Shown piece by piece: positions 1 through 64,000 of a DNA stretch of 64,000 nucleotides. Positions within the stretch are counted from its first letter, which is position 1. Each line of letters opens with the position of its first letter. Below the pieces are notes generated by a model. It was not told the DNA's origin, did not search any database, and saw nothing but the letters and a program-made list of their open reading frames with translations. Origin of the DNA: Tribonema minus (lineage: Eukaryota; Sar; Xanthophyceae; Tribonematales; Tribonemataceae); NCBI GenBank assembly GCA_017506865.1, contig JAFCMP010000521.1, positions 682,001 through 746,000 on the forward strand, in the 5' to 3' direction. The translations under genes were made by a program, and so were the position numbers.

Positions 1-600
1 TCGAGACCTTGTCAACCATCAGTCAAACAACCTTAAGTTGTAAAACAACTATTTGAAAGATATATGAGAGCAAGAAATGGTCTCCACTGTATAAAGCGGA
101 TGGGGCATATTTATGTAAGATGCCACAAGAGCTTCAGACCAGAACATAAGACACCAAATAACATCATGGAAAGCAACAAACAAAAACAGAATAGAAAAAT
201 ACAAATACAGTAATTCATATTACCTGCTAAATACAGCAGTGCATTTCATTATGAACAGCATCTCCATATATAAAACCACTCGGTCAACATCGTTGGCTGT
301 AGCGGCATTTCAGCTAGAATTGAATATAAACACACCCGCCACTAGCATAACCTCATCCCACGGGTGCCTAAATACAAACCCCCACCTCCCACCGCAACAC
401 TCTGCGCTACACTGCCGGAAATCTCCTCACAGTGGGGAAGGGGCTCCAAAATTGCGTGCCACGAGACTGGTGCAGGCGTGCCAACACCACAGCACTCGTG
501 GCTACCGAATATGAGGTGAATGGTAAACCAGCTGGCTGCTGCTGGTGTGCGTGCGTGCATTGCTGACAGGCTACAGCTGTAGGCGCATTAAGGGAAGGGT
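1..600. other. 3' flank of LHC gene 1; no gene seen
   Basis: No coding sequence is supported here. From about 260 to 600 the sequence is clearly related to 4,920-5,271, which lies just downstream of the second LHC gene. Shared blocks include the stretch around 'tataaaaccac', the 'gaatataaacacacccgcc' block and the 'cgccacgagactggcgcaggcgtgcc'-like block split over both copies. The duplication that made the LHC pair therefore included at least 300 bp of downstream DNA, presumably 3' UTR. Confidence 0.7.
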
Positions 601-3568
601 TTACTGGGCAGGCCCAAAGCCAAACCGGGCGTAGTGCTCGGCGAGTGGCAGGCCGTCCACGAGCTCCTGCGCCCACATACCCCCTGCGAGTGTGCAAGAG
701 TATGAAGGAGTAAGCCTTACAATCAAGTCAGTAGTGACGGCCAATTCTTGCAGCTGCAGTACTTGCTAAAATCCATTGTCATTCCTCAAATCACAAATGA
801 GACAGCCATAAAAGCAAGTTTAATACCATCTCAGGGGGGAGGAAGAGGGGACAGGGGGTAGAATATATCAGCACTGTCGCCTGCACACGCATAATTGATA
901 ACACCTCCCATCGCAAATGTTCCACGAACACATAGCAAATACGGCTAAGCGCAAATACGGCCAAGCCGCAAAATGTCAAAAAAGTTTTGATGCGGTGACA
1001 TAAATGATCAATTGATGGTCACACCACAACTTACAGATAGCAATCATGGCCAGGCGGCCGTTGTTAAGCTCCTTGTTGCGAATGCTGGTGCGCGCCTCGG
1101 GGCTGGAAGGGTACAGGCCAAGCGGGTCAAAGCCCAGGTCGCCCGGGAAGTAGTCCTCCTTGAGGTTGGCAACGAACCCAGCGCCCAGGCCAGTCTCCTG
1201 CGCATTTACATACACGACAGCATGGTTGCATGCTTGTTAGCCAACATGCACACAGTGCACAGTTTTGCAAAAACTATGCATGGCATAGTAAGAACGATAA
1301 GGTTGTATGCTTGCTGGCTGGGCACAGTTTTACATGCATGCACTTGGAAGTGTGGATACAAGGCATTGTACAATTTTAACAAGAATGTTAAATGCTTGTT
1401 GACAAGGCACAATTATACATGTACACGCTTGGAAGTGCGCGGACACGTACAATTGACCACACAGTAGTTGCTCACCTTGAAGTCCTGCTTGGACCAGCCC
1501 TTGTTGATGGTGGTCAGCTCAACAAGGCCGACGCCAAGCACCAGCGCAAAAGGCAGGTAAGAGAACTCCTCCATGGTCTTCTGGAGGTGGAAGGCAGCCG
1601 GGCCAATGTCCTGTACAATGCAAGCATATTCACAGTTCATTTGTCAGAAGGCTAAGGCACTGATTTACAACAGCTGTGGCCGTTGAGGAAATTGCAGCTG
1701 AATTCAACTACAGCCCTCCTGGAGCGCGGTCAGCTCACTTATCACTGGCGTCATCAACAATGTCAGCCCTACTGGAGTGCGGTCAGCTCACTGTCACTGG
1801 AGTCATCAACAATGTCAACAACAGGAAAACAGGGCTTGCAGTGGGCAACTTCAAAAAAGTGCCAATGTACTTGACACAAGGCACACTGAAACAGCTGTAC
1901 AGGAGTGTCAGCTGCATATACATGCTTGATACATGAATGTGAATGTGACTATGTATCAGTGAATTTGGAGTCATCAAGGCTTGCAGTGTTGACCTGTTCA
2001 AACAATGGACAAACTCACCAGTCCAGCGGTGTTGAAGAATGGGTGGAAGTTCTCCTGGACAATCATGCCCAGCGCCGCGAGCATGGCCACGCGTCCTGTG
2101 GGCGTGCGCGGAAAGCATGCATAACAGATGGTTAGAAACCCCAGGGTATGAGCTGGTCTTGAAGAACAAACATGCAGACACGTTGTGAGTTTTGTCAAGC
2201 ACACTGTGGTCGTCACCATACACTCCGTGCAAGTGACATTAGTCGTGCATTCGTGGACAACACAAATGCATATCACCGCCAAGTATTTCAGGCGCCACTT
2301 CTGTGTTGAGTAATAACTCAAATGAAGCAACTCACCGTGCTTCAGCTCCGCCTCACGGTACTTCTGCAGCTCCTGGTTGTCGACCTGGGATATAAGCAGC
2401 AGAGAAAGCATCGGAGTCAGCAGAAAATTTGAGGCGTTGAAGGGACTCAAAACACATGCCGCGAGAGGGCTTGTGGATAGCAGAGATTGCTTTACAAACT
2501 GCACAACGCTCAGTGAATCCTTCAAGCATATAGGCCGCTGACTGAGCACTGTGACTGTGTCGGTTTAGATGCCGCGAGAGGGCTTGTGGATAGCAGAGAT
2601 TGCTTTATAAACTGCACAGCGCTCAGTGAATCCTTCAAGCATATAGGCTGCTGACTGAGCACACTGTGACTGTGTCAGTTTAGATGACACAGCCAACCAG
2701 TACCAAGAAGCAGTGCAGGGCTGATGGCGCTTGCGTGCATCATATCAGTCTGTAGAGTGCACAGGCTGGCCGAGTGTTGTCGCCACAATTGCGGTGCCCT
2801 CAGTATGATGTAAAGACATGAATGCTGATTAGGAAAGTCACCTTGGAGGCAAAGCCCAGGGGGTCCCAGTAGGGGACGGGGGAGGTGGCGCCGCTCATGT
2901 TCTCCAGGGGCTTGATCTCGCTCATGGACAGCGTAGTCGAGGACTTGACGCTGCAGACAACGAGTGGCATGGGAAGCAGGCGGGCACGTGCTGCAGTGAA
3001 TCTATATGTGATTTTACTACTATTCCATCTGCTGCTGCTGCTGCGGATATGCAGCATTGCATATGCCAAAGTGCATGTGCCTAAGCCGCCTGTGCGTTGC
3101 CCAAGAAACCGTTGTGCCTGCCTAGTTTGCCTCGAACGGCAGGTTCAGGCAGTACATCCGGCCAGTGGACTCGAACGATTCTGCATACGGTTCGCGTGTT
3201 AGCAGCACCTCCGGCCAGCCGAAGAATAGCTGACTGCACAGGGGGCATGTACGTGGAACAGCAACAGCAGCTACTTGGATCCTTCCAAGTGCGTGGCGAC
3301 TAAGATCCAATCCCCTCAGAACCTGTTGTACGTGTAACAGCCAACAGCGTACCACCAGTCTGCGCTGCAAGCCAAACCTTCAGTGCAATACCTTGTAAAT
3401 ACACACCCCTCACAGCATGTTACTAACAGACAAAGCGGGCGCAAGATCCTCTGCTGGATCTTCGTCCTCTCACCTGTTGGCCACGGCCACGCCATTGAAG
3501 CTTGATGGCGCCACGAAGGCAGCAGCCCCAGAGGCGCACGCGAGAGCGGTGATCAGAGTTGCCTGCAT
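601..3568 (-). CDS. Light-harvesting chlorophyll-binding protein (LHC/FCP superfamily, Lhcx-like), 7 exons
   Basis: Exons on the minus strand are 3474-3568, 2842-2950, 2336-2384, 2019-2095, 1476-1610, 1035-1197 and 601-683. All junctions are GT-AG and the total of 711 nt gives 236 residues. The start follows from a signal peptide beginning [17 protein letters not shown], then Phe18 in an AFVAP context, typical of import into red-derived complex plastids. Helix 1 has the motif [17 protein letters not shown] (about residues 78-95) and helix 3 has [13 protein letters not shown] (about 197-209). Both contain the Glu/Arg pair that binds chlorophyll and locks the two helices. The mature protein should sit in the thylakoid membrane and harvest or dissipate light energy. 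The [16 protein letters not shown] and QELVDGLPL stretches look closest to Lhcx/LHCSR-type or red-lineage Lhc proteins, but subfamily assignment needs a tree. Introns 2 and 4 hold tandem duplications. Confidence 0.92.
1690..1815. repeat. Tandem repeat, about 60 bp unit, in LHC1 intron 4
   Basis: Two adjacent related units share 'gcggtcagctcact' and 'catcaacaatgtca'. They lie in the intron between exons 4 and 5 of the first LHC gene and have no coding role. Confidence 0.7.
2456..2684. repeat. Direct tandem duplication, period 113 bp, in LHC1 intron 2
   Basis: Two nearly identical copies begin with 'atgccgcgagagggcttg' at 2456 and 2569. They differ at only a handful of bases, so the duplication is recent. 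It lies wholly within the intron between exons 2 and 3. The paralogous intron of the second LHC gene (8,283-8,547) lacks it. Confidence 0.9.
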
Positions 3569-5271
3569 GATAGTCGAGGGGTGGGTTGGGAGTGGTTGTG
3601 ATCGACACTGCGAGGCACGGATGATGAGAAGTGCGTTGCCACGCAACTCAGAATACGGTGCTGACGCTAGACGTTCTATTTCGAAGTATCATGATTTCGC
3701 CGGTGCTTTTGAGGCAGCGCGGCTGCAGAGAGCCAAGGGGACAAGCACGGTGCCATTGGTTACATAAGTGGCCTTAGCCACTCATTGCTGCTGCGAAGCA
3801 CCGTCACCGCGCCCAGGGTTTTTCGCGCCCTGTTGAAGAAGCCAATTTTTCGAAAATCCACAGATTACATACAGATTGGATGGGAGTACTGTAAAAATCT
3901 TGGGGTGTACAGATGTGCAGACCTGGTTTGCAGCACTGTGGACATGGTGCGTCGTCATGTTGAGTCGGTTGTTGGTTCCGCTGCCGCCAGATCCAAGCTA
4001 AGCAGTTTGGCGCCCAAGTACCAACTTGAAACAAACCTACAATGCGGTACAGGCAGATTTGAAGCGGTCTGTTCTGCATGGTGCGCAACCTCCTGTCGTT
4101 TGATGCTGCCTCCCGCCTTGCGGACCGAGTGGCGGTGTGCCGCTACTGCAGCTTGCTGCCAGCCACTGAATGGGCAGTGCTCACCGCGTGCCAAGGACAA
4201 AACCAGTGTTTCTGATCGTTTGCGAGGTATATTGATCGCTTCAGAGGGATGTGCATATCCTGCAACACTTGACTGCCAATGTCGAGCAGTGCTACAGGTT
4301 TCTGTGCCGAAGGAGCAGCTCAGCCAGCGGCCCGGGATGTAAGTTCATTCACAGCAAGGACGCTGCAAGATCACCTTGAGACATGCTTCGAATGCAAGCA
4401 TTTGCTGCATGACTCATTCTTGAAATGGCGTAATGTTTTTTTGATTAAAATACGTACATGGCCGTAGCTGAACACAGGCACCGTCATATGCGCCCAACAT
4501 GCAGAGACAAAGAATCTGTGACCCACTGAATATTTAACTGACAGTGGTGTTCATGAGACCCTGCCCGACACGAAATGTCAGCAATTGTTGCACCCTTTAT
4601 TGCAACATTTGATTCCTGATCCACGAGTTAAGTACTTGCTCTTTTAAAGAACACACAGCGCGTTAGGGTCTGTTCATGAAGATCGAGATCAAAGCAAAAC
4701 TATGATATATGTCGAGAAAGAAACAGTCACCATGGTGGTAACACGTGCAGCGTTTGCTCAATGACAAGAGCACAGCAGCCTCAGAACAACAGAATATGCG
4801 ACACATGGAGCAACACACAGGAACACTCACATCGTATTGCAGCAACAAAATAGAACACCACGAACCTCATTATATGACTTCTGCTCAGCAGTGTCAGCTT
4901 CATTATCCGTGCTGTAAGAGAGCTTCACATATAAAAACCACCGGGTCAACGTCGTTGTCTGTAATGGCATGTCAGCTTGAAGTGAATATAAACACACCCG
5001 CCACTACATAGCATGGCCTCATCCCGCCGGTGCCAAAGTACAACCCCCCCCCCCCACCCCCCACTCTCACCACTACGCTCTACACCGCCCGCGCATCTCC
5101 TCAAAGCGGGAGGGGAGGCTTCAAAATTTGCGCGCCACGAGACTGGCGCAGGCGTGCCGACACCACAGCCCTGGTGGCAAGCGCGAACATGACAAAAGCG
5201 AACCAGCTAGCTGCTGCTGATACGCGCGCAATGCTGCTAGGCTAAAGCTGCGTGCGCATTACAGGGAGTGT
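3569..5271. other. Intergenic region between the two LHC genes
   Basis: I see no supportable gene in this 1.7 kb. It should contain the LHC1 promoter at its left end and the LHC2 3' region at its right end. The right part (about 4,920-5,271) is the duplicated 3' flank shared with 260-600. A short piece at about 3,815-3,830 resembles the 'tttttcgcgccctg' core of a dispersed repeat found elsewhere in the window. A C-rich run occurs at about 5,044-5,060. Confidence 0.5.
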
Positions 5272-8200
5272 TTACTGAGCGGGGCCAAAGCCAAACTTGG
5301 CGTAGTGCTCGGCGAGCGGCAGGCCGTCCACGAGCTCCTGTGCCCACATGCCCCCTGCAAGTGTACAGGTAAAAGAATAGGCGCGCGCGAGCATGTCAGT
5401 CATGTGTCGTGGCCGTTGGTGGACCACCATTGTTGAATGCAGGGGTGTGGGTGAAAGAACAGGCGCGCAAGTGTGTCAGTTATCATACTAAGTTACGTGT
5501 AGTGATGGCCCTCGGTTGACCACTGTTGTTTTACAATGTACTGCAGAGGCAAAATGAGCACAAAACATCCGCTGCCTCAGCTTCAAATCACCTTTGAGAC
5601 AGCCTACATGACCAGGCAGTTGTTGCAGTCGACCCCGGGGGGGGGGGGGGCATGCAAAGTCAATTGTGACCGCATTGGTACAACTGTTTGAGAAACAGAT
5701 GGCTAAAATGGCCGCGCACCTCTTCATACGGTGACCTTGCATGCACATTCAATGTCGAAATGATGCTCAAACCACAACTTCAGCTGGCAGATGGCGATGA
5801 TGGCCAAGTGCCGTTGTTGAGCTCTGTTGCGGATGTTGGTGCAAATCCTTTTGATACGGTAAACTTCGTATGCACATTCAACATTTTTAAAATGCAATTA
5901 TGCTCACACCACAACTTACAGATGGCGATCATGGCCAGGCGGCCGTTGTTGAGCTCCTTGTTGCGGATGTTGGTGCGCTCCTCGGGGCTGGAGGGGTACA
6001 GGCCCAGCGGGTCAAAGCCCAGGTCACCCGGGAAGTAGTCCTCCTTAAGGTTGGCAACGAAGCCCGCGCCCAGGCCGGTCTCCTGGAAAGACATGAGCGG
6101 AAATGGTTGCATTGGTTAGAAGGGTGCAGGAGGGGTGTGGCTGGTTTGCATCTGTGTGCATGAGAATGAATTTAATGCAGTGTGTCTCCGCACAAGCTAG
6201 CATGAATCTGACGCAGCAGTGTGCCTCAGCATGAGCTAGCAGCGTGCGAGCTGCAACTCCAAAGTCATTCATGGCGTCACCGCCTTTGTGATCAGGGCAC
6301 AGCTTCGCTCCTCAGTTTGCAGACAGTGCTTTTTTTATTTAGAGGGGAAGGTGCAGGTCACAGACTGTAGGCATGTGATGCTTTCTCACAGAGCTTGAAA
6401 CATGCACATCTGCTGACCACTACATGCAGCACAGAAGAAGCTGTCTTCAAGACCAAGCTCCAAACATGTGCAACACGACCATTACATAGTAATCAAGAAA
6501 GCGGCAGTGACCTTGATTATCCTGTACAATTGCAGTAGAACCCTCGCATGTGCCGACATGCCGTAGCAACCGTGCGCATGCCAGTCATACAGCAACAGAA
6601 ACGTGAGTGTGCGCAGCGGGCAGCGCCCGCAGCTGCACTTGCACTCATCACTGTCTTGGTGGTACCGGCCATACCAAAACAGAAAAGAGAGCTTGCGCGG
6701 CGGGCAGGGCGTGCAACCGCAATTGCACCTTCGCTGACCTTGTGGTGCCTGTCATACTGTAACAGTAAAGTGAGCTTGCGCAGCGTGTAACTGAAGTTGA
6801 AGTGACGCTGACCTTGTAGTCGCTGCGCGACCAGCCCTTGTCGATGGTGAGGAACTCCACGGCGCCGACACCGCACACGAGCGCCAGCGGCAGTGCGTCG
6901 AACTCCTTCATGGTCTCCTGCAGGTGGAATGCGGCCGGGCCAATGTCCTGCGGGCGACAGAGCAGCAGCGCGGCGTTTGCGGTGTACGTGAGCGATTGAG
7001 ATTGATGGTGAATATGGAAGTTCAACTTGTCCTCAGCTAAATTACTGAGCGGCATGCTGTATCACATGCAAGTAAGCATGGCGGGAGTTCGAAAGTGTGG
7101 CGGCCACAAGTGACTGGCAGAGCTGGCGCTGGGAAAAGCCACGACATGCACAGCCTTCTATGGTGACAAAAATCTTACACAGCAGCAGTGCTCAACAGCC
7201 TCTAAGCTCCAGAATGTTTGATGCCGGTGGTCCACTGTGCTCGTGACATGTCTCGCTATGGCAAGCGTCACCGAATTGAGATACCGGATATCAAAATTTG
7301 CGGAGGCCTAATTTCACTTGTGCATACATCGCATTTCAAATCCACCGCGTTTTGCAGAGGTCACAGCAAGCGCTATATGCTGCAGATACACAGAGAAGAA
7401 TACTGCAGTGCATGTTCTGACAGCAAGCTCTGTATACCACAGTTACACAGAGATAAGTACTCCTCAAAGTGCAGTCGTCCTGACAGCTGAATATCTCCAT
7501 CTGCTTCTGCCGCGTCACGCGGCGTGTTTCATGAAATGGCGTGTCAGAGCACGCATTGCGGCTGCGCGGTATACAGTATACTTCTACTCTTTGAAACAGA
7601 ACATTGAATCCTGACTTACCCTGCCGGCAGTGCCGAAGAAGGGGTGGAAGTTCTCCTGCACAACCATGCCAAGGGTGGCGAGCATCGCCACGCGGCCTGC
7701 AGTAAATGTAACACAAAACAGACGGAATGTCAGCACCATCGGCGATGTCAAGATAATGTCAAGGATATGTCAAGGATTTCAGGATGGATTGTCACCAAGT
7801 GGTGAGTACGTGTGATTCAGAAGCGTGTACATGGATGTGATTTCATGTTCACAACCTTCACAACATGAAACAAGCTTTACAATGCCAAAACGACGAGCAA
7901 AATAATTGAATACTTGCGCAAGTATGTGAATTCACAAGGTCATGGTACATGCTCTCAAGACGGATCATAAAACTCTACACTCGTTGAATATGCACAAAGT
8001 TGTAAGATGCTCATGCAAAGTTTGGGGGCAAACTGTGGCGGAATGACTGTGCGTCACGAATCGTGCTGCACCCTGAGCTCATAGTTATACATAGCTGCTA
8101 GCTAGCTCTCTGTCACACCTACACAAGGAGGCCAGCTTACACGAAAATCCGCGCAATTCAGGTATCCATTCATATATATTGGAGACGTAAAGGCCACAAC

Positions 8201-9276
8201 ACGCGTTCTTTGCAATGGCAGGCAGTTACGCACCGTGCTTGAGCTCGGCCTCACGGTACTTCTGCAGCTCCTGGTCGTCAACCTGCGCGTGCATAGGCGG
8301 GGAGCAGAGTGGAGGGGCGTCATCAGCGCACGCCTGTTTCATGCCCATTTACGCATTGCATGCAAGACTGTGTTGGACACAGATGCCGCCAACATACACC
8401 ATCGCTGACGTTCGAGGCATGGCCATCAATGCCATGGTGTGAACCTCGAGCAGACTTCTCAAGCCTCGCCGACCACATCGGCAATTGGCTGGTTCAGCAG
8501 AAGTCAAAGCCTCGCGAAAGCATCGGCAATTTGAGTAATTTGCTTACCTTGGCAGCGAGGCCCGCAGGGTCCCAGTAGGGGACGGGGGCGGTAGCGCCGC
8601 TCATCTCCTCGAGGGAGTTGATCTGCATGGTCATGGTGCTCGTGGGCTTGACCCTGTGGTGGCGTCATCGCAAACAGGTCACACAGAACAGGCGACGAAT
8701 GAGTGCTTAAGCGCCGGCATGAGCTGATAGCATGAGGGTGGCGGCTAGCGATGCTGTGGAAAAGGGGCATGTCCGCAAGGCTCGCAGGAGACTATTGCGT
8801 GGGCACCATGAGTGACGAACGCAGGATCGGACGCCCCCCCCGCGCCTGCTGGGCAAGGCCTACGGTGTGTTGTGCGAGAGCGATGAGACAGGCGAGTGCA
8901 CGGCAGTCCGAACGAGGCTGGAGGCCATCAACACCGGTCTCGACTGGCGTGCGCTGCACAGATCCAGCATGCATGACGCCAGCAAAACATCATGCGTGCG
9001 TGGTCTGAAAGATTCGAGCTGAATGCCGCTGCAGGTGCTGCAGCACGCAGCAACCAAGCCATTGCAGCAGCGCATAGGACCATACATCATACATTAGCTT
9101 GCCCAGTGTGCAGCACTGAAGTAGCCTAGATCCACGCGCCGACGCCACATCAGATGTCAAATCTCGTCAGGGCACGGCGCTCACCTGGAGGCCACAGCGG
9201 CGCCCTTGAAAGAGGACTGGAACGCAGACGCGCCGGCGACGCATGCGAGGGCAGCGATGACCTGGGTGGCAACCAT
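5272..9276 (-). CDS. Light-harvesting chlorophyll-binding protein (LHC/FCP superfamily), second tandem copy, 7 exons
   Basis: Exons are 9185-9276, 8548-8653, 8234-8282, 7620-7696, 6813-6947, 5920-6082 and 5272-5354. The total of 705 nt gives 234 residues. Exons 3-7 have exactly the lengths and phases of LHC1 (49, 77, 135, 163, 83), so this is a tandem duplicate. The precursor starts [18 protein letters not shown] with Phe19 after it, an ASAF-type signal/transit junction. Helix 1 ([13 protein letters not shown]) and helix 3 ([13 protein letters not shown]) keep the chlorophyll-ligand Glu/Arg pairs. The second exon differs most ([19 protein letters not shown] against [19 protein letters not shown]), near the mature N-terminus. 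Introns 5 and 6 contain degenerate copies of the preceding exon ends. Confidence 0.92.
5760..5852 (-). repeat. Decayed copy of LHC2 exon 6 end inside intron 6
   Basis: The sequence repeats 5900-5990, which is the last 65 or so bases of exon 6 plus its 5' splice site. Offset is about 140 bp. The copy keeps a recognisable ELNNG coding stretch but has indels, and the splice region reads 'agctggcag' rather than a clean donor, so it is not used as an exon. Confidence 0.8.
6560..6810 (-). repeat. About 80-90 bp repeat array in LHC2 intron 5, including copies of the exon 5 donor region
   Basis: Three degenerate units are visible. They are anchored by 'gctgaccttgtagtcgctg' at the true exon 5 end (about 6808), 'gctgaccttgtggtgcctg' at about 6735 and a weaker copy near 6650. 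The 'gagcttgcgc'-like blocks follow at matching spacing. The unit spans an exon end, its GT donor and intron sequence. Confidence 0.65.
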
Positions 9277-9660
9277 GATTGCTGGATGTGTAGTTGTCGT
9301 GTGTGGGTGACTGAGTGATCAGATGTACGACCTAAGCTCAAAGCGTCGATCTCGGAACAGGAGAAAAAAATGACTTCTGTGGCGGACGCCAGCTCAGCCA
9401 GGCACGATTTGCTGACAAAATGGCACGATGCACAGTGTAATGCATACGCCGCGTCTTTGCACCCGGCAGCGGGCGCCAGGCCATTCACACACTGTGGCAA
9501 GCGCGCTGAAACATCGCCCTGAACTTCAAATGAATGTCCAGCAGCAAGGTCGACCCAACGTAAACAACATGAACAGGCCGCAGCTGCAGCAGCAGCAAGC
9601 ACACACCTATCACGTCATCTTGAAAACTGTAGCCATGTATATTTTGACAAAGTGCAACCC
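9277..9660. other. Spacer between LHC2 start and RIO2 stop (384 bp)
   Basis: Both neighbours are on the minus strand, so this stretch should hold the RIO2 3' UTR and the LHC2 promoter. I see no gene and no clear TATA box at the expected distance from the LHC2 start. Confidence 0.4.
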
Positions 9661-17261
<7,601 letters not shown>

Positions 17262-17675
17262 GGTTGTGCAGCAAGCCGCAGCCCTCCGTCGTCACCGCTG
17301 TCCTATGCGTCCTCCACTTGCAAAAAAGCTTCAGCCGCGCCAAGCGATAATTCACTCCTTCACAAGCGAGCTAGACCGCTGCTCTGAGGATCCACGGATC
17401 CACGGCTGGAGCAAATGGCACGTCTTCTACCACCAACAACCACAACTTCAACTTCTTTCCGCCGGCTTGAAGTTTGCACTTCAGTGTTTGACTCGACGCA
17501 GTTGCAGCAGCTGCAATTGCTTGAAAGGCTATTGCTAGTCAGTCTAAACTCGCAGAACCTGTGGTCAGTGGCCCGCTCAGCTCAGCTCAGCCCAGCTTGA
17601 CAGGGATCACAAACAGCTCACATTTCAGCTCTCGAAGCGATCCGGGTGCAGCGATAGCAACTGCTTACAGTACGC
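17262..17675. promoter_or_regulatory. Divergent intergenic region between RIO2 and the GARP factor (414 bp)
   Basis: The start codons of RIO2 (minus) and the GARP gene (plus) face away from each other across 414 bp, so both promoters must lie here or overlap. The right part has clustered 'cttcaacttc', 'cttgaagtttg' and 'cacttcag' blocks around 17,447-17,485. No clear TATA box is visible for either direction. Assigning promoter function rests on the layout only. Confidence 0.5.
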
Positions 17676-20600
17676 ATGCCAGACCGTCGTTCTGGTGCCA
17701 AACGCGGTGCCTCAAGCGGACCATCTCCTCACGCTTTCGATGACGACTCTGAGGCAAGCAAGACCAGCGACAGCACCAGCACCAGCAAGAAGGCCAGATC
17801 GTCCAAAAAGCGCTTCCTGTGGCCCGACGACCTTCATCAGGAATTCATCGCAGCCGTCTTCGACGCCGGCCTCCGCGCAGCCACCCCCAGCGCCCTGTGC
17901 GAGCTGCTAGAGGATGTGCAGCCCCAGGGCGCCACCCCCCGGCGAGTGCACTCCACCCTGCAGAAGATGAGCAGCTTGCGGTTCCAGGCGCGCACGGCGG
18001 ACGGCACGCTTCACAAAGCCAGCCGCACCGCCGCCAGGCACGGCGGCAGCGATGAGCGTCCCGGAATTCCTGGCATCGCCCCACCACCTGCATCTACGGC
18101 CACACCGGCAGCGGGGGAAGGCGGTGGCGATTGGGGGGAGCTGGATGCTGCTACGCTGTCGCAGCTGAGCGCGGAGGGCGTGCGCGGCGGCCGCGGCGGC
18201 AGCGAGGCGGACCTGATGGCGCAGTGCGTGGCCGTGCAGAACAGCATCAACGTCGTGCTGACGCGCGCCGTGGCGAACCAGAAGCGGCTGCACGCGCTCA
18301 TGCTGGCCAAGGTGAGCATCGCCGCGCGATGCTCTGCGTGGGCCTTGTTCTCGGTGCCACAAATTCATGGCAATGCTTTATGTGCGTCGCCATGCCTTCC
18401 TCACAAGCCCGCTGAGCATGCACGCGCGCTGCTGCTGCTGCCGTAGGGGCGCTTGCCCGGGCATGTTGCAGCGCATGCGGCCATGGCGCGTCGCTGCGAC
18501 GTGGTGCAGCTTGTCAGGAGAGAGTGCAGCGTAGTACATCCACAGTTTGAAAAGCAGCACGGCTGTTGGGCTGTGGTGGGAGCACTCAATTGCGTTGGCT
18601 GCAAGTGCTGTGGAGTCATCGGCGTGCGTGCCCTGGCAGCTTGCCCACGCCTGTTGACGCCGTGAGAGAGAGGGCTGTGTGTGCAAGTCTCACCTACACC
18701 GACGCAAGTGCCAGAGCGCTTTGTGTGCGACTCCCCTGCACACCTGTGACGGCACGAATTGCTGGGTCGGCCGAGGACAACCGCTGCGGTGCGCTCGCGC
18801 TCACACACCCAGCGCTGCGTCGATCGCTGACGTCGCCCACAACACCGCCCTCAACTGCTGCTGCAGTCACAGTACTCACTTCTTCGGACCAACATTCGGC
18901 TATTTCTTGTCTTGCAGGCATTGGCACTGGGTCTGCCGTACTCGCAGCAACGGCCTGAAGCGGAGTCAGATGGCGGCAGCGGTGCTGCTGGCGCCAACTC
19001 GCCGCCGCAGCGACAACCGCAGGCGGAGCCGCGCGCTGCAGCCGCGGCGCCAAGTGCCACGGCTGCGTCCGGCGGAGCTGCTTCGGGTAGCGCGTCAGGC
19101 GCAACTGATGCGGTGGATGAGGCACCGCACATGTTGCCGCTGTTGACGCTGCCGCCGCCAATGCAGCGCTCGTTGAATGGGATGGCCACCGCCACCGCAG
19201 CAGCAGCAGCAGCAGCAGGGCCGCCGCAAACGTTTGCGCCGCCAGGTTCTGAACCATTCACGGCAGCGGCAGCACCGGCGCCGCCGCCGACGTCAGCAGC
19301 GCGCGCTTCGTCAACAGCGCGTGCGCCGTCGCCGTCAGCGCAGTCGCTGCTGCTGCGCGGGCTGGAGGACGCGGCGGCGCTGTCAGCGCGGAGCGCAGAG
19401 AGCGGCGGCCGCGGCGCTGAAGCTCTGGGGAGGGGGGTTCTGGGGGCGGGGCGCGGAGGGCTGCTGCCGCCGCGCGCGGCCCGGAGCGCGGCTGCGATGG
19501 ACGCTATGTTCCCGCGGGAGCAGCACGACATGTGAGCGGAGGAGAGACTGAGCGTTGTTTGCGATTGCTGTGCACGCGCGCGTCTGTCTGAGAACCCCGG
19601 TACGCGAATTGCTGCTTGCGGTGAGCGCTCGCACAAGCAGCAGCCGCCAGCACCGTGATCTCACAACTACAATACTCGTCCTGCTGGCGCAACGCGCGGG
19701 ACGCGGCCGTATATTGCGTTGCGGTAGGGCTGCCGCCGCAGCAGACTGCAACACAGCGCGCTACAGCACTGGGCGCTCATAACGGGCCTCTTATTTTGTG
19801 ATCCGCCAGAGATGCCGGCGCTGAAAGTTGCCAGTTACTGGTGCTGACCGCATTGTCCCTGCTATGCATGCATTGAATCGTCTCTCGGGCTTTATCATAA
19901 TGCCATACACAAGGCTCTTCCTTCAGCTTGCTGGTCAACAGCGTTGGCCGCAGACAGTCGGCAGCTCTCAACATCTCGCAGCTTCCACTACTGTACGCTT
20001 CGCATTGTGTTGAAAGCCACCCCCTCTCGCCGCCGCTCGCGCGCGCAGCATAGCGCCGCTGTCGGACCCGCCGCCGCCGCCGCCCGGCGCCGCGCGTGCC
20101 GCGCCGCCGCTCGAGGTCCTCCTCAAGCGCGAGATGCACGGCCACATGGGCCTGCACCGGCGCATGCTGCTGCGCCAGCACAGCCAGCTGCAGCTGCACG
20201 GTTCCGCAGGCGCGGCGGCGGCGGCGGCAGCGACGGCGGCGACGGCCGTCAACACGGCGCCTCTGGCAGCGATGGAGGGGGCCGGCGCGGCGCTGGGGGG
20301 GGGGGGCCTGGGGCGCGGCGGCGGCGGCGGCGGCGGCGCGGCAGCGGCGCGGCAGGGGGAGGAGAAGCCACTTTCATTTACGCAGGTGTGATGTGCGTGC
20401 GGGTCACCTGGAGCATGGATCATGCAGAGCTTATGCGGCGATGTTTGTGGCTTGCCGTGATCCGGATTGCACCGCGCTCGCGCTGTGCTGTGCGGCGGCG
20501 CAGTTGGCTGCCTGTTCCGGTGAGGTGGAGAGGAAGCGCATTGCTGCATCAGCTAGTGCACGTGTGTGCAGGCGTTGGTAGTTCTTACGGTTCCTGCTTG

Positions 20601-21097
20601 ACGTCGCTGGCTGTCCAGTCGACCCAACATGAAGTGTGCGCGTCGCATCACGCCTCCAGGTTTCAACGACCATGCAAACATGTCCGAGCTTTCTGTTCAA
20701 GCAGAGACGGCGCGCTGTCCATTGGGCATTGCAGTCTCAAGCATTATGCTTGAGACGACAGGTGCGATGCCCATCGCAGCTGCCAGCACTGCTCCTTCGC
20801 GGTCCCCCCACGCGCCACAACGCTGCAAGCCATCGCGCGCTCCTCCGCACGCTGACACATGCCACCCGCCGCCTGTTCGCGCAGCTGCTGGGCAGCAGCG
20901 CCGCGGAGGCGCACGCGGACCGCGTCGCGGGCGCGCCGGCGGCCGCCGCTGCCGCCGCGACGGCCGCCGCCGCCGGCAGCAGCACGGGCGCGGCGGACCT
21001 CTTCATCTCGCAGGACTGGCGGTGGGACGACGACGCGTTCGATGAGGCGCTGTTCAACTTTCTTGTCGATGACGTGCAGCTGCCGCGCAACGCCTGA
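17676..21097 (+). CDS. GARP-type (Myb-like) transcription factor, 4 exons
   Basis: Exons are 17676-18311, 18918-19531, 20049-20385 and 20885-21097. The total of 1,800 nt gives 599 residues with GT-AG junctions in phase. Residues about 44-102 form a single Myb-like helix-turn-helix of the GARP/B-motif class. KKRFLWPDDLHQEFIAAV corresponds to the RFxWTxELHxxFxxAV helix, and RRVHSTLQKMSSLR corresponds to the VxSHLQKYR recognition helix; the usual Ser-His is replaced by Ser-Thr. The rest is low-complexity Ala/Pro/Gly, with a short amphipathic segment in exon 3 (LEVLLKREMHGHMGLHRRML), possibly a dimerisation helix. The C-terminus is acidic and aromatic (DLFISQDWRWDDDAFDEALF), resembling an activation domain. 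It is probably a nuclear DNA-binding regulator. Its target is unknown and no receiver domain is present. Confidence 0.82.
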
Positions 21098-22663
21098 GCA
21101 GTGCCGCGGCGGCGCGCGCTGCTGCGGTGGTGGCGGCGGCGGCGGTGGCGGCAGCGCGCGCTGCGGCGCGCTGCAGCGCCAGTCGGAGGCGATCGGCGCG
21201 TCGGGCGTGTGTGCCGACGGTTGCGGGAGGGCGACTTGGCGCCCCCCCGCTGCTGTTTCTTCCGCGCGTTGCGCTCTGCGACGGTTCAGCTGCGCACGAC
21301 CAAAGTGGTCCGGTGGACAGCTTATTATGGCATGTGGCGGGCTGTGGCGGTGGGCGGGCATGGACTGCCTCGGTGCGAGTGGAGCGGCGCGGCACGCGGA
21401 GCGCTGCTGCTGCGGGCGCGGCGTTCACGGTGTCCACTATGCGCTTGAGAGGAGGCGTTGCTCAGCACGGCGAGACTCCTGCTTTCTTCCTTCTTTTTTA
21501 TGAGAAACTTCAGTGTCCAACGGCTGCATGGTGTGGGCATCTGGCATTGGTGCTCTACGAAGCACAGGGCGGTGTGGCGAATGATGCCGGCCGAACCTCA
21601 GCAGGAAAAGGCCAGGGGTTTGACCCAACAGGACGGCGACCATGTACAAGCACTCAGTGAGCAGAATCCTCTCACGAAAACGCGGAGGCAGGGGGGCGGT
21701 GCGTGTGGGGGGGGGAGGGGGGGGGGGGGGGGGGGGCGCTTCGCCAGTGACGGCCATACAACGGCGGAGGCGCTTATCGATGGCACTTGTTCATTTAACG
21801 TTGTTATGTGACGCAGCATCGCACCTGGTGCTCGCAGTGCACGCGTGTTGGCGCTCATGGTCTAAGGCGCCACACGCTCGAAAGGCGCAGACTGGCAGCC
21901 TCGGATGCCATGCTGTTATCCCGGGTGCGTCTGCGGGGCAGGCCACAGGTTGTGCTCAGTGCACAGGCCACAGTCACTGCAGGCAGAGGAGAGTCACTGC
22001 TCTGCCCGCGAGACTGTGACTCTGTGTGCACTGGGGGGGCACAAGACGCCTCGGTGGCGTCGCAACAGTAATGTTGAATGTGAATCATTGATTTGTAAAC
22101 ATTATTTCATTATCAAGGTATTGATGCTGTTTATCTTGACCTCTGTTGTTGTGCTTTTGCTGAGCTATGTTTGTTTCAGATACAGTATGGGGGGACTCAA
22201 ACTATATAAGCACACCAAGGCAATGGTCGACGATCCTGCAGGAAACCAGTTATTGAAATTGCGCACAGACGATGCTTGCCATGTCGATCAGACTCCAATG
22301 GGCACTTCTTGATCCTGCCCACTGCGTACACGCATGAAATACCACTGCTCCACAGTTGTCATCAGTGTGTCAGTGCGAGTACATATTGCTTGTTGACCAT
22401 GAAAAGCAGTCAGCGGCGAGGGTAACGTTTGCACCATTCTCAACGGTAGTGGGTGTAGAGGATCGCAAACATGGCTGCAGTAACTATTCTCCCATGTTCG
22501 CGCGAGCGCATTTTCGATCATCACATGATTTTGTCAGCACACGTGTCGACTCCAACCCAACGTTGCTGCGTCTAATAATAAGCAAGGTTTGGAAGCACAG
22601 CAGCGCTCTCAAATTTTTTGTGGCAATAGGCACTGGGATCCAGCGAAGCTGCTCGCAGGCAAG
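21098..22663. other. Intergenic region between the GARP gene and RPL31
   Basis: No gene is supported in these 1.57 kb. GC content is high up to about 21.45 kb and drops toward 22.1-22.3 kb. A G-rich run with a poly-G core occurs at about 21,708-21,736. The RPL31 promoter should lie at the right end. A 'cgcag' immediately before the RPL31 start context leaves open a non-coding first exon. Confidence 0.5.
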
Positions 22664-25600
22664 ATGGCGAAGGACAAGAAGGTGGCGGAGTTCGTGACCC
22701 GGGAGATGACCATCCACCTTCACAAAAGGGTGTTTGGCGTCACATTCAAGAAGCGGGCGCCTAGGGCTGTGAAGGAGGTCAAGAAGTTCGCAGCCAAAGC
22801 CATGGGCACAACGTGAGTGCGCATGCATCCGGACTGCGTGGCTGCAGCGGCCTCGCTTGCACTGCAGTGTATGCTTGCCAATGATCCACTCTGTTGCTGA
22901 TGCTTTCATGGCAGTAGTGGCTTCAGGCTCGAGGGCAGTGATTGTGGTGGCGGTCCTCATCGCCTTGTGGCAGGGGTGGCGGTGTCGTCACCGTCAGCGT
23001 TGCAGCTAGTCATCTCATGCCGCCTCTGCAGTTCCCTGCTCAAGCAGGGTGTTGGTGTGGTTCTGTCGCCAGTGAAACTTCACTGCACGCGGTTCCAGAG
23101 TTGGAAATGATCAGCTCAGGGTGCAGCTACGTAAACCAGCAGCAGCGCCGCTTCTTCAGTCACCACTTGAATGCAATCCGCCTTCTGCATAGTATGATCA
23201 AATATAGGTCACACTATGATCTACAAGGTCAACATTGGGTCGTATTGCATCAGGCTCAGCTCTCTCGTGACACGCGCACGACTTGGGCGAGTTCGCAAGG
23301 GGGCTTGGCAGATGAGAGGCGACGCTGACATGAACCTCGGTGGTCGTGTGTTGATTCACAAACCGAGACGCTCATCTTGAAGCGCATCATGCAGGGATTC
23401 CGCAACCCCCTCTGCCTCAGTTACTGTCGTGATGCAGCAGCGCTCTGATAAGCCAGAAGTGCACCCAAGTAGTACCGCGCGCGCGTCAGCATGCGCGTCG
23501 CCGATTGCACGGAGCTGTCAGCATGTTCATCACCAATCGCATGAAGCATGCAGCGTGTGCAATAGTGCCGCGGCCACGCTAGCGCAGCGTGCAACATCAG
23601 CTTGCACGCCCTCAAACGACTACATAGAGGCCTTGGCCTCAGAAGCAGTGTGCAAACTCTAAAGTGGCCCTCGATTAGCCCTCGCGGCACTGCTCAGCAC
23701 TGAAGTGGCGCAAGCTGCGCTCGCTTCCGCCACTCCGCAGTGCTCTATCTGTCGGGGGAGCTTGTGTTGAAGTCGCTGCTTTTACTCCGTATGGCTTCAT
23801 GGCTCCGTCGCATTGCATTAGGCGTGCGGACTCGCTGTGTGCAGCGATGCTGGCATTCTCCAGAGTGGCAGCGAGCGCGTGCCTTGTGAATATTGAAATT
23901 AGCATTACTGGCGCTGCGGAAAATTCAACATAAAACTGACAATTAATGAAGCGGTCAAGCATGCTACGCAAGTCAACTTCACATGATGCCGGGTAGACAT
24001 GAGGCTTGGTGAAAGGAGCAAACTGCTGACGCCTCGAACATTCGGATCACACCATGTACAAGCTGTGCAGTAGCATCACGCCTCACGTTCAACGACGCAC
24101 AGCTCACAGTCGCGCCACCCGCTCTCTTCGACCGTGCTTCGATCTCAATGCTGATGATGCAACACGACACGAAAGCATGTCAGCGTCACGAACATCAGCG
24201 CCGCGCGGTGCTCGCCGTGACTTTGCCGCGCACGCCACGCACGCGCGCATGCACCCCCCCCCCCTCCCCCATCGCCGCTCTCTCGCTCTCGCCCGCGCCG
24301 CCGCTGCGCGCGCCGCTGCTGGTCCTACTCATCGTTGTTGACGTCCACTTGTTTCCCGAGCGCTGCGGCTGCTGCGCCTGGCGCTCTCTTCAAGATGCGT
24401 TCCACACGCACTGCGCGGCGCGCCGTTGATGCTCGCTGCGCGCGTGCTGAGCGGCGCTGCCGTGTGCGCGCCCCCGCTACTCTACCCCTCGTTGACCCGC
24501 TCACAGCCTCTCTGACCCGGTTCCGTGTCGCCTGCGCGGTATCTTCCCCCCCCGCATGTGTGTCCCCCCCCCCCCCCTCGTGTTGCAACGCTCAGCGATG
24601 TGCGCGTCGACGCCTCGCTCAACAAGTTCCTGTTCTCCAAGGGCGTGCGCACTGTGCCGCACCGCGTGCGCGTCCGCATGTCGCGCAAGCGCAACGAGGA
24701 CGAGGACGCGGAGGAGAAGGTGAGGCGCAGTGTGGCAGCGCTCATTTGTAAAACATTGAGCGACAGTCATTGGTGGCACGCGCCCAGGCGTATGCATGTA
24801 GCAGTGATACATAAGTGCATGAACGACACGACATTTGCTGCAGTGAGGGAAGGACGCGGAGGAGAATGCGAGGCGCGCTGTGGACAGCATCACATTCTGC
24901 AACACACGTGTAGTCTACATATATAATGAAGTTTGTGCAAATATGTACCTATGGTAAACACGCGCATGACACCGGTCAACGACCTGGGCAGCTGAGAAGG
25001 TCAAACCTCTGCAAGAAGAGGCAAGTAAGTCACCAGCGTGAGGTGGTCACTGCGGAGAAGGTGAGGTGCGCCGCAGCGGGGGACAGCGCTCAGGAAACTA
25101 TACCTAGAAGCGGTTCAGAAGTCGACTGTGTGTCATCTTCGTTTGCGCAAGAGCGGCAGCGAAGAGCCAGACGCCATAGAATGCGGCAGCGCAACAGTAG
25201 AGACTGAAAGCGCGGCGCGCGATGGGCACAGAAGCGACAGCAGTTGTCGGCATCCACGTCGGACGATACTGCGCGGTGCCAGCGGTGGGGACGTGTGCGG
25301 AGGCCGTTGTGGTGGCGTGCTTCAGCGCATGCGCGCTGCAGGCCAGACCCTACCGGGAGGGGTGGCGAAAGGATGTCAAACCGGGCGGTACGAATGCGTG
25401 GTGATTTTGTATGGATGCATGCGAGCGAGCCCTCGCGGGGCGCGCAGCGACGCACGAGGTGGCGCTTGAGTTGCCGGCGGCACAGCGAATCGAACTGGAA
25501 CCAATGCGGCTCAGCGTCGCTCCAGGGACCCGTCAATGCGCGTAGTTGATGTGCGGTACATCGTGCCTGCACGTGCTTACACGTCCGTCGCTGCCTCCGT

Positions 25601-26141
25601 CGTTGCCATCCCCGCCCGTGGCTTGCGCTCGCCCTACTTTCACTTCCGCGTGGCGCAAGATTGGTGGTGCAGCATCACAGACGCGCCGCAGAAACCGAGC
25701 TGACGTATTTTTGAAGCATTTGAGTTGCATTTAGATGCTAGGCTTGACGCGCCCGGGGCTGCGCTTTGAGAGCAATGGATCCGTACTCTACGAACCTGAT
25801 GCGATGTGTGCGGCGACACAGAGGGGGCACACATGGCTGCGGCAGCGGTCGCAGCGGCCATGCATCGACCGCGCTTCCTCGCTCCCTGAAATGCGTGTTC
25901 CAATTGGCAGCCATGATTATCTGCGGAGTGAAGCTACCCCCCCCCCCCTCCCCTTTCCCCTCGTGGCACCACTTGAACTTCCGCCAACGCGCGTGCATCT
26001 CTACTTCGCCCGCTGCCGCTAATTTGCGCCCCGTCTGCCCTTTCTGCTGCGCGCGCCCCGCCGCAGCTCTACACGCTGGTGCAGTACGTGCCCTGCGCGG
26101 ACTTCAAGGGCCTGCAGAACGAGACGGTGGAATCCGCATGA
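22664..26141 (+). CDS. RPL31: Large-subunit ribosomal protein L31 (eL31), 3 exons
   Basis: Exons are 22664-22812, 24596-24719 and 26067-26141. The total of 348 nt gives 115 residues, the normal eL31 length. The family signature is continuous across both junctions: [20 protein letters not shown] and [19 protein letters not shown], then [20 protein letters not shown] and [20 protein letters not shown], then [20 protein letters not shown]. The protein is a structural component of the cytosolic 60S subunit near the peptide exit tunnel. The start follows from the short [11 protein letters not shown]-terminus just upstream of the conserved VTRE. Introns are long for so short a gene (1.78 and 1.35 kb). 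Intron 2 holds partial copies of the exon 2 end. The exon 2 acceptor follows a poly-C tract. Confidence 0.97.
24851..25085 (+). repeat. Degenerate copies of RPL31 exon 2 end in intron 2
   Basis: The exon 2 terminus and donor ('gacgcggaggagaaggtgag', about 24,704-24,723) reappears as 'gacgcggaggagaatgcgag' at about 24,853 with the donor GT changed to GC. A shorter 'tgcggagaaggtgaggtgcg' occurs at about 25,051, where the donor is intact. The second copy is a potential cryptic 5' splice site. Confidence 0.7.
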
Positions 26142-27469
26142 TGCGCGCGCTCCTCCGCTCTCATCGAGCACGAACCCCCACACCTAATGCACCTACGCTT
26201 CTCATGTCCTGCCCGCGTGTGCCGCGTTGCGTATCCGGTGTTGCTGTGTCGCGCTGCTGCCGCATGGCGTGCTGTTCATTGTCTGGGGTGCGACCGCTGT
26301 TCCGTGCGCTGCACCTGTTCGCCGCTACCTCCGGGCTGCTCTGCCCTGGTCAGGCTTGCTGTCCCGCCGTGTGCAGGGATCAGGCGCGTGGAAGTTTTAG
26401 CGTAAGGTTGCCTCAGTTGCACTGTGTGTGTAGACTTTGGGGGCATTTGGCGTGCCTCTGCTGGGGGCTGTCGTTCAGGTGTAGACGCTGCCCTGAGGTC
26501 TGCTCATGTGCAGCCCCTCTGCATGTAGCTGGACGTGTTGCACAGCGTGTGATGCAAACGCCAGGTTGCTTTGCGTCTGGCGACACCAGCTCAGCTGCTT
26601 CGTCTGATGACACAACTGCATTTTTCGAGAGTTGACTGGCTGTATCCGCTCTGGAGTACTCGTTTTTCCTGGTTGTGTAAATTGCGTCACTGCAGCCACT
26701 ACTGTACTTTATAACTGATCAAAGAACACGTTGAGCGTTCAACTGTAATTCTGGAAGGCAAGTATGGCATGCACCGCAGGAGCACAGGGTGACCTGCCTG
26801 CTTCCGTACTTCAAGTTGTATGCCTGGTTGATTTGCTCCACATGACGCTTCTTCTTGGACTGACTCACAAACAATGCACTGTGCATTCATATGTATGTCT
26901 GCAAGGCAGGGCACCGTGGCCCGTGAGCACAGGAGCACATCGTTTGATGACCAAAAGCAAGTTTGCGGTGCTGGCGCACTCCTCGCGGCAGTGACACCTT
27001 GACTGTACGCTGGTGCCAAAGCTCCTGGCCATTGCACACCATGCGCACCAACACTCGCCTCGTGTGCTGCCAGTGAGGCTGCCTGTCATGATGTTGCATC
27101 GCTGTAGTCATTGCTGCGTGCGTAGCTTGCACCTGAGCATGTGCGAGGCATGATGCATCGAGTATGTTGCAGCCCACGCCATCGTGTGGGTGTACTGCCA
27201 GTGCTCAGCGGCATATGACGGTGTGCAACATCCTGTTTACTTTGTACATTATGTGTATGAATTCATGTCAACATCTATGTCGATGCTCGCTTTTAAAAGG
27301 ACGCAATTGGTGGCCACCGGATGCCGAGCCTGCCATTTATCCAAGTGTGTCTTGTGAAAATTTGAAAGTGTGTGAGTGCGCTTTGACGATCACTTTCAAA
27401 CGACATTGCGGGATGGCATCTCCCCCTCCGTGTGCTTCACAATTGAGTACAAACGATGCCATATGGCGG
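26142..27469. other. Intergenic region downstream of RPL31
   Basis: No coding region is supported. GC content falls compared with the upstream genes. It ends where the dispersed repeat units of the LINE-like region begin. Confidence 0.45.
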
Positions 27470-27815
27470 CGGCGGCGTTTGAGTGGTTGTCGTTGCGACA
27501 CTTTCATACTGTCATACGACATGTAGATTCCTTACAGCTAGATGCCAATCATCTGGGCTTTTTCGCGCCCTGAGCGAGAATTAATAAAAAGTACAAACTC
27601 GGCGGTGGCGTTTGAGTGGTTGTCGTTGCGACACTTTCAGACTGTCATACGACATGTAGATTCCTTACAGCTAGATGCCAATCATCTGGGCTTTTTCGCG
27701 CCCTGAGCGAGAATTAATAAAAAGGACAAACTCGCTCAGGGCGAAACTCGCGCCCTGAGCGAGAATTAAAAAGTACAAACTCGCGCCCTGAGCGAGAATT
27801 AATACAAAGTGCCAA
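27470..27815 (+). repeat. Two long dispersed-repeat units followed by short tail units
   Basis: Unit one (about 27,470-27,598) and unit two (about 27,601-27,737) are nearly identical over 'tttgagtggttgtcgttgcg', 'catacgacatgtagattcct' and 'gggctttttcgcgccctgag'. After them come three shortened tails, each built on 'cgccctgagcgagaatt' with 'aaaaagtacaaactcg' or a variant. The same unit recurs after the LINE-like ORF (29,148-29,284). The pattern fits repeated 3'-end insertion of one element into itself. Confidence 0.85.
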
Positions 27816-27954
27816 TGCGGCAGGTGCTGCACCAACACCTGCGGCAGCAGCAACACCACTGGCAGCAGCAGCAACGGCAGGCGGCGCAGCTGCAGCACCA
27901 GCGCACGCAGCAGCGGCAGCCGTCAATGCAGGCGCTGCGCGTTCCACACCAGCA

Positions 27955-29169
27955 ATGCTACAAGGCGCAGCAGCAGCAGAGGTGGCGCGCCTGCCCCTCA
28001 TGCGGACGATCGCCACAGCTGCCACATCTCTACGTGCAGCAACAGGTAACAAGCTGGATCATATACTGCCACCAGCGCTAACGCCACTGCAGCAGCAACC
28101 ACCTACGCAGCAGCCGCCGCTGCGGCCGACAGCAGGTGGTGGCACTGGTGCGGATGCTGCTTGCGTACTTGACGCCAGTGCTCTGCAGTTGCAGTGTAGC
28201 CTGAAGCGCCCCAATCAGAGTGCGCTTGCAGATGCCGTCGCTACCGAGCTTGCAGATAAGGTGGAGGCGGACCTGCAACAGCTGCCGCAGGGCACGCAAC
28301 GCTCGCAAGCACTTGCTCGGTTCCGGTCGCAGCGCCACATGCACTCGATCGGCATGGCATTCCTCAACGAGCCCATGTACTCCACAACGGCTTCGTTCGA
28401 TGGCCTATCCTGGCAGCTGGCCGTCAAACGCGCCATCGGAGTAGAGAAGCAGACGGCAGGCTGCAAGCTGTGCGGGAAGTCGCCGGGCGGCACCCTGCAT
28501 GCACGGCTGTGTCAAGCGCCACGCGTCAAGGCGCACGACACCATCGTCCACAATAGCGTCAAGAGGGCCACGCAGCGCATCCTGCGGCAATTATTCAAAA
28601 CGGGACTGGTGGACGAGGACTACACGCCGTTTCTGGGGTCCGCCGGGCCGCCGGGGAGTCGCAGGATGGACATCGTGCTGCCTGCCGACGCCTTCCCGGT
28701 GACCGGCTACGACGACCCGACACGCCACCTACCGCTCATGGTAATCGTTACCTGCTTCGAGGCACAGGTGGCGTCGCGGGCGGCGAAGACTGCAGCAGAC
28801 CCCGAGCGATGCTGCCGCGACCAAGAGGCCGCCAAGACTACCCACTATTCTGGTCATTATGATCAGAATTGCTACAAACTTGCCACTTTGGCAATAGGGT
28901 CATTTGGCAGCATCGGGGAGCAGGGGCGGAAGCTGCTGGAGGCTGTGGCGACGGAGTATGCCAGCAGGATGTCAGTGCCCGGAGGAGCGCGCCCTAAAGC
29001 TCTCAAGGGCATCGCCCTGGCGCGCTTACGCTCGGCATTGTCGGCAGCGCTCCACATGGCGTACTCTGGCCGTGTCATGATACACATGGCAGAATCCAGG
29101 GGGGGGGGGCACATGGAGGAGGACGTAGGGGAGGACCCCGAGATGCCATTTGGCGGCGGCGGCGTTTGA
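27955..29169 (+). mobile_element. 5'-truncated LINE-like ORF (zinc knuckle and restriction-like-endonuclease-type C-terminus)
   Basis: The open frame runs about 404 residues to a stop at 29,167-29,169. Its first 100 residues are Ala/Gln/Pro-rich. From about residue 135, the order FRSQRHMHSIGMAFLNEPMY, then CKLCGKSPGGTLHARLC (a C-x2-C-x7-H-x3-C knuckle), then an Arg/Asp segment (SRRMDIVLP), a hydrophobic strand (LPLMVIVTCFEA), and AAKTTHYSGHYDQNCYKLAT then IGSFGSIGEQGRKLL follows the layout seen downstream of reverse transcriptase in LINEs that carry a restriction-like endonuclease. No reverse-transcriptase domain is upstream, as expected for 5' truncation. The stop falls at the start of a 135 bp repeat unit also present upstream, probably the element's 3' end. 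Family assignment rests on motif order only. Confidence 0.6.
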
Positions 29170-29284
29170 GTGGTTGTCGTTGCGACACTTTCAGACTGTC
29201 ATACGACATGTAGATTCCTTACAGCCAGATGCCAATCATCTGGGCTTTTCCGCGCCCTGAGCGAGAATGAATAAAAAGTACAAA
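29148..29284 (+). repeat. Dispersed-repeat unit at the 3' end of the LINE-like ORF
   Basis: It is a near-perfect direct copy of the units at 27,470 and 27,601, including 'ggcggcggcggcgtttgagt' at its left end, which here overlaps the ORF stop. It ends 'gcgagaatgaataaaaagta', consistent with an A-rich element tail. Confidence 0.85.
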
Positions 29285-29334
29285 CTCTGGCAGTCAAGCT
29301 TCCGGCACAAACAAGCGCAGATTGTAGATGCCCA

Positions 29335-29416
29335 GCTTGCTACCAGAACTTACCTGCAACTTGTTAGTGTACCTGACCTGCTACCAGAACTTACCTGCAA
29401 CTTGTTAGTGTACCTG
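29335..29416 (+). repeat. Two tandem units of about 40 bp
   Basis: The block 'gctaccagaacttacctgca' followed by 'acttgttagtgtacctga' occurs twice without a gap. The preceding 'gatgcccagcttgc' links it to the diverged copy in RIO2 intron 6, so it may belong to the same mobile-element family. Confidence 0.75.
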
Positions 29417-29593
29417 AGCATGCACAATATTGATTACAGTAATCTTCATTAGCTTCTTCCTTGCCAGGTGTGCTCCAAGAGTGTGTCACCTGCAGCTGTC
29501 TCCATTTGCCTGCCATGGCAGGTACACTATGCGCTGGTACGGTGTGTTGTCTGCTTGTAGTCAGCGCGCGTGAATTGCTACCAGTCAACAGGC

Positions 29594-29793
29594 TGCGAAC
29601 CCCATATTTGGGCCAGCCTGGCCCAAATATCTCGTGGGCCAGGTAGGCCACGTCATCCGCTGAGAACTGCGCTGCTGCCGCACCCCGAAGAGCCACTCAT
29701 TGTGCCCCAGCAAAGCGCCCCTGGTGGCGTACGACAGCTACTACACCAGCTGTTGCACCAGCAGAGCGTTGGCGGATGGGGCGAGGCCTACAG
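29594..29793 (+). repeat. Left terminal inverted repeat of the MULE
   Basis: It begins 'tgcgaaccccatatttgggc' and pairs with the right arm ending 'atatggggttcgca' at 38,816. The internal palindrome at about 29,602-29,628 could form a hairpin or bind a dimeric transposase. Confidence 0.8.
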
Positions 29794-30842
29794 AGCACGT
29801 TGGAGTCATCAGGTGATGCCTGGCAGTCGCTGCAGCTCTCCAGTTGCGTATCCTTCCCGTGCATCATGGCGTTGCCTTGCATGTCGGTCTGTATCGCCTG
29901 TGCGAGCCTGGAGCAAGTCTTGTTTATCACAGTTGCCTCAGACGCAAGTACGGTGCAGGGCGCCAGCTTTCGCTAACAGCCGAGGAGTCGAGGGCAGCAC
30001 GGGAGTTTTACAAACTTCAATCGTTGGTCTTTCGCTTTTCTACTGATGTTGTTTCTACCTTTAGCGTGTCTTCTTGCTACATGACCATAAGGTTTTAACT
30101 TATATTAACACTCGTTTTTCTTACATCATTGAAAATGTATGGGCTTTGGGTGGCTTGGGGCCTCTAATTCCTTAATGGCGACTGCTGCAGGACGCTTCCA
30201 TAAGCATCATGATGGCGCTTATCCTGCGTGTGATGTGATTCATTGAGCATCTTGTTGGCAGTTGAAGGTGAAGCACTCAACATTGTATACTGGTGCAGAA
30301 ACTAGTTCGGGCTTACTACCAAGAAACCGCCAAAATACTTTGCTACCGCCCCCCATGCTAGTTTGATGTGCCTCAAGTATCTAGACGTTGAACAATTTCC
30401 TCGTGCCATGCAGTGTTAGATTACGACTGCCTGGAAAACTCAGTGGCGTCCTTTGCCCACGCCTGAACGCATGGCGCCTTCATTTCTGAAGCCATCTGAA
30501 TACCAACCCCTGACAGCGCCGGTGCCTGTATGCACGCATGCATGCGGCGATGCACCTGCCAACGACGCACTGCAGCCGCATTTTCAGCGCGCTGTGCGAG
30601 AGGGACGACAGGGACGTGCGCGACAACAGCAGCAGCTCAGCCGTGCTCTCGACGCTTAATGTGGCGGCGCTTTCAGGCGCGCATGAGTCGGCAGCAGCGA
30701 CACCGCCTTCATGGTCTCAGCGCCAGCAGTGGCGGCGGTGCGCGCACGCGATGGGAGTGTGCATAACAGCCGTTGCGGTTCAGCCGCGTGCACAGCATAA
30801 TGCTTTTATGGCACTTGTATCGCATGGCGGTACCGGCGATAC

Positions 30843-31139
30843 GTGCTACGAAGGCAGCGGCGCCAGTGCAGCGAGCGCGGTGCGTCGCTCCAGCTCCTCT
30901 ACGCACTCGCCGAGCAGCGCCATGTCTGAAAGGCGTCGGCGTCGGCGGCGTGCGGCGCGCTGCCGCCGCCGCCGCACGCGAGCGCATGCCAACGCCGCAG
31001 CATACGCCACAGCTGCGGCGTGGCGTCGAGGCCCGGCGAGCGCAGCGCCGTGCAGCGCGGCGACCTTGTGCGCGATGGCGGCGCTCGTGCGCGGCTCGCG
31101 CATCTGCGCCGGCGTCAGCGTCTGCGCCTCCAGGAACTC
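30843..31139 (-). pseudogene. Broken choline/ethanolamine-kinase-like fragment inside the MULE
   Basis: From 31139 leftward the minus strand reads EFLEAQTLTPAQMREPRT then SAAIAHKVAALHG directly after a 'ccag' acceptor-like site. This matches the choline/ethanolamine kinase segment with a FLEARTLTxEQMRDPxxxxxIAxxxAxLH pattern. The reading frame then shifts: LDATPQLWRMLRRWHAL continues in another frame, and a third piece (SDMALLGECVEELERRT) is back in the first frame before a stop. Two shifts and no upstream or downstream exons indicate a non-functional captured fragment. Homology is judged from remembered family pattern only; an unrelated helical protein is possible. Confidence 0.5.
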
Positions 31140-31492
31140 CTGGCGTCGAGCAGGCGGGCCGGGGAGGCGGGTGCTCTCGACGGCAGCAGAAGAGGCGGGG
31201 GCGCATACGCCTGAGGAGCAGCAGCGCCTGGCACGGCACAAGGTGCTGCTCACTTGATGTAATCAAGCGCGGACGGGCGTGGCGATGGCACGCAGCTGCC
31301 AGACACTTCAGCAGCAGGTGTTCCAAAGCTGCGCAACACTAGCGCAGCTGTTGTGACTCCCACCAGCGATCTGGCTGTGTGCAGCACATAGCAATGTGCA
31401 TGAGGGGCATGCCGCAGCAGGTTTTGTCCGACGGGTGCATCATGAGCAGCTTGGCTCGTGATGCACCCTCAGCTGCGTCAGTTGCAGATGGA

Positions 31493-31690
31493 AGCGCGTA
31501 GCATGCTGGACGCTTTCAACAATTGTGAGCATGCCTTGGTAAATGGTGGCACGTCAGCTCTGGCTGTGGCGACATTCAATAAATGTTCGAGGCGCGTAGC
31601 ATGCTGGACGCTTTCAACAATTGTGAGCATGCCTTGGTAAATGGTGGCACGTCAGCTCTGGCTGTGGCGACGTTTAATAAATGTTCGAGG
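31493..31690. repeat. Two tandem units of 98 bp in the MULE left arm
   Basis: The units start at 'gcgcgtagcatgctggacgc' (31,494 and 31,592). They are almost identical and both end in 'aataaatgttcgag'. They lie inside the inverted repeats and outside the transposase gene. Confidence 0.92.
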
Positions 31691-32523
31691 CTTTACTACC
31701 AACACCTACGCTATACTATGAAGTATAGTTGTCCAACATGTTTCGTCATCCACGTGTGACTCTGTCTTGGAGGCTCTTTTGACTGTTGACGCCTGATGCA
31801 TGATCATGATGCTTACACGTGAGGTTTCTTGTGCATGATCATAGCTTCCCTGTTGACGCTTGATGCATCATGCTTGCACATTAGATTTCTTGTGCATGCT
31901 GCACACCTTCCTGTTGGTTGCTTCATTTGAAACTCGAAAGGTTGGCGATATATATATGTATCACGCAAACATCATGAACTTGCGTGTTTCGCTTTGCAAT
32001 GTACATGAATCAATGCAAATGGCCAACATGGGTGCTGGTACACGGGTGTGTGTGCTCCCATCGCACATTGGACAAGCATCAAATTGAATGATCGCACATT
32101 GCTGCCCATTTGATTGTGGCTGCTGGATTATTGAGCATGCATGTGGTCTTGTTGCGCCAGCATCCATCCACACAACCTTACCCTAAATCTTGACACAATC
32201 ATCACCTGTGCTTTGGCGTGCAACGTCCCAAACAGCTGACGTGAACCACTACATGCTACATGCATGTATACGAATGCCTCAGAGGTCTCCAATGAGAGTG
32301 TAAAATGTGTGCACGCACACATTTGCAGAGCGAGCTCATATTCCTATCACATGCACACCCATGCATTTGATGGAAAAAGCCGAGCGCAGCATTGACAAAG
32401 CTGTCTGCAAGACAGTTCAGATCATGCATGATCATCACAAGGGCAAAAACACAATCTTGCAAGAAAGATGAATGCATCAGAGATGGAATGCCAATGCAAG
32501 GAACATATTGCACATGCAAGCGT

Positions 32524-35500
32524 TTAGGTTTTCTTCTTCTTACTGGGGCCAGCTGTGCTGCCCCGTGCCCGTTTCCCCAATACTTTCTGTGTACGCCTCT
32601 GCCTGATGAGTGGGTCATGGACATTGCCTGCTACTCTATCACGTGCTACTTGGCTAAGGTACTTCATCAGTTCCACCGCCTCCTGAGGTGGCAATGACTT
32701 AACATCCGCAATGAGATTCTTGGCAAGTCCCCAGATTTGGGCATGCGCTATGTCAACGCTCAGCTGCTGAGGCTCATCCACCCCCATTGCATCCCAGTCA
32801 TCGCATGCTGCAGCCCCGACACCAGATGCGGCAGCTGCAAATTGCCTTGCAGCAAGCGCCACCACTTTTGCTAGTACTATCTCTTTACCTTCACCAGTGA
32901 GAATGCAGGCTGCCGCCTTCATACGGGAGGGGTGGAGCCACCTCGAGTGCGTGTTGCGGAAGATACACTCTGCAGCTGAGCGCTGCACGCGTGAGCATTG
33001 TGCGACAGTCGCCGTGGTCGTCACTGGGCTTGCCGCAGTCGCTGATGCTGCCGCCGCCGCCGTCGCTGGTGCTGTCGGCGGCGCCGCTGTCACCGGCGCT
33101 GCGTCCATGCTGCGCACAAGCGGCGCTGCTGCCGCTGCTGCCGCTGCCGCTGTCGCCGGCGCTGCCGCCGCTGCTGTCGCCGGCGCTGCGCCCAAGCTGC
33201 GCACAAGCGGCGCTGCTGCCGCTGCCGCTGTCGCCGGCGCTGCCGCCGCTGCTGCTGCCGCCGCTGTTGCCGGCGCTGCGTCCAAGCTGCGCACAAGCGG
33301 CGCTGCTGCCGCTGCTGCCGCTGCCGCTGTCGCCAGCGCTGCCGCCGCTGCTGCCGCCGCCGCTGTCGCCGGCACTGCGTACATGCTGCGCACAAGCGGC
33401 GCTGCCGCCGCTACTGCCAGCGCTGCTGTCGCCGGCGCCGCGTCCATGGTGCGCCCAATGGCAGGCGGCGCCGCAGCAGCTCGCACCTCTGATGCCGCCA
33501 GCGCCGGCGTCGAAGTCCGTCGCGAGCACACAGTCAAGATGTTTGTGCTGGGGCTTGCTTTGCGTGCGCTGCTGAGCACCAGCTTTGCGTCCGCCGCCAT
33601 GAGCCCTTGAAGCCTGCGCCCATCAATTGCGGTGACAGAGTCACCTACATGAATGCGCCGGCTCTCCTCCGCTGGCAGCAGAGCCCCTGTTGATTTGTTG
33701 CGAGTGAAGCTGAGCACTGTGACCGTGTTGTCCGTGAAGCCGAGCTCAACTCCAAGACTCTCTCCCACCATCATGCGCAGTGATACATCATGCGTAGTGT
33801 ACGCTTGAAGTTGAGTAGCACCGCCTGTGGCTGCCGCTGCGCCGGATGCTGCTGTTCTGCTGCCGCCGCTGCTGCTGCTGCGCTGCCGCTCCTCCGCGCC
33901 GCTGCTGCATTGCTCATCTTCCTCGCCGCTGCTGCTGCCATCGTCCGCGCCGCCGCTGCGCTGCCCCTCCTCCTCACCACTTCCGTTGCCCCCTTCACCA
34001 GGCAAAACTGTCACTCGCGGCAAGCACGCGAGGACATGGCGGCACAGCATGCCTGTCCGCATAGTCTCCAGGCAAGTGCACAGCGCAGCTCCTGAGGCAG
34101 TTATCACCACAGAATGGCTCGAGCGGCCAAGAGTGGAAGCTACAGAAAACCATTCCTGTGCGCCAAACGCTGTGTAGTTGTCTGCGATGGCTTGCAGCAT
34201 GCTGATGCTTGCTCTGTGATGATCATTCTCGTCCAGTGCTGCATCGGGCTCAGCCTCCACGGCCCACTCTGCAAGCAAAGAGCACATGCCATCATGCTTA
34301 GTCAATGTGAAGTGGAACACAGTAACCCGTTGTGCTTGCTCCACTTTCACCACTTTGTGCGATAGTCGTCACTTGGTGTCTATTCAGCAGCAAGGATGCT
34401 GCTGTTGCCTGCCGGTAACAATAGTTTTGAACGACAGTGTCAGAAGTACGGCCAATGTAAATGTGATGATATCACAGATGACCACACATGTAACACATGC
34501 CTCAAGTAGTTGCTAAGCTGGTCGCTGACACCAACAAATTTTGCGTTGTGCAGCCTTTCGTTTGACCACACACAAAAAGCATAGCAATCTAATTGAGCAC
34601 TGATGTGGTGATGATCACTGGGGTCGATATATGCGCTCAAGCCGCTCTGGACACGCTGCTCCTTGTATGCAATGAGGTTGCGAGACTGCCACTATTGAAG
34701 TGAAAAACTTTCTAGCTAGCCTAATGACCCGAACCGTTGATGTTGAAGTTAGGAGTTAATGTTACCTACTTGAACAGAAACTCAATTGGAACTTTTTGAA
34801 GCAAAAACAAGCTGCTGAACATCAATTCTTGGTAGTTGTACAACTCCTGTTTGCATGTACCTGAGGTGTCGCAGTGATCCTGCCTCGCCAGCTCAACATG
34901 ATAGCGCGCAGCAGCTCCAACTTCCTGAACGAGACACGTGAAGCAGTGCAGCGTCCCGTCCTGCTGAGCGACGTCCAGAAGCGGCTGATAGATGTTGCAA
35001 AGCGCTGCATCCACGCCTTTGAGCGCTACGCCATATGCCCGATTTGTGGCCTTGTTGTAGAGCTGGTCTTCGGCGCTGTATCTGCTGGTGATGCGGTCAA
35101 TGGTGGTCTTAAGGACGCAGAGGGTGCTGAGCTTGTGAAGCTCAGATTTGATCTTGGCGAAATATCCCTCACACCGCTGGGTAGAGTTGATCCCCAAGGT
35201 GAGGACGCCGATGCGGAAGTAGAATGCCCACCGCTGCCGTATGGGGTAGATGGTCGTGTTCAGGTACTTGACAACATCGGCATCGGCTTTGTCAGCACTC
35301 GCAAGTGCACGGTGAAGTGCGGTCCAGGCGCGCTCAAAGCAAACCTCCGTGGGTGCCCTGGATGCTCGATGCAGACACTTCTTGAAGACCTGCCAATGGC
35401 ATTGAGGTGTAAGTGAACTTCAAGTTGATGAACACTGCAGCATTGAAGGTGTATCAGCCAGTGCGGCAGATGCAAAGATAAGGCCTGCATGGGTGCATAA

Positions 35501-38344
35501 AATACTATTTTGTACATTATCGTGGCACAGCAGCAAAGGACAATCATGATGGTGGATCCACACGCACATTCATTTTGTGACATGTTATTAGACCGATGAT
35601 ATTGCGCTGGCAATATCGCAACATGCGTGTTACTTGAATGGCCATTGCCATATTGGGTTCTGTGAATTGCTGCTGCAGCGGTCTGCTTGGTGTGGACCAA
35701 ACATGCATGAGTGAATGAGCCTCCATAGCATTGCAATGTGTCCATGATGGCTTTCTGTTTTGCAGCACGCTCCAACCCAATGCTGTTGATGGTACTACCG
35801 CTGGCAGCAATTTAGAGCCGTGGATGTCAGGTTCATTCACGCTATCACATTTAAAACATTTGAGTATGATATTTAACATACAGATAGCATGCGCGCAGTT
35901 TGCAAAAAAATTCTCTACGCCACGTTCACCAAGTCAAATACTTCAATGCGCGCATCACCATTCCGGATTGGCAACTTCAGAGTAAACATTTGCCATACAT
36001 TTGAGTATGTTATTTTACATACAGATAGCATGAGCGTAGTTTTCAACGTATTTCCCTACGTCACGTTCACCAAGGTGAAACACTTCAATGCGTGCATCAC
36101 TTCCGGATTGGCAACTTCACCTTCAAGTTGAACGTTTGCTATTCGTCACACGGTTCTCAGCAGAATGTAGAAGAATAACCCCTCCCACGCAGTCAAAGAC
36201 GGGGAAATGAATATTATGAGCCCATGTTGCAATGCCTACGTGAAATTAAAATTATGCCCCAGCTATGCAGTAACGCAACATCAAGTCAAGCGGGCAAGCA
36301 AATTTGCACTTGCCTGCCATGTTGAATCGCCCAGCTTCCCCTTGAGCTTCTCCTTCACATTCTTGATAAAGTGCCACTCGCAGATGAGGTGCACTGTTCC
36401 TGGCCAGGAAAGCCCCATGGCAGCTTCCGCAGCAAAATCCCTGCAATGGAGGTGAAAAGCAGATGTTGCATGCGCATGTGAGACGGCTGTGCGCAAGGCG
36501 GGCTACTGGGCACACTGACAATGATATCATTGACATCCCCACCATAACTCGCACACCTGTCTGTGAAGCACACACGAGGGTGCTTGCCGTTCACCATTTT
36601 CACGTAGTGGTCAAAGAACCACGTGAATGCCTCTGTGTCCTCCTTGTCCAAGACTGCCTGGCAGAAGAGTCGTGTCCTGTACACCAAGAGCGCCGCAATG
36701 AGTCGCAGTGAGAAAATGAATGCATCGCTCAGCAACATGCAGTCAATTGTTAAGAACAGTGAAAAAGCAGTGTAGTCCATCAGCATTTGGCAGCTATACA
36801 GTATCGCTGACTGCCATGTCAATCACCGTAGTTTGGTGACGGCATGCATTCAGCATTATCACATACTGCTCACTTGCTCTCGCCGTTCACGCCAACGATC
36901 ACGCTCAGTGGCAGGCCATACTTGGTGGTGCCAAAAGTGCAGTCCTGCACAGGCGGCACAAAAGCATAGAAGTTGAGCGGAACATGATGTGTTGTCATTT
37001 CGTCATACAGCGATAATTTCCTATGAGCCGTTGATGACCACCTCCATCATGGTGTGCGAATGAAGCTGAGCCAAATCATTTGGGCAAATATGAGTTTCAG
37101 TATGCACACTGTGACCGCATTGGTGCTGGGTTTTCCAGAGGCAGCTGCTGATCAAGTAGTAAGCGATGACAATGACACGGTGACACCAGTCAATTGCAGC
37201 GCACTGGCAATTACATACAGTACATCGTCAAAATATTCAGACCATGGGGTGGCAAGAGGGACAAAGTATACTGCCTTGAGACTAGGTACGTCATGATGCT
37301 GCATGAGTTGAGTGCAGCAGCCATGGAAGCATCACCGGTGCAGTAACAGCAGCATACCTGTTGGATTACATCTAGGCCAAATTCCATAGCGCGCTCGACC
37401 TGCTCCTGAGTAGACCAAAAAGCGCGCCTGAACGTGCAGTCCTCCTGAAGGTTGTATGATGCGTATCCTCCGTTGGCCTTCACCTCGCAGAGCGCTGCGA
37501 TGAACTCTTTGCTATCACCCTTGGTGAACGCAATGCGTGCTCTGACGTCAGATTTTGTGTTGTTCAGCAGGGCGAGAGCTGATTGATCAAAAACCGCTGT
37601 GAAGTCACCACCGAAAATGATGAGTCACGACAGTCTGCTGAAGCACCCTGCCACTCATAGTTGGTGCGGCACTCCAGTTCCTGACGTTCTGGATGATGTC
37701 ATCCGTGAGGTCTTCCCTGGTGATGATGCGACCTGTATTACCAGGTGGCGCCACCGGTTCAGTCATGGCACTCAGCGCGTGATTGTGGCCGTCGTGGAAT
37801 GATGTGAGTTGGGAAATTACCCATGGTGGCTCCTGGCTGGCATTCTGGCATGAGTTCTCATCTGGTGCTGTGTGCTGCTCCTTTGACACTGACTGTTGTC
37901 TGAGCTTTACAAGCCACTGGCACTCGCACTTGATGCATGTGCTTGCGACTGCACAACGCTGCGCTTCTGGGTGCGTCTCTGAGCGCTTGCGAGGCGGTTT
38001 GCCAGCACAATGGCAGATAATCCAGAACAGAGGAGGGCTGCGTTGTTTGCTCTTGCAGTATACCTTGAAGCCAGCACTGGCAGCATACGTCTGCACCGCA
38101 TCGATGGCATGCTGCCGGGTTGCAAACAGCCTGCTGTTGAGGTCAGCACAGACCTGAAAATGGCGAGGCAGAAAATAGCAAAGCTATCAGGCAGGGATGC
38201 TGTACAGATGAAGGCAAGTATTGCATTACAGGCAGGTATATACACTCCTTAACAGAGGAACCAGACACGTACCTCAGCGTCTGTCACGTTGTGGACCGCA
38301 GCAGTCTGTAACGAAGGCGCTGCCAGCTCCTGGAGCTGTTCCAT
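32524..38344 (-). CDS. MULE transposase with FAR1-type domain, SWIM zinc finger, PDZ-like domain and Ala-rich repeat; 8 exons
   Basis: Proposed exons are 38273-38344, 37655-38153, 37358-37596, 36874-36944, 36557-36676, 36314-36440, 34861-35389 and 32524-34352. The total of 3,486 nt gives 1,161 residues. In order: a FAR1/WRKY-like region (AASAGFKVYCKSK, CECQW, FHDGHNH); the MULE core with DCTFGTTKYGLPLSVIVGVN, LDKEDTEAFTWFF, VCFTDR-DFAAEAAM and HLICEWHFIKN; the downstream RQRWAFYFRIGVLTLGINST then QRCEG; a SWIM finger CTCLETMRTGMLCRHVLAC at about 640; a PDZ-like domain (about 743-835); an Ala-rich repeat; and a basic tail ending KKKKT. All phases agree, so the gene looks intact. One intron is GC-AG (CAG|GCAAGT at 36,314). 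The exon 2 donor and the true start are the least certain points. It should bind the element's ends and catalyse transposition. Confidence 0.82.
33090..33445 (-). repeat. Coding minisatellite (84-99 bp unit) in the transposase last exon
   Basis: Four to five units encode an Ala/Ser-rich block punctuated by PLVRSLDAAPATAAA or close variants, anchored on the plus strand by 'ctgcgcacaagcggc' at about 33,110, 33,198, 33,288 and 33,387. Unit lengths stay in frame. It sits between the PDZ-like domain and the C-terminal basic tail. Confidence 0.85.
35860..36137. repeat. Tandem duplication, period about 140 bp, in a transposase intron
   Basis: Two units share 'acatacagatagcatg', 'ctacg(c/t)cacgttcaccaag' and 'ccggattggcaacttca'. 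They lie between transposase exons 6 and 7. Confidence 0.85.
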
Positions 38345-38624
38345 CTCAGGATCTGTGGCGCCACAACAGGAACTGAATTCAGCAAAAGCGAATACGTTTT
38401 GTGCTCACGCAGGATCAAAGCGCATACTTATGAATGCACGTAACTTGATGCGTTGCTTGGTGCTGTGTGCTTCACTCAATGGTGCACAAGCAACTTGTCC
38501 AACGTGAACACACAGACAAGCAGTAGTGCGGCAACGACAGTTGGCGCAGTGAGAGGTGCATTTCGCGTGACGCCGCACCTGGAGAGCTGTGGCGGTCGCC
38601 AAGGCCTCAAAAGTTGTCAGTGTA

Positions 38625-38816
38625 TCAAGCTCTACAAGCCTCGCCCTATCCGCCAACGCTCTGCTGGTGTAGTAGCTGTCGTACGCCACCAGGGCGCTTT
38701 GCTGGGCACAATGAGTGTCTCTTCGGGTGCGGCAGCAGCGCAGTTCTCAGCGGATGACGTGGCCTACCTGGCCCACGAGATATTTGGGCCAGGCTGGCCC
38801 AAATATGGGGTTCGCA
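38625..38816 (-). repeat. Right terminal inverted repeat of the MULE
   Basis: It is the inverted partner of 29,594-29,793 and ends 'ggggttcgca'. It contains the 27 bp palindrome at about 38,780-38,806 with a G rather than C at the centre, as expected for an inverted copy. Confidence 0.8.
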
Positions 38817-39344
38817 ACAGGCTGGCCAAACACGGTCGGAATATCTATTGTATCATTTCATCACATACTTACCAATATGGCACTAACAACAGTCACCGTC
38901 AGGCTAGCTGTCAAACCTAAGTTGAAAACTTTGCCACTCCCATTAAGCTGAACATACCCTAGAAATGAGATACTCGGCCTAATACCCTAGAAAGAGATAC
39001 TCGGCCTCACAGGTCATGAAACCTCCATGAGAACACAAATGGTGAACCGAGCTTCTGTCGCAGGCAAAATCCCTTGGAGCACTCTTGTGACTGGCCATCC
39101 CAACATTGCTCAGTCACCCCCTTTGGTGACGATGCACCGCATTTGTGTCAACCGGTGGCCCCAGCCATGGTCAACGTCAAATGGGATGTTGCGAGCGCTG
39201 CTGGTGCGCTGCAAGAAATGGTGAAGCACGCGACCAGCTTGCTGCCTCAACAGCGGGCTTTGCTGCAGGGGCGAGCGTGTTTCACAGTCTGACCGTGATG
39301 CCTCTCACAGGGTGACATACCGATGCAAACCAGTATAGATGCCA

Positions 39345-39475
39345 TTCTGCGGCGTCGTTTGAGCGATCGTCATTGAGACACTTTCATGCCGACACACAAC
39401 CATGTAGATTCGGTACAGCAAGCTCAGATATCATTCATCTGAGCGTTTTCGCGCCCTGAGCAAGAAAAAAGGACA
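39345..39475 (+). repeat. Diverged dispersed-repeat unit
   Basis: It has the same block order as 27,470-27,598: 'ggcgtcgtttgagcgatcgt', then 'gacactttcatgccgacaca', 'catgtagattcggtacagca' and 'ttttcgcgccctgagcaaga'. It ends in an A-rich tail, 'aaaaaaggaca'. Confidence 0.8.
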
Positions 39476-40005
39476 AATGGCAGTAGAATCAACAAGAGGG
39501 CGCACACGCAATAGGCGCAGCGCTCACGCGTAACGAGGGTGCATCTGTGCATAAGTGACAGCCTCTATGGCGGGGCGTTGAAAGCGGCGGCGGCGCCACG
39601 CGTGAGCGCTGCGGCCAGCTGCAGTTGCAGCACCTTAGACACGCACACTTGTGTGGCACGCTCGGGGCAATCACGCCGCAGGGCCCGGCCCCCAAGGAGC
39701 CTCTCCGCCCCCGGCCTCCAATTGTGGCCACGCTAGGGATGGATTCCTCTCTCTCAGACATGTACACACGCAGCCGCGCCTAACGCGCGGGCGGGCGGGC
39801 GTCCCCCGTTTCAGGGGCGCGCAGTGGGGGGGCTTGGAGTTGAATTCGGGAGCCCGCGAGCTCCAGCCCCCCTCGGCATTGAACGTGACTAATGTCCTAC
39901 AGTGCTGCACAGTGTCGCGCGGAAAACGGAAAACAGTATGGCGTCTCCCGCAAATTCAGTATGTGTGTCCAGGGGGCGTGCATCTGTGCGGCAAAGATCG
40001 CGCTG

Positions 40006-40115
40006 CCCCCGTCCTCCCCCTCCCCCCCCTTTTCCCCCTCCCTCCCCTTTTCCCCCTCCCCCCCCTTCCCTCCCCTCCTCCCCTCCCCCCCTCTCCCCCG
40101 CCCCCCTTCTGCTTC
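40006..40115 (+). repeat. Pyrimidine tract, C-rich with T interruptions (about 110 bp)
   Basis: It is almost pure C/T on the plus strand with repeated 'ttttccccctcc'-like modules. It lies beyond the HSF gene 1 stop, on the antisense side, so it is G/A-rich in that transcript's sense. Confidence 0.9.
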
Positions 40116-40428
40116 ACCCCACAGCCTTGCACATCGAGCGAGCCTCACTCCAGAATGGAGTGAGATACGTGCAATGGTAAACTCCCTGGCGCCCGCGCAC
40201 TGCCACCTACGCATTGCGTGCGCGCACCTGGTCAAATTGCTCAAACTCGCGTCTGCCGAATGCACATGTATGGTGCATGATACCCCCCCACCCCCCCCTT
40301 CTTCTCCCCTCCCCCCCCCCCCCCCCCCCCCCGTCCCCCGCCTGGGGCAGTGCTCCAAGAAACTGCCTCCGACCACCCCCCCGCCCCCCAACCCCCTCGT
40401 CTCTGTGGTGTGCCTTTCGCACACAGAA

Positions 40429-40760
40429 AAGGCTCCTTCCTCGTTACCCGCGTGTTTTCCCCCTTCTCCTGAAGTGTCGACGGCATCGCCTGCCCCCTCC
40501 CCTCTGCGGTGCCCCCCAACTGCGAGCACGCGGGCGCAGCAGCGCTCAGTCACCAGCGCCGCCCTACGCGCCAATCAGCGTGCGTGCAAGGGGCTCGTTA
40601 CCCGCGTGTTTCCCCCCTTTTCCTGCAGTGAGGACGGCATCTGCCTGCCCCCCCCCGCCTCTGCGGTGCCCTACGCCTGCCCCACCCCCTGCTGTGCCCT
40701 ATGCGGGCGCAGAAGAGCTCAGCCCGCGGCGCCCTACGCGCCAATCAGCGTGCCCTCCTC
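40429..40760 (-). repeat. Tandem duplication of the HSF gene 1 terminal coding end plus 3' sequence (period about 177 bp)
   Basis: The end of the last exon, including the stop ('gctgattggcgcgtagggc' on the minus strand, near 40,751), recurs near 40,580. The following 3' block ('ggcaccgcagagg', 'ggtaacgag') recurs at matching distances. The duplicate lies downstream of the stop and is not translated. Confidence 0.85.
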
Positions 40761-43700
40761 CGCGGGCTGCTGCATCTTCGCGGGCGCTTCCGCGAGCGGC
40801 TCCGGCGCCAAGTCGGCGTTGTTGAACGCTGCCTCGAACGCGCCCTCGTCTTCCTCGTCCTTCGCGTTCGCGAGGACCTGGGATGGGGGGGGGGGGGGGG
40901 GGGGTGAGCACACTGCTGAGCTCTGCGAGCATGCTCAACACAACATACAGGGTATGTGCCGAAGCGAGATGGGAGGCCCGGGGGGGGGGGGGGGGGCACT
41001 GCTGAGCTCTGTGACCATGCTCAGCATGTAGGGTGCACGCCACGCTGTATTGCTGCCGCCAGGACATCACCCGTGGGTGCTGATGGAGGCGTTCAAATTG
41101 GTGTAGGCATGCATTCCGGCGCGCCGTCTGACTCCACGCGTGAACGACAGCTCAATGGCACATGCAGCTCCCTGTCCGGGCAACACATACTCACTGCGCA
41201 TCACACTGTACCCTGCTCACCACCGCGAGCTGGCATGGAAAACAGCGGCAGCGCTCAAATGTGCGCCCATAGGCAGGCAGCCCCGACTCCATCAGAAGCC
41301 ACCGGCTGGGCGGTCACCGCATGCCAAAACGTGTACGCTCTTGCAACATGTAGCGATACCGCCCCTTCGTATCAGAGGCCACCGCCTGCGCGGTCACTGC
41401 ATGCAAAAACGCGTGCACTCTCGCAGCACATACCCCCCCCCCCCCCCCCCCAAAACCCCACAAAGAACCGCGCGCGTGTGTGTCTGCCCTCCGCACTCAC
41501 GTTGAGCAGCACGAAGATGCTGCCGCGCAGGCGCGCCGTGTCCGTGTCGCTGGTGCCGCTGCCGCCAAGCCTGCGCGTGCGCGCCACCGCGACGTTCGCC
41601 GCCGCCGTCGCCGCCGCATCCGCCGCCTTCTCCTCCGCCGCCGCCGCATCCTGCTGCTGCTGCTGCGCCGCCGCCGCCGCTGCCGCGCCATTGGCGCCGC
41701 TGTTCGGATCCGCCGCTGCCGCCGTGGCAGGCGCGTCGTCCGCTGGCGGCGCCGGCGCGGCGGCGGCGGGCGCGGCGGCAGGCACTGCCGCGGGCGACAT
41801 CTCCCACGACGCCTCCAGGTCCTTGATGGCGTTGTCGAGGAAGTAGCTGTCCATCCAGTCGGCGAGGGTGGAGCGCCGCCGGACCTGCAGCATGGCGCAC
41901 AGGGGCAAGGGGGGGGGGGGGGGGGTGGAAGGGGGGGGCGGAAGGTGAACGTCTGGTTTTGACTTGCATAGCATACTTATTGGAGGGTCTTCTGATGCCG
42001 TTATGCGCCGCTGCTGTGCGGCCGACTGTTTCCAGTCGCCGCGAGGTGCGACCGATACTGTGACATTATCATCGTGTTTCGCAACTGCTGCCGTCGCGTC
42101 GAAGCCGCGTGGAGCCCAGGCGTACGAAGTGATCCACCAGAGCGACACCCTATGACAAACATTCCAGGTCCGCAGCAGCGCCACAGACAGTGGTACGACT
42201 AAAATCACAAGCTGCTTTCGAACACCAAAACGCCACAATACTGACGTTCAAGCCCGATCGTTCTGACAGCTCAACACATGGAGCGCATGCATCATTGCTG
42301 GCGAACACCCCCTCATGACTGCGCATATACCGGCAATGATCACCATGTGGTGGCAGATATGCAACACACCGCATGCACACACAGCAGCTGAGAGCTGCGC
42401 CGCCCACCTCCGGCCACAGCAGATCCAGCATGCCGCTGTCGTGCCGTTGCGGCGGCGACGGCGGCGCCTCCGCCGGCTGCTGCTGCTGCTCCTCCTTGAC
42501 GCCTGCCTCCCTCCCCGCTTTGCCGCCGCCTGCTGCCGGCGCCGCCGCCGCCGCGGGCTCCTGGTTGATCGCCATCAGCGCCGTCAGTATGGACGTGCGC
42601 AGCGCCGAGCCGCGCGGCAGCGGCAGGTCCGAGTCCGTGAGCGCGGCGGTGGACGCGCCGCTGTTGCGCGCGTCGCAGCCGCTGGCGCTGGCGGCGCTCA
42701 CGCGCCGCCGCTTCGCGGGCGGCGCCTGCGTGTCCACGGAGCGCAGCAGCTCCATGAGCGAGTGGCGGCGCGTGACGCTGCTGCGCAGGCGCATGCTGCT
42801 GCCGCCGCTGCGGCCGCCGCCGCCGCCGCCGTCCGAGGGGCCGAGCACGTCGCGCATCGCTGGCGCCGGCGGCGACGGCAGCGACAGCAGGTCGCCGCCG
42901 TCGGCGAGCAGCGACGCCGTCGCGCCGACGTCGCCCGCGCCGCCGCCGCGCGAGTCGCGCAGCTCGTACGCCATGTCGAGGAGCTGCGAGCCGAAGCCGG
43001 GGCGCTCGAAGAGCGTGAGGTCCGCGCCCGCCGCCGCGCCGCTGCCGCTGCTGCTGCCGCTGCCGCCACCGCCGCCGCCGCCGCCGCCGCCGAGGCCGCC
43101 GTTGCCAAAGGTGAGGCCGGTGCCGACGCCGTACATGGGCGGCGCAGCTGCCATCGCGCCCGCATCTTCGCCGCCGCCGCCGCCGCCGAGTACCTCGTTC
43201 ATCCGCAGCTCCTGCTCCAGCGCGCCGAGCATGGCGCAGAAGCTGCTGCGGACGGGTCCGTCCTGAGCGCCGCCGCCGCCGCCGCCGTAACCGCCGTAAC
43301 CGCCGGGGCCGTAGCCGAAGGCAGCGGGCGCGCCGTTGAACGCCATGGCGTGCTGCTGCGCGTGCGGCAGCACGGGGGCGTCCAGCGGCGCCGTGTACGC
43401 GGGGGCGGGCGCGCCGAAGGCGGCGCCGAGGGGCGTGGACCTGCGGCACGTCAAATTGGCGTACAACAGTTTGAGAGGTGTGCGTGATGCGGCGCGGCAG
43501 CGGCTGTGCCATTTCTCTCGCATCTTTGAGCGCATGGGGCTGTGAGTGCGCAGCCAGCCGGTGTATTGGATGGTAGCGCGCAGGCGGCCTGCCAAGGCGG
43601 AGTGACCCTGATGCGGCGAGTGTACGCGATGGCATTACCCAGGCGCAGAGTCCGTCATCTGCTCTTCTCAGCCCGTGCCACCCCAGCAATTGCCGATTGA

Positions 43701-46042
43701 GGACTCTGGAAGCGCTTGAAGCCGCACTACAGTAGTAGCAGATGCCGAATTATGTGTCATCAGCGCAGGAAGGCGCTGAGCTGTAAGTACTGAGCACTGC
43801 TTTGTGTGCTCGCCAGTGAAGGTGCAACACTCGACGACTCGACAACTGGATGACTCTGAGTGCGGGCCAGTACTCTCTACAGAAGCAGGTGGACACATAA
43901 GCAGGTGGTTAACGTGCATTGCATTTGTACTCCCAAGGACTGGCCACGCTGTCATCCATGCGCGTGAGGCTGCGCTGAATGCACAAACGACACGCCATTT
44001 TTGATTGCAAGTACTTCCAATATAAGTTCAGTACTGAGTCATCACTCATAACACAGAATGGTTTCAGCTCAGTTTTGAATGCACAAACAGATTGAGTTCA
44101 GGATCCTGAATCAGATACTGTTCAGAGGATGACTGGAGGATGGTGCTTTTTCAAGTAAGCACTCAGATGCGCATCACGACGCAACGCAATGGGGGCCAAT
44201 TGACCGTGTTGGGCACTCCAACAGAGTGAGAAATGTTGTTGTATTCAGTATTGTGTTGCGCACTCCAATAGTGTGGTAAATGTGGAGTTTACAATATTGT
44301 AGCGGTAATGCTCAATGGAAATCAAGTCTTCAACTGTTCAAATTTCGCACCTGCCAGGGAACAGCTTGGTAACCCTCCTGCTGCTGGTCTCACGGCGCTC
44401 CTGAGCACGAGAAAAGAACAAACAGACGGTTGTGTACAGTGTGAGTACAGTAGCAGCAGCAAGCCCGCGAACTGGGCTACAATGTGACTGAGGACACCGC
44501 TCTGCCCATGTTCCCGCATGACATGCTCTTTTGTGATGTGGCAGAGGATCCCGCTGCGGATGATGCAGTAGTCCGCGATTGTCAACGCTGAGGGCAACAA
44601 TGATCTCGCACATGCTGCCCAACACACTTAGCGACGAAACGCTGTCTGTCTCATGACGCGAAACGTGCTTGTGGGCAGGCATTGAGGTCCGGTCAACAAT
44701 TAGAACATTTAAATACCACTGAAAGCACGCGCGCGCACGTGAGTTACAGGCTGCAGCTGGCATATCCCACTTGACGCCCACCCCCCCCCACCCCCCCCCT
44801 CCCTTCCCCCCCGTTCAGCGCCACCTCAATTCTCCACCTCAAGGACCTCCGCGCCATGACCTGCAGCGCATGACCACCGCCGCTCGTAGCACTCATTTCC
44901 GCAGCTGGCAAACTGCGCTGACCGCAGCGCAGCACGTCTGTGTGCGGCGCACCACGCGCCTGCGCCGAAGGACAAGGTGTTTTTCCTTCCAATAGGGCAT
45001 GGACACAGGCAGCGGCGGGCGGGGCGAGCGTGCGCCCCGACCCCCAGCGCGCCGCAAAACGCGCAGGCACGCACCATCTGCTCGCGGAACGAGCCGTCCC
45101 ACGGCGCCCCGTCCACGCCCCCCGGCGGCGGCTGCTGCTGCACGTGCTGCTGCAGGTGCGAGTGCGCGTGCGCCGCGCCGTAGCCGCCCGCGCCGCCGTA
45201 CGCCTGGCGCGGCGGCGCCGCGTCGAACGCGCGGCGCATCTCCGGCTCGCTGTCGCTACTGCTGTCGCTGGTGCGCGCGGTGCCGTCCAGCGCGCTGCCG
45301 GCGCCCTGGCGCGGGCGCGTGGAGCAGCCGTACACCTTGCGCTCATAGCGGGGGGGGCAGGGGGGGACCTGCCCCCTGCGCACCTGCTTGAGCAGCTCCG
45401 GGTGGCCGCGCTGGAAGTAGCAGTGGATGTAGCAGCCGCTCTCCCTGCCCTTGACGATCTGCCACGTGCGTCATGGCGGTTGGCGGTGGATTCGTGAGTG
45501 GCGGTGGGGGGGTGAGTCGAAGCGAGAGTGGACCCGGAGAAAGCCCGTTCGTGTACGTAGCGCGGCATGCAGCAGCGCGAAATGTGGCGGTCAATCGCTG
45601 TTGATAGCAGAGAAGCTGGCATGCCCACGCCTCATTGACTGAGTGCACAACGAACCGCCAAATACACACATCCAGCGAAGGGAACGCGTAGTCGTCTCGT
45701 CTCGACACATGAGAGGACCGCATTGCATAGCTGACAGCAATGAAAGTGCGCTGTTGTATGCTCTGAATGTCCGCGTCTCACCTTACGGAAACCATAGAGG
45801 TTGAGTTGCCGCTGAAAGGAGGAGAACTTGTCGTGTTTGAAGTACTGGGGCAGGATCTTGGTCTTGAAGGCGGCCATGTTGCGGATGCCGAAGGCTCTCC
45901 CGGTGCTGCTCCATGTGATGATCTCTGGGCTCTCGTTCTCCAGGATGGAAATCAGCACGTACGGGAAGCCCGCTGGTGCAGTGGCGGTCAATGGCCTGAG
46001 CTGTCCCTGGTCGGTATAACCATGCTGTGTTTGCATGGTCAT
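40734..46042 (-). CDS. Heat shock factor (HSF-type) transcription factor, 5 exons
   Basis: Exons are 45782-46042, 45075-45458, about 42408-43355 (acceptor uncertain; 43440 is an alternative), 41501-41884 and 40734-40877, giving about 700 residues. The start is MTMQTQHGYTDQGQ, the only ATG in a good position. The HSF DNA-binding domain spans exons 1-2: GFPYVLISILENESPEIITW, RAFGIRNMAAFKTK, YFKHDKFSSFQRQLNLYGFR, then ESGCYIHCYFQRGHPELLKQ after the intron. No HR-A/B coiled coil follows; the downstream part is Gly/Ala-rich. A C-terminal module (LADWMDSYFLDNAIKDLEAS and LRGSIFVLLNVLAN) is shared with the second HSF gene. It should bind heat-shock elements in the nucleus. Poly-C tracts precede the exon 4 and 5 acceptors. 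Confidence 0.88.
41285..41432. repeat. Tandem duplication of about 80 bp in HSF gene 1 intron 4
   Basis: Two units share 'gccaccg(g/c)ctg(g/c)gcggtca', 'gcatgc(c)aaaac' and 'gcactctcgca'-like ends. A second, separate pair with 'cactgctgagctctg' flanks poly-G runs at about 40,910 and 40,998. Confidence 0.75.
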
Positions 46043-46339
46043 GGCTGGTGACTGCGGCGGTGCCCTGCGCGCGAAGGAACCACGCCAACCGCACCCTTGA
46101 ACGCCAGCTAGCAAGTCTCTCTGCTTTCGCTTCACTAGGTCGCCAGCTATCTCAAGCCTCTGTCTGTTCTTCTAGACGCCAGTGACGAACACAACCCCCG
46201 CGCTGATTTCGCTTCTGAGGGTCAGCTGTCTCCCGTCTCCCTCACAGCGCAAGCGCGCTCCGCGGTTGCTCGAGGTCTCTGGTTGTAGTAGCAGGCAAAA
46301 CCTGTAGGCACACCTGGGTTTACGAGTCAAAGCACACAA

Positions 46340-47165
46340 GGTCACCTGGCCGTGATGATGAACTTGCGCTGCGCAGAGAAGAAGCCAAAGTGAACGGTCG
46401 CAAATTGTAGAACACGCCGCCGGCAGCGTGGGGGAGGCACTCTCTCGTCAGGCTTTAAGCAAGCCTTCAACGACTTGGCGATGCAAGCCACCAGCAACAA
46501 GGAGAATCGCAGCACACGTTGAGAAACACGAGCCGTCAAGGACGGGAGCGTTTGAAGGCATCCACGTGGCGCACACCCGACTCCGCGCTAAACCGCGCGA
46601 CACATGCGACTGCTCCGACTACATTCTGCCGTGCACGACGGCTGTGCACCACTACGAGGTTCCTACTTTGACATTATCGCGCTGCGGCGTCTCGGTGGAG
46701 GATCTGCTCTTGCTCTCCTGCACCCCACAGCGTTACTGTATTCCAGTGGAACGCCTACGCTGCGCGGCCGCCGCTCCGGCGCAGTAGCGGCGCCGCAGAT
46801 GCCATTCTCTTCATTGGCGACGGCAGTCGCTGCTGCTGATGGTGGAGGTTGTGGTGGTGGTAATGCTGCTGCTGCTGCTGCTGCCGCTGACTATGTTGGC
46901 GGAGGCTGCTGGTGGTGTTGGCTGTTGGCGGTGGCACCCGGCTGGCGCGATGGCGCGCCTGTGCCAGGCCCGCTTATGCTACTGCCCTGCGTCAGTATGA
47001 ACAACGCGCTGAGGATGGATTGGCGCAGCGTCGCTCCCGGTGTGCTGCTGCGATGCCGCCGCCGCCGCCGCCGTCGCCGCCCATGGACGCTGCGACGAGT
47101 TGGTGCTGGTCGGCATCGCCCCGCACCAACAGCAATCTTACGTGACCATAGAGGTGATGACATGC
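46340..47165 (-). pseudogene. Decayed partial copy of the HSF gene 2 terminal exon and its 3' flank
   Basis: The block 46,750-47,165 on the minus strand matches the HSF gene 2 last exon. It has STPGATLRQSILSALFILTQ (against SIPGATLRPSILSALSILTQ), then SQHHQQPP, a His/Gln stretch and RLPSPMKRMASAAPL, with frameshifts between the pieces. The stretch 46,340-46,740 matches the gene 2 downstream flank at 47,520-48,000 ('tcacctggccgtgatga', 'gaggatct', 'gtggaacgcctacgctg'). No DNA-binding domain accompanies it. It is a tandem-duplication remnant. Confidence 0.85.
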
Positions 47166-47928
47166 CTACTCACCTGCCGACCAACATCAGAGGCAATATA
47201 GGAGGCGACTATGGCTCATGTGTGGAATGACGCCCTGCTGTTGTTTCACTGCCACGCATTGCACACCAAACCTGGAGCAAACGCGTGCAGCTGTTGGCAG
47301 CCATGCATAGCATCGGCAGCGCAACAACAGCGCAAGCGCAGCACGCTTCGCTCGCACAAGTTGGAGCATCACACGAAGCACGGGGCGGCACCGCAATGGA
47401 TGCACCCCTCACTACCCCCCGCACCCCCCCCCCCTCTCCCGCTCCCCCTTCTGTACGGTTGCGCGCACTAGCGCAGGTCTACTCCCTCTGGGCACGCCTG
47501 TGTTTATGTGTTTAAGCACAAAATCACCTGGCCGTGATGACCCTCTAAGGGCAGCACGCTCCGATGGAGGCATTCTGCGATCAAGACTTTCGTCAAGCCT
47601 CCAACGACTTGGCAACTGCATTAATTCAAGCCACCAGCAGCAAGAGAGATCGCAGCACATGTGGAGAAAAACGAGCCGTCAATGACGGGAGGTACTCTCG
47701 CCATTTGAAGGCATCCACGTGTCACAGCACAGGTCCGCAGGCAACCACGCTACGCAGGTCAAAAGCTGCGACATGCGACGGCCTGACTACATCCCTCACG
47801 TAAAATGGTGTCGCACGCCGCTGCCCTCTCGCCGCTCCTCTCTTCTGCAGCCCCGCTGTAGCGGGGATTCGGGCGACTAAACTCATCATCAACGCGCGTG
47901 CACAACGGCTGTGCACACTACGAGCTTC

Positions 47929-48172
47929 CTACGTGTGACATTGTCGCGCTTCCGGCGTCTCCGTTGAGGATCTACGTGGCTCTTGCTCCGGCCCCATAGC
48001 GCTCCCTGCACCCAGCACGGCGCTGTTCCAGTGGAACGCGCCTACGCTGCTGCGCCGCCGCTCCGGCGCGGGCAGCGGCGCCGCAAATGCCATTGCCTGC
48101 ATTGGCGACGGCAGTCGCTGGTGCTGGTGCTGCGGTTGGTGAGGGTTGTGGTGGTGGTGGTGGTACTGCTGG

Positions 48173-48222
<50 letters not shown>

Positions 48223-51200
48223 GTGATGCTGATGCTGGTGCTGCTGTTGGTGGTGCTGCTGGTAGTGGTGGTGGTGCTGCTGCTGCTGGTGGTTGTGCTG
48301 CTGCTGCTCCTGCTGCTGCGAGAGGTGGTGGTGGTGCTGCTGCTGCTGCTGCTGCTGCTGCGGCTCCTGCTGCTGTGAGAGGTGGTGCTGCTGGTGCATC
48401 TGCTGGCTGCCATGCGGCCGTGGGGAGATGGCCGCCGCCACTGATGACCCGCCCGCCGCCGCCATCTCGCCATCTACTGATGACAGCACGCTCAGCAGGA
48501 CGTATACGCTGGCGCGCAGCTTCGTTTGTGACAGGCGGTGGTCAAGACCGCCACTACTGCCGCCATCGCCACTGCTCAGCGCTTGTTCCGTAGCAGCAAC
48601 TTGGTCAAGGTCGCGCACGGCATCTTGCAGGTAATAGCCGTCCATCCAGTCGTGCAGCTGCGGCAGCATGCCCTGCTGCTGCTGCTGCTGCCCATGTTGC
48701 TGCTGCGGTGGCTGCTGGTGGTGTTGGCTGTTGTGGTGGTGAACGCTGCTGTCGCCACCGTGCTCGTGTGATGGCGCGCCTGCGCCAGAGCCGTCTATGC
48801 CGCTGCCCTGCGTCAGTATGGACAACGCGCTGAGGATGGATGGGCGCAGCGTCGCTCCCGGTATGCTGCTGCGCATGCCGCCGCTGCCGCCGCCGCCGTC
48901 GCCGCCCATGGACGCTGCGACAGCTGCTGCAGTGGCCACGGCGGCAGCCGTTGCGGCCGCGTCGCTTTCCATCTCGCTCCGCGACCGCTTGCGCACAGGG
49001 CTGCCGCCGCCGCCACTGCTGCCATGCTGCTGCGGCAGCGGCAGGTCCTGACCCGGCGCGGCGCCCACCCCCATCCCCTGCATCAGGTCTAGCATGCTGC
49101 CGCGGCGCTGCGCGGCCATGTACAGCTCCGTAAGGCTGCTGCGCCGCTGCACCGCCGTGCCGTGCAGCAGGTCCAGGCCGCTCAGCGCGCTGCCGCCGCC
49201 ACCGCGGTCGTCGGCGTCGCCGCTGAAGGCGCGCGGCGTGATGCCGCGCGCCGAGTGGTGCAGCTCGTTCGCGAGCTCGCGCAGGTGGTTCGTGAAGCAC
49301 GGCTGCGCAAACACCGGCAGATCGCTGCTGCCGCTCTGCGTGCACGTGCCGGCGGCGGTGCGCTGCTGCTGGAGCTGCGCCTCCAGCGACGCGAGCATCG
49401 CAGTGAAGCTGCCGCGCGTGTGCGGCATGTGCGGCGACGGCGGAATGGACAGCGGCGGCGGTATGGCTCTAGCGCCGCCAGCGGCGGCAGCGGCGGCGGC
49501 GGCGGCGGCAGCAGCAGCGGCGGCGACCGCAGCGCCGCCGCCGTCGTGCGGCTGCGCTGCCGCCATCGGCAGAGGCGTGGGATGCCTTGAGTCGTAAGGC
49601 TGGGTTGACTGCGGCCGCGAAGCGGTGTACGGTTGCACGGACGGTGGCCGTAGCGACTGGCCGGTGCGCGAGGATACTGAGCTGACGCTGTGGGGTCGCT
49701 CGGGGAGGGCGGAGCTGTGCGGGGGTGCGCGCATGACAGCGGCGTCTATGCTGTTATGGTCCAGCTGTACTTTGGCGCCCGCCGCGGCGGTCAGCGGCGC
49801 ATTGCTGAGGTTCGACGTGCTGCTGGCTCTGCAGGATCAGCATTGCACAAGGGCAGATTGAGCTGCTGCTGGCAGATGACGCGCGCAGGTCTGATGTGCA
49901 ATGCTGTCCCCAAGTATACCGCAGTACACCATGACAAAGCACAGTACATGATCACATTGAGCTAGGCGAGTGCACTGCAACATATGAACCTATGAACCTA
50001 ATCAGCGGACTCACACGCAGATGCTAAATGTCGACGATATCCATGTGTGCATGACGTGCACGCCTTGCGAGCTGCACAACGCGAGTAGCATTCACTTCAC
50101 CTTCAGCAGATGATCATACGGCATGGGGTATCAACCGACAGTTGAACACAATGACGTCATGCACTGACGTGAGCTGCCGCGCGGGACCAACGCAATGCCT
50201 TTGGATACAGTGGAAGAGCGTCACATCTAGTGTAGACAAAAGGAAGACGCTCACCTTGCTCTAGGAAACAGTTTGCTCACTCCACTGATGCTTGATTTGC
50301 GCCGCCGCTGACATGAGCGAACAACACAGCAGACACACATCTCTCAGTTAGCGCCACTGCATCCTCTTCTGGCAGCAAGGCAGGTGCTTGTACAAAGCAA
50401 CGGAGCGCAGCACGGCACAGCACACCACCTGAGCTAATAGCCTGCCGGTGGCTAGAGCTATGGTGCTTGAACTTTGCAGTCACTACAGCAAGCATGGTGA
50501 TACACAGGCTCCATGGCCGCCGTCAGCCACCCCCCCCGGCTTAGCCTCCATGCACAGCTCACAAAGATCAGACATGGTGACGCACAAGCCCGCAGCGTAC
50601 GCTATCCCCATCTCTCACCGCAATGTCCGCCGCTGAGTCGCCGCCGTGCCCCTGCGCGGTCCGTTCCTTGGCGGCCGGCATGGGCATTGACGACGCCCCC
50701 TGCGCCCCGAATCTCAGGTCTGCAGCTGCAGCAGCGCTGGCATCACCTGCGCCCATACCGCCCCTCCCGTCGCTACCGCGCGCGGCGCTGCTAGCAAACG
50801 ATGCCATGTGCGTTGCGGCCGATGCGATGCTGCTGCCGCCGCTGCTGCTGCCGCCACCGCCGCCGCCGCCACCAGCGCCTTCCCTGCCAACGCCACCTCT
50901 ACCGCCGTCGCCGCCTCTGTCGCCGCCGCTGCAGCTCAGATCGTCTAAGTCGCCGCTGAACGTCAGGTTGCTGGCGCTAAGACGCCGCAGCTGCTCCGCG
51001 CCAACAGCCACATCAGCGCTCATCTCATCTAGCATAGAAGCCGGCCTCAGCGCCATGGGCTCCCGCTGGCGCGGCGAGGCCATGCGATGCTGCTGCGTAA
51101 AAGACGGCCGCCGGTGCAGCTGCTCCGCGTGGCCGCCGCCGCCGCCGCCGCCGCCGCTGCTGCCGCCGCCAACGCTGCCGCCGCTGCCTCTGCTGCGCAA

Positions 51201-51648
51201 GAGCTGCTCCAGCGACGGTCTGCCGTGCAGCATGTCTAAGCGACTGTGCATCGGCTCCACGGGACTGAGCAGCGGCTGCGCGCGGGCGTGCATGTGCTGG
51301 CCGCCACCGCCACTGCTGCTGTGCACAAGCTCCTCGTGGCCGGCGTGCGCGTGCGCACCGCGACTCTGCGCCGCCTCCACATGCATGCCGCCTCCGCTGC
51401 CGCCACTGCCGCCGCCGCCGCCGCCGATGCCATGCGCGTGCGCCTGCCGCCGGCGCGCAGCCGGCGACTCCGCGCTGTAGCCGAGGTTCTGCTGCTCGTG
51501 CCGGCCCTGAAGCAGCTCCGCGCGGCTCTGCAGCAGTTCTGAGCGGCCCTGCAGCAGGTCCGAGCGGCCCTGCAGCGGATCCGAGCGTCGCTGCTGCTGC
51601 ACGTGCTGCTGCGGCGGCGGCAGCTGCAGCTGCTGCTGCGGCGGCGGC

Positions 51649-51681
<33 letters not shown>

Positions 51682-52489
51682 GGCGGCGGCGCGTGCAACG
51701 ACGCGCGCTGCTTGGCCGGCCGCGGCGGCGCCGCCGCCTGCGCGCTGGGCAGGTGCGCGGCGCTGATGAACGCGGCCGTCGTCGCGCCGCGCGGCGGCGG
51801 TATGAGCTCCGGGTCGCTGTCCGCCTCCGAGTCCTCGCCGCGCGCGCCGCTGCCGTAGATCTTCTTCTCGTACTCCGGCGGGCACGGCGGCATGTAGCCG
51901 CGCTTAACGTGCTTGAGGAGGTCCAGGCGCCCGCGCTGGAAGTCCTTGTGCATGTAGCCGCCGGACTCCCTGCCGCGCACGATCTGGCAGCGGGCGGGCA
52001 GCGACGCGCAGCAGCGGCGGCGGCGCGTCCGTGTGAGCAGTTGCCGGCTGCAGGCGCCGCATTGGCGCGATGACTTGCTGCAGTGCGAAGCGAAGGCTGG
52101 GTTTGGAGCAAGGTAAACAGCAGTTGCTGTCGCGTCTTGCGTCAATTCAGACTGGCGCCGGTGCAAGGTGTACGTCTCACCTTGCGAAACCCATAAAGAT
52201 TAAGCTGCCGCTGAAAAGAGGAGAACTTGTCGTGTTTGAAGTGCTTGGGCAGGATCACAGTTCTAAAGGTGGCCATATCTTGTATGCCAAATGCCTGCCC
52301 AGACGATGTCCACTTGATGACGTCCGGCGCTTCCATTTCCAGAATGCTGTACAGCACATGGGGAAAGCCTGCTGGCGCAACAGCTGCGACTGCCGCAGCA
52401 GAGGCGGCCGGGGTTGCATGCTGCAGGGCAGGGTGGGAGGCTCCCCTTGTCGTCGGCCGCCGTGGTGGCGATTTGGACTCGCTGGCCAT
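47929..52489 (-). CDS. Heat shock factor (HSF-type) transcription factor, long Gln/His-rich paralogue, 3 exons
   Basis: Exons are 52181-52489, 50619-51983 and 47929-49764 (the third acceptor was chosen for phase). The total of 3,510 nt gives 1,169 residues. The start is MASESKSPPRRPTTRG. The HSF domain reads GFPHVLYSILEMEAPDVIKW, QAFGIQDMATFRTVILPK, HFKHDKFSSFQRQLNLYGFR, with ESGGYMHKDFQRGRLDLLKH in exon 2 at the same intron position as gene 1. The PPCPPEYEKKIYGSG block following the domain is shared with gene 1. The body is low complexity: Gly/Ala-rich, then Gln/His-rich from triplet repeats. The conserved C-terminal module is LHDWMDGYYLQDAVRDLDQV and LRASVYVLLSVLSS. There is no HR-A/B coiled coil. 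It is one of a tandem HSF pair and probably nuclear. Confidence 0.87.
48140..48375 (-). repeat. Coding CTG/CAG and CAC triplet repeats in HSF gene 2
   Basis: Interrupted CAG/CAC triplets on the sense strand encode alternating Gln and His tracts over about 80 residues, including an uninterrupted CTG run (plus strand) at about 48,174-48,215. Such tracts are length-unstable and often occur in transcription factor activation regions. Confidence 0.95.
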
Positions 52490-54388
52490 ACCTACGCCTT
52501 CAGCGTATGAGCGACGAAGCAACGACAGAAGGTGCACGCACAGTCACTAACTCTTGCTGATCACCTACAGCATTGCGCTTCAATGAAGCGACCAATTGAT
52601 GCTGAAACAGCATCCTCAACCCACAGCTGCACAAGAACAAGTATTCGGAAACGGAGAAGCAATCATGAGCCTGGTCCATGCCTGTCGGGCTGAGCTTGAG
52701 GCATCAGCACACACAGAGATAAACTTCCATTGTGAATCACCTTACCACAAACACACCTCTGTGTGTTGCATTGAAGCTTGCATCAGCGCGCCAACAGTAC
52801 GTCCACTGAAGATGACACCATCAGAGCAGCATGTGCGAACCTAGTATCCTCATCAAGAAGCTCACGCTGCAGCTCCTCCTGCTGCGCTGAGCGCAAAGAC
52901 ATTCCGACTCTTGAGGACTGAAACAGAGTTGACTTTCAGCTGATTGTGCCGGCTGACCTGAGCCGCCCTCGCCACTGCCTCGCGCGCCAGTTTTCCTGGT
53001 GCTTGCACGATATGGCGCGCCTTCCTCTGCCGCCTGCTCCTTCTTTCTTTTCATCGCTCTCCCCTTGCCGTGTTGCCTATGGCGTGAACGCCAAATTTGA
53101 ACAATCAGAGCAGCGCCCCCCACTTGGAGACTTGCATTGTGTGAAATCAACTTTTTTTTGTGCCAACAGATCAAGGCAAGATGGATGCACCATCAGTATT
53201 TGCACCTTCAGGTACCATCTAACATGAACAGCATGCAGCTGATGCATTGGGACCATGATAATACGATCCATGGGGGGTGGACATTGCAGCTGCCGGCGTC
53301 CACTAAGATATTTGGGGGGTGGCAGATTAACACAGCGGCACGCACCTATTGTTGCATTATTATGGCTAACATAGACCATGCAGAAGCGCCCAGAACCCCC
53401 TCTTGATGCCCCGCCCGGGTTCTATGCTTGCAACTTCAAGTTGAACGAGTGCCACTTGTGACCATTATGCGAACTGCTAGCTCACTGGCAGGCTGCCAGT
53501 AGGCGAAGCTGAGCTAAGCCAGAAACCAAGCGACACGTGTGTAGACAGACGTTCAGGCTGTTTGCACACGGCGACCCTCAGGCTGTTGCCAAGCACCCGG
53601 CAGCTTCCACTGCCATGGCAGCCATCACAGCGGCAAAATGACCCAGGCTTGCCAAGTGAATGCTAGTACCATATGATAGTAAAGTCTAGAAGTATGCTGC
53701 GCAGACAGTGGATAAAATGCAGTCCCCAAAGACGTCAGTTGAAGCGATTGATGCTTAATTTAAATCTAACTATCATGCAACAACTTCGAAGTTTAAACAG
53801 TAGTTGCTTGACCGCTACTAGCCGAAGGTTATGGCCAGAATTCTCAAGGTAACCGTGATGCTGTGTGCACATGTCATTATGCTATTGCACGCCTGTTTTA
53901 CCAACAACTTTGGAAAGCTGCAGTGCCGCAGTGGACCAGGTCCAGCGTTCGGAGACTGCAGTGCCAGTGCCACAATTGTGGGAGGTGGAACCCTATCTAG
54001 AGAGTGCTGATGCTCCAGTGGGGAGCTTTGCAGCTGGTTCTCTCAGCCCACGTTCAACTTGGGGTCCACTGAATAAGATTGAGAAGCAGCAGGATAGTCT
54101 CTGAAGGTGTGAGAGACGCTGGCCCACATCCGTACATCGCTATGTGCTGCGGACGGAAGTCCCCGAAAAAGACGCAGCTGCCATCGTGCTCCGGAGGCTC
54201 GCCAATTTTCTGCTCCGCACGTCATTTGCAGCTGGTTTGCGTGGCAATAAATTGCGGTAGGGTGACACTCCAACTTCCAGTGAACTTCATGGAAAAAAGC
54301 CGAAGCAGTGTCTGTCTGTAAGTGCGCCCTGCTGCTGAGAGGCAGCGCACCCTGCTGAGGCCGCTGCCTGCCTCTGTTCAGGCCAGCA
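52490..54388. other. Divergent intergenic region between HSF gene 2 and the cyclase-kinase gene
   Basis: No coding region is supported in these 1.9 kb. GC content is clearly lower than in the flanking genes. Both promoters should lie here. Short imperfect 'cttcaagttgaac' inverted motifs occur (for example at about 53,434-53,448). I see no transposon remnant. Confidence 0.5.
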
Positions 54389-54424
54389 ATGGAGCAGGAG
54401 GAAGACGATGAGGAACGTGGCTAA
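54389..54424 (+). other. Short upstream ORF overlapping the cyclase-kinase start
   Basis: An ATG at 54,389 opens an 11-codon frame (MEQEEDDEERG) that ends at TAA 54,422-54,424 and overlaps the proposed start at 54,408 in a different frame. It could repress translation, or it could mean that the true first exon lies upstream, since a plausible acceptor ('ctctgttcag') ends at 54,380. Confidence 0.4.
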
Positions 54425-57400
54425 ACACATCGTCGCGGGCACCTTCAATGGGAACGCGAGTGCTACGCTGTGGTTGGTGTCCTGGCTGAAGCCACTGGTC
54501 TCTCAGAAGGGCGCAGCAGATGTCAAATCTTCCAGACACTACGTGGCTTTCAGGCGATCAGCCCGGCTGCAACACCGTAGCGAGCACATCGCCTGCACTG
54601 CTCTTGTCGCTGTTGCCGTGACATGGGCGCAGGCCTGGAGCTGGCTGGACCTCGGGGACATAGTCACGTCAGCCGCTGCCTACACAGGTGTTGCTGTCGC
54701 GATATGCGGCCTGCTGCTTGCTGCTGGCTCTGCCACACCAGCAGTCACCAAGGTGGTGGACCTCTTTTGTGCCGTGGGCCTGCTGGCTCTTCCGACTATC
54801 CTTGAGGCCACAACGCACACACCCTTGCTGCTCGGCGGCGGACTGCTGGCGGGTATGGCGTTCTTGCTGCTTGCGGCCTCGCTCCGCACGGCGCATGCCA
54901 CGGCGCTCTGCCTGGCCGCCTTTGCGGCGTACGCAGCCTGCGCTCTGGCGACGCCGGACGACACCAGGCGCTTGGACTCGGGACACCGGATCCTGGCGCT
55001 GTGTGCCCTGGGCGTGCTCGGCCTCGCGGCGCTGCAGGCAGCGTGGACCCTGGACTGCCTGGTGCTGCAGGGCTACAGGGCAGCGGCGTCGGCGGCGTAC
55101 ATGCGCGCGGCGGCGCTGGAGGAGGCCGCGCTCGGCGACGGCATCGTCGCCGCGCAGCTGCCCGCCGCGACGTGGCGCACGCTCCTGGAGCTGCGCGGCA
55201 GCGCCGGCGGCGGCGGCGGTGGTGGGGCCGCAAGAAGCAGGCGCGCCGGCGGCGAGTCCGCTGGCGGCGCCGCCGTCAGGCGCTCGCTGACGCGGTTCGT
55301 TGGCGCCACGCGCCGCTCCACCGAGCGCCGCCTCGTGTCCATCGTCGCCGTGCGCGCGGCCGACGGCGGCGCGCTGCTGCACGCCGCCGTCGGCGACAGC
55401 AGCGGCGCCGCGGCGCTGGCCGACGCGCTGCTGCGCGAGCTCGACATCTGCCGCGAGCGCGCCGGCGCCGCGCGCCTGCCGACGTGCGGCGGCTGCCTGT
55501 ACGCGGCGTGCGTCGGGCTGCCGGCGTCGCTCGGCTCCGCCGCCAACGACGCCGCCGCCGCGGTGAACTTTGCGTGCGACGCCGTCGCCGTCGGCGCCGC
55601 GCTCGGCGTGGAGGTGTGCGCGGGCGTCGCGAGCGGGCCCGCGGTCGGCGGCGCCGTGCTGACGCGGCCGCTGGCGTACCACCTCATCGGGCAGGTGTTC
55701 ACGGTCGCCACGAGCCTCGCGCACCTCGGGCAGGCGGGCCAGGTGAGGTGCATGGCGGATGGGGTGCGACGGCTTTGTCGGTGTACGCTGTCGCCGGATG
55801 CGTGGCTGCGGTGGCGCGCGACACGCTCCTCAAAGTCTCCCTGCTGGCATGTCGTCTGACGTGCTGCTGCATTTGACTTGGAGTTGTACAGTGCAAACGC
55901 GGCCGCCCTGTGAGGGTCACGCTGCGCATCGCGGCCGCCGTGTTTGCCACACAGTCGCCGCGCACAATGCCCCGACGTTAGGTACGCTCTGTCCGCAGGC
56001 GGCACACATTCAATAGATTACACGCTATTCAAAAGACAAGACGCCAGTACGCCAGCCCCTACGGCAACGCCGCTCTTATGCCATAAGTACACGCCCCCGC
56101 TGCCGCCGCCGCGCGCAGGTGCTGCTGGAGGACAGGACGGCGCTGCTCATAGAGCGCGACGCCGCGTCCGTGCTGCCAAGCAGCGCGCGCTTCGCCGCCG
56201 CCGCCAAGCCCGCCGCGCCCGGCGCCGTGCCGGGAGCCGCGGCCGCCGCCGCTGCCGCCGCCGCCGAGGAGCCCCCGCGCGTGTTCCCCCTGGTGCGCCC
56301 CGTGCAGCGCAGCTGGTGGCAGGTGGCGCGCCGCGAGGCGGTGTGCGCGGCGCTGACGACGGGGGACCCGCCGCCGCCCGTCCAAGTGCTGGGGGGATGG
56401 GGGCCCGCGGGCGGCGGCGGCACGGGCGCGCCGGCGGCGGCGTGGGAGGCGGCGGCGGCGGCGCGGCGCAGCGGTGGCGGCGACGCGCGCGAGGAGAAGG
56501 AGTACTCGCTGCTGGAGCGCGAGCGGGACGACGGCGTCACCAGGGAGGTGTTCCTGACGCGGTTGCGCGGGCTCGATGCGGGAGACGGGTGGCTCGCGGT
56601 GCTGTTGCCGGACGGGCTCGGCGGCGGCGGCGGCGGCGGGGGGGGGGCAGGGGATGGGGCGGCGGCGGCGGGGGGGACGCTGGAGGGGCTGCGGCCCGAG
56701 TCGCGCGCGTTTCTGGCGCAGCCGTACGCGGACGGCGCCGCGCGCGCGGACGACGTGGACCGCAGGTGGCTGCAGCTGGCATCGCCGGCGCGCTGCGGTG
56801 AGGGGGACGGCAGCAGCGCTCACGTCTTGGCGTGTGTGTGTGCATCATAGGGTAGAGCAGCGGCCGGTTCGCGCGAGCAATGCAGGGCCTGAGATGCAGC
56901 ACACATGGAGAGTAAAAGTCCTTTGCGGAAAGATGGTGAAGCTTGCGCTATCTGTGAAGTTTTGTACTTGAAGTAGCATGACGCGCCCCTCAGCGCTGAT
57001 GTGACGAGGAAGCGCGGCCTGTCCAGGTCACTCGACCCCGGCGCGCCGGCGCAGGCACTTGCTAGGGACGCAGGAATGCAACGGCTGCTGCGCGTGCAGA
57101 GCACTTGACTGACCGTTGCGCCGCATACGCCATCTGCAACACGCTTTCAGCCCAAAACAGCACGTCGGGCGCACGCCTGCGAACGCCAGCCGCTGCTGTT
57201 CCGCGGTCTGCGCACCGCTTGCTCTGCCGCAGCTTTCCGCCACCTGCTCAGGCGTATCCGCCCGCACGCGCCCATCGCCGCGGCGCCGCTGCCGCCCTCG
57301 CTGAGCTGCCCTCCGTCCCCCTCCCCACCCCTGCGCTGCGCAGCGCGGCTGGCGGAGCTCAAGTCCACCTTCTACCCGCGCCTGCCGCTGGAGTGCGCGC

Positions 57401-60400
57401 TCGCGGCCGCGCTGCTGATCGCCGCGGTGGCGACCGCGGACTGGCCCGCGTGGCGCATTGCCGCGGCGCTGGCGCTGGGCGCCGCGGCGGCAGCGGCGGC
57501 GCTCAACGTATCGCGCGCAACGCGCCGCGCGCGCCGCCCCTCGCCCGTCGTCAGCGGCGCCAGCGCGCACGGCCGCGCTGCTGCCGCCAATGACGGCGCC
57601 CGGAAGGCTGCTCTGGAGGGCAGTGGCGCCGCTGGCGATGCGCTGGCAGACATGGAGGCCGGCGGAGCGGCAGCGGAGGCGGCGGCGGCGCCGCGGCATG
57701 CAGGGTTGAAGTCCCGCCTGCTGCCCGTGCCGCTGGCGGCGGACGTGGCGTTTGCGGCGTGCGGCGCGGCGCTGCTGCTGGTGTGCGGCAGCGGCGGCGC
57801 CGGGGACGGCGCGGAGGCGGCGCTGCTGGAGCCCGCCACGGCGGCAGCGGCGGTGCTGCTGCTGGTGGCGTCGCTGTCCAGTGCGGTGAGCGTAGCACGC
57901 GAGCGGAAGCGTCGCGTCTCATGCGTGCTGGCAGTGGACTGTTTTGACGGCGTTTTTTCTTGAATGGAACGTCACGATGATTGCGGTTGGCTCGCGATGC
58001 CGTGCCGTGCTGAGGTCGTGGGGACGACAGGCGGCGCTGTGCTCATAGCAGCAGTGGTCTGATTGCCTCGCAGCTGCTTGCTGGAGAATGCCAATCGCAT
58101 TTCTCATCGAGGTTCGGCAATGCTCATTGCACACGCGGCGCGCAGCAAACGCTGCCGTCAAACACAAACCCACGTACCGCCCCTGACATCTCAATGCCGC
58201 GCTTTCGCTCACGCCCAACATTCCACAAACACTCACACTCAGGGTGTACATTGCCGTACGCACGGCAGCGGCGCGCAATTACCGCTGAACGCAATTGCCC
58301 CGCAAGGCCCCAACAGCCGCACGCAACTGCAGGCTCTGAATGCCGCACCACCGCTGGACTCACGCTCTCTATGCAGAGCACTGCGGCCGTCTCTCTGATA
58401 CTTGCCGCCGTTGCTGCTGCTGCTGCTGCTGCTACCGCCGCCGCAACTGCGGCAGCAGCGGCGGCGGCAGCAGAGGCGGCGGCTGCTGCTGCTCCCGCTG
58501 CTGATCCTGCTGCTGACTCTGCGCCTGGCTGTTTCGCGCGCTGCGCCGCTCCGCTGCAGGCGCGCTTCGCGTCCGCGGCGCTCGCGCTGCCACTCTTTGG
58601 GGCTGCGCTCATCGCGGCCGGCGCCTTTGCGCCGGACGCCCTCGGGCCCTCCATCGCCGCCGCGGTCACCGTGGTCCCTCTCGCGCTCCTGTACAAGCGC
58701 GAGATGGAACGTCAGGCACTCAACCTCTTCCTCAGGTATATATGAACAGAGTTGTCGGGCGCCGTGCGCGCCGTGCTGTTGGTGCGGTGGATGCTTGTGG
58801 GTTGGGGCTGTGCCTCACTGCCAGCGAACATGCAGCACGCCGCAACAGCCCATGCGCGTCTCTCCGTAGTGCAGCGGTGCTCTCATACAGCGCTGCATGC
58901 TCCGCTGCGAGCAGAACGTCGCCGCAGGGCAGTAGCTGAATTGGTTGCAGCGCTGTGCCCCCCCCTGCTGTCGTCGCTTGCGCATTACATGACACGTCGT
59001 CTCAGGGATAGGGTGACCCTGACGTCACTCTTGACTCTGACCGAGACTCTCATCAGCAGCAATGTCATCTCACCTGCGTCGCTCCCGCGCGCGCTCCGCT
59101 GCCATGTAGAGTCGACGGCGACGCCGCGGCGGCGGCGGCGGCACTGGCGCAGCAGCGGCGCGAGACGGCCGTCGCGCTCAGCGCGGCGCTGCCGCACCCC
59201 GGCCTCGCGCGCATCCTCTGCGGCACGCCGCGTCGCAGCAGCAGCGCCGGCGGCAGCGACGGCGGCGGCGACGACGCAGGGGCGGCGGCGCTCGCGAGCC
59301 CCGGCGGCAGCGGCAGCGGCGGCGGCGGCAGCAGCAGCGGCGGGCTGCTCGCGCGCGAGTCCGTGTCCGTCGTGCACGTCGCCATGCGCTCAGCGCTGCA
59401 GCTGCAAGGGCTCATCCCGCCCGCGGACCTGTGCGTCTTCCTGGACAAGGTGTTCAGCATACTCGACGGCGTGACGCGCCGCTTCGGCGGCTTCCGCGGG
59501 CGCGTGTGCGGCTGCGGCTACGTCGCCGTGTTCGGCGTGCCGCTGGGCGACGGCGCGGCGGCGGCGGCGGCGGACGGCGCTGCGGCGGCGGCAGGGCGGC
59601 CGCTGGACCACGTGCGCGCGGCGCTGGAGGTGCGGGGCACGCGCGTGCATTTGCGCGTTCGTCGAGGCGTGCTGCTGAGCAGAGCTGCTGCGTTTCGACC
59701 GTTGCAAGCACGCGCCGTCTGATGTGACGCTGTGTCGGGTGCCGTACGGCACGTGTGCATCTTGAACCCCGCTGTGAACACCTCCGCGGCGTCGACTCCT
59801 TCCGCTAGCTGTTGCAGCGCGTGCGCGTGCGGGCAGCGCTGCCGCAGCCGGGGTTTGGTATGTTGGCGCAGATGCAGTTGCAGAGCGCCGCCGCACCACC
59901 CAGGCGGCCTGACTGAACGTGCACTGCGCGCGCAGCGGCACGTTGCATGCGCGCGCCGCTGCCGCTCGGCCGTTCACAACAGCGTCAGTGCACTTGCTCC
60001 CTGTCACGAGATGGCAGTAATGCCTGCTCATGCCGCCGGCTGAATGCCGTGCTGCCAGGACATTCTCCTGCCCACACGCCGTTTTCCATGGGCTGCCCAC
60101 CTTGCAGGTGGCGCAGTTGCATGCGGAGCATTGCAGCAGCTGTACTCGACCACTGCCACACGCACAGCATCGGCCTCGCCCCCCCCCCCCCCCCCCCTTC
60201 CCCCCCCCCTTCAAAGCCACTACCGCCACCTCCCCCTCGCCCCCCCCCCCCCCCCCCCCCCTCTCCTCGCTTCGCAGATGGTAGAGCTCGTGCAGCGCGA
60301 GGTCGCGCAGTTCGGCGCCAAGCACCGCCTCTCCCTCGGCCTCTGCATCGGCGTCGCGCACGGGCCGCTCGTGGCGGGCTTCGTGGGCGCCGGCGCGCAC

Positions 60401-63385
60401 TTCGCCTTCGACGTCGGCGGCGAGGCCGTCGCCGCCGCGGCAGCGCTCGCCGCGTGCCCCGCCGCCGGCAGCGGCGGCAGCGTCGCCGCCACCACGGTGC
60501 ACGTCGGCGAGGCGACGGTGGACGCTGTGCGGCGTGTCGCCGCGCACGCGGAGGTGCGCACGCGCTGGTAGGGCTAGGGCTAGGGTCGCAGTCAGCAGTG
60601 TGTGTGTTCAGTGGCGGCAGCTGCCTGCGCACATGCGTGCCCCGCACGCCAGCGGCGCACGCGGCAAGATCGTCGCGCAGCGTGCGAAGTGACTGCGGCG
60701 GATGCCTGCGCAATGGGGCGCGCCGCCCCCGTGCCCGAAGCGTTTCATTCCGGTCCTGGAATGAGCTGCAGCCACGGCCGCTGCGGAGGCGAAGATGGGG
60801 TAGCAGCGCTCATCGTGCGGCGCACCGCGCGGCACTGATGGCTCTAGACACCGAATGACAGCGCTCGGCGTGAAGTGCCCAGCGCAGCGCTTGCACAAAG
60901 TGTGTTGGCGAGGGGTCAATTGATGCCTTGCGCCGCGTCGCCGCACACGCTGCGGTGCGGACAGCCAGTGGTAGACTCTACCTACTTGAGAATTTTTGTC
61001 CGAATGTGGCAGCGGCGCTCACCCCCTCTCCCCTCTCAACACACATATTCCCCTCCGCCGCCGTCACGCCGCCTTCGCAACTGACACATCGCACCCCCTC
61101 GCATACCCACCCGCTGCTCACCATCACGCCAATCCCTGACAGGCGGCGGCGGCGGCAGCGCGCGCCGCCGCAGCCGAGGCAGCTGCGGCAGCGCTCGAGG
61201 ACGGCTGGCGCCCCGCCCTCGGCGGCGCCGCTGCCGCCGGCAGCATTGCGGGCTCCGTGGCGGCGGCAGTGTGGGCGACAGCCGGCGGCGCCGTGGCCGC
61301 GCGCGGCGGCGACGACGACGGCGGCGCGCGGCACTGGGCGTCAGCGCTGCGTTTCGAGGAGGTGGACGGGGGGGTCGCGATGCCGACGGCGGGGCATGGC
61401 ATGCGGCGCATGCGGTGAGCGGTGCGGCGCGGCGCGCCCAGCTCTCTCCGCTTCAAGCCTCTGAAGTAGGGTTGTGTGTTGAAGAGGGGAGCAGCCTGAG
61501 AAGCGCACAGTGAGAGCGACACCAGCAATGCAGATGGCGGGGCACGGCATGCGGCGCATGCGGTGAGCGGCGGGCGCCTCGAGCGGCGCAATGCGCTCGC
61601 TGCTCCGCGCGCAGAGTCAAGTCTGAGGGTTCAGGCGTCACGTCACGGCGCGCGATGCCGCAGCCTCAGTAACCCGCTGCGCCCAATGACCCGAGAGTTC
61701 ACCCGTGCCCACCTGCACTTGTTGCTGTCGTCTTCGCCCGCTGGCTCTCGCTAGCGGCCACATTCCACGCCCCAGAGTGCGCAGCTGTTACGCGCCAACG
61801 CCATGCACACGCACTGACTGTACCGCCCGACGCCCCCCGCCGCCCCCCCCCCCCCTTGTGCAGCGCGTGGCGCATGCACATCGGTGACGCCGCGAGCAAC
61901 AGCCTGGACGCCGGCACGATGCGCGAGCCGACGCTCGACGTGAGTACGCAGCTATGCGCGCGCAGCCGAGATGTGCAAGTCGCGTCGCGTGCGTGCCTCA
62001 AGCGTCCGCAGCGAGAGCGGCGCTGCGCTGCGGCGCCGCTGCGTCGATGCGCAGTGAGGGTCGCGACGGTCGCAGCCGCTGCACCGCGGGCGGGCGCGCC
62101 CCGGCGTGCGCGGGCGCGGGCGTTGACGGCTTTTGAGATGTCGTGACCAGCCTCTTTGCTGCGCCGCACCGCAGGCTGGCGCGCCTCGGCGGTCGCGGGC
62201 GCTAACGTCTTTTGAGATGTGCTGGTGGCATCTGCTGAAGGTTGTTCTTAGATGTCGTGACCAGCCTCTGTGCGTGCAGGTGGCATCTGCCGAGACTCTG
62301 CTGAGTTGCGCAGACAGCAACTTGATCTACTGCCGATGGCAGTGCCGGTGGGTCCATCATGTAGCCTCGCGCACATGCGACACCGCCGCGGTGCGATGCG
62401 TGCGTGCATACATGGGGCACCTCGGGCGTCACGCAAGCGCGCGCTTTGCTGCGGCAAGGAACAGCTTCTGGACCTGGTGCTGCCAGCTAGGGTAATGTGC
62501 CAAGAGCCTGTGTCTCTGTTGCAGCGCGCACAGATTGGCTGAGCGCTGTTGTGACTGCCCATGATGGCGCTTTCGTACGTCTTTGGCACATGTGCGTGTG
62601 GGCTGCGGTAGCTGTTTCCGTCTGGCGTCGATGCAGTGTGGCAGCAGCTGCGGCGGGCGGCGCCTGCGACTGGGTATCGCCGCTGCTGCCGCTTGCAAGC
62701 CGTTTCGGGGGCCCGCACAGCCCAATCAGCAAGACGCAGCACCTCAAAAAGCACGCTACATGCTTAGCAACGCATGCGTGCAGTGCGCGCCCGACGCCCT
62801 TCTGACCGCCCCGCAACTCGCTTACGCCGCCGCCGCCGTGCCGCTGCTGCCGCCGCCGCCGCGCGCAGGACTTCGACGTCGTGCGGCTGCTTGGCACGGG
62901 CGGCTACGGCAGCGTCTTCCTTGTGCGTGAGCGGCGCGGCGGCGGCGCCGCGCACGCCGTCAAGGTCGTCCCCAAGACGCGCGTCGAGGGCGTGACGGAC
63001 TGGATGCGCGTGGAGCTGCGCGTGCTCGCGCGCACGCACCACCCCAACGTCGTCCAGCTCGAGTTCTGCCTGCAGGTGCGCGTTCGCGCTGTTCGCTGTT
63101 GTGTGGCGGCGCCGCGTGACGGCGCAGCACAAGAAGTACGCGCCTTGCGGCCCCGTCTGTGTAGAGCACGGTGTCATTGCGTGTGAGGGGAACGTGGTGC
63201 AGCCGCTGCGTGTGTCAAGTTCTGCCTGCAGGTGCGCGCGCGCGCGCTGCGCGCCGGTCTCGTGGCAACGCAGCGAGCGACCCAGTTGTCCTCGCTGGTT
63301 GACTGCTGCCATTGTAGAGACGAGGTCTACTAGCGCGCCGGAAGTGCGTTCCGTCAGACCGGTCAGCGCTCTTTGTTGCTGCTGC

Positions 63386-63417
<32 letters not shown>

Positions 63418-64000
63418 ATGATGCTGCTGTGTCGCAGCGGCAGCACGGCGCGGCGGCGGCGGCGAAGGCCGCGCGTGTGTGGCTCGGTTTGTGTAGAGCT
63501 CGGCGCCGTTCTCTGCGCACCACTGTACTGAAGTGTGTGTGCTCCGCGCCCTCGTCTGGCAACACAGCAACCCAAATTACCTCTCTGGTTGCCTTCTGCC
63601 ATCACGAGGTGTACCAGCGTGCCATTAGTGTGTTCGGTCAGACCATTGCTGGATTCGCTACGCGCGCGTGCGGTGCCGCAGACGGCTTTGGCGGCTGAGG
63701 CTGCCCGCGCAAGGCTCGCTCGTGTGTAGGAGGGCGTGGCGCCATTCCGTGTGAGAGGGCCAATGTACGTGCGCGTTCGCATTCGTACACCACTGCTGCG
63801 CGCCAGCCCGGGGCTCCTTGCCGCAGGACGCCGCACACACACCTGTCGCTGCACGTGGCATCGCCCGCCATAGTCCCCCCCCCCCCCCCCCCCCCCCCGG
63901 GTCTCAACACCCCCCTGGCTCCCCTGCCCCGCGAGCCGCTCACCCCCCGCCCCCCCCCTTTCTTGTCGCTTATCTACCCCCTCTCCCCCCCCCGTGCAGT
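54408..64000 (+). CDS. Transmembrane adenylyl-cyclase-like protein fused to a protein kinase; partial, continues past the window
   Basis: Exons are 54408-55742, 56119-56797, 57344-57885, 58377-58735, 59110-59629, 60278-60553, 61143-61414, 61864-61939 and 62869-63075; another probably starts at 64,000. All nine join in phase, giving 1,422 residues so far. Residues about 62-225 have six hydrophobic helices. About 303-460 is a class III cyclase-like domain (RRLVSIVAVRAAD, LPTCGGCLYAACVG, VCAGVASGPAVGGA). About 690-970 holds a second set of hydrophobic helices. About 1055-1240 is a second cyclase-like domain (VSVVHVAMRSA, FLDKVFSILDGVTRRFGGF, GLCIGVAHGPLVAGFVG, FDVGGEAVAAAAAL). A kinase N-lobe starts at 1354: DFDVVRLLGTGGYGSVFLV, HAVKVVPK, and the alphaC Glu in RVELRVLARTHHPNVVQ. 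The plan is 2x(6TM + cyclase) as in animal-type adenylyl cyclases, with an AGC-like kinase added. Probable location is a membrane, with the kinase cytosolic. Most helix limits and exon 4's acceptor are approximate. Confidence 0.75.
60181..60262 (+). repeat. Poly-C runs forming the pyrimidine tract before exon 6 of the cyclase-kinase gene
   Basis: Runs of C separated by short T/A-containing pieces end in 'ctctcctcgcttcgcag' at the exon 6 acceptor (60,277). The homopolymer replaces the usual mixed C/T tract. Confidence 0.9.
60926..60975 (+). repeat. Copy of the exon 6 end and donor of the cyclase-kinase gene, in intron 6
   Basis: 'gccgcgtcgccgcacacgct' then 'gcggtgcgg' with 'agtggtag' after it repeats 60,527-60,572 at an offset of about 400 bp. 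The GT of the donor is kept, so it is a possible cryptic site. Confidence 0.8.
61535..61572 (+). repeat. Copy of the exon 7 end and donor of the cyclase-kinase gene, in intron 7
   Basis: 'ggcatgcggcgcatgcggtg' followed by 'agcgg' repeats 61,396-61,422 almost exactly, 148 bp downstream, with an intact GTGAGC donor. Use of this donor would add sequence containing in-frame stops. Confidence 0.88.
62120..62285 (+). repeat. Interleaved short repeats in intron 8 of the cyclase-kinase gene
   Basis: 'ttttgagatgt' with 'cgtgaccagcctct' and 'ggtggcatctgc' each occur twice in overlapping order, suggesting nested tandem duplications. Confidence 0.7.
63217..63245 (+). repeat. Copy of the exon 9 end and donor of the cyclase-kinase gene, in intron 9
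   Basis: 'agttctgcctgcaggtgcgc' repeats 63,062-63,081, 155 bp downstream, with the donor intact. The surrounding intron also contains a weaker duplication (63,255-63,380 against 63,550-63,660). Confidence 0.88.
63370..63432 (+). repeat. CTG/TTG triplet microsatellite in intron 9
   Basis: Mostly CTG with TTG and ATG interruptions over about 60 bp. It is intronic in the cyclase-kinase gene. Confidence 0.9.

Follow-up and report, generated by a model that had tools for sequence, protein, structure and literature searches.

Here we describe a gene of Tribonema minus that starts within the 64,000-nucleotide stretch of DNA analysed (the window) and encodes, in this order, a hydrophobic cassette, a cyclase-like domain (C1), a second hydrophobic cassette, a second cyclase-like domain (C2), a linker and an AGC-type protein kinase with a receiver domain (REC) between its DFG and APE motifs. 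The gene is a real feature of the sequence and is larger than could be seen within the window by the earlier note on this DNA. Judging from its sequence, we consider it rather probable that this one gene specifies a single-chain membrane signalling kinase, in which a pseudocyclase would serve as the sensor and the receiver would gate the kinase.

Gene structure and the bridge between cyclase and kinase

The exon model, which we picked using open frames and homology, joins 21 exons (nine within the window and twelve downstream) into one frame of 2,828 codons, with GT-AG borders at all 20 introns and a stop codon about 12.3 kb beyond the end of the window. The earlier claim that nine exons join in phase was confirmed, no in-frame stop interrupting them and the same frame extending through the twelve further exons. 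By coding scores trained on this same gene and its introns, the gene's own frame was the best of the six in every one of the 21 exons, the lowest score being that of exon 4 (0.08), and GC3 ranged between 0.66 and 0.98 in the exons against a GC of 0.64 in the introns. The features within the window, with the evidence for each, are as follows:

54408..55742, + strand: exon 1, with the start Met (first in frame), cassette 1 and most of C1 (open frame, GT donor)
54588..55046, + strand: membrane cassette 1, six hydrophobic segments (aa 61-213), five by Kyte-Doolittle and one by GES only
55323..56148, + strand: cyclase-like C1, aa 306-455, interrupted by intron 1 (PF00211 22.9 bits, alignment)
56119..56797, + strand: exon 2, last part of C1, then a linker rich in Gly and Ala (exon model, coding score)
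57344..57885, + strand: exon 3, start of membrane cassette 2 (exon model, hydropathy, coding score)
57382..58694, + strand: membrane cassette 2, aa 685-958, with hydrophobic segments numbering six by GES and seven by Kyte-Doolittle
58377..58735, + strand: exon 4, latter part of membrane cassette 2, including a poly-Ala stretch (exon model, hydropathy)
59110..59629, + strand: exon 5, first half of C2 (exon model, PF00211, coding score)
59351..60538, + strand: cyclase-like C2, aa 1053-1232 (PF00211 31.8 bits, PDB match, alignment)
60278..60553, + strand: exon 6, second half of C2 (exon model, PF00211, coding score)
61143..61414, + strand: exon 7, Ala-rich linker from C2 to the kinase (coding ahead of any in-frame ATG)
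61864..61939, + strand: exon 8, stretch leading into the kinase domain, containing two in-frame ATGs (exon model, coding score)
62869..63075, + strand: exon 9, kinase N-lobe with Gly-loop, AVK Lys and alpha-C Glu (PF00069 on the spliced kinase, motifs)
64000..64000, + strand: first base of exon 10, the kinase running on past the window (exon model)

Past the window, exons 10-21 supply the HRD and DFG motifs, the receiver insert, the APE motif, the C-lobe, a low-complexity tail and the stop. Because two of the in-frame ATGs lie in exon 8 (61874 and 61919), an internal start of the kinase is possible, and with a third late in exon 7 (61380), and a stop at 60569-60571 shortly past the domain if exon 6 were left unspliced, the locus could also be read as two adjacent genes, one for a membrane pseudocyclase whose last exon is 6 or 7 and the other for a kinase beginning at an ATG of exon 7 or 8. 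We regard this reading as unlikely, given that exon 7 scores as coding (0.45) over 79 codons upstream of its first in-frame ATG, while a score of at least 0.35 was reached in none of 305 overlapping open intron windows taken as control (maximum 0.03). The continuity of the cyclase part into the kinase, as proposed in the earlier note, is further supported by the in-phase joins across exons 6-9 and by the absence of the poly(A)- and TATA-like words AATAAA, TGTAA, ATTAAA, TATAAA and TATAA between exons 6 and 9, although the organism's own signals may differ from these five.

Membrane cassettes and cyclase-like domains

The 6TM-C1-6TM-C2 plan of mammalian-type adenylyl cyclases was examined by hydropathy scans alone (Kyte-Doolittle and GES), from which all helix counts derive. 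Cassette 1, upstream of C1, has five segments that pass the Kyte-Doolittle value of 1.6, plus one (aa 61-80) recognised by GES only; cassette 2 has seven by the former scale or six by the latter, several of them Ala-rich. The six transmembrane helices claimed previously are hence plausible for cassette 1, where GES additionally flags aa 8-27, and the second hydrophobic cassette between the cyclase-like domains is indeed seen. An odd number of helices in cassette 2 would leave C2, and with it the kinase, on the extracellular side.

The profile search recovered both cyclase-like domains, C1 scoring 22.9 bits and C2 31.8 bits against the curated PF00211 cut-off of 21.9, and the two stretches of the one chain together reaching 48.3 bits, whereas none of four control sequences (two reversed and two shuffled, the latter being two of six shuffles made) matched any family up to an E value of 10. 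The solved chains nearest to C2 were an adenylate cyclase (4p2m) and adenylate cyclase 9 (PDB E value of 4.3e-9). A PF00211 search of the whole assembly exon by exon yielded no match at this locus, since single exons are too weak and only the spliced chain matches; its four exon matches all fell on another contig (C115). Domain matches and hydropathy together support the domain order and the TM-C1-TM-C2 plan resembling that of animal adenylyl cyclases.

An active class III cyclase needs two metal-binding Asp residues and a transition-state Asn and Arg, shared between C1 and C2. In our alignment the two metal positions and the Asn and Arg positions correspond to R316, G362, T432 and S436 in C1 and to A1063, C1107, A1197 and A1201 in C2, such that seven of the eight are replaced and the eighth, the first metal Asp of C1, is ambiguous, because MAFFT places a nearby Asp there and R316 is our own gap-free reading. 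The pair therefore appears to lack the residues of a catalytically active class III cyclase, and we take C1 and C2 as pseudocyclases that look catalytically dead. The loss of these residues had gone unnoticed in the earlier note. It could still be argued that C1-C2 works as a cyclase by way of an atypical active site, and that the kinase regulates or is regulated by cyclic nucleotide synthesis: C1 and C2 can each be recognised as class III cyclases, D1190 of C2 preserves the Asp in the Y/F-D motif, and in C1 an Asp can be aligned close to the first metal site. Against the replacements just listed, and with exons of C115 in the same genome keeping the canonical motifs (metal-Asp at 56.1-56.7 kb, Asn/Arg at 50.4 kb), we consider such an activity very improbable. 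The earlier proposal of a single-chain membrane sensor with its own kinase accordingly holds as an architecture, supported by the in-frame chain of domains and the kinase motifs, but not as a working cyclase.

The kinase, its receiver insertion and its relatives in the genome

The spliced kinase matches PF00069 at 173.4 bits, while exon 9 alone reaches 25.7 bits, below the cut-off of 31.7; this match and the motifs of exon 9 bear out the kinase N-lobe recognised previously after the second cyclase-like domain. All kinase motifs are present (Gly-loop, AVK, Glu, HRDVKPDN, DFG and APE) and the kinase is seemingly active. With a query lacking the insert, the best 60 of 749 PDB matches named RSK, AKT, S6K, Greatwall, PKC-iota and PKA, which together with the catalytic motifs assigns the kinase to the AGC group, the scores (RSK 168.8, AKT2 165.9, Greatwall 162.0) not separating the sub-family. 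Between DFG and APE 365 residues are inserted, as in kinases of the Greatwall/Rim15 type, and no F-x-x-F hydrophobic motif was found in aa 1956-2120, the part of the tail scanned, this being weak evidence for that type. One match on a viral contig shares 45% over 52 residues of the kinase.

Within this insertion, in the activation segment and downstream of the window, lies the receiver domain, which the earlier note could not see (PF00072, 55.0 bits alone and 50.7 bits within the kinase; cut-off 30.2). Receivers usually carry an acid pair, a phospho-Asp, a Ser/Thr and a Lys; four of these five are kept here (the first acid, Asp1651, Ser and Lys), the second acid being Pro. Phosphorelay parts occur in the assembly, with 22 HisKA matches, of which 21 exceed the cut-off, and two Hpt matches, although six contigs that are possibly another organism's carry 12 of the 22 HisKA matches and 18 of the best 20 receiver matches. 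Greatwall was summarised as fully active when its insertion was exchanged for four residues (PMC5342071), so that such an insertion need not be regulatory.

Searches for paralogues with C2, the receiver and the kinase C-lobe returned, for C2, two matches, both at this locus; for the receiver, six, the best three at this locus and three distant; and for the C-lobe, 51, namely three at the locus, two in a partial, decayed copy of exons 18-20 (contig C216, examined over 40,000 of its 59,179 bases) and 46 elsewhere, two of these places (C174 and C147) matching the chain in kinase stretches only. Repeated exon ends are present inside the introns. These repeats, the copy already decayed and the degenerate cyclase domains might suggest that the gene as a whole is in decay or is not expressed. 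We judge this most improbable, as the 2,828 codons are free of stops, the kinase motifs are intact, the exons keep their GC3 bias relative to the introns, and differences from the C216 copy are fewer in exons (28 of 295 aligned sites) than in introns (285 of 1,642; Fisher P = 5.5e-4). That unrelated genes were brought together by misassembly, the source being a single assembly, is scarcely credible in view of the in-phase splicing and the same codon bias on either side of every candidate join. As to lineage, one light-harvesting protein is similar to those of the chlorophyll a/c kind; a search for the phycoerythrin family PF02972 was uninformative, since neither it nor any of the controls matched.

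Comparison with known systems and a possible mechanism

Mammalian-type membrane adenylyl cyclases (TM1-C1-TM2-C2, for example AC9; PDB 4p2m and 7yz9, both of which we take to be the bacterial 6TM enzyme Rv1625c), whose chains gave the best PDB matches of C2, likewise place a class III domain after each of two cassettes; here, in contrast, the catalytic residues are replaced in both domains and a kinase and a receiver are added C-terminally. The receptor guanylyl cyclases of animals also combine a membrane receptor, a kinase fold and a cyclase fold on one chain, with a kinase-homology domain, described as devoid of catalytic residues (PMC1262709), preceding an active cyclase. In the present multi-pass chain the order is reversed, as the earlier note had it: the kinase follows C2 and is seemingly live, while the cyclase is seemingly dead. 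Greatwall/MASTL and yeast Rim15 are AGC kinases similarly split between DFG and APE, by some 500 residues in Greatwall, where the biological role of the insertion is described as open (PMC5342071). Rim15, the Greatwall of budding yeast (PMC6941129), is reported to have a receiver (PMC8510515), C-terminal rather than inside the activation segment, and the summaries of these kinases mention no membrane or cyclase part.

Joining of cyclase and kinase is in itself known, contrary to the earlier suggestion of a new arrangement. Amoebozoan cyclase kinases (43 in Physarum, 66 in Acanthamoeba) are transmembrane proteins with a single cyclase flanked by two kinases, their summary mentioning no receiver in the activation segment (PMC4758236), and Pkn2 of the bacterium Myxococcus xanthus fuses an active Ser/Thr kinase, which comes first, to one cyclase-like domain and then a transmembrane segment (PMC1262709). 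In the Phytophthora infestans kinome, transmembrane kinases are summarised as belonging to the TKL group alone (PMC3019232). A double (pseudo)cyclase with a REC-split AGC kinase is absent from these summaries; titles and abstract openings in our literature search likewise held no TM-C1-TM-C2-kinase-REC architecture.

Under the preferred reading of one signalling chain, the two membrane cassettes would form a sensor of the adenylyl cyclase type, and C1 and C2 would pair as in an adenylyl cyclase, without making cyclic nucleotide, and relay a conformational change in the membrane to the N-lobe of the kinase by way of the linker. The receiver may in turn accept phosphate on Asp1651 from a His-Asp relay and gate the same kinase, which, receiving membrane input via C1-C2 and phosphate input via the receiver, would integrate both signals. 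Such a scheme would mirror the receptor guanylyl cyclases, in which it is the kinase domain that is dead and the cyclase that is live. In its full form, a 12-TM pseudocyclase acting as receptor for an active AGC kinase gated directly by a His-Asp receiver in its activation segment, we put it forward tentatively.

If the gene is expressed as one chain, the adenylyl cyclase architecture would have been reused purely as receptor and transducer, consistent with the proposal, as summarised, that the 6TM membrane anchors of cyclases are receptors (PMC4821796), and two-component signalling would be tied to the activation segment of a eukaryotic AGC kinase, the site of the Greatwall insertion. If the mechanism is true, a eukaryotic Ser/Thr kinase would be switched by phosphorelay from inside its own T-loop, and the unexplained insertion of the Greatwall type would thereby gain a possible function.

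A 21-exon gene and its coding evidence

The window corresponds to C518:682001-746000 in an assembly whose 554 contigs total 158 Mb. Because the gene extends past the window end, the next 20 kb (L005 and L006) were added, with coordinates running on from the window, and the whole assembly was searched. The resulting model has 21 exons, twelve of them downstream of the window, with GT-AG at 20 of 20 introns and a spliced open frame of 2,828 codons to which all nine window exons of the earlier note belong. The downstream exons are:

64000-64112, + strand, exon 10
64920-64994, + strand, exon 11
65297-65491, + strand, exon 12
66124-66301, + strand, exon 13
66724-66846, + strand, exon 14
68142-68198, + strand, exon 15
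68596-68751, + strand, exon 16
69711-69990, + strand, exon 17
70331-70492, + strand, exon 18
71358-71467, + strand, exon 19
72923-73193, + strand, exon 20
73829 to stop at 76327, + strand, exon 21

GC3 of the exons was 0.66-0.98, compared with a GC of 0.64 in the introns. In a leave-one-out codon score the exon's own frame ranked first of six in 21/21 exons (lowest in exon 4, 0.08 versus 0.04 in the next frame). This result is to be read as consistency rather than independent proof, because the training set of the scores was this very gene with its introns, and the exons were picked for open frames and homology. The presumed start codon is the first in-frame Met, at 54408, and a further exon upstream is possible. 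An out-of-frame upstream ORF of 11 codons (window 54389-54424) overlaps this codon.

A decayed partial copy of exons 18-20, introns included, lies at C216:13166-15221 of the assembly. With gap positions excluded (134 exon, 846 intron/flank), mismatches to this copy amounted to 28 of 295 aligned exon positions versus 285 of 1,642 in introns and flanks (Fisher p 5.5e-4), which fits constraint on the intact gene over the part covered, which comprises the C-lobe of the kinase and the last stretch of its activation segment.

Against a single chain the earlier note had set a transcript break between exons 7 and 9. Exon 7, the Ala-rich linker between C2 and the kinase, scored 0.45 over the 79 codons preceding its first in-frame ATG, while among 305 open intron stretches of 240 bases, taken with overlap, none reached 0.35 (highest 0.03); since it appears coding ahead of that ATG, it would most simply be entered by splicing. 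Between exons 6 and 9 none of the words AATAAA, TGTAA, ATTAAA, TATAAA and TATAA was found. The kinase might still start internally, as exons 7 and 8 both contain in-frame ATGs.

In exons 7, 9, 14, 16 and 19 the 3' end and 5' splice-site region recur degenerately once or twice in the following intron, exon 19 having a third, shorter copy; in exon 20 the repeated stretch stops short of the donor. Tandem duplication over exon-intron borders may lengthen introns here. The repeats lie at:

Window: 61377-61422/61525-61570; 63059/63215
L005: 2829/2938; 4702/4834/5022; 7408/7661/7778/7949; 9064/9276

Telomere-like TTAGGG/CCCTAA tracts also occur within the introns (L005 3174-3210, 3294-3330, 4820-4990).

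Membrane cassettes and cyclase-like domains

Of the six helices proposed before C1, five exceed Kyte-Doolittle 1.6 and the sixth (aa 61-80) passes the GES scale only, which also marks aa 8-27. For the second cassette (aa 685-958) Kyte-Doolittle gives seven candidate segments and GES gives six, some of them almost pure Ala. These scans have false positives, as they also mark stretches of both cyclase-like domains and of the kinase.

Both proposed cyclase-like domains were borne out as PF00211 relatives in a profile search in which four of four reversed or shuffled controls had no match. The nearest PDB chain to C2 is the bacterial-type adenylate cyclase 4p2m (E 4.3e-9), with adenylate cyclase 9 lower in the list (E 1.5e-5); matches of C1 are weaker (best E 8e-4). 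Catalytic positions were read from a MAFFT alignment with four plasmid-borne bacterial cyclases and named according to class III biochemistry. At the two metal Asp, Asn and Arg positions C2 has A1063, C1107, A1197 and A1201, and C1 has R316, G362, T432 and S436, R316 being a gap-free reading where MAFFT placed a nearby Asp. The Asp of the Y/F-D motif is retained in C2 (D1190). Judging by these residues, we call C1 and C2 pseudocyclases. Class III cyclase exons elsewhere in the assembly (C115:50358-57691) keep both metal-Asp motifs at 56.1-56.7 kb, and at 50.4 kb the Asn/Arg motif is likewise canonical. A degenerate-looking match, with a stop within the frame searched, lies at 57350.

The kinase and its receiver insert

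The usual catalytic motifs are all present in the kinase, and, queried without its insert, the best 60 of 749 PDB sequences are AGC kinases by name. The motif preceding APE is without the PDK1-site Thr, a feature shared with Greatwall and NDR-like kinases. DFG and APE are 365 residues apart and enclose a receiver domain (PF00072, 55.0 bits; best PDB match PleD, E 1.2e-8) that keeps the phospho-acceptor Asp1651, Ser and Lys and the first acid of the acid pair, the second being Pro.

The assembly holds 22 HisKA and two Hpt matches, 12 of the 22 on contigs C21, C90, C179 and C223, which may be foreign to this organism. With C112 and C144, these contigs carry 18 of the best 20 receiver matches besides those 12 HisKA matches, in long open frames and partly as look-alike pairs (C90/C179); the six are possibly a second organism within the assembly.

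The 92 light-harvesting matches in the assembly indicate that the source DNA is from a photosynthetic eukaryote. One such protein, translated, best matched the polyprotein LHC chain 9vfj in the PDB, then chains labelled ACP and CAC, which are chlorophyll a/c types. Minus-strand light-harvesting exons (window about 1021-1218 and 5906-6127; C518:677950-678114) recur at a spacing of about 5 kb, all on one strand, and may form a polyprotein or tandem array.

Known systems and a possible mechanism

The earlier note's claim of a wholly new arrangement was too strong, because fusions of cyclase and kinase are known in Pkn2 (PMC1262709) and in amoebozoan transmembrane cyclases flanked by two kinases (PMC4758236). 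A search of titles and abstract openings, mostly outside subscription papers, found no description of a double pseudocyclase joined to an AGC kinase that is split by a receiver. Greatwall has an insertion comparable to the present one but larger, its biological role being called open, and the kinase stays fully active with the insertion swapped for four residues, which counts against a gating role of the insert here (PMC5342071). In Rim15, the budding-yeast Greatwall (PMC6941129), the receiver is C-terminal (PMC8510515), whereas here it lies between DFG and APE.

The predicted protein establishes the order of parts, the intact kinase motifs, the degenerate cyclase motifs and a near-canonical receiver. 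Anchors of 6TM cyclases have been argued to be possible receptors (PMC4821796). The membrane part of this protein would sense a signal, C1-C2 might serve as a conformational relay, and phosphorelay input would arrive at the activation segment.
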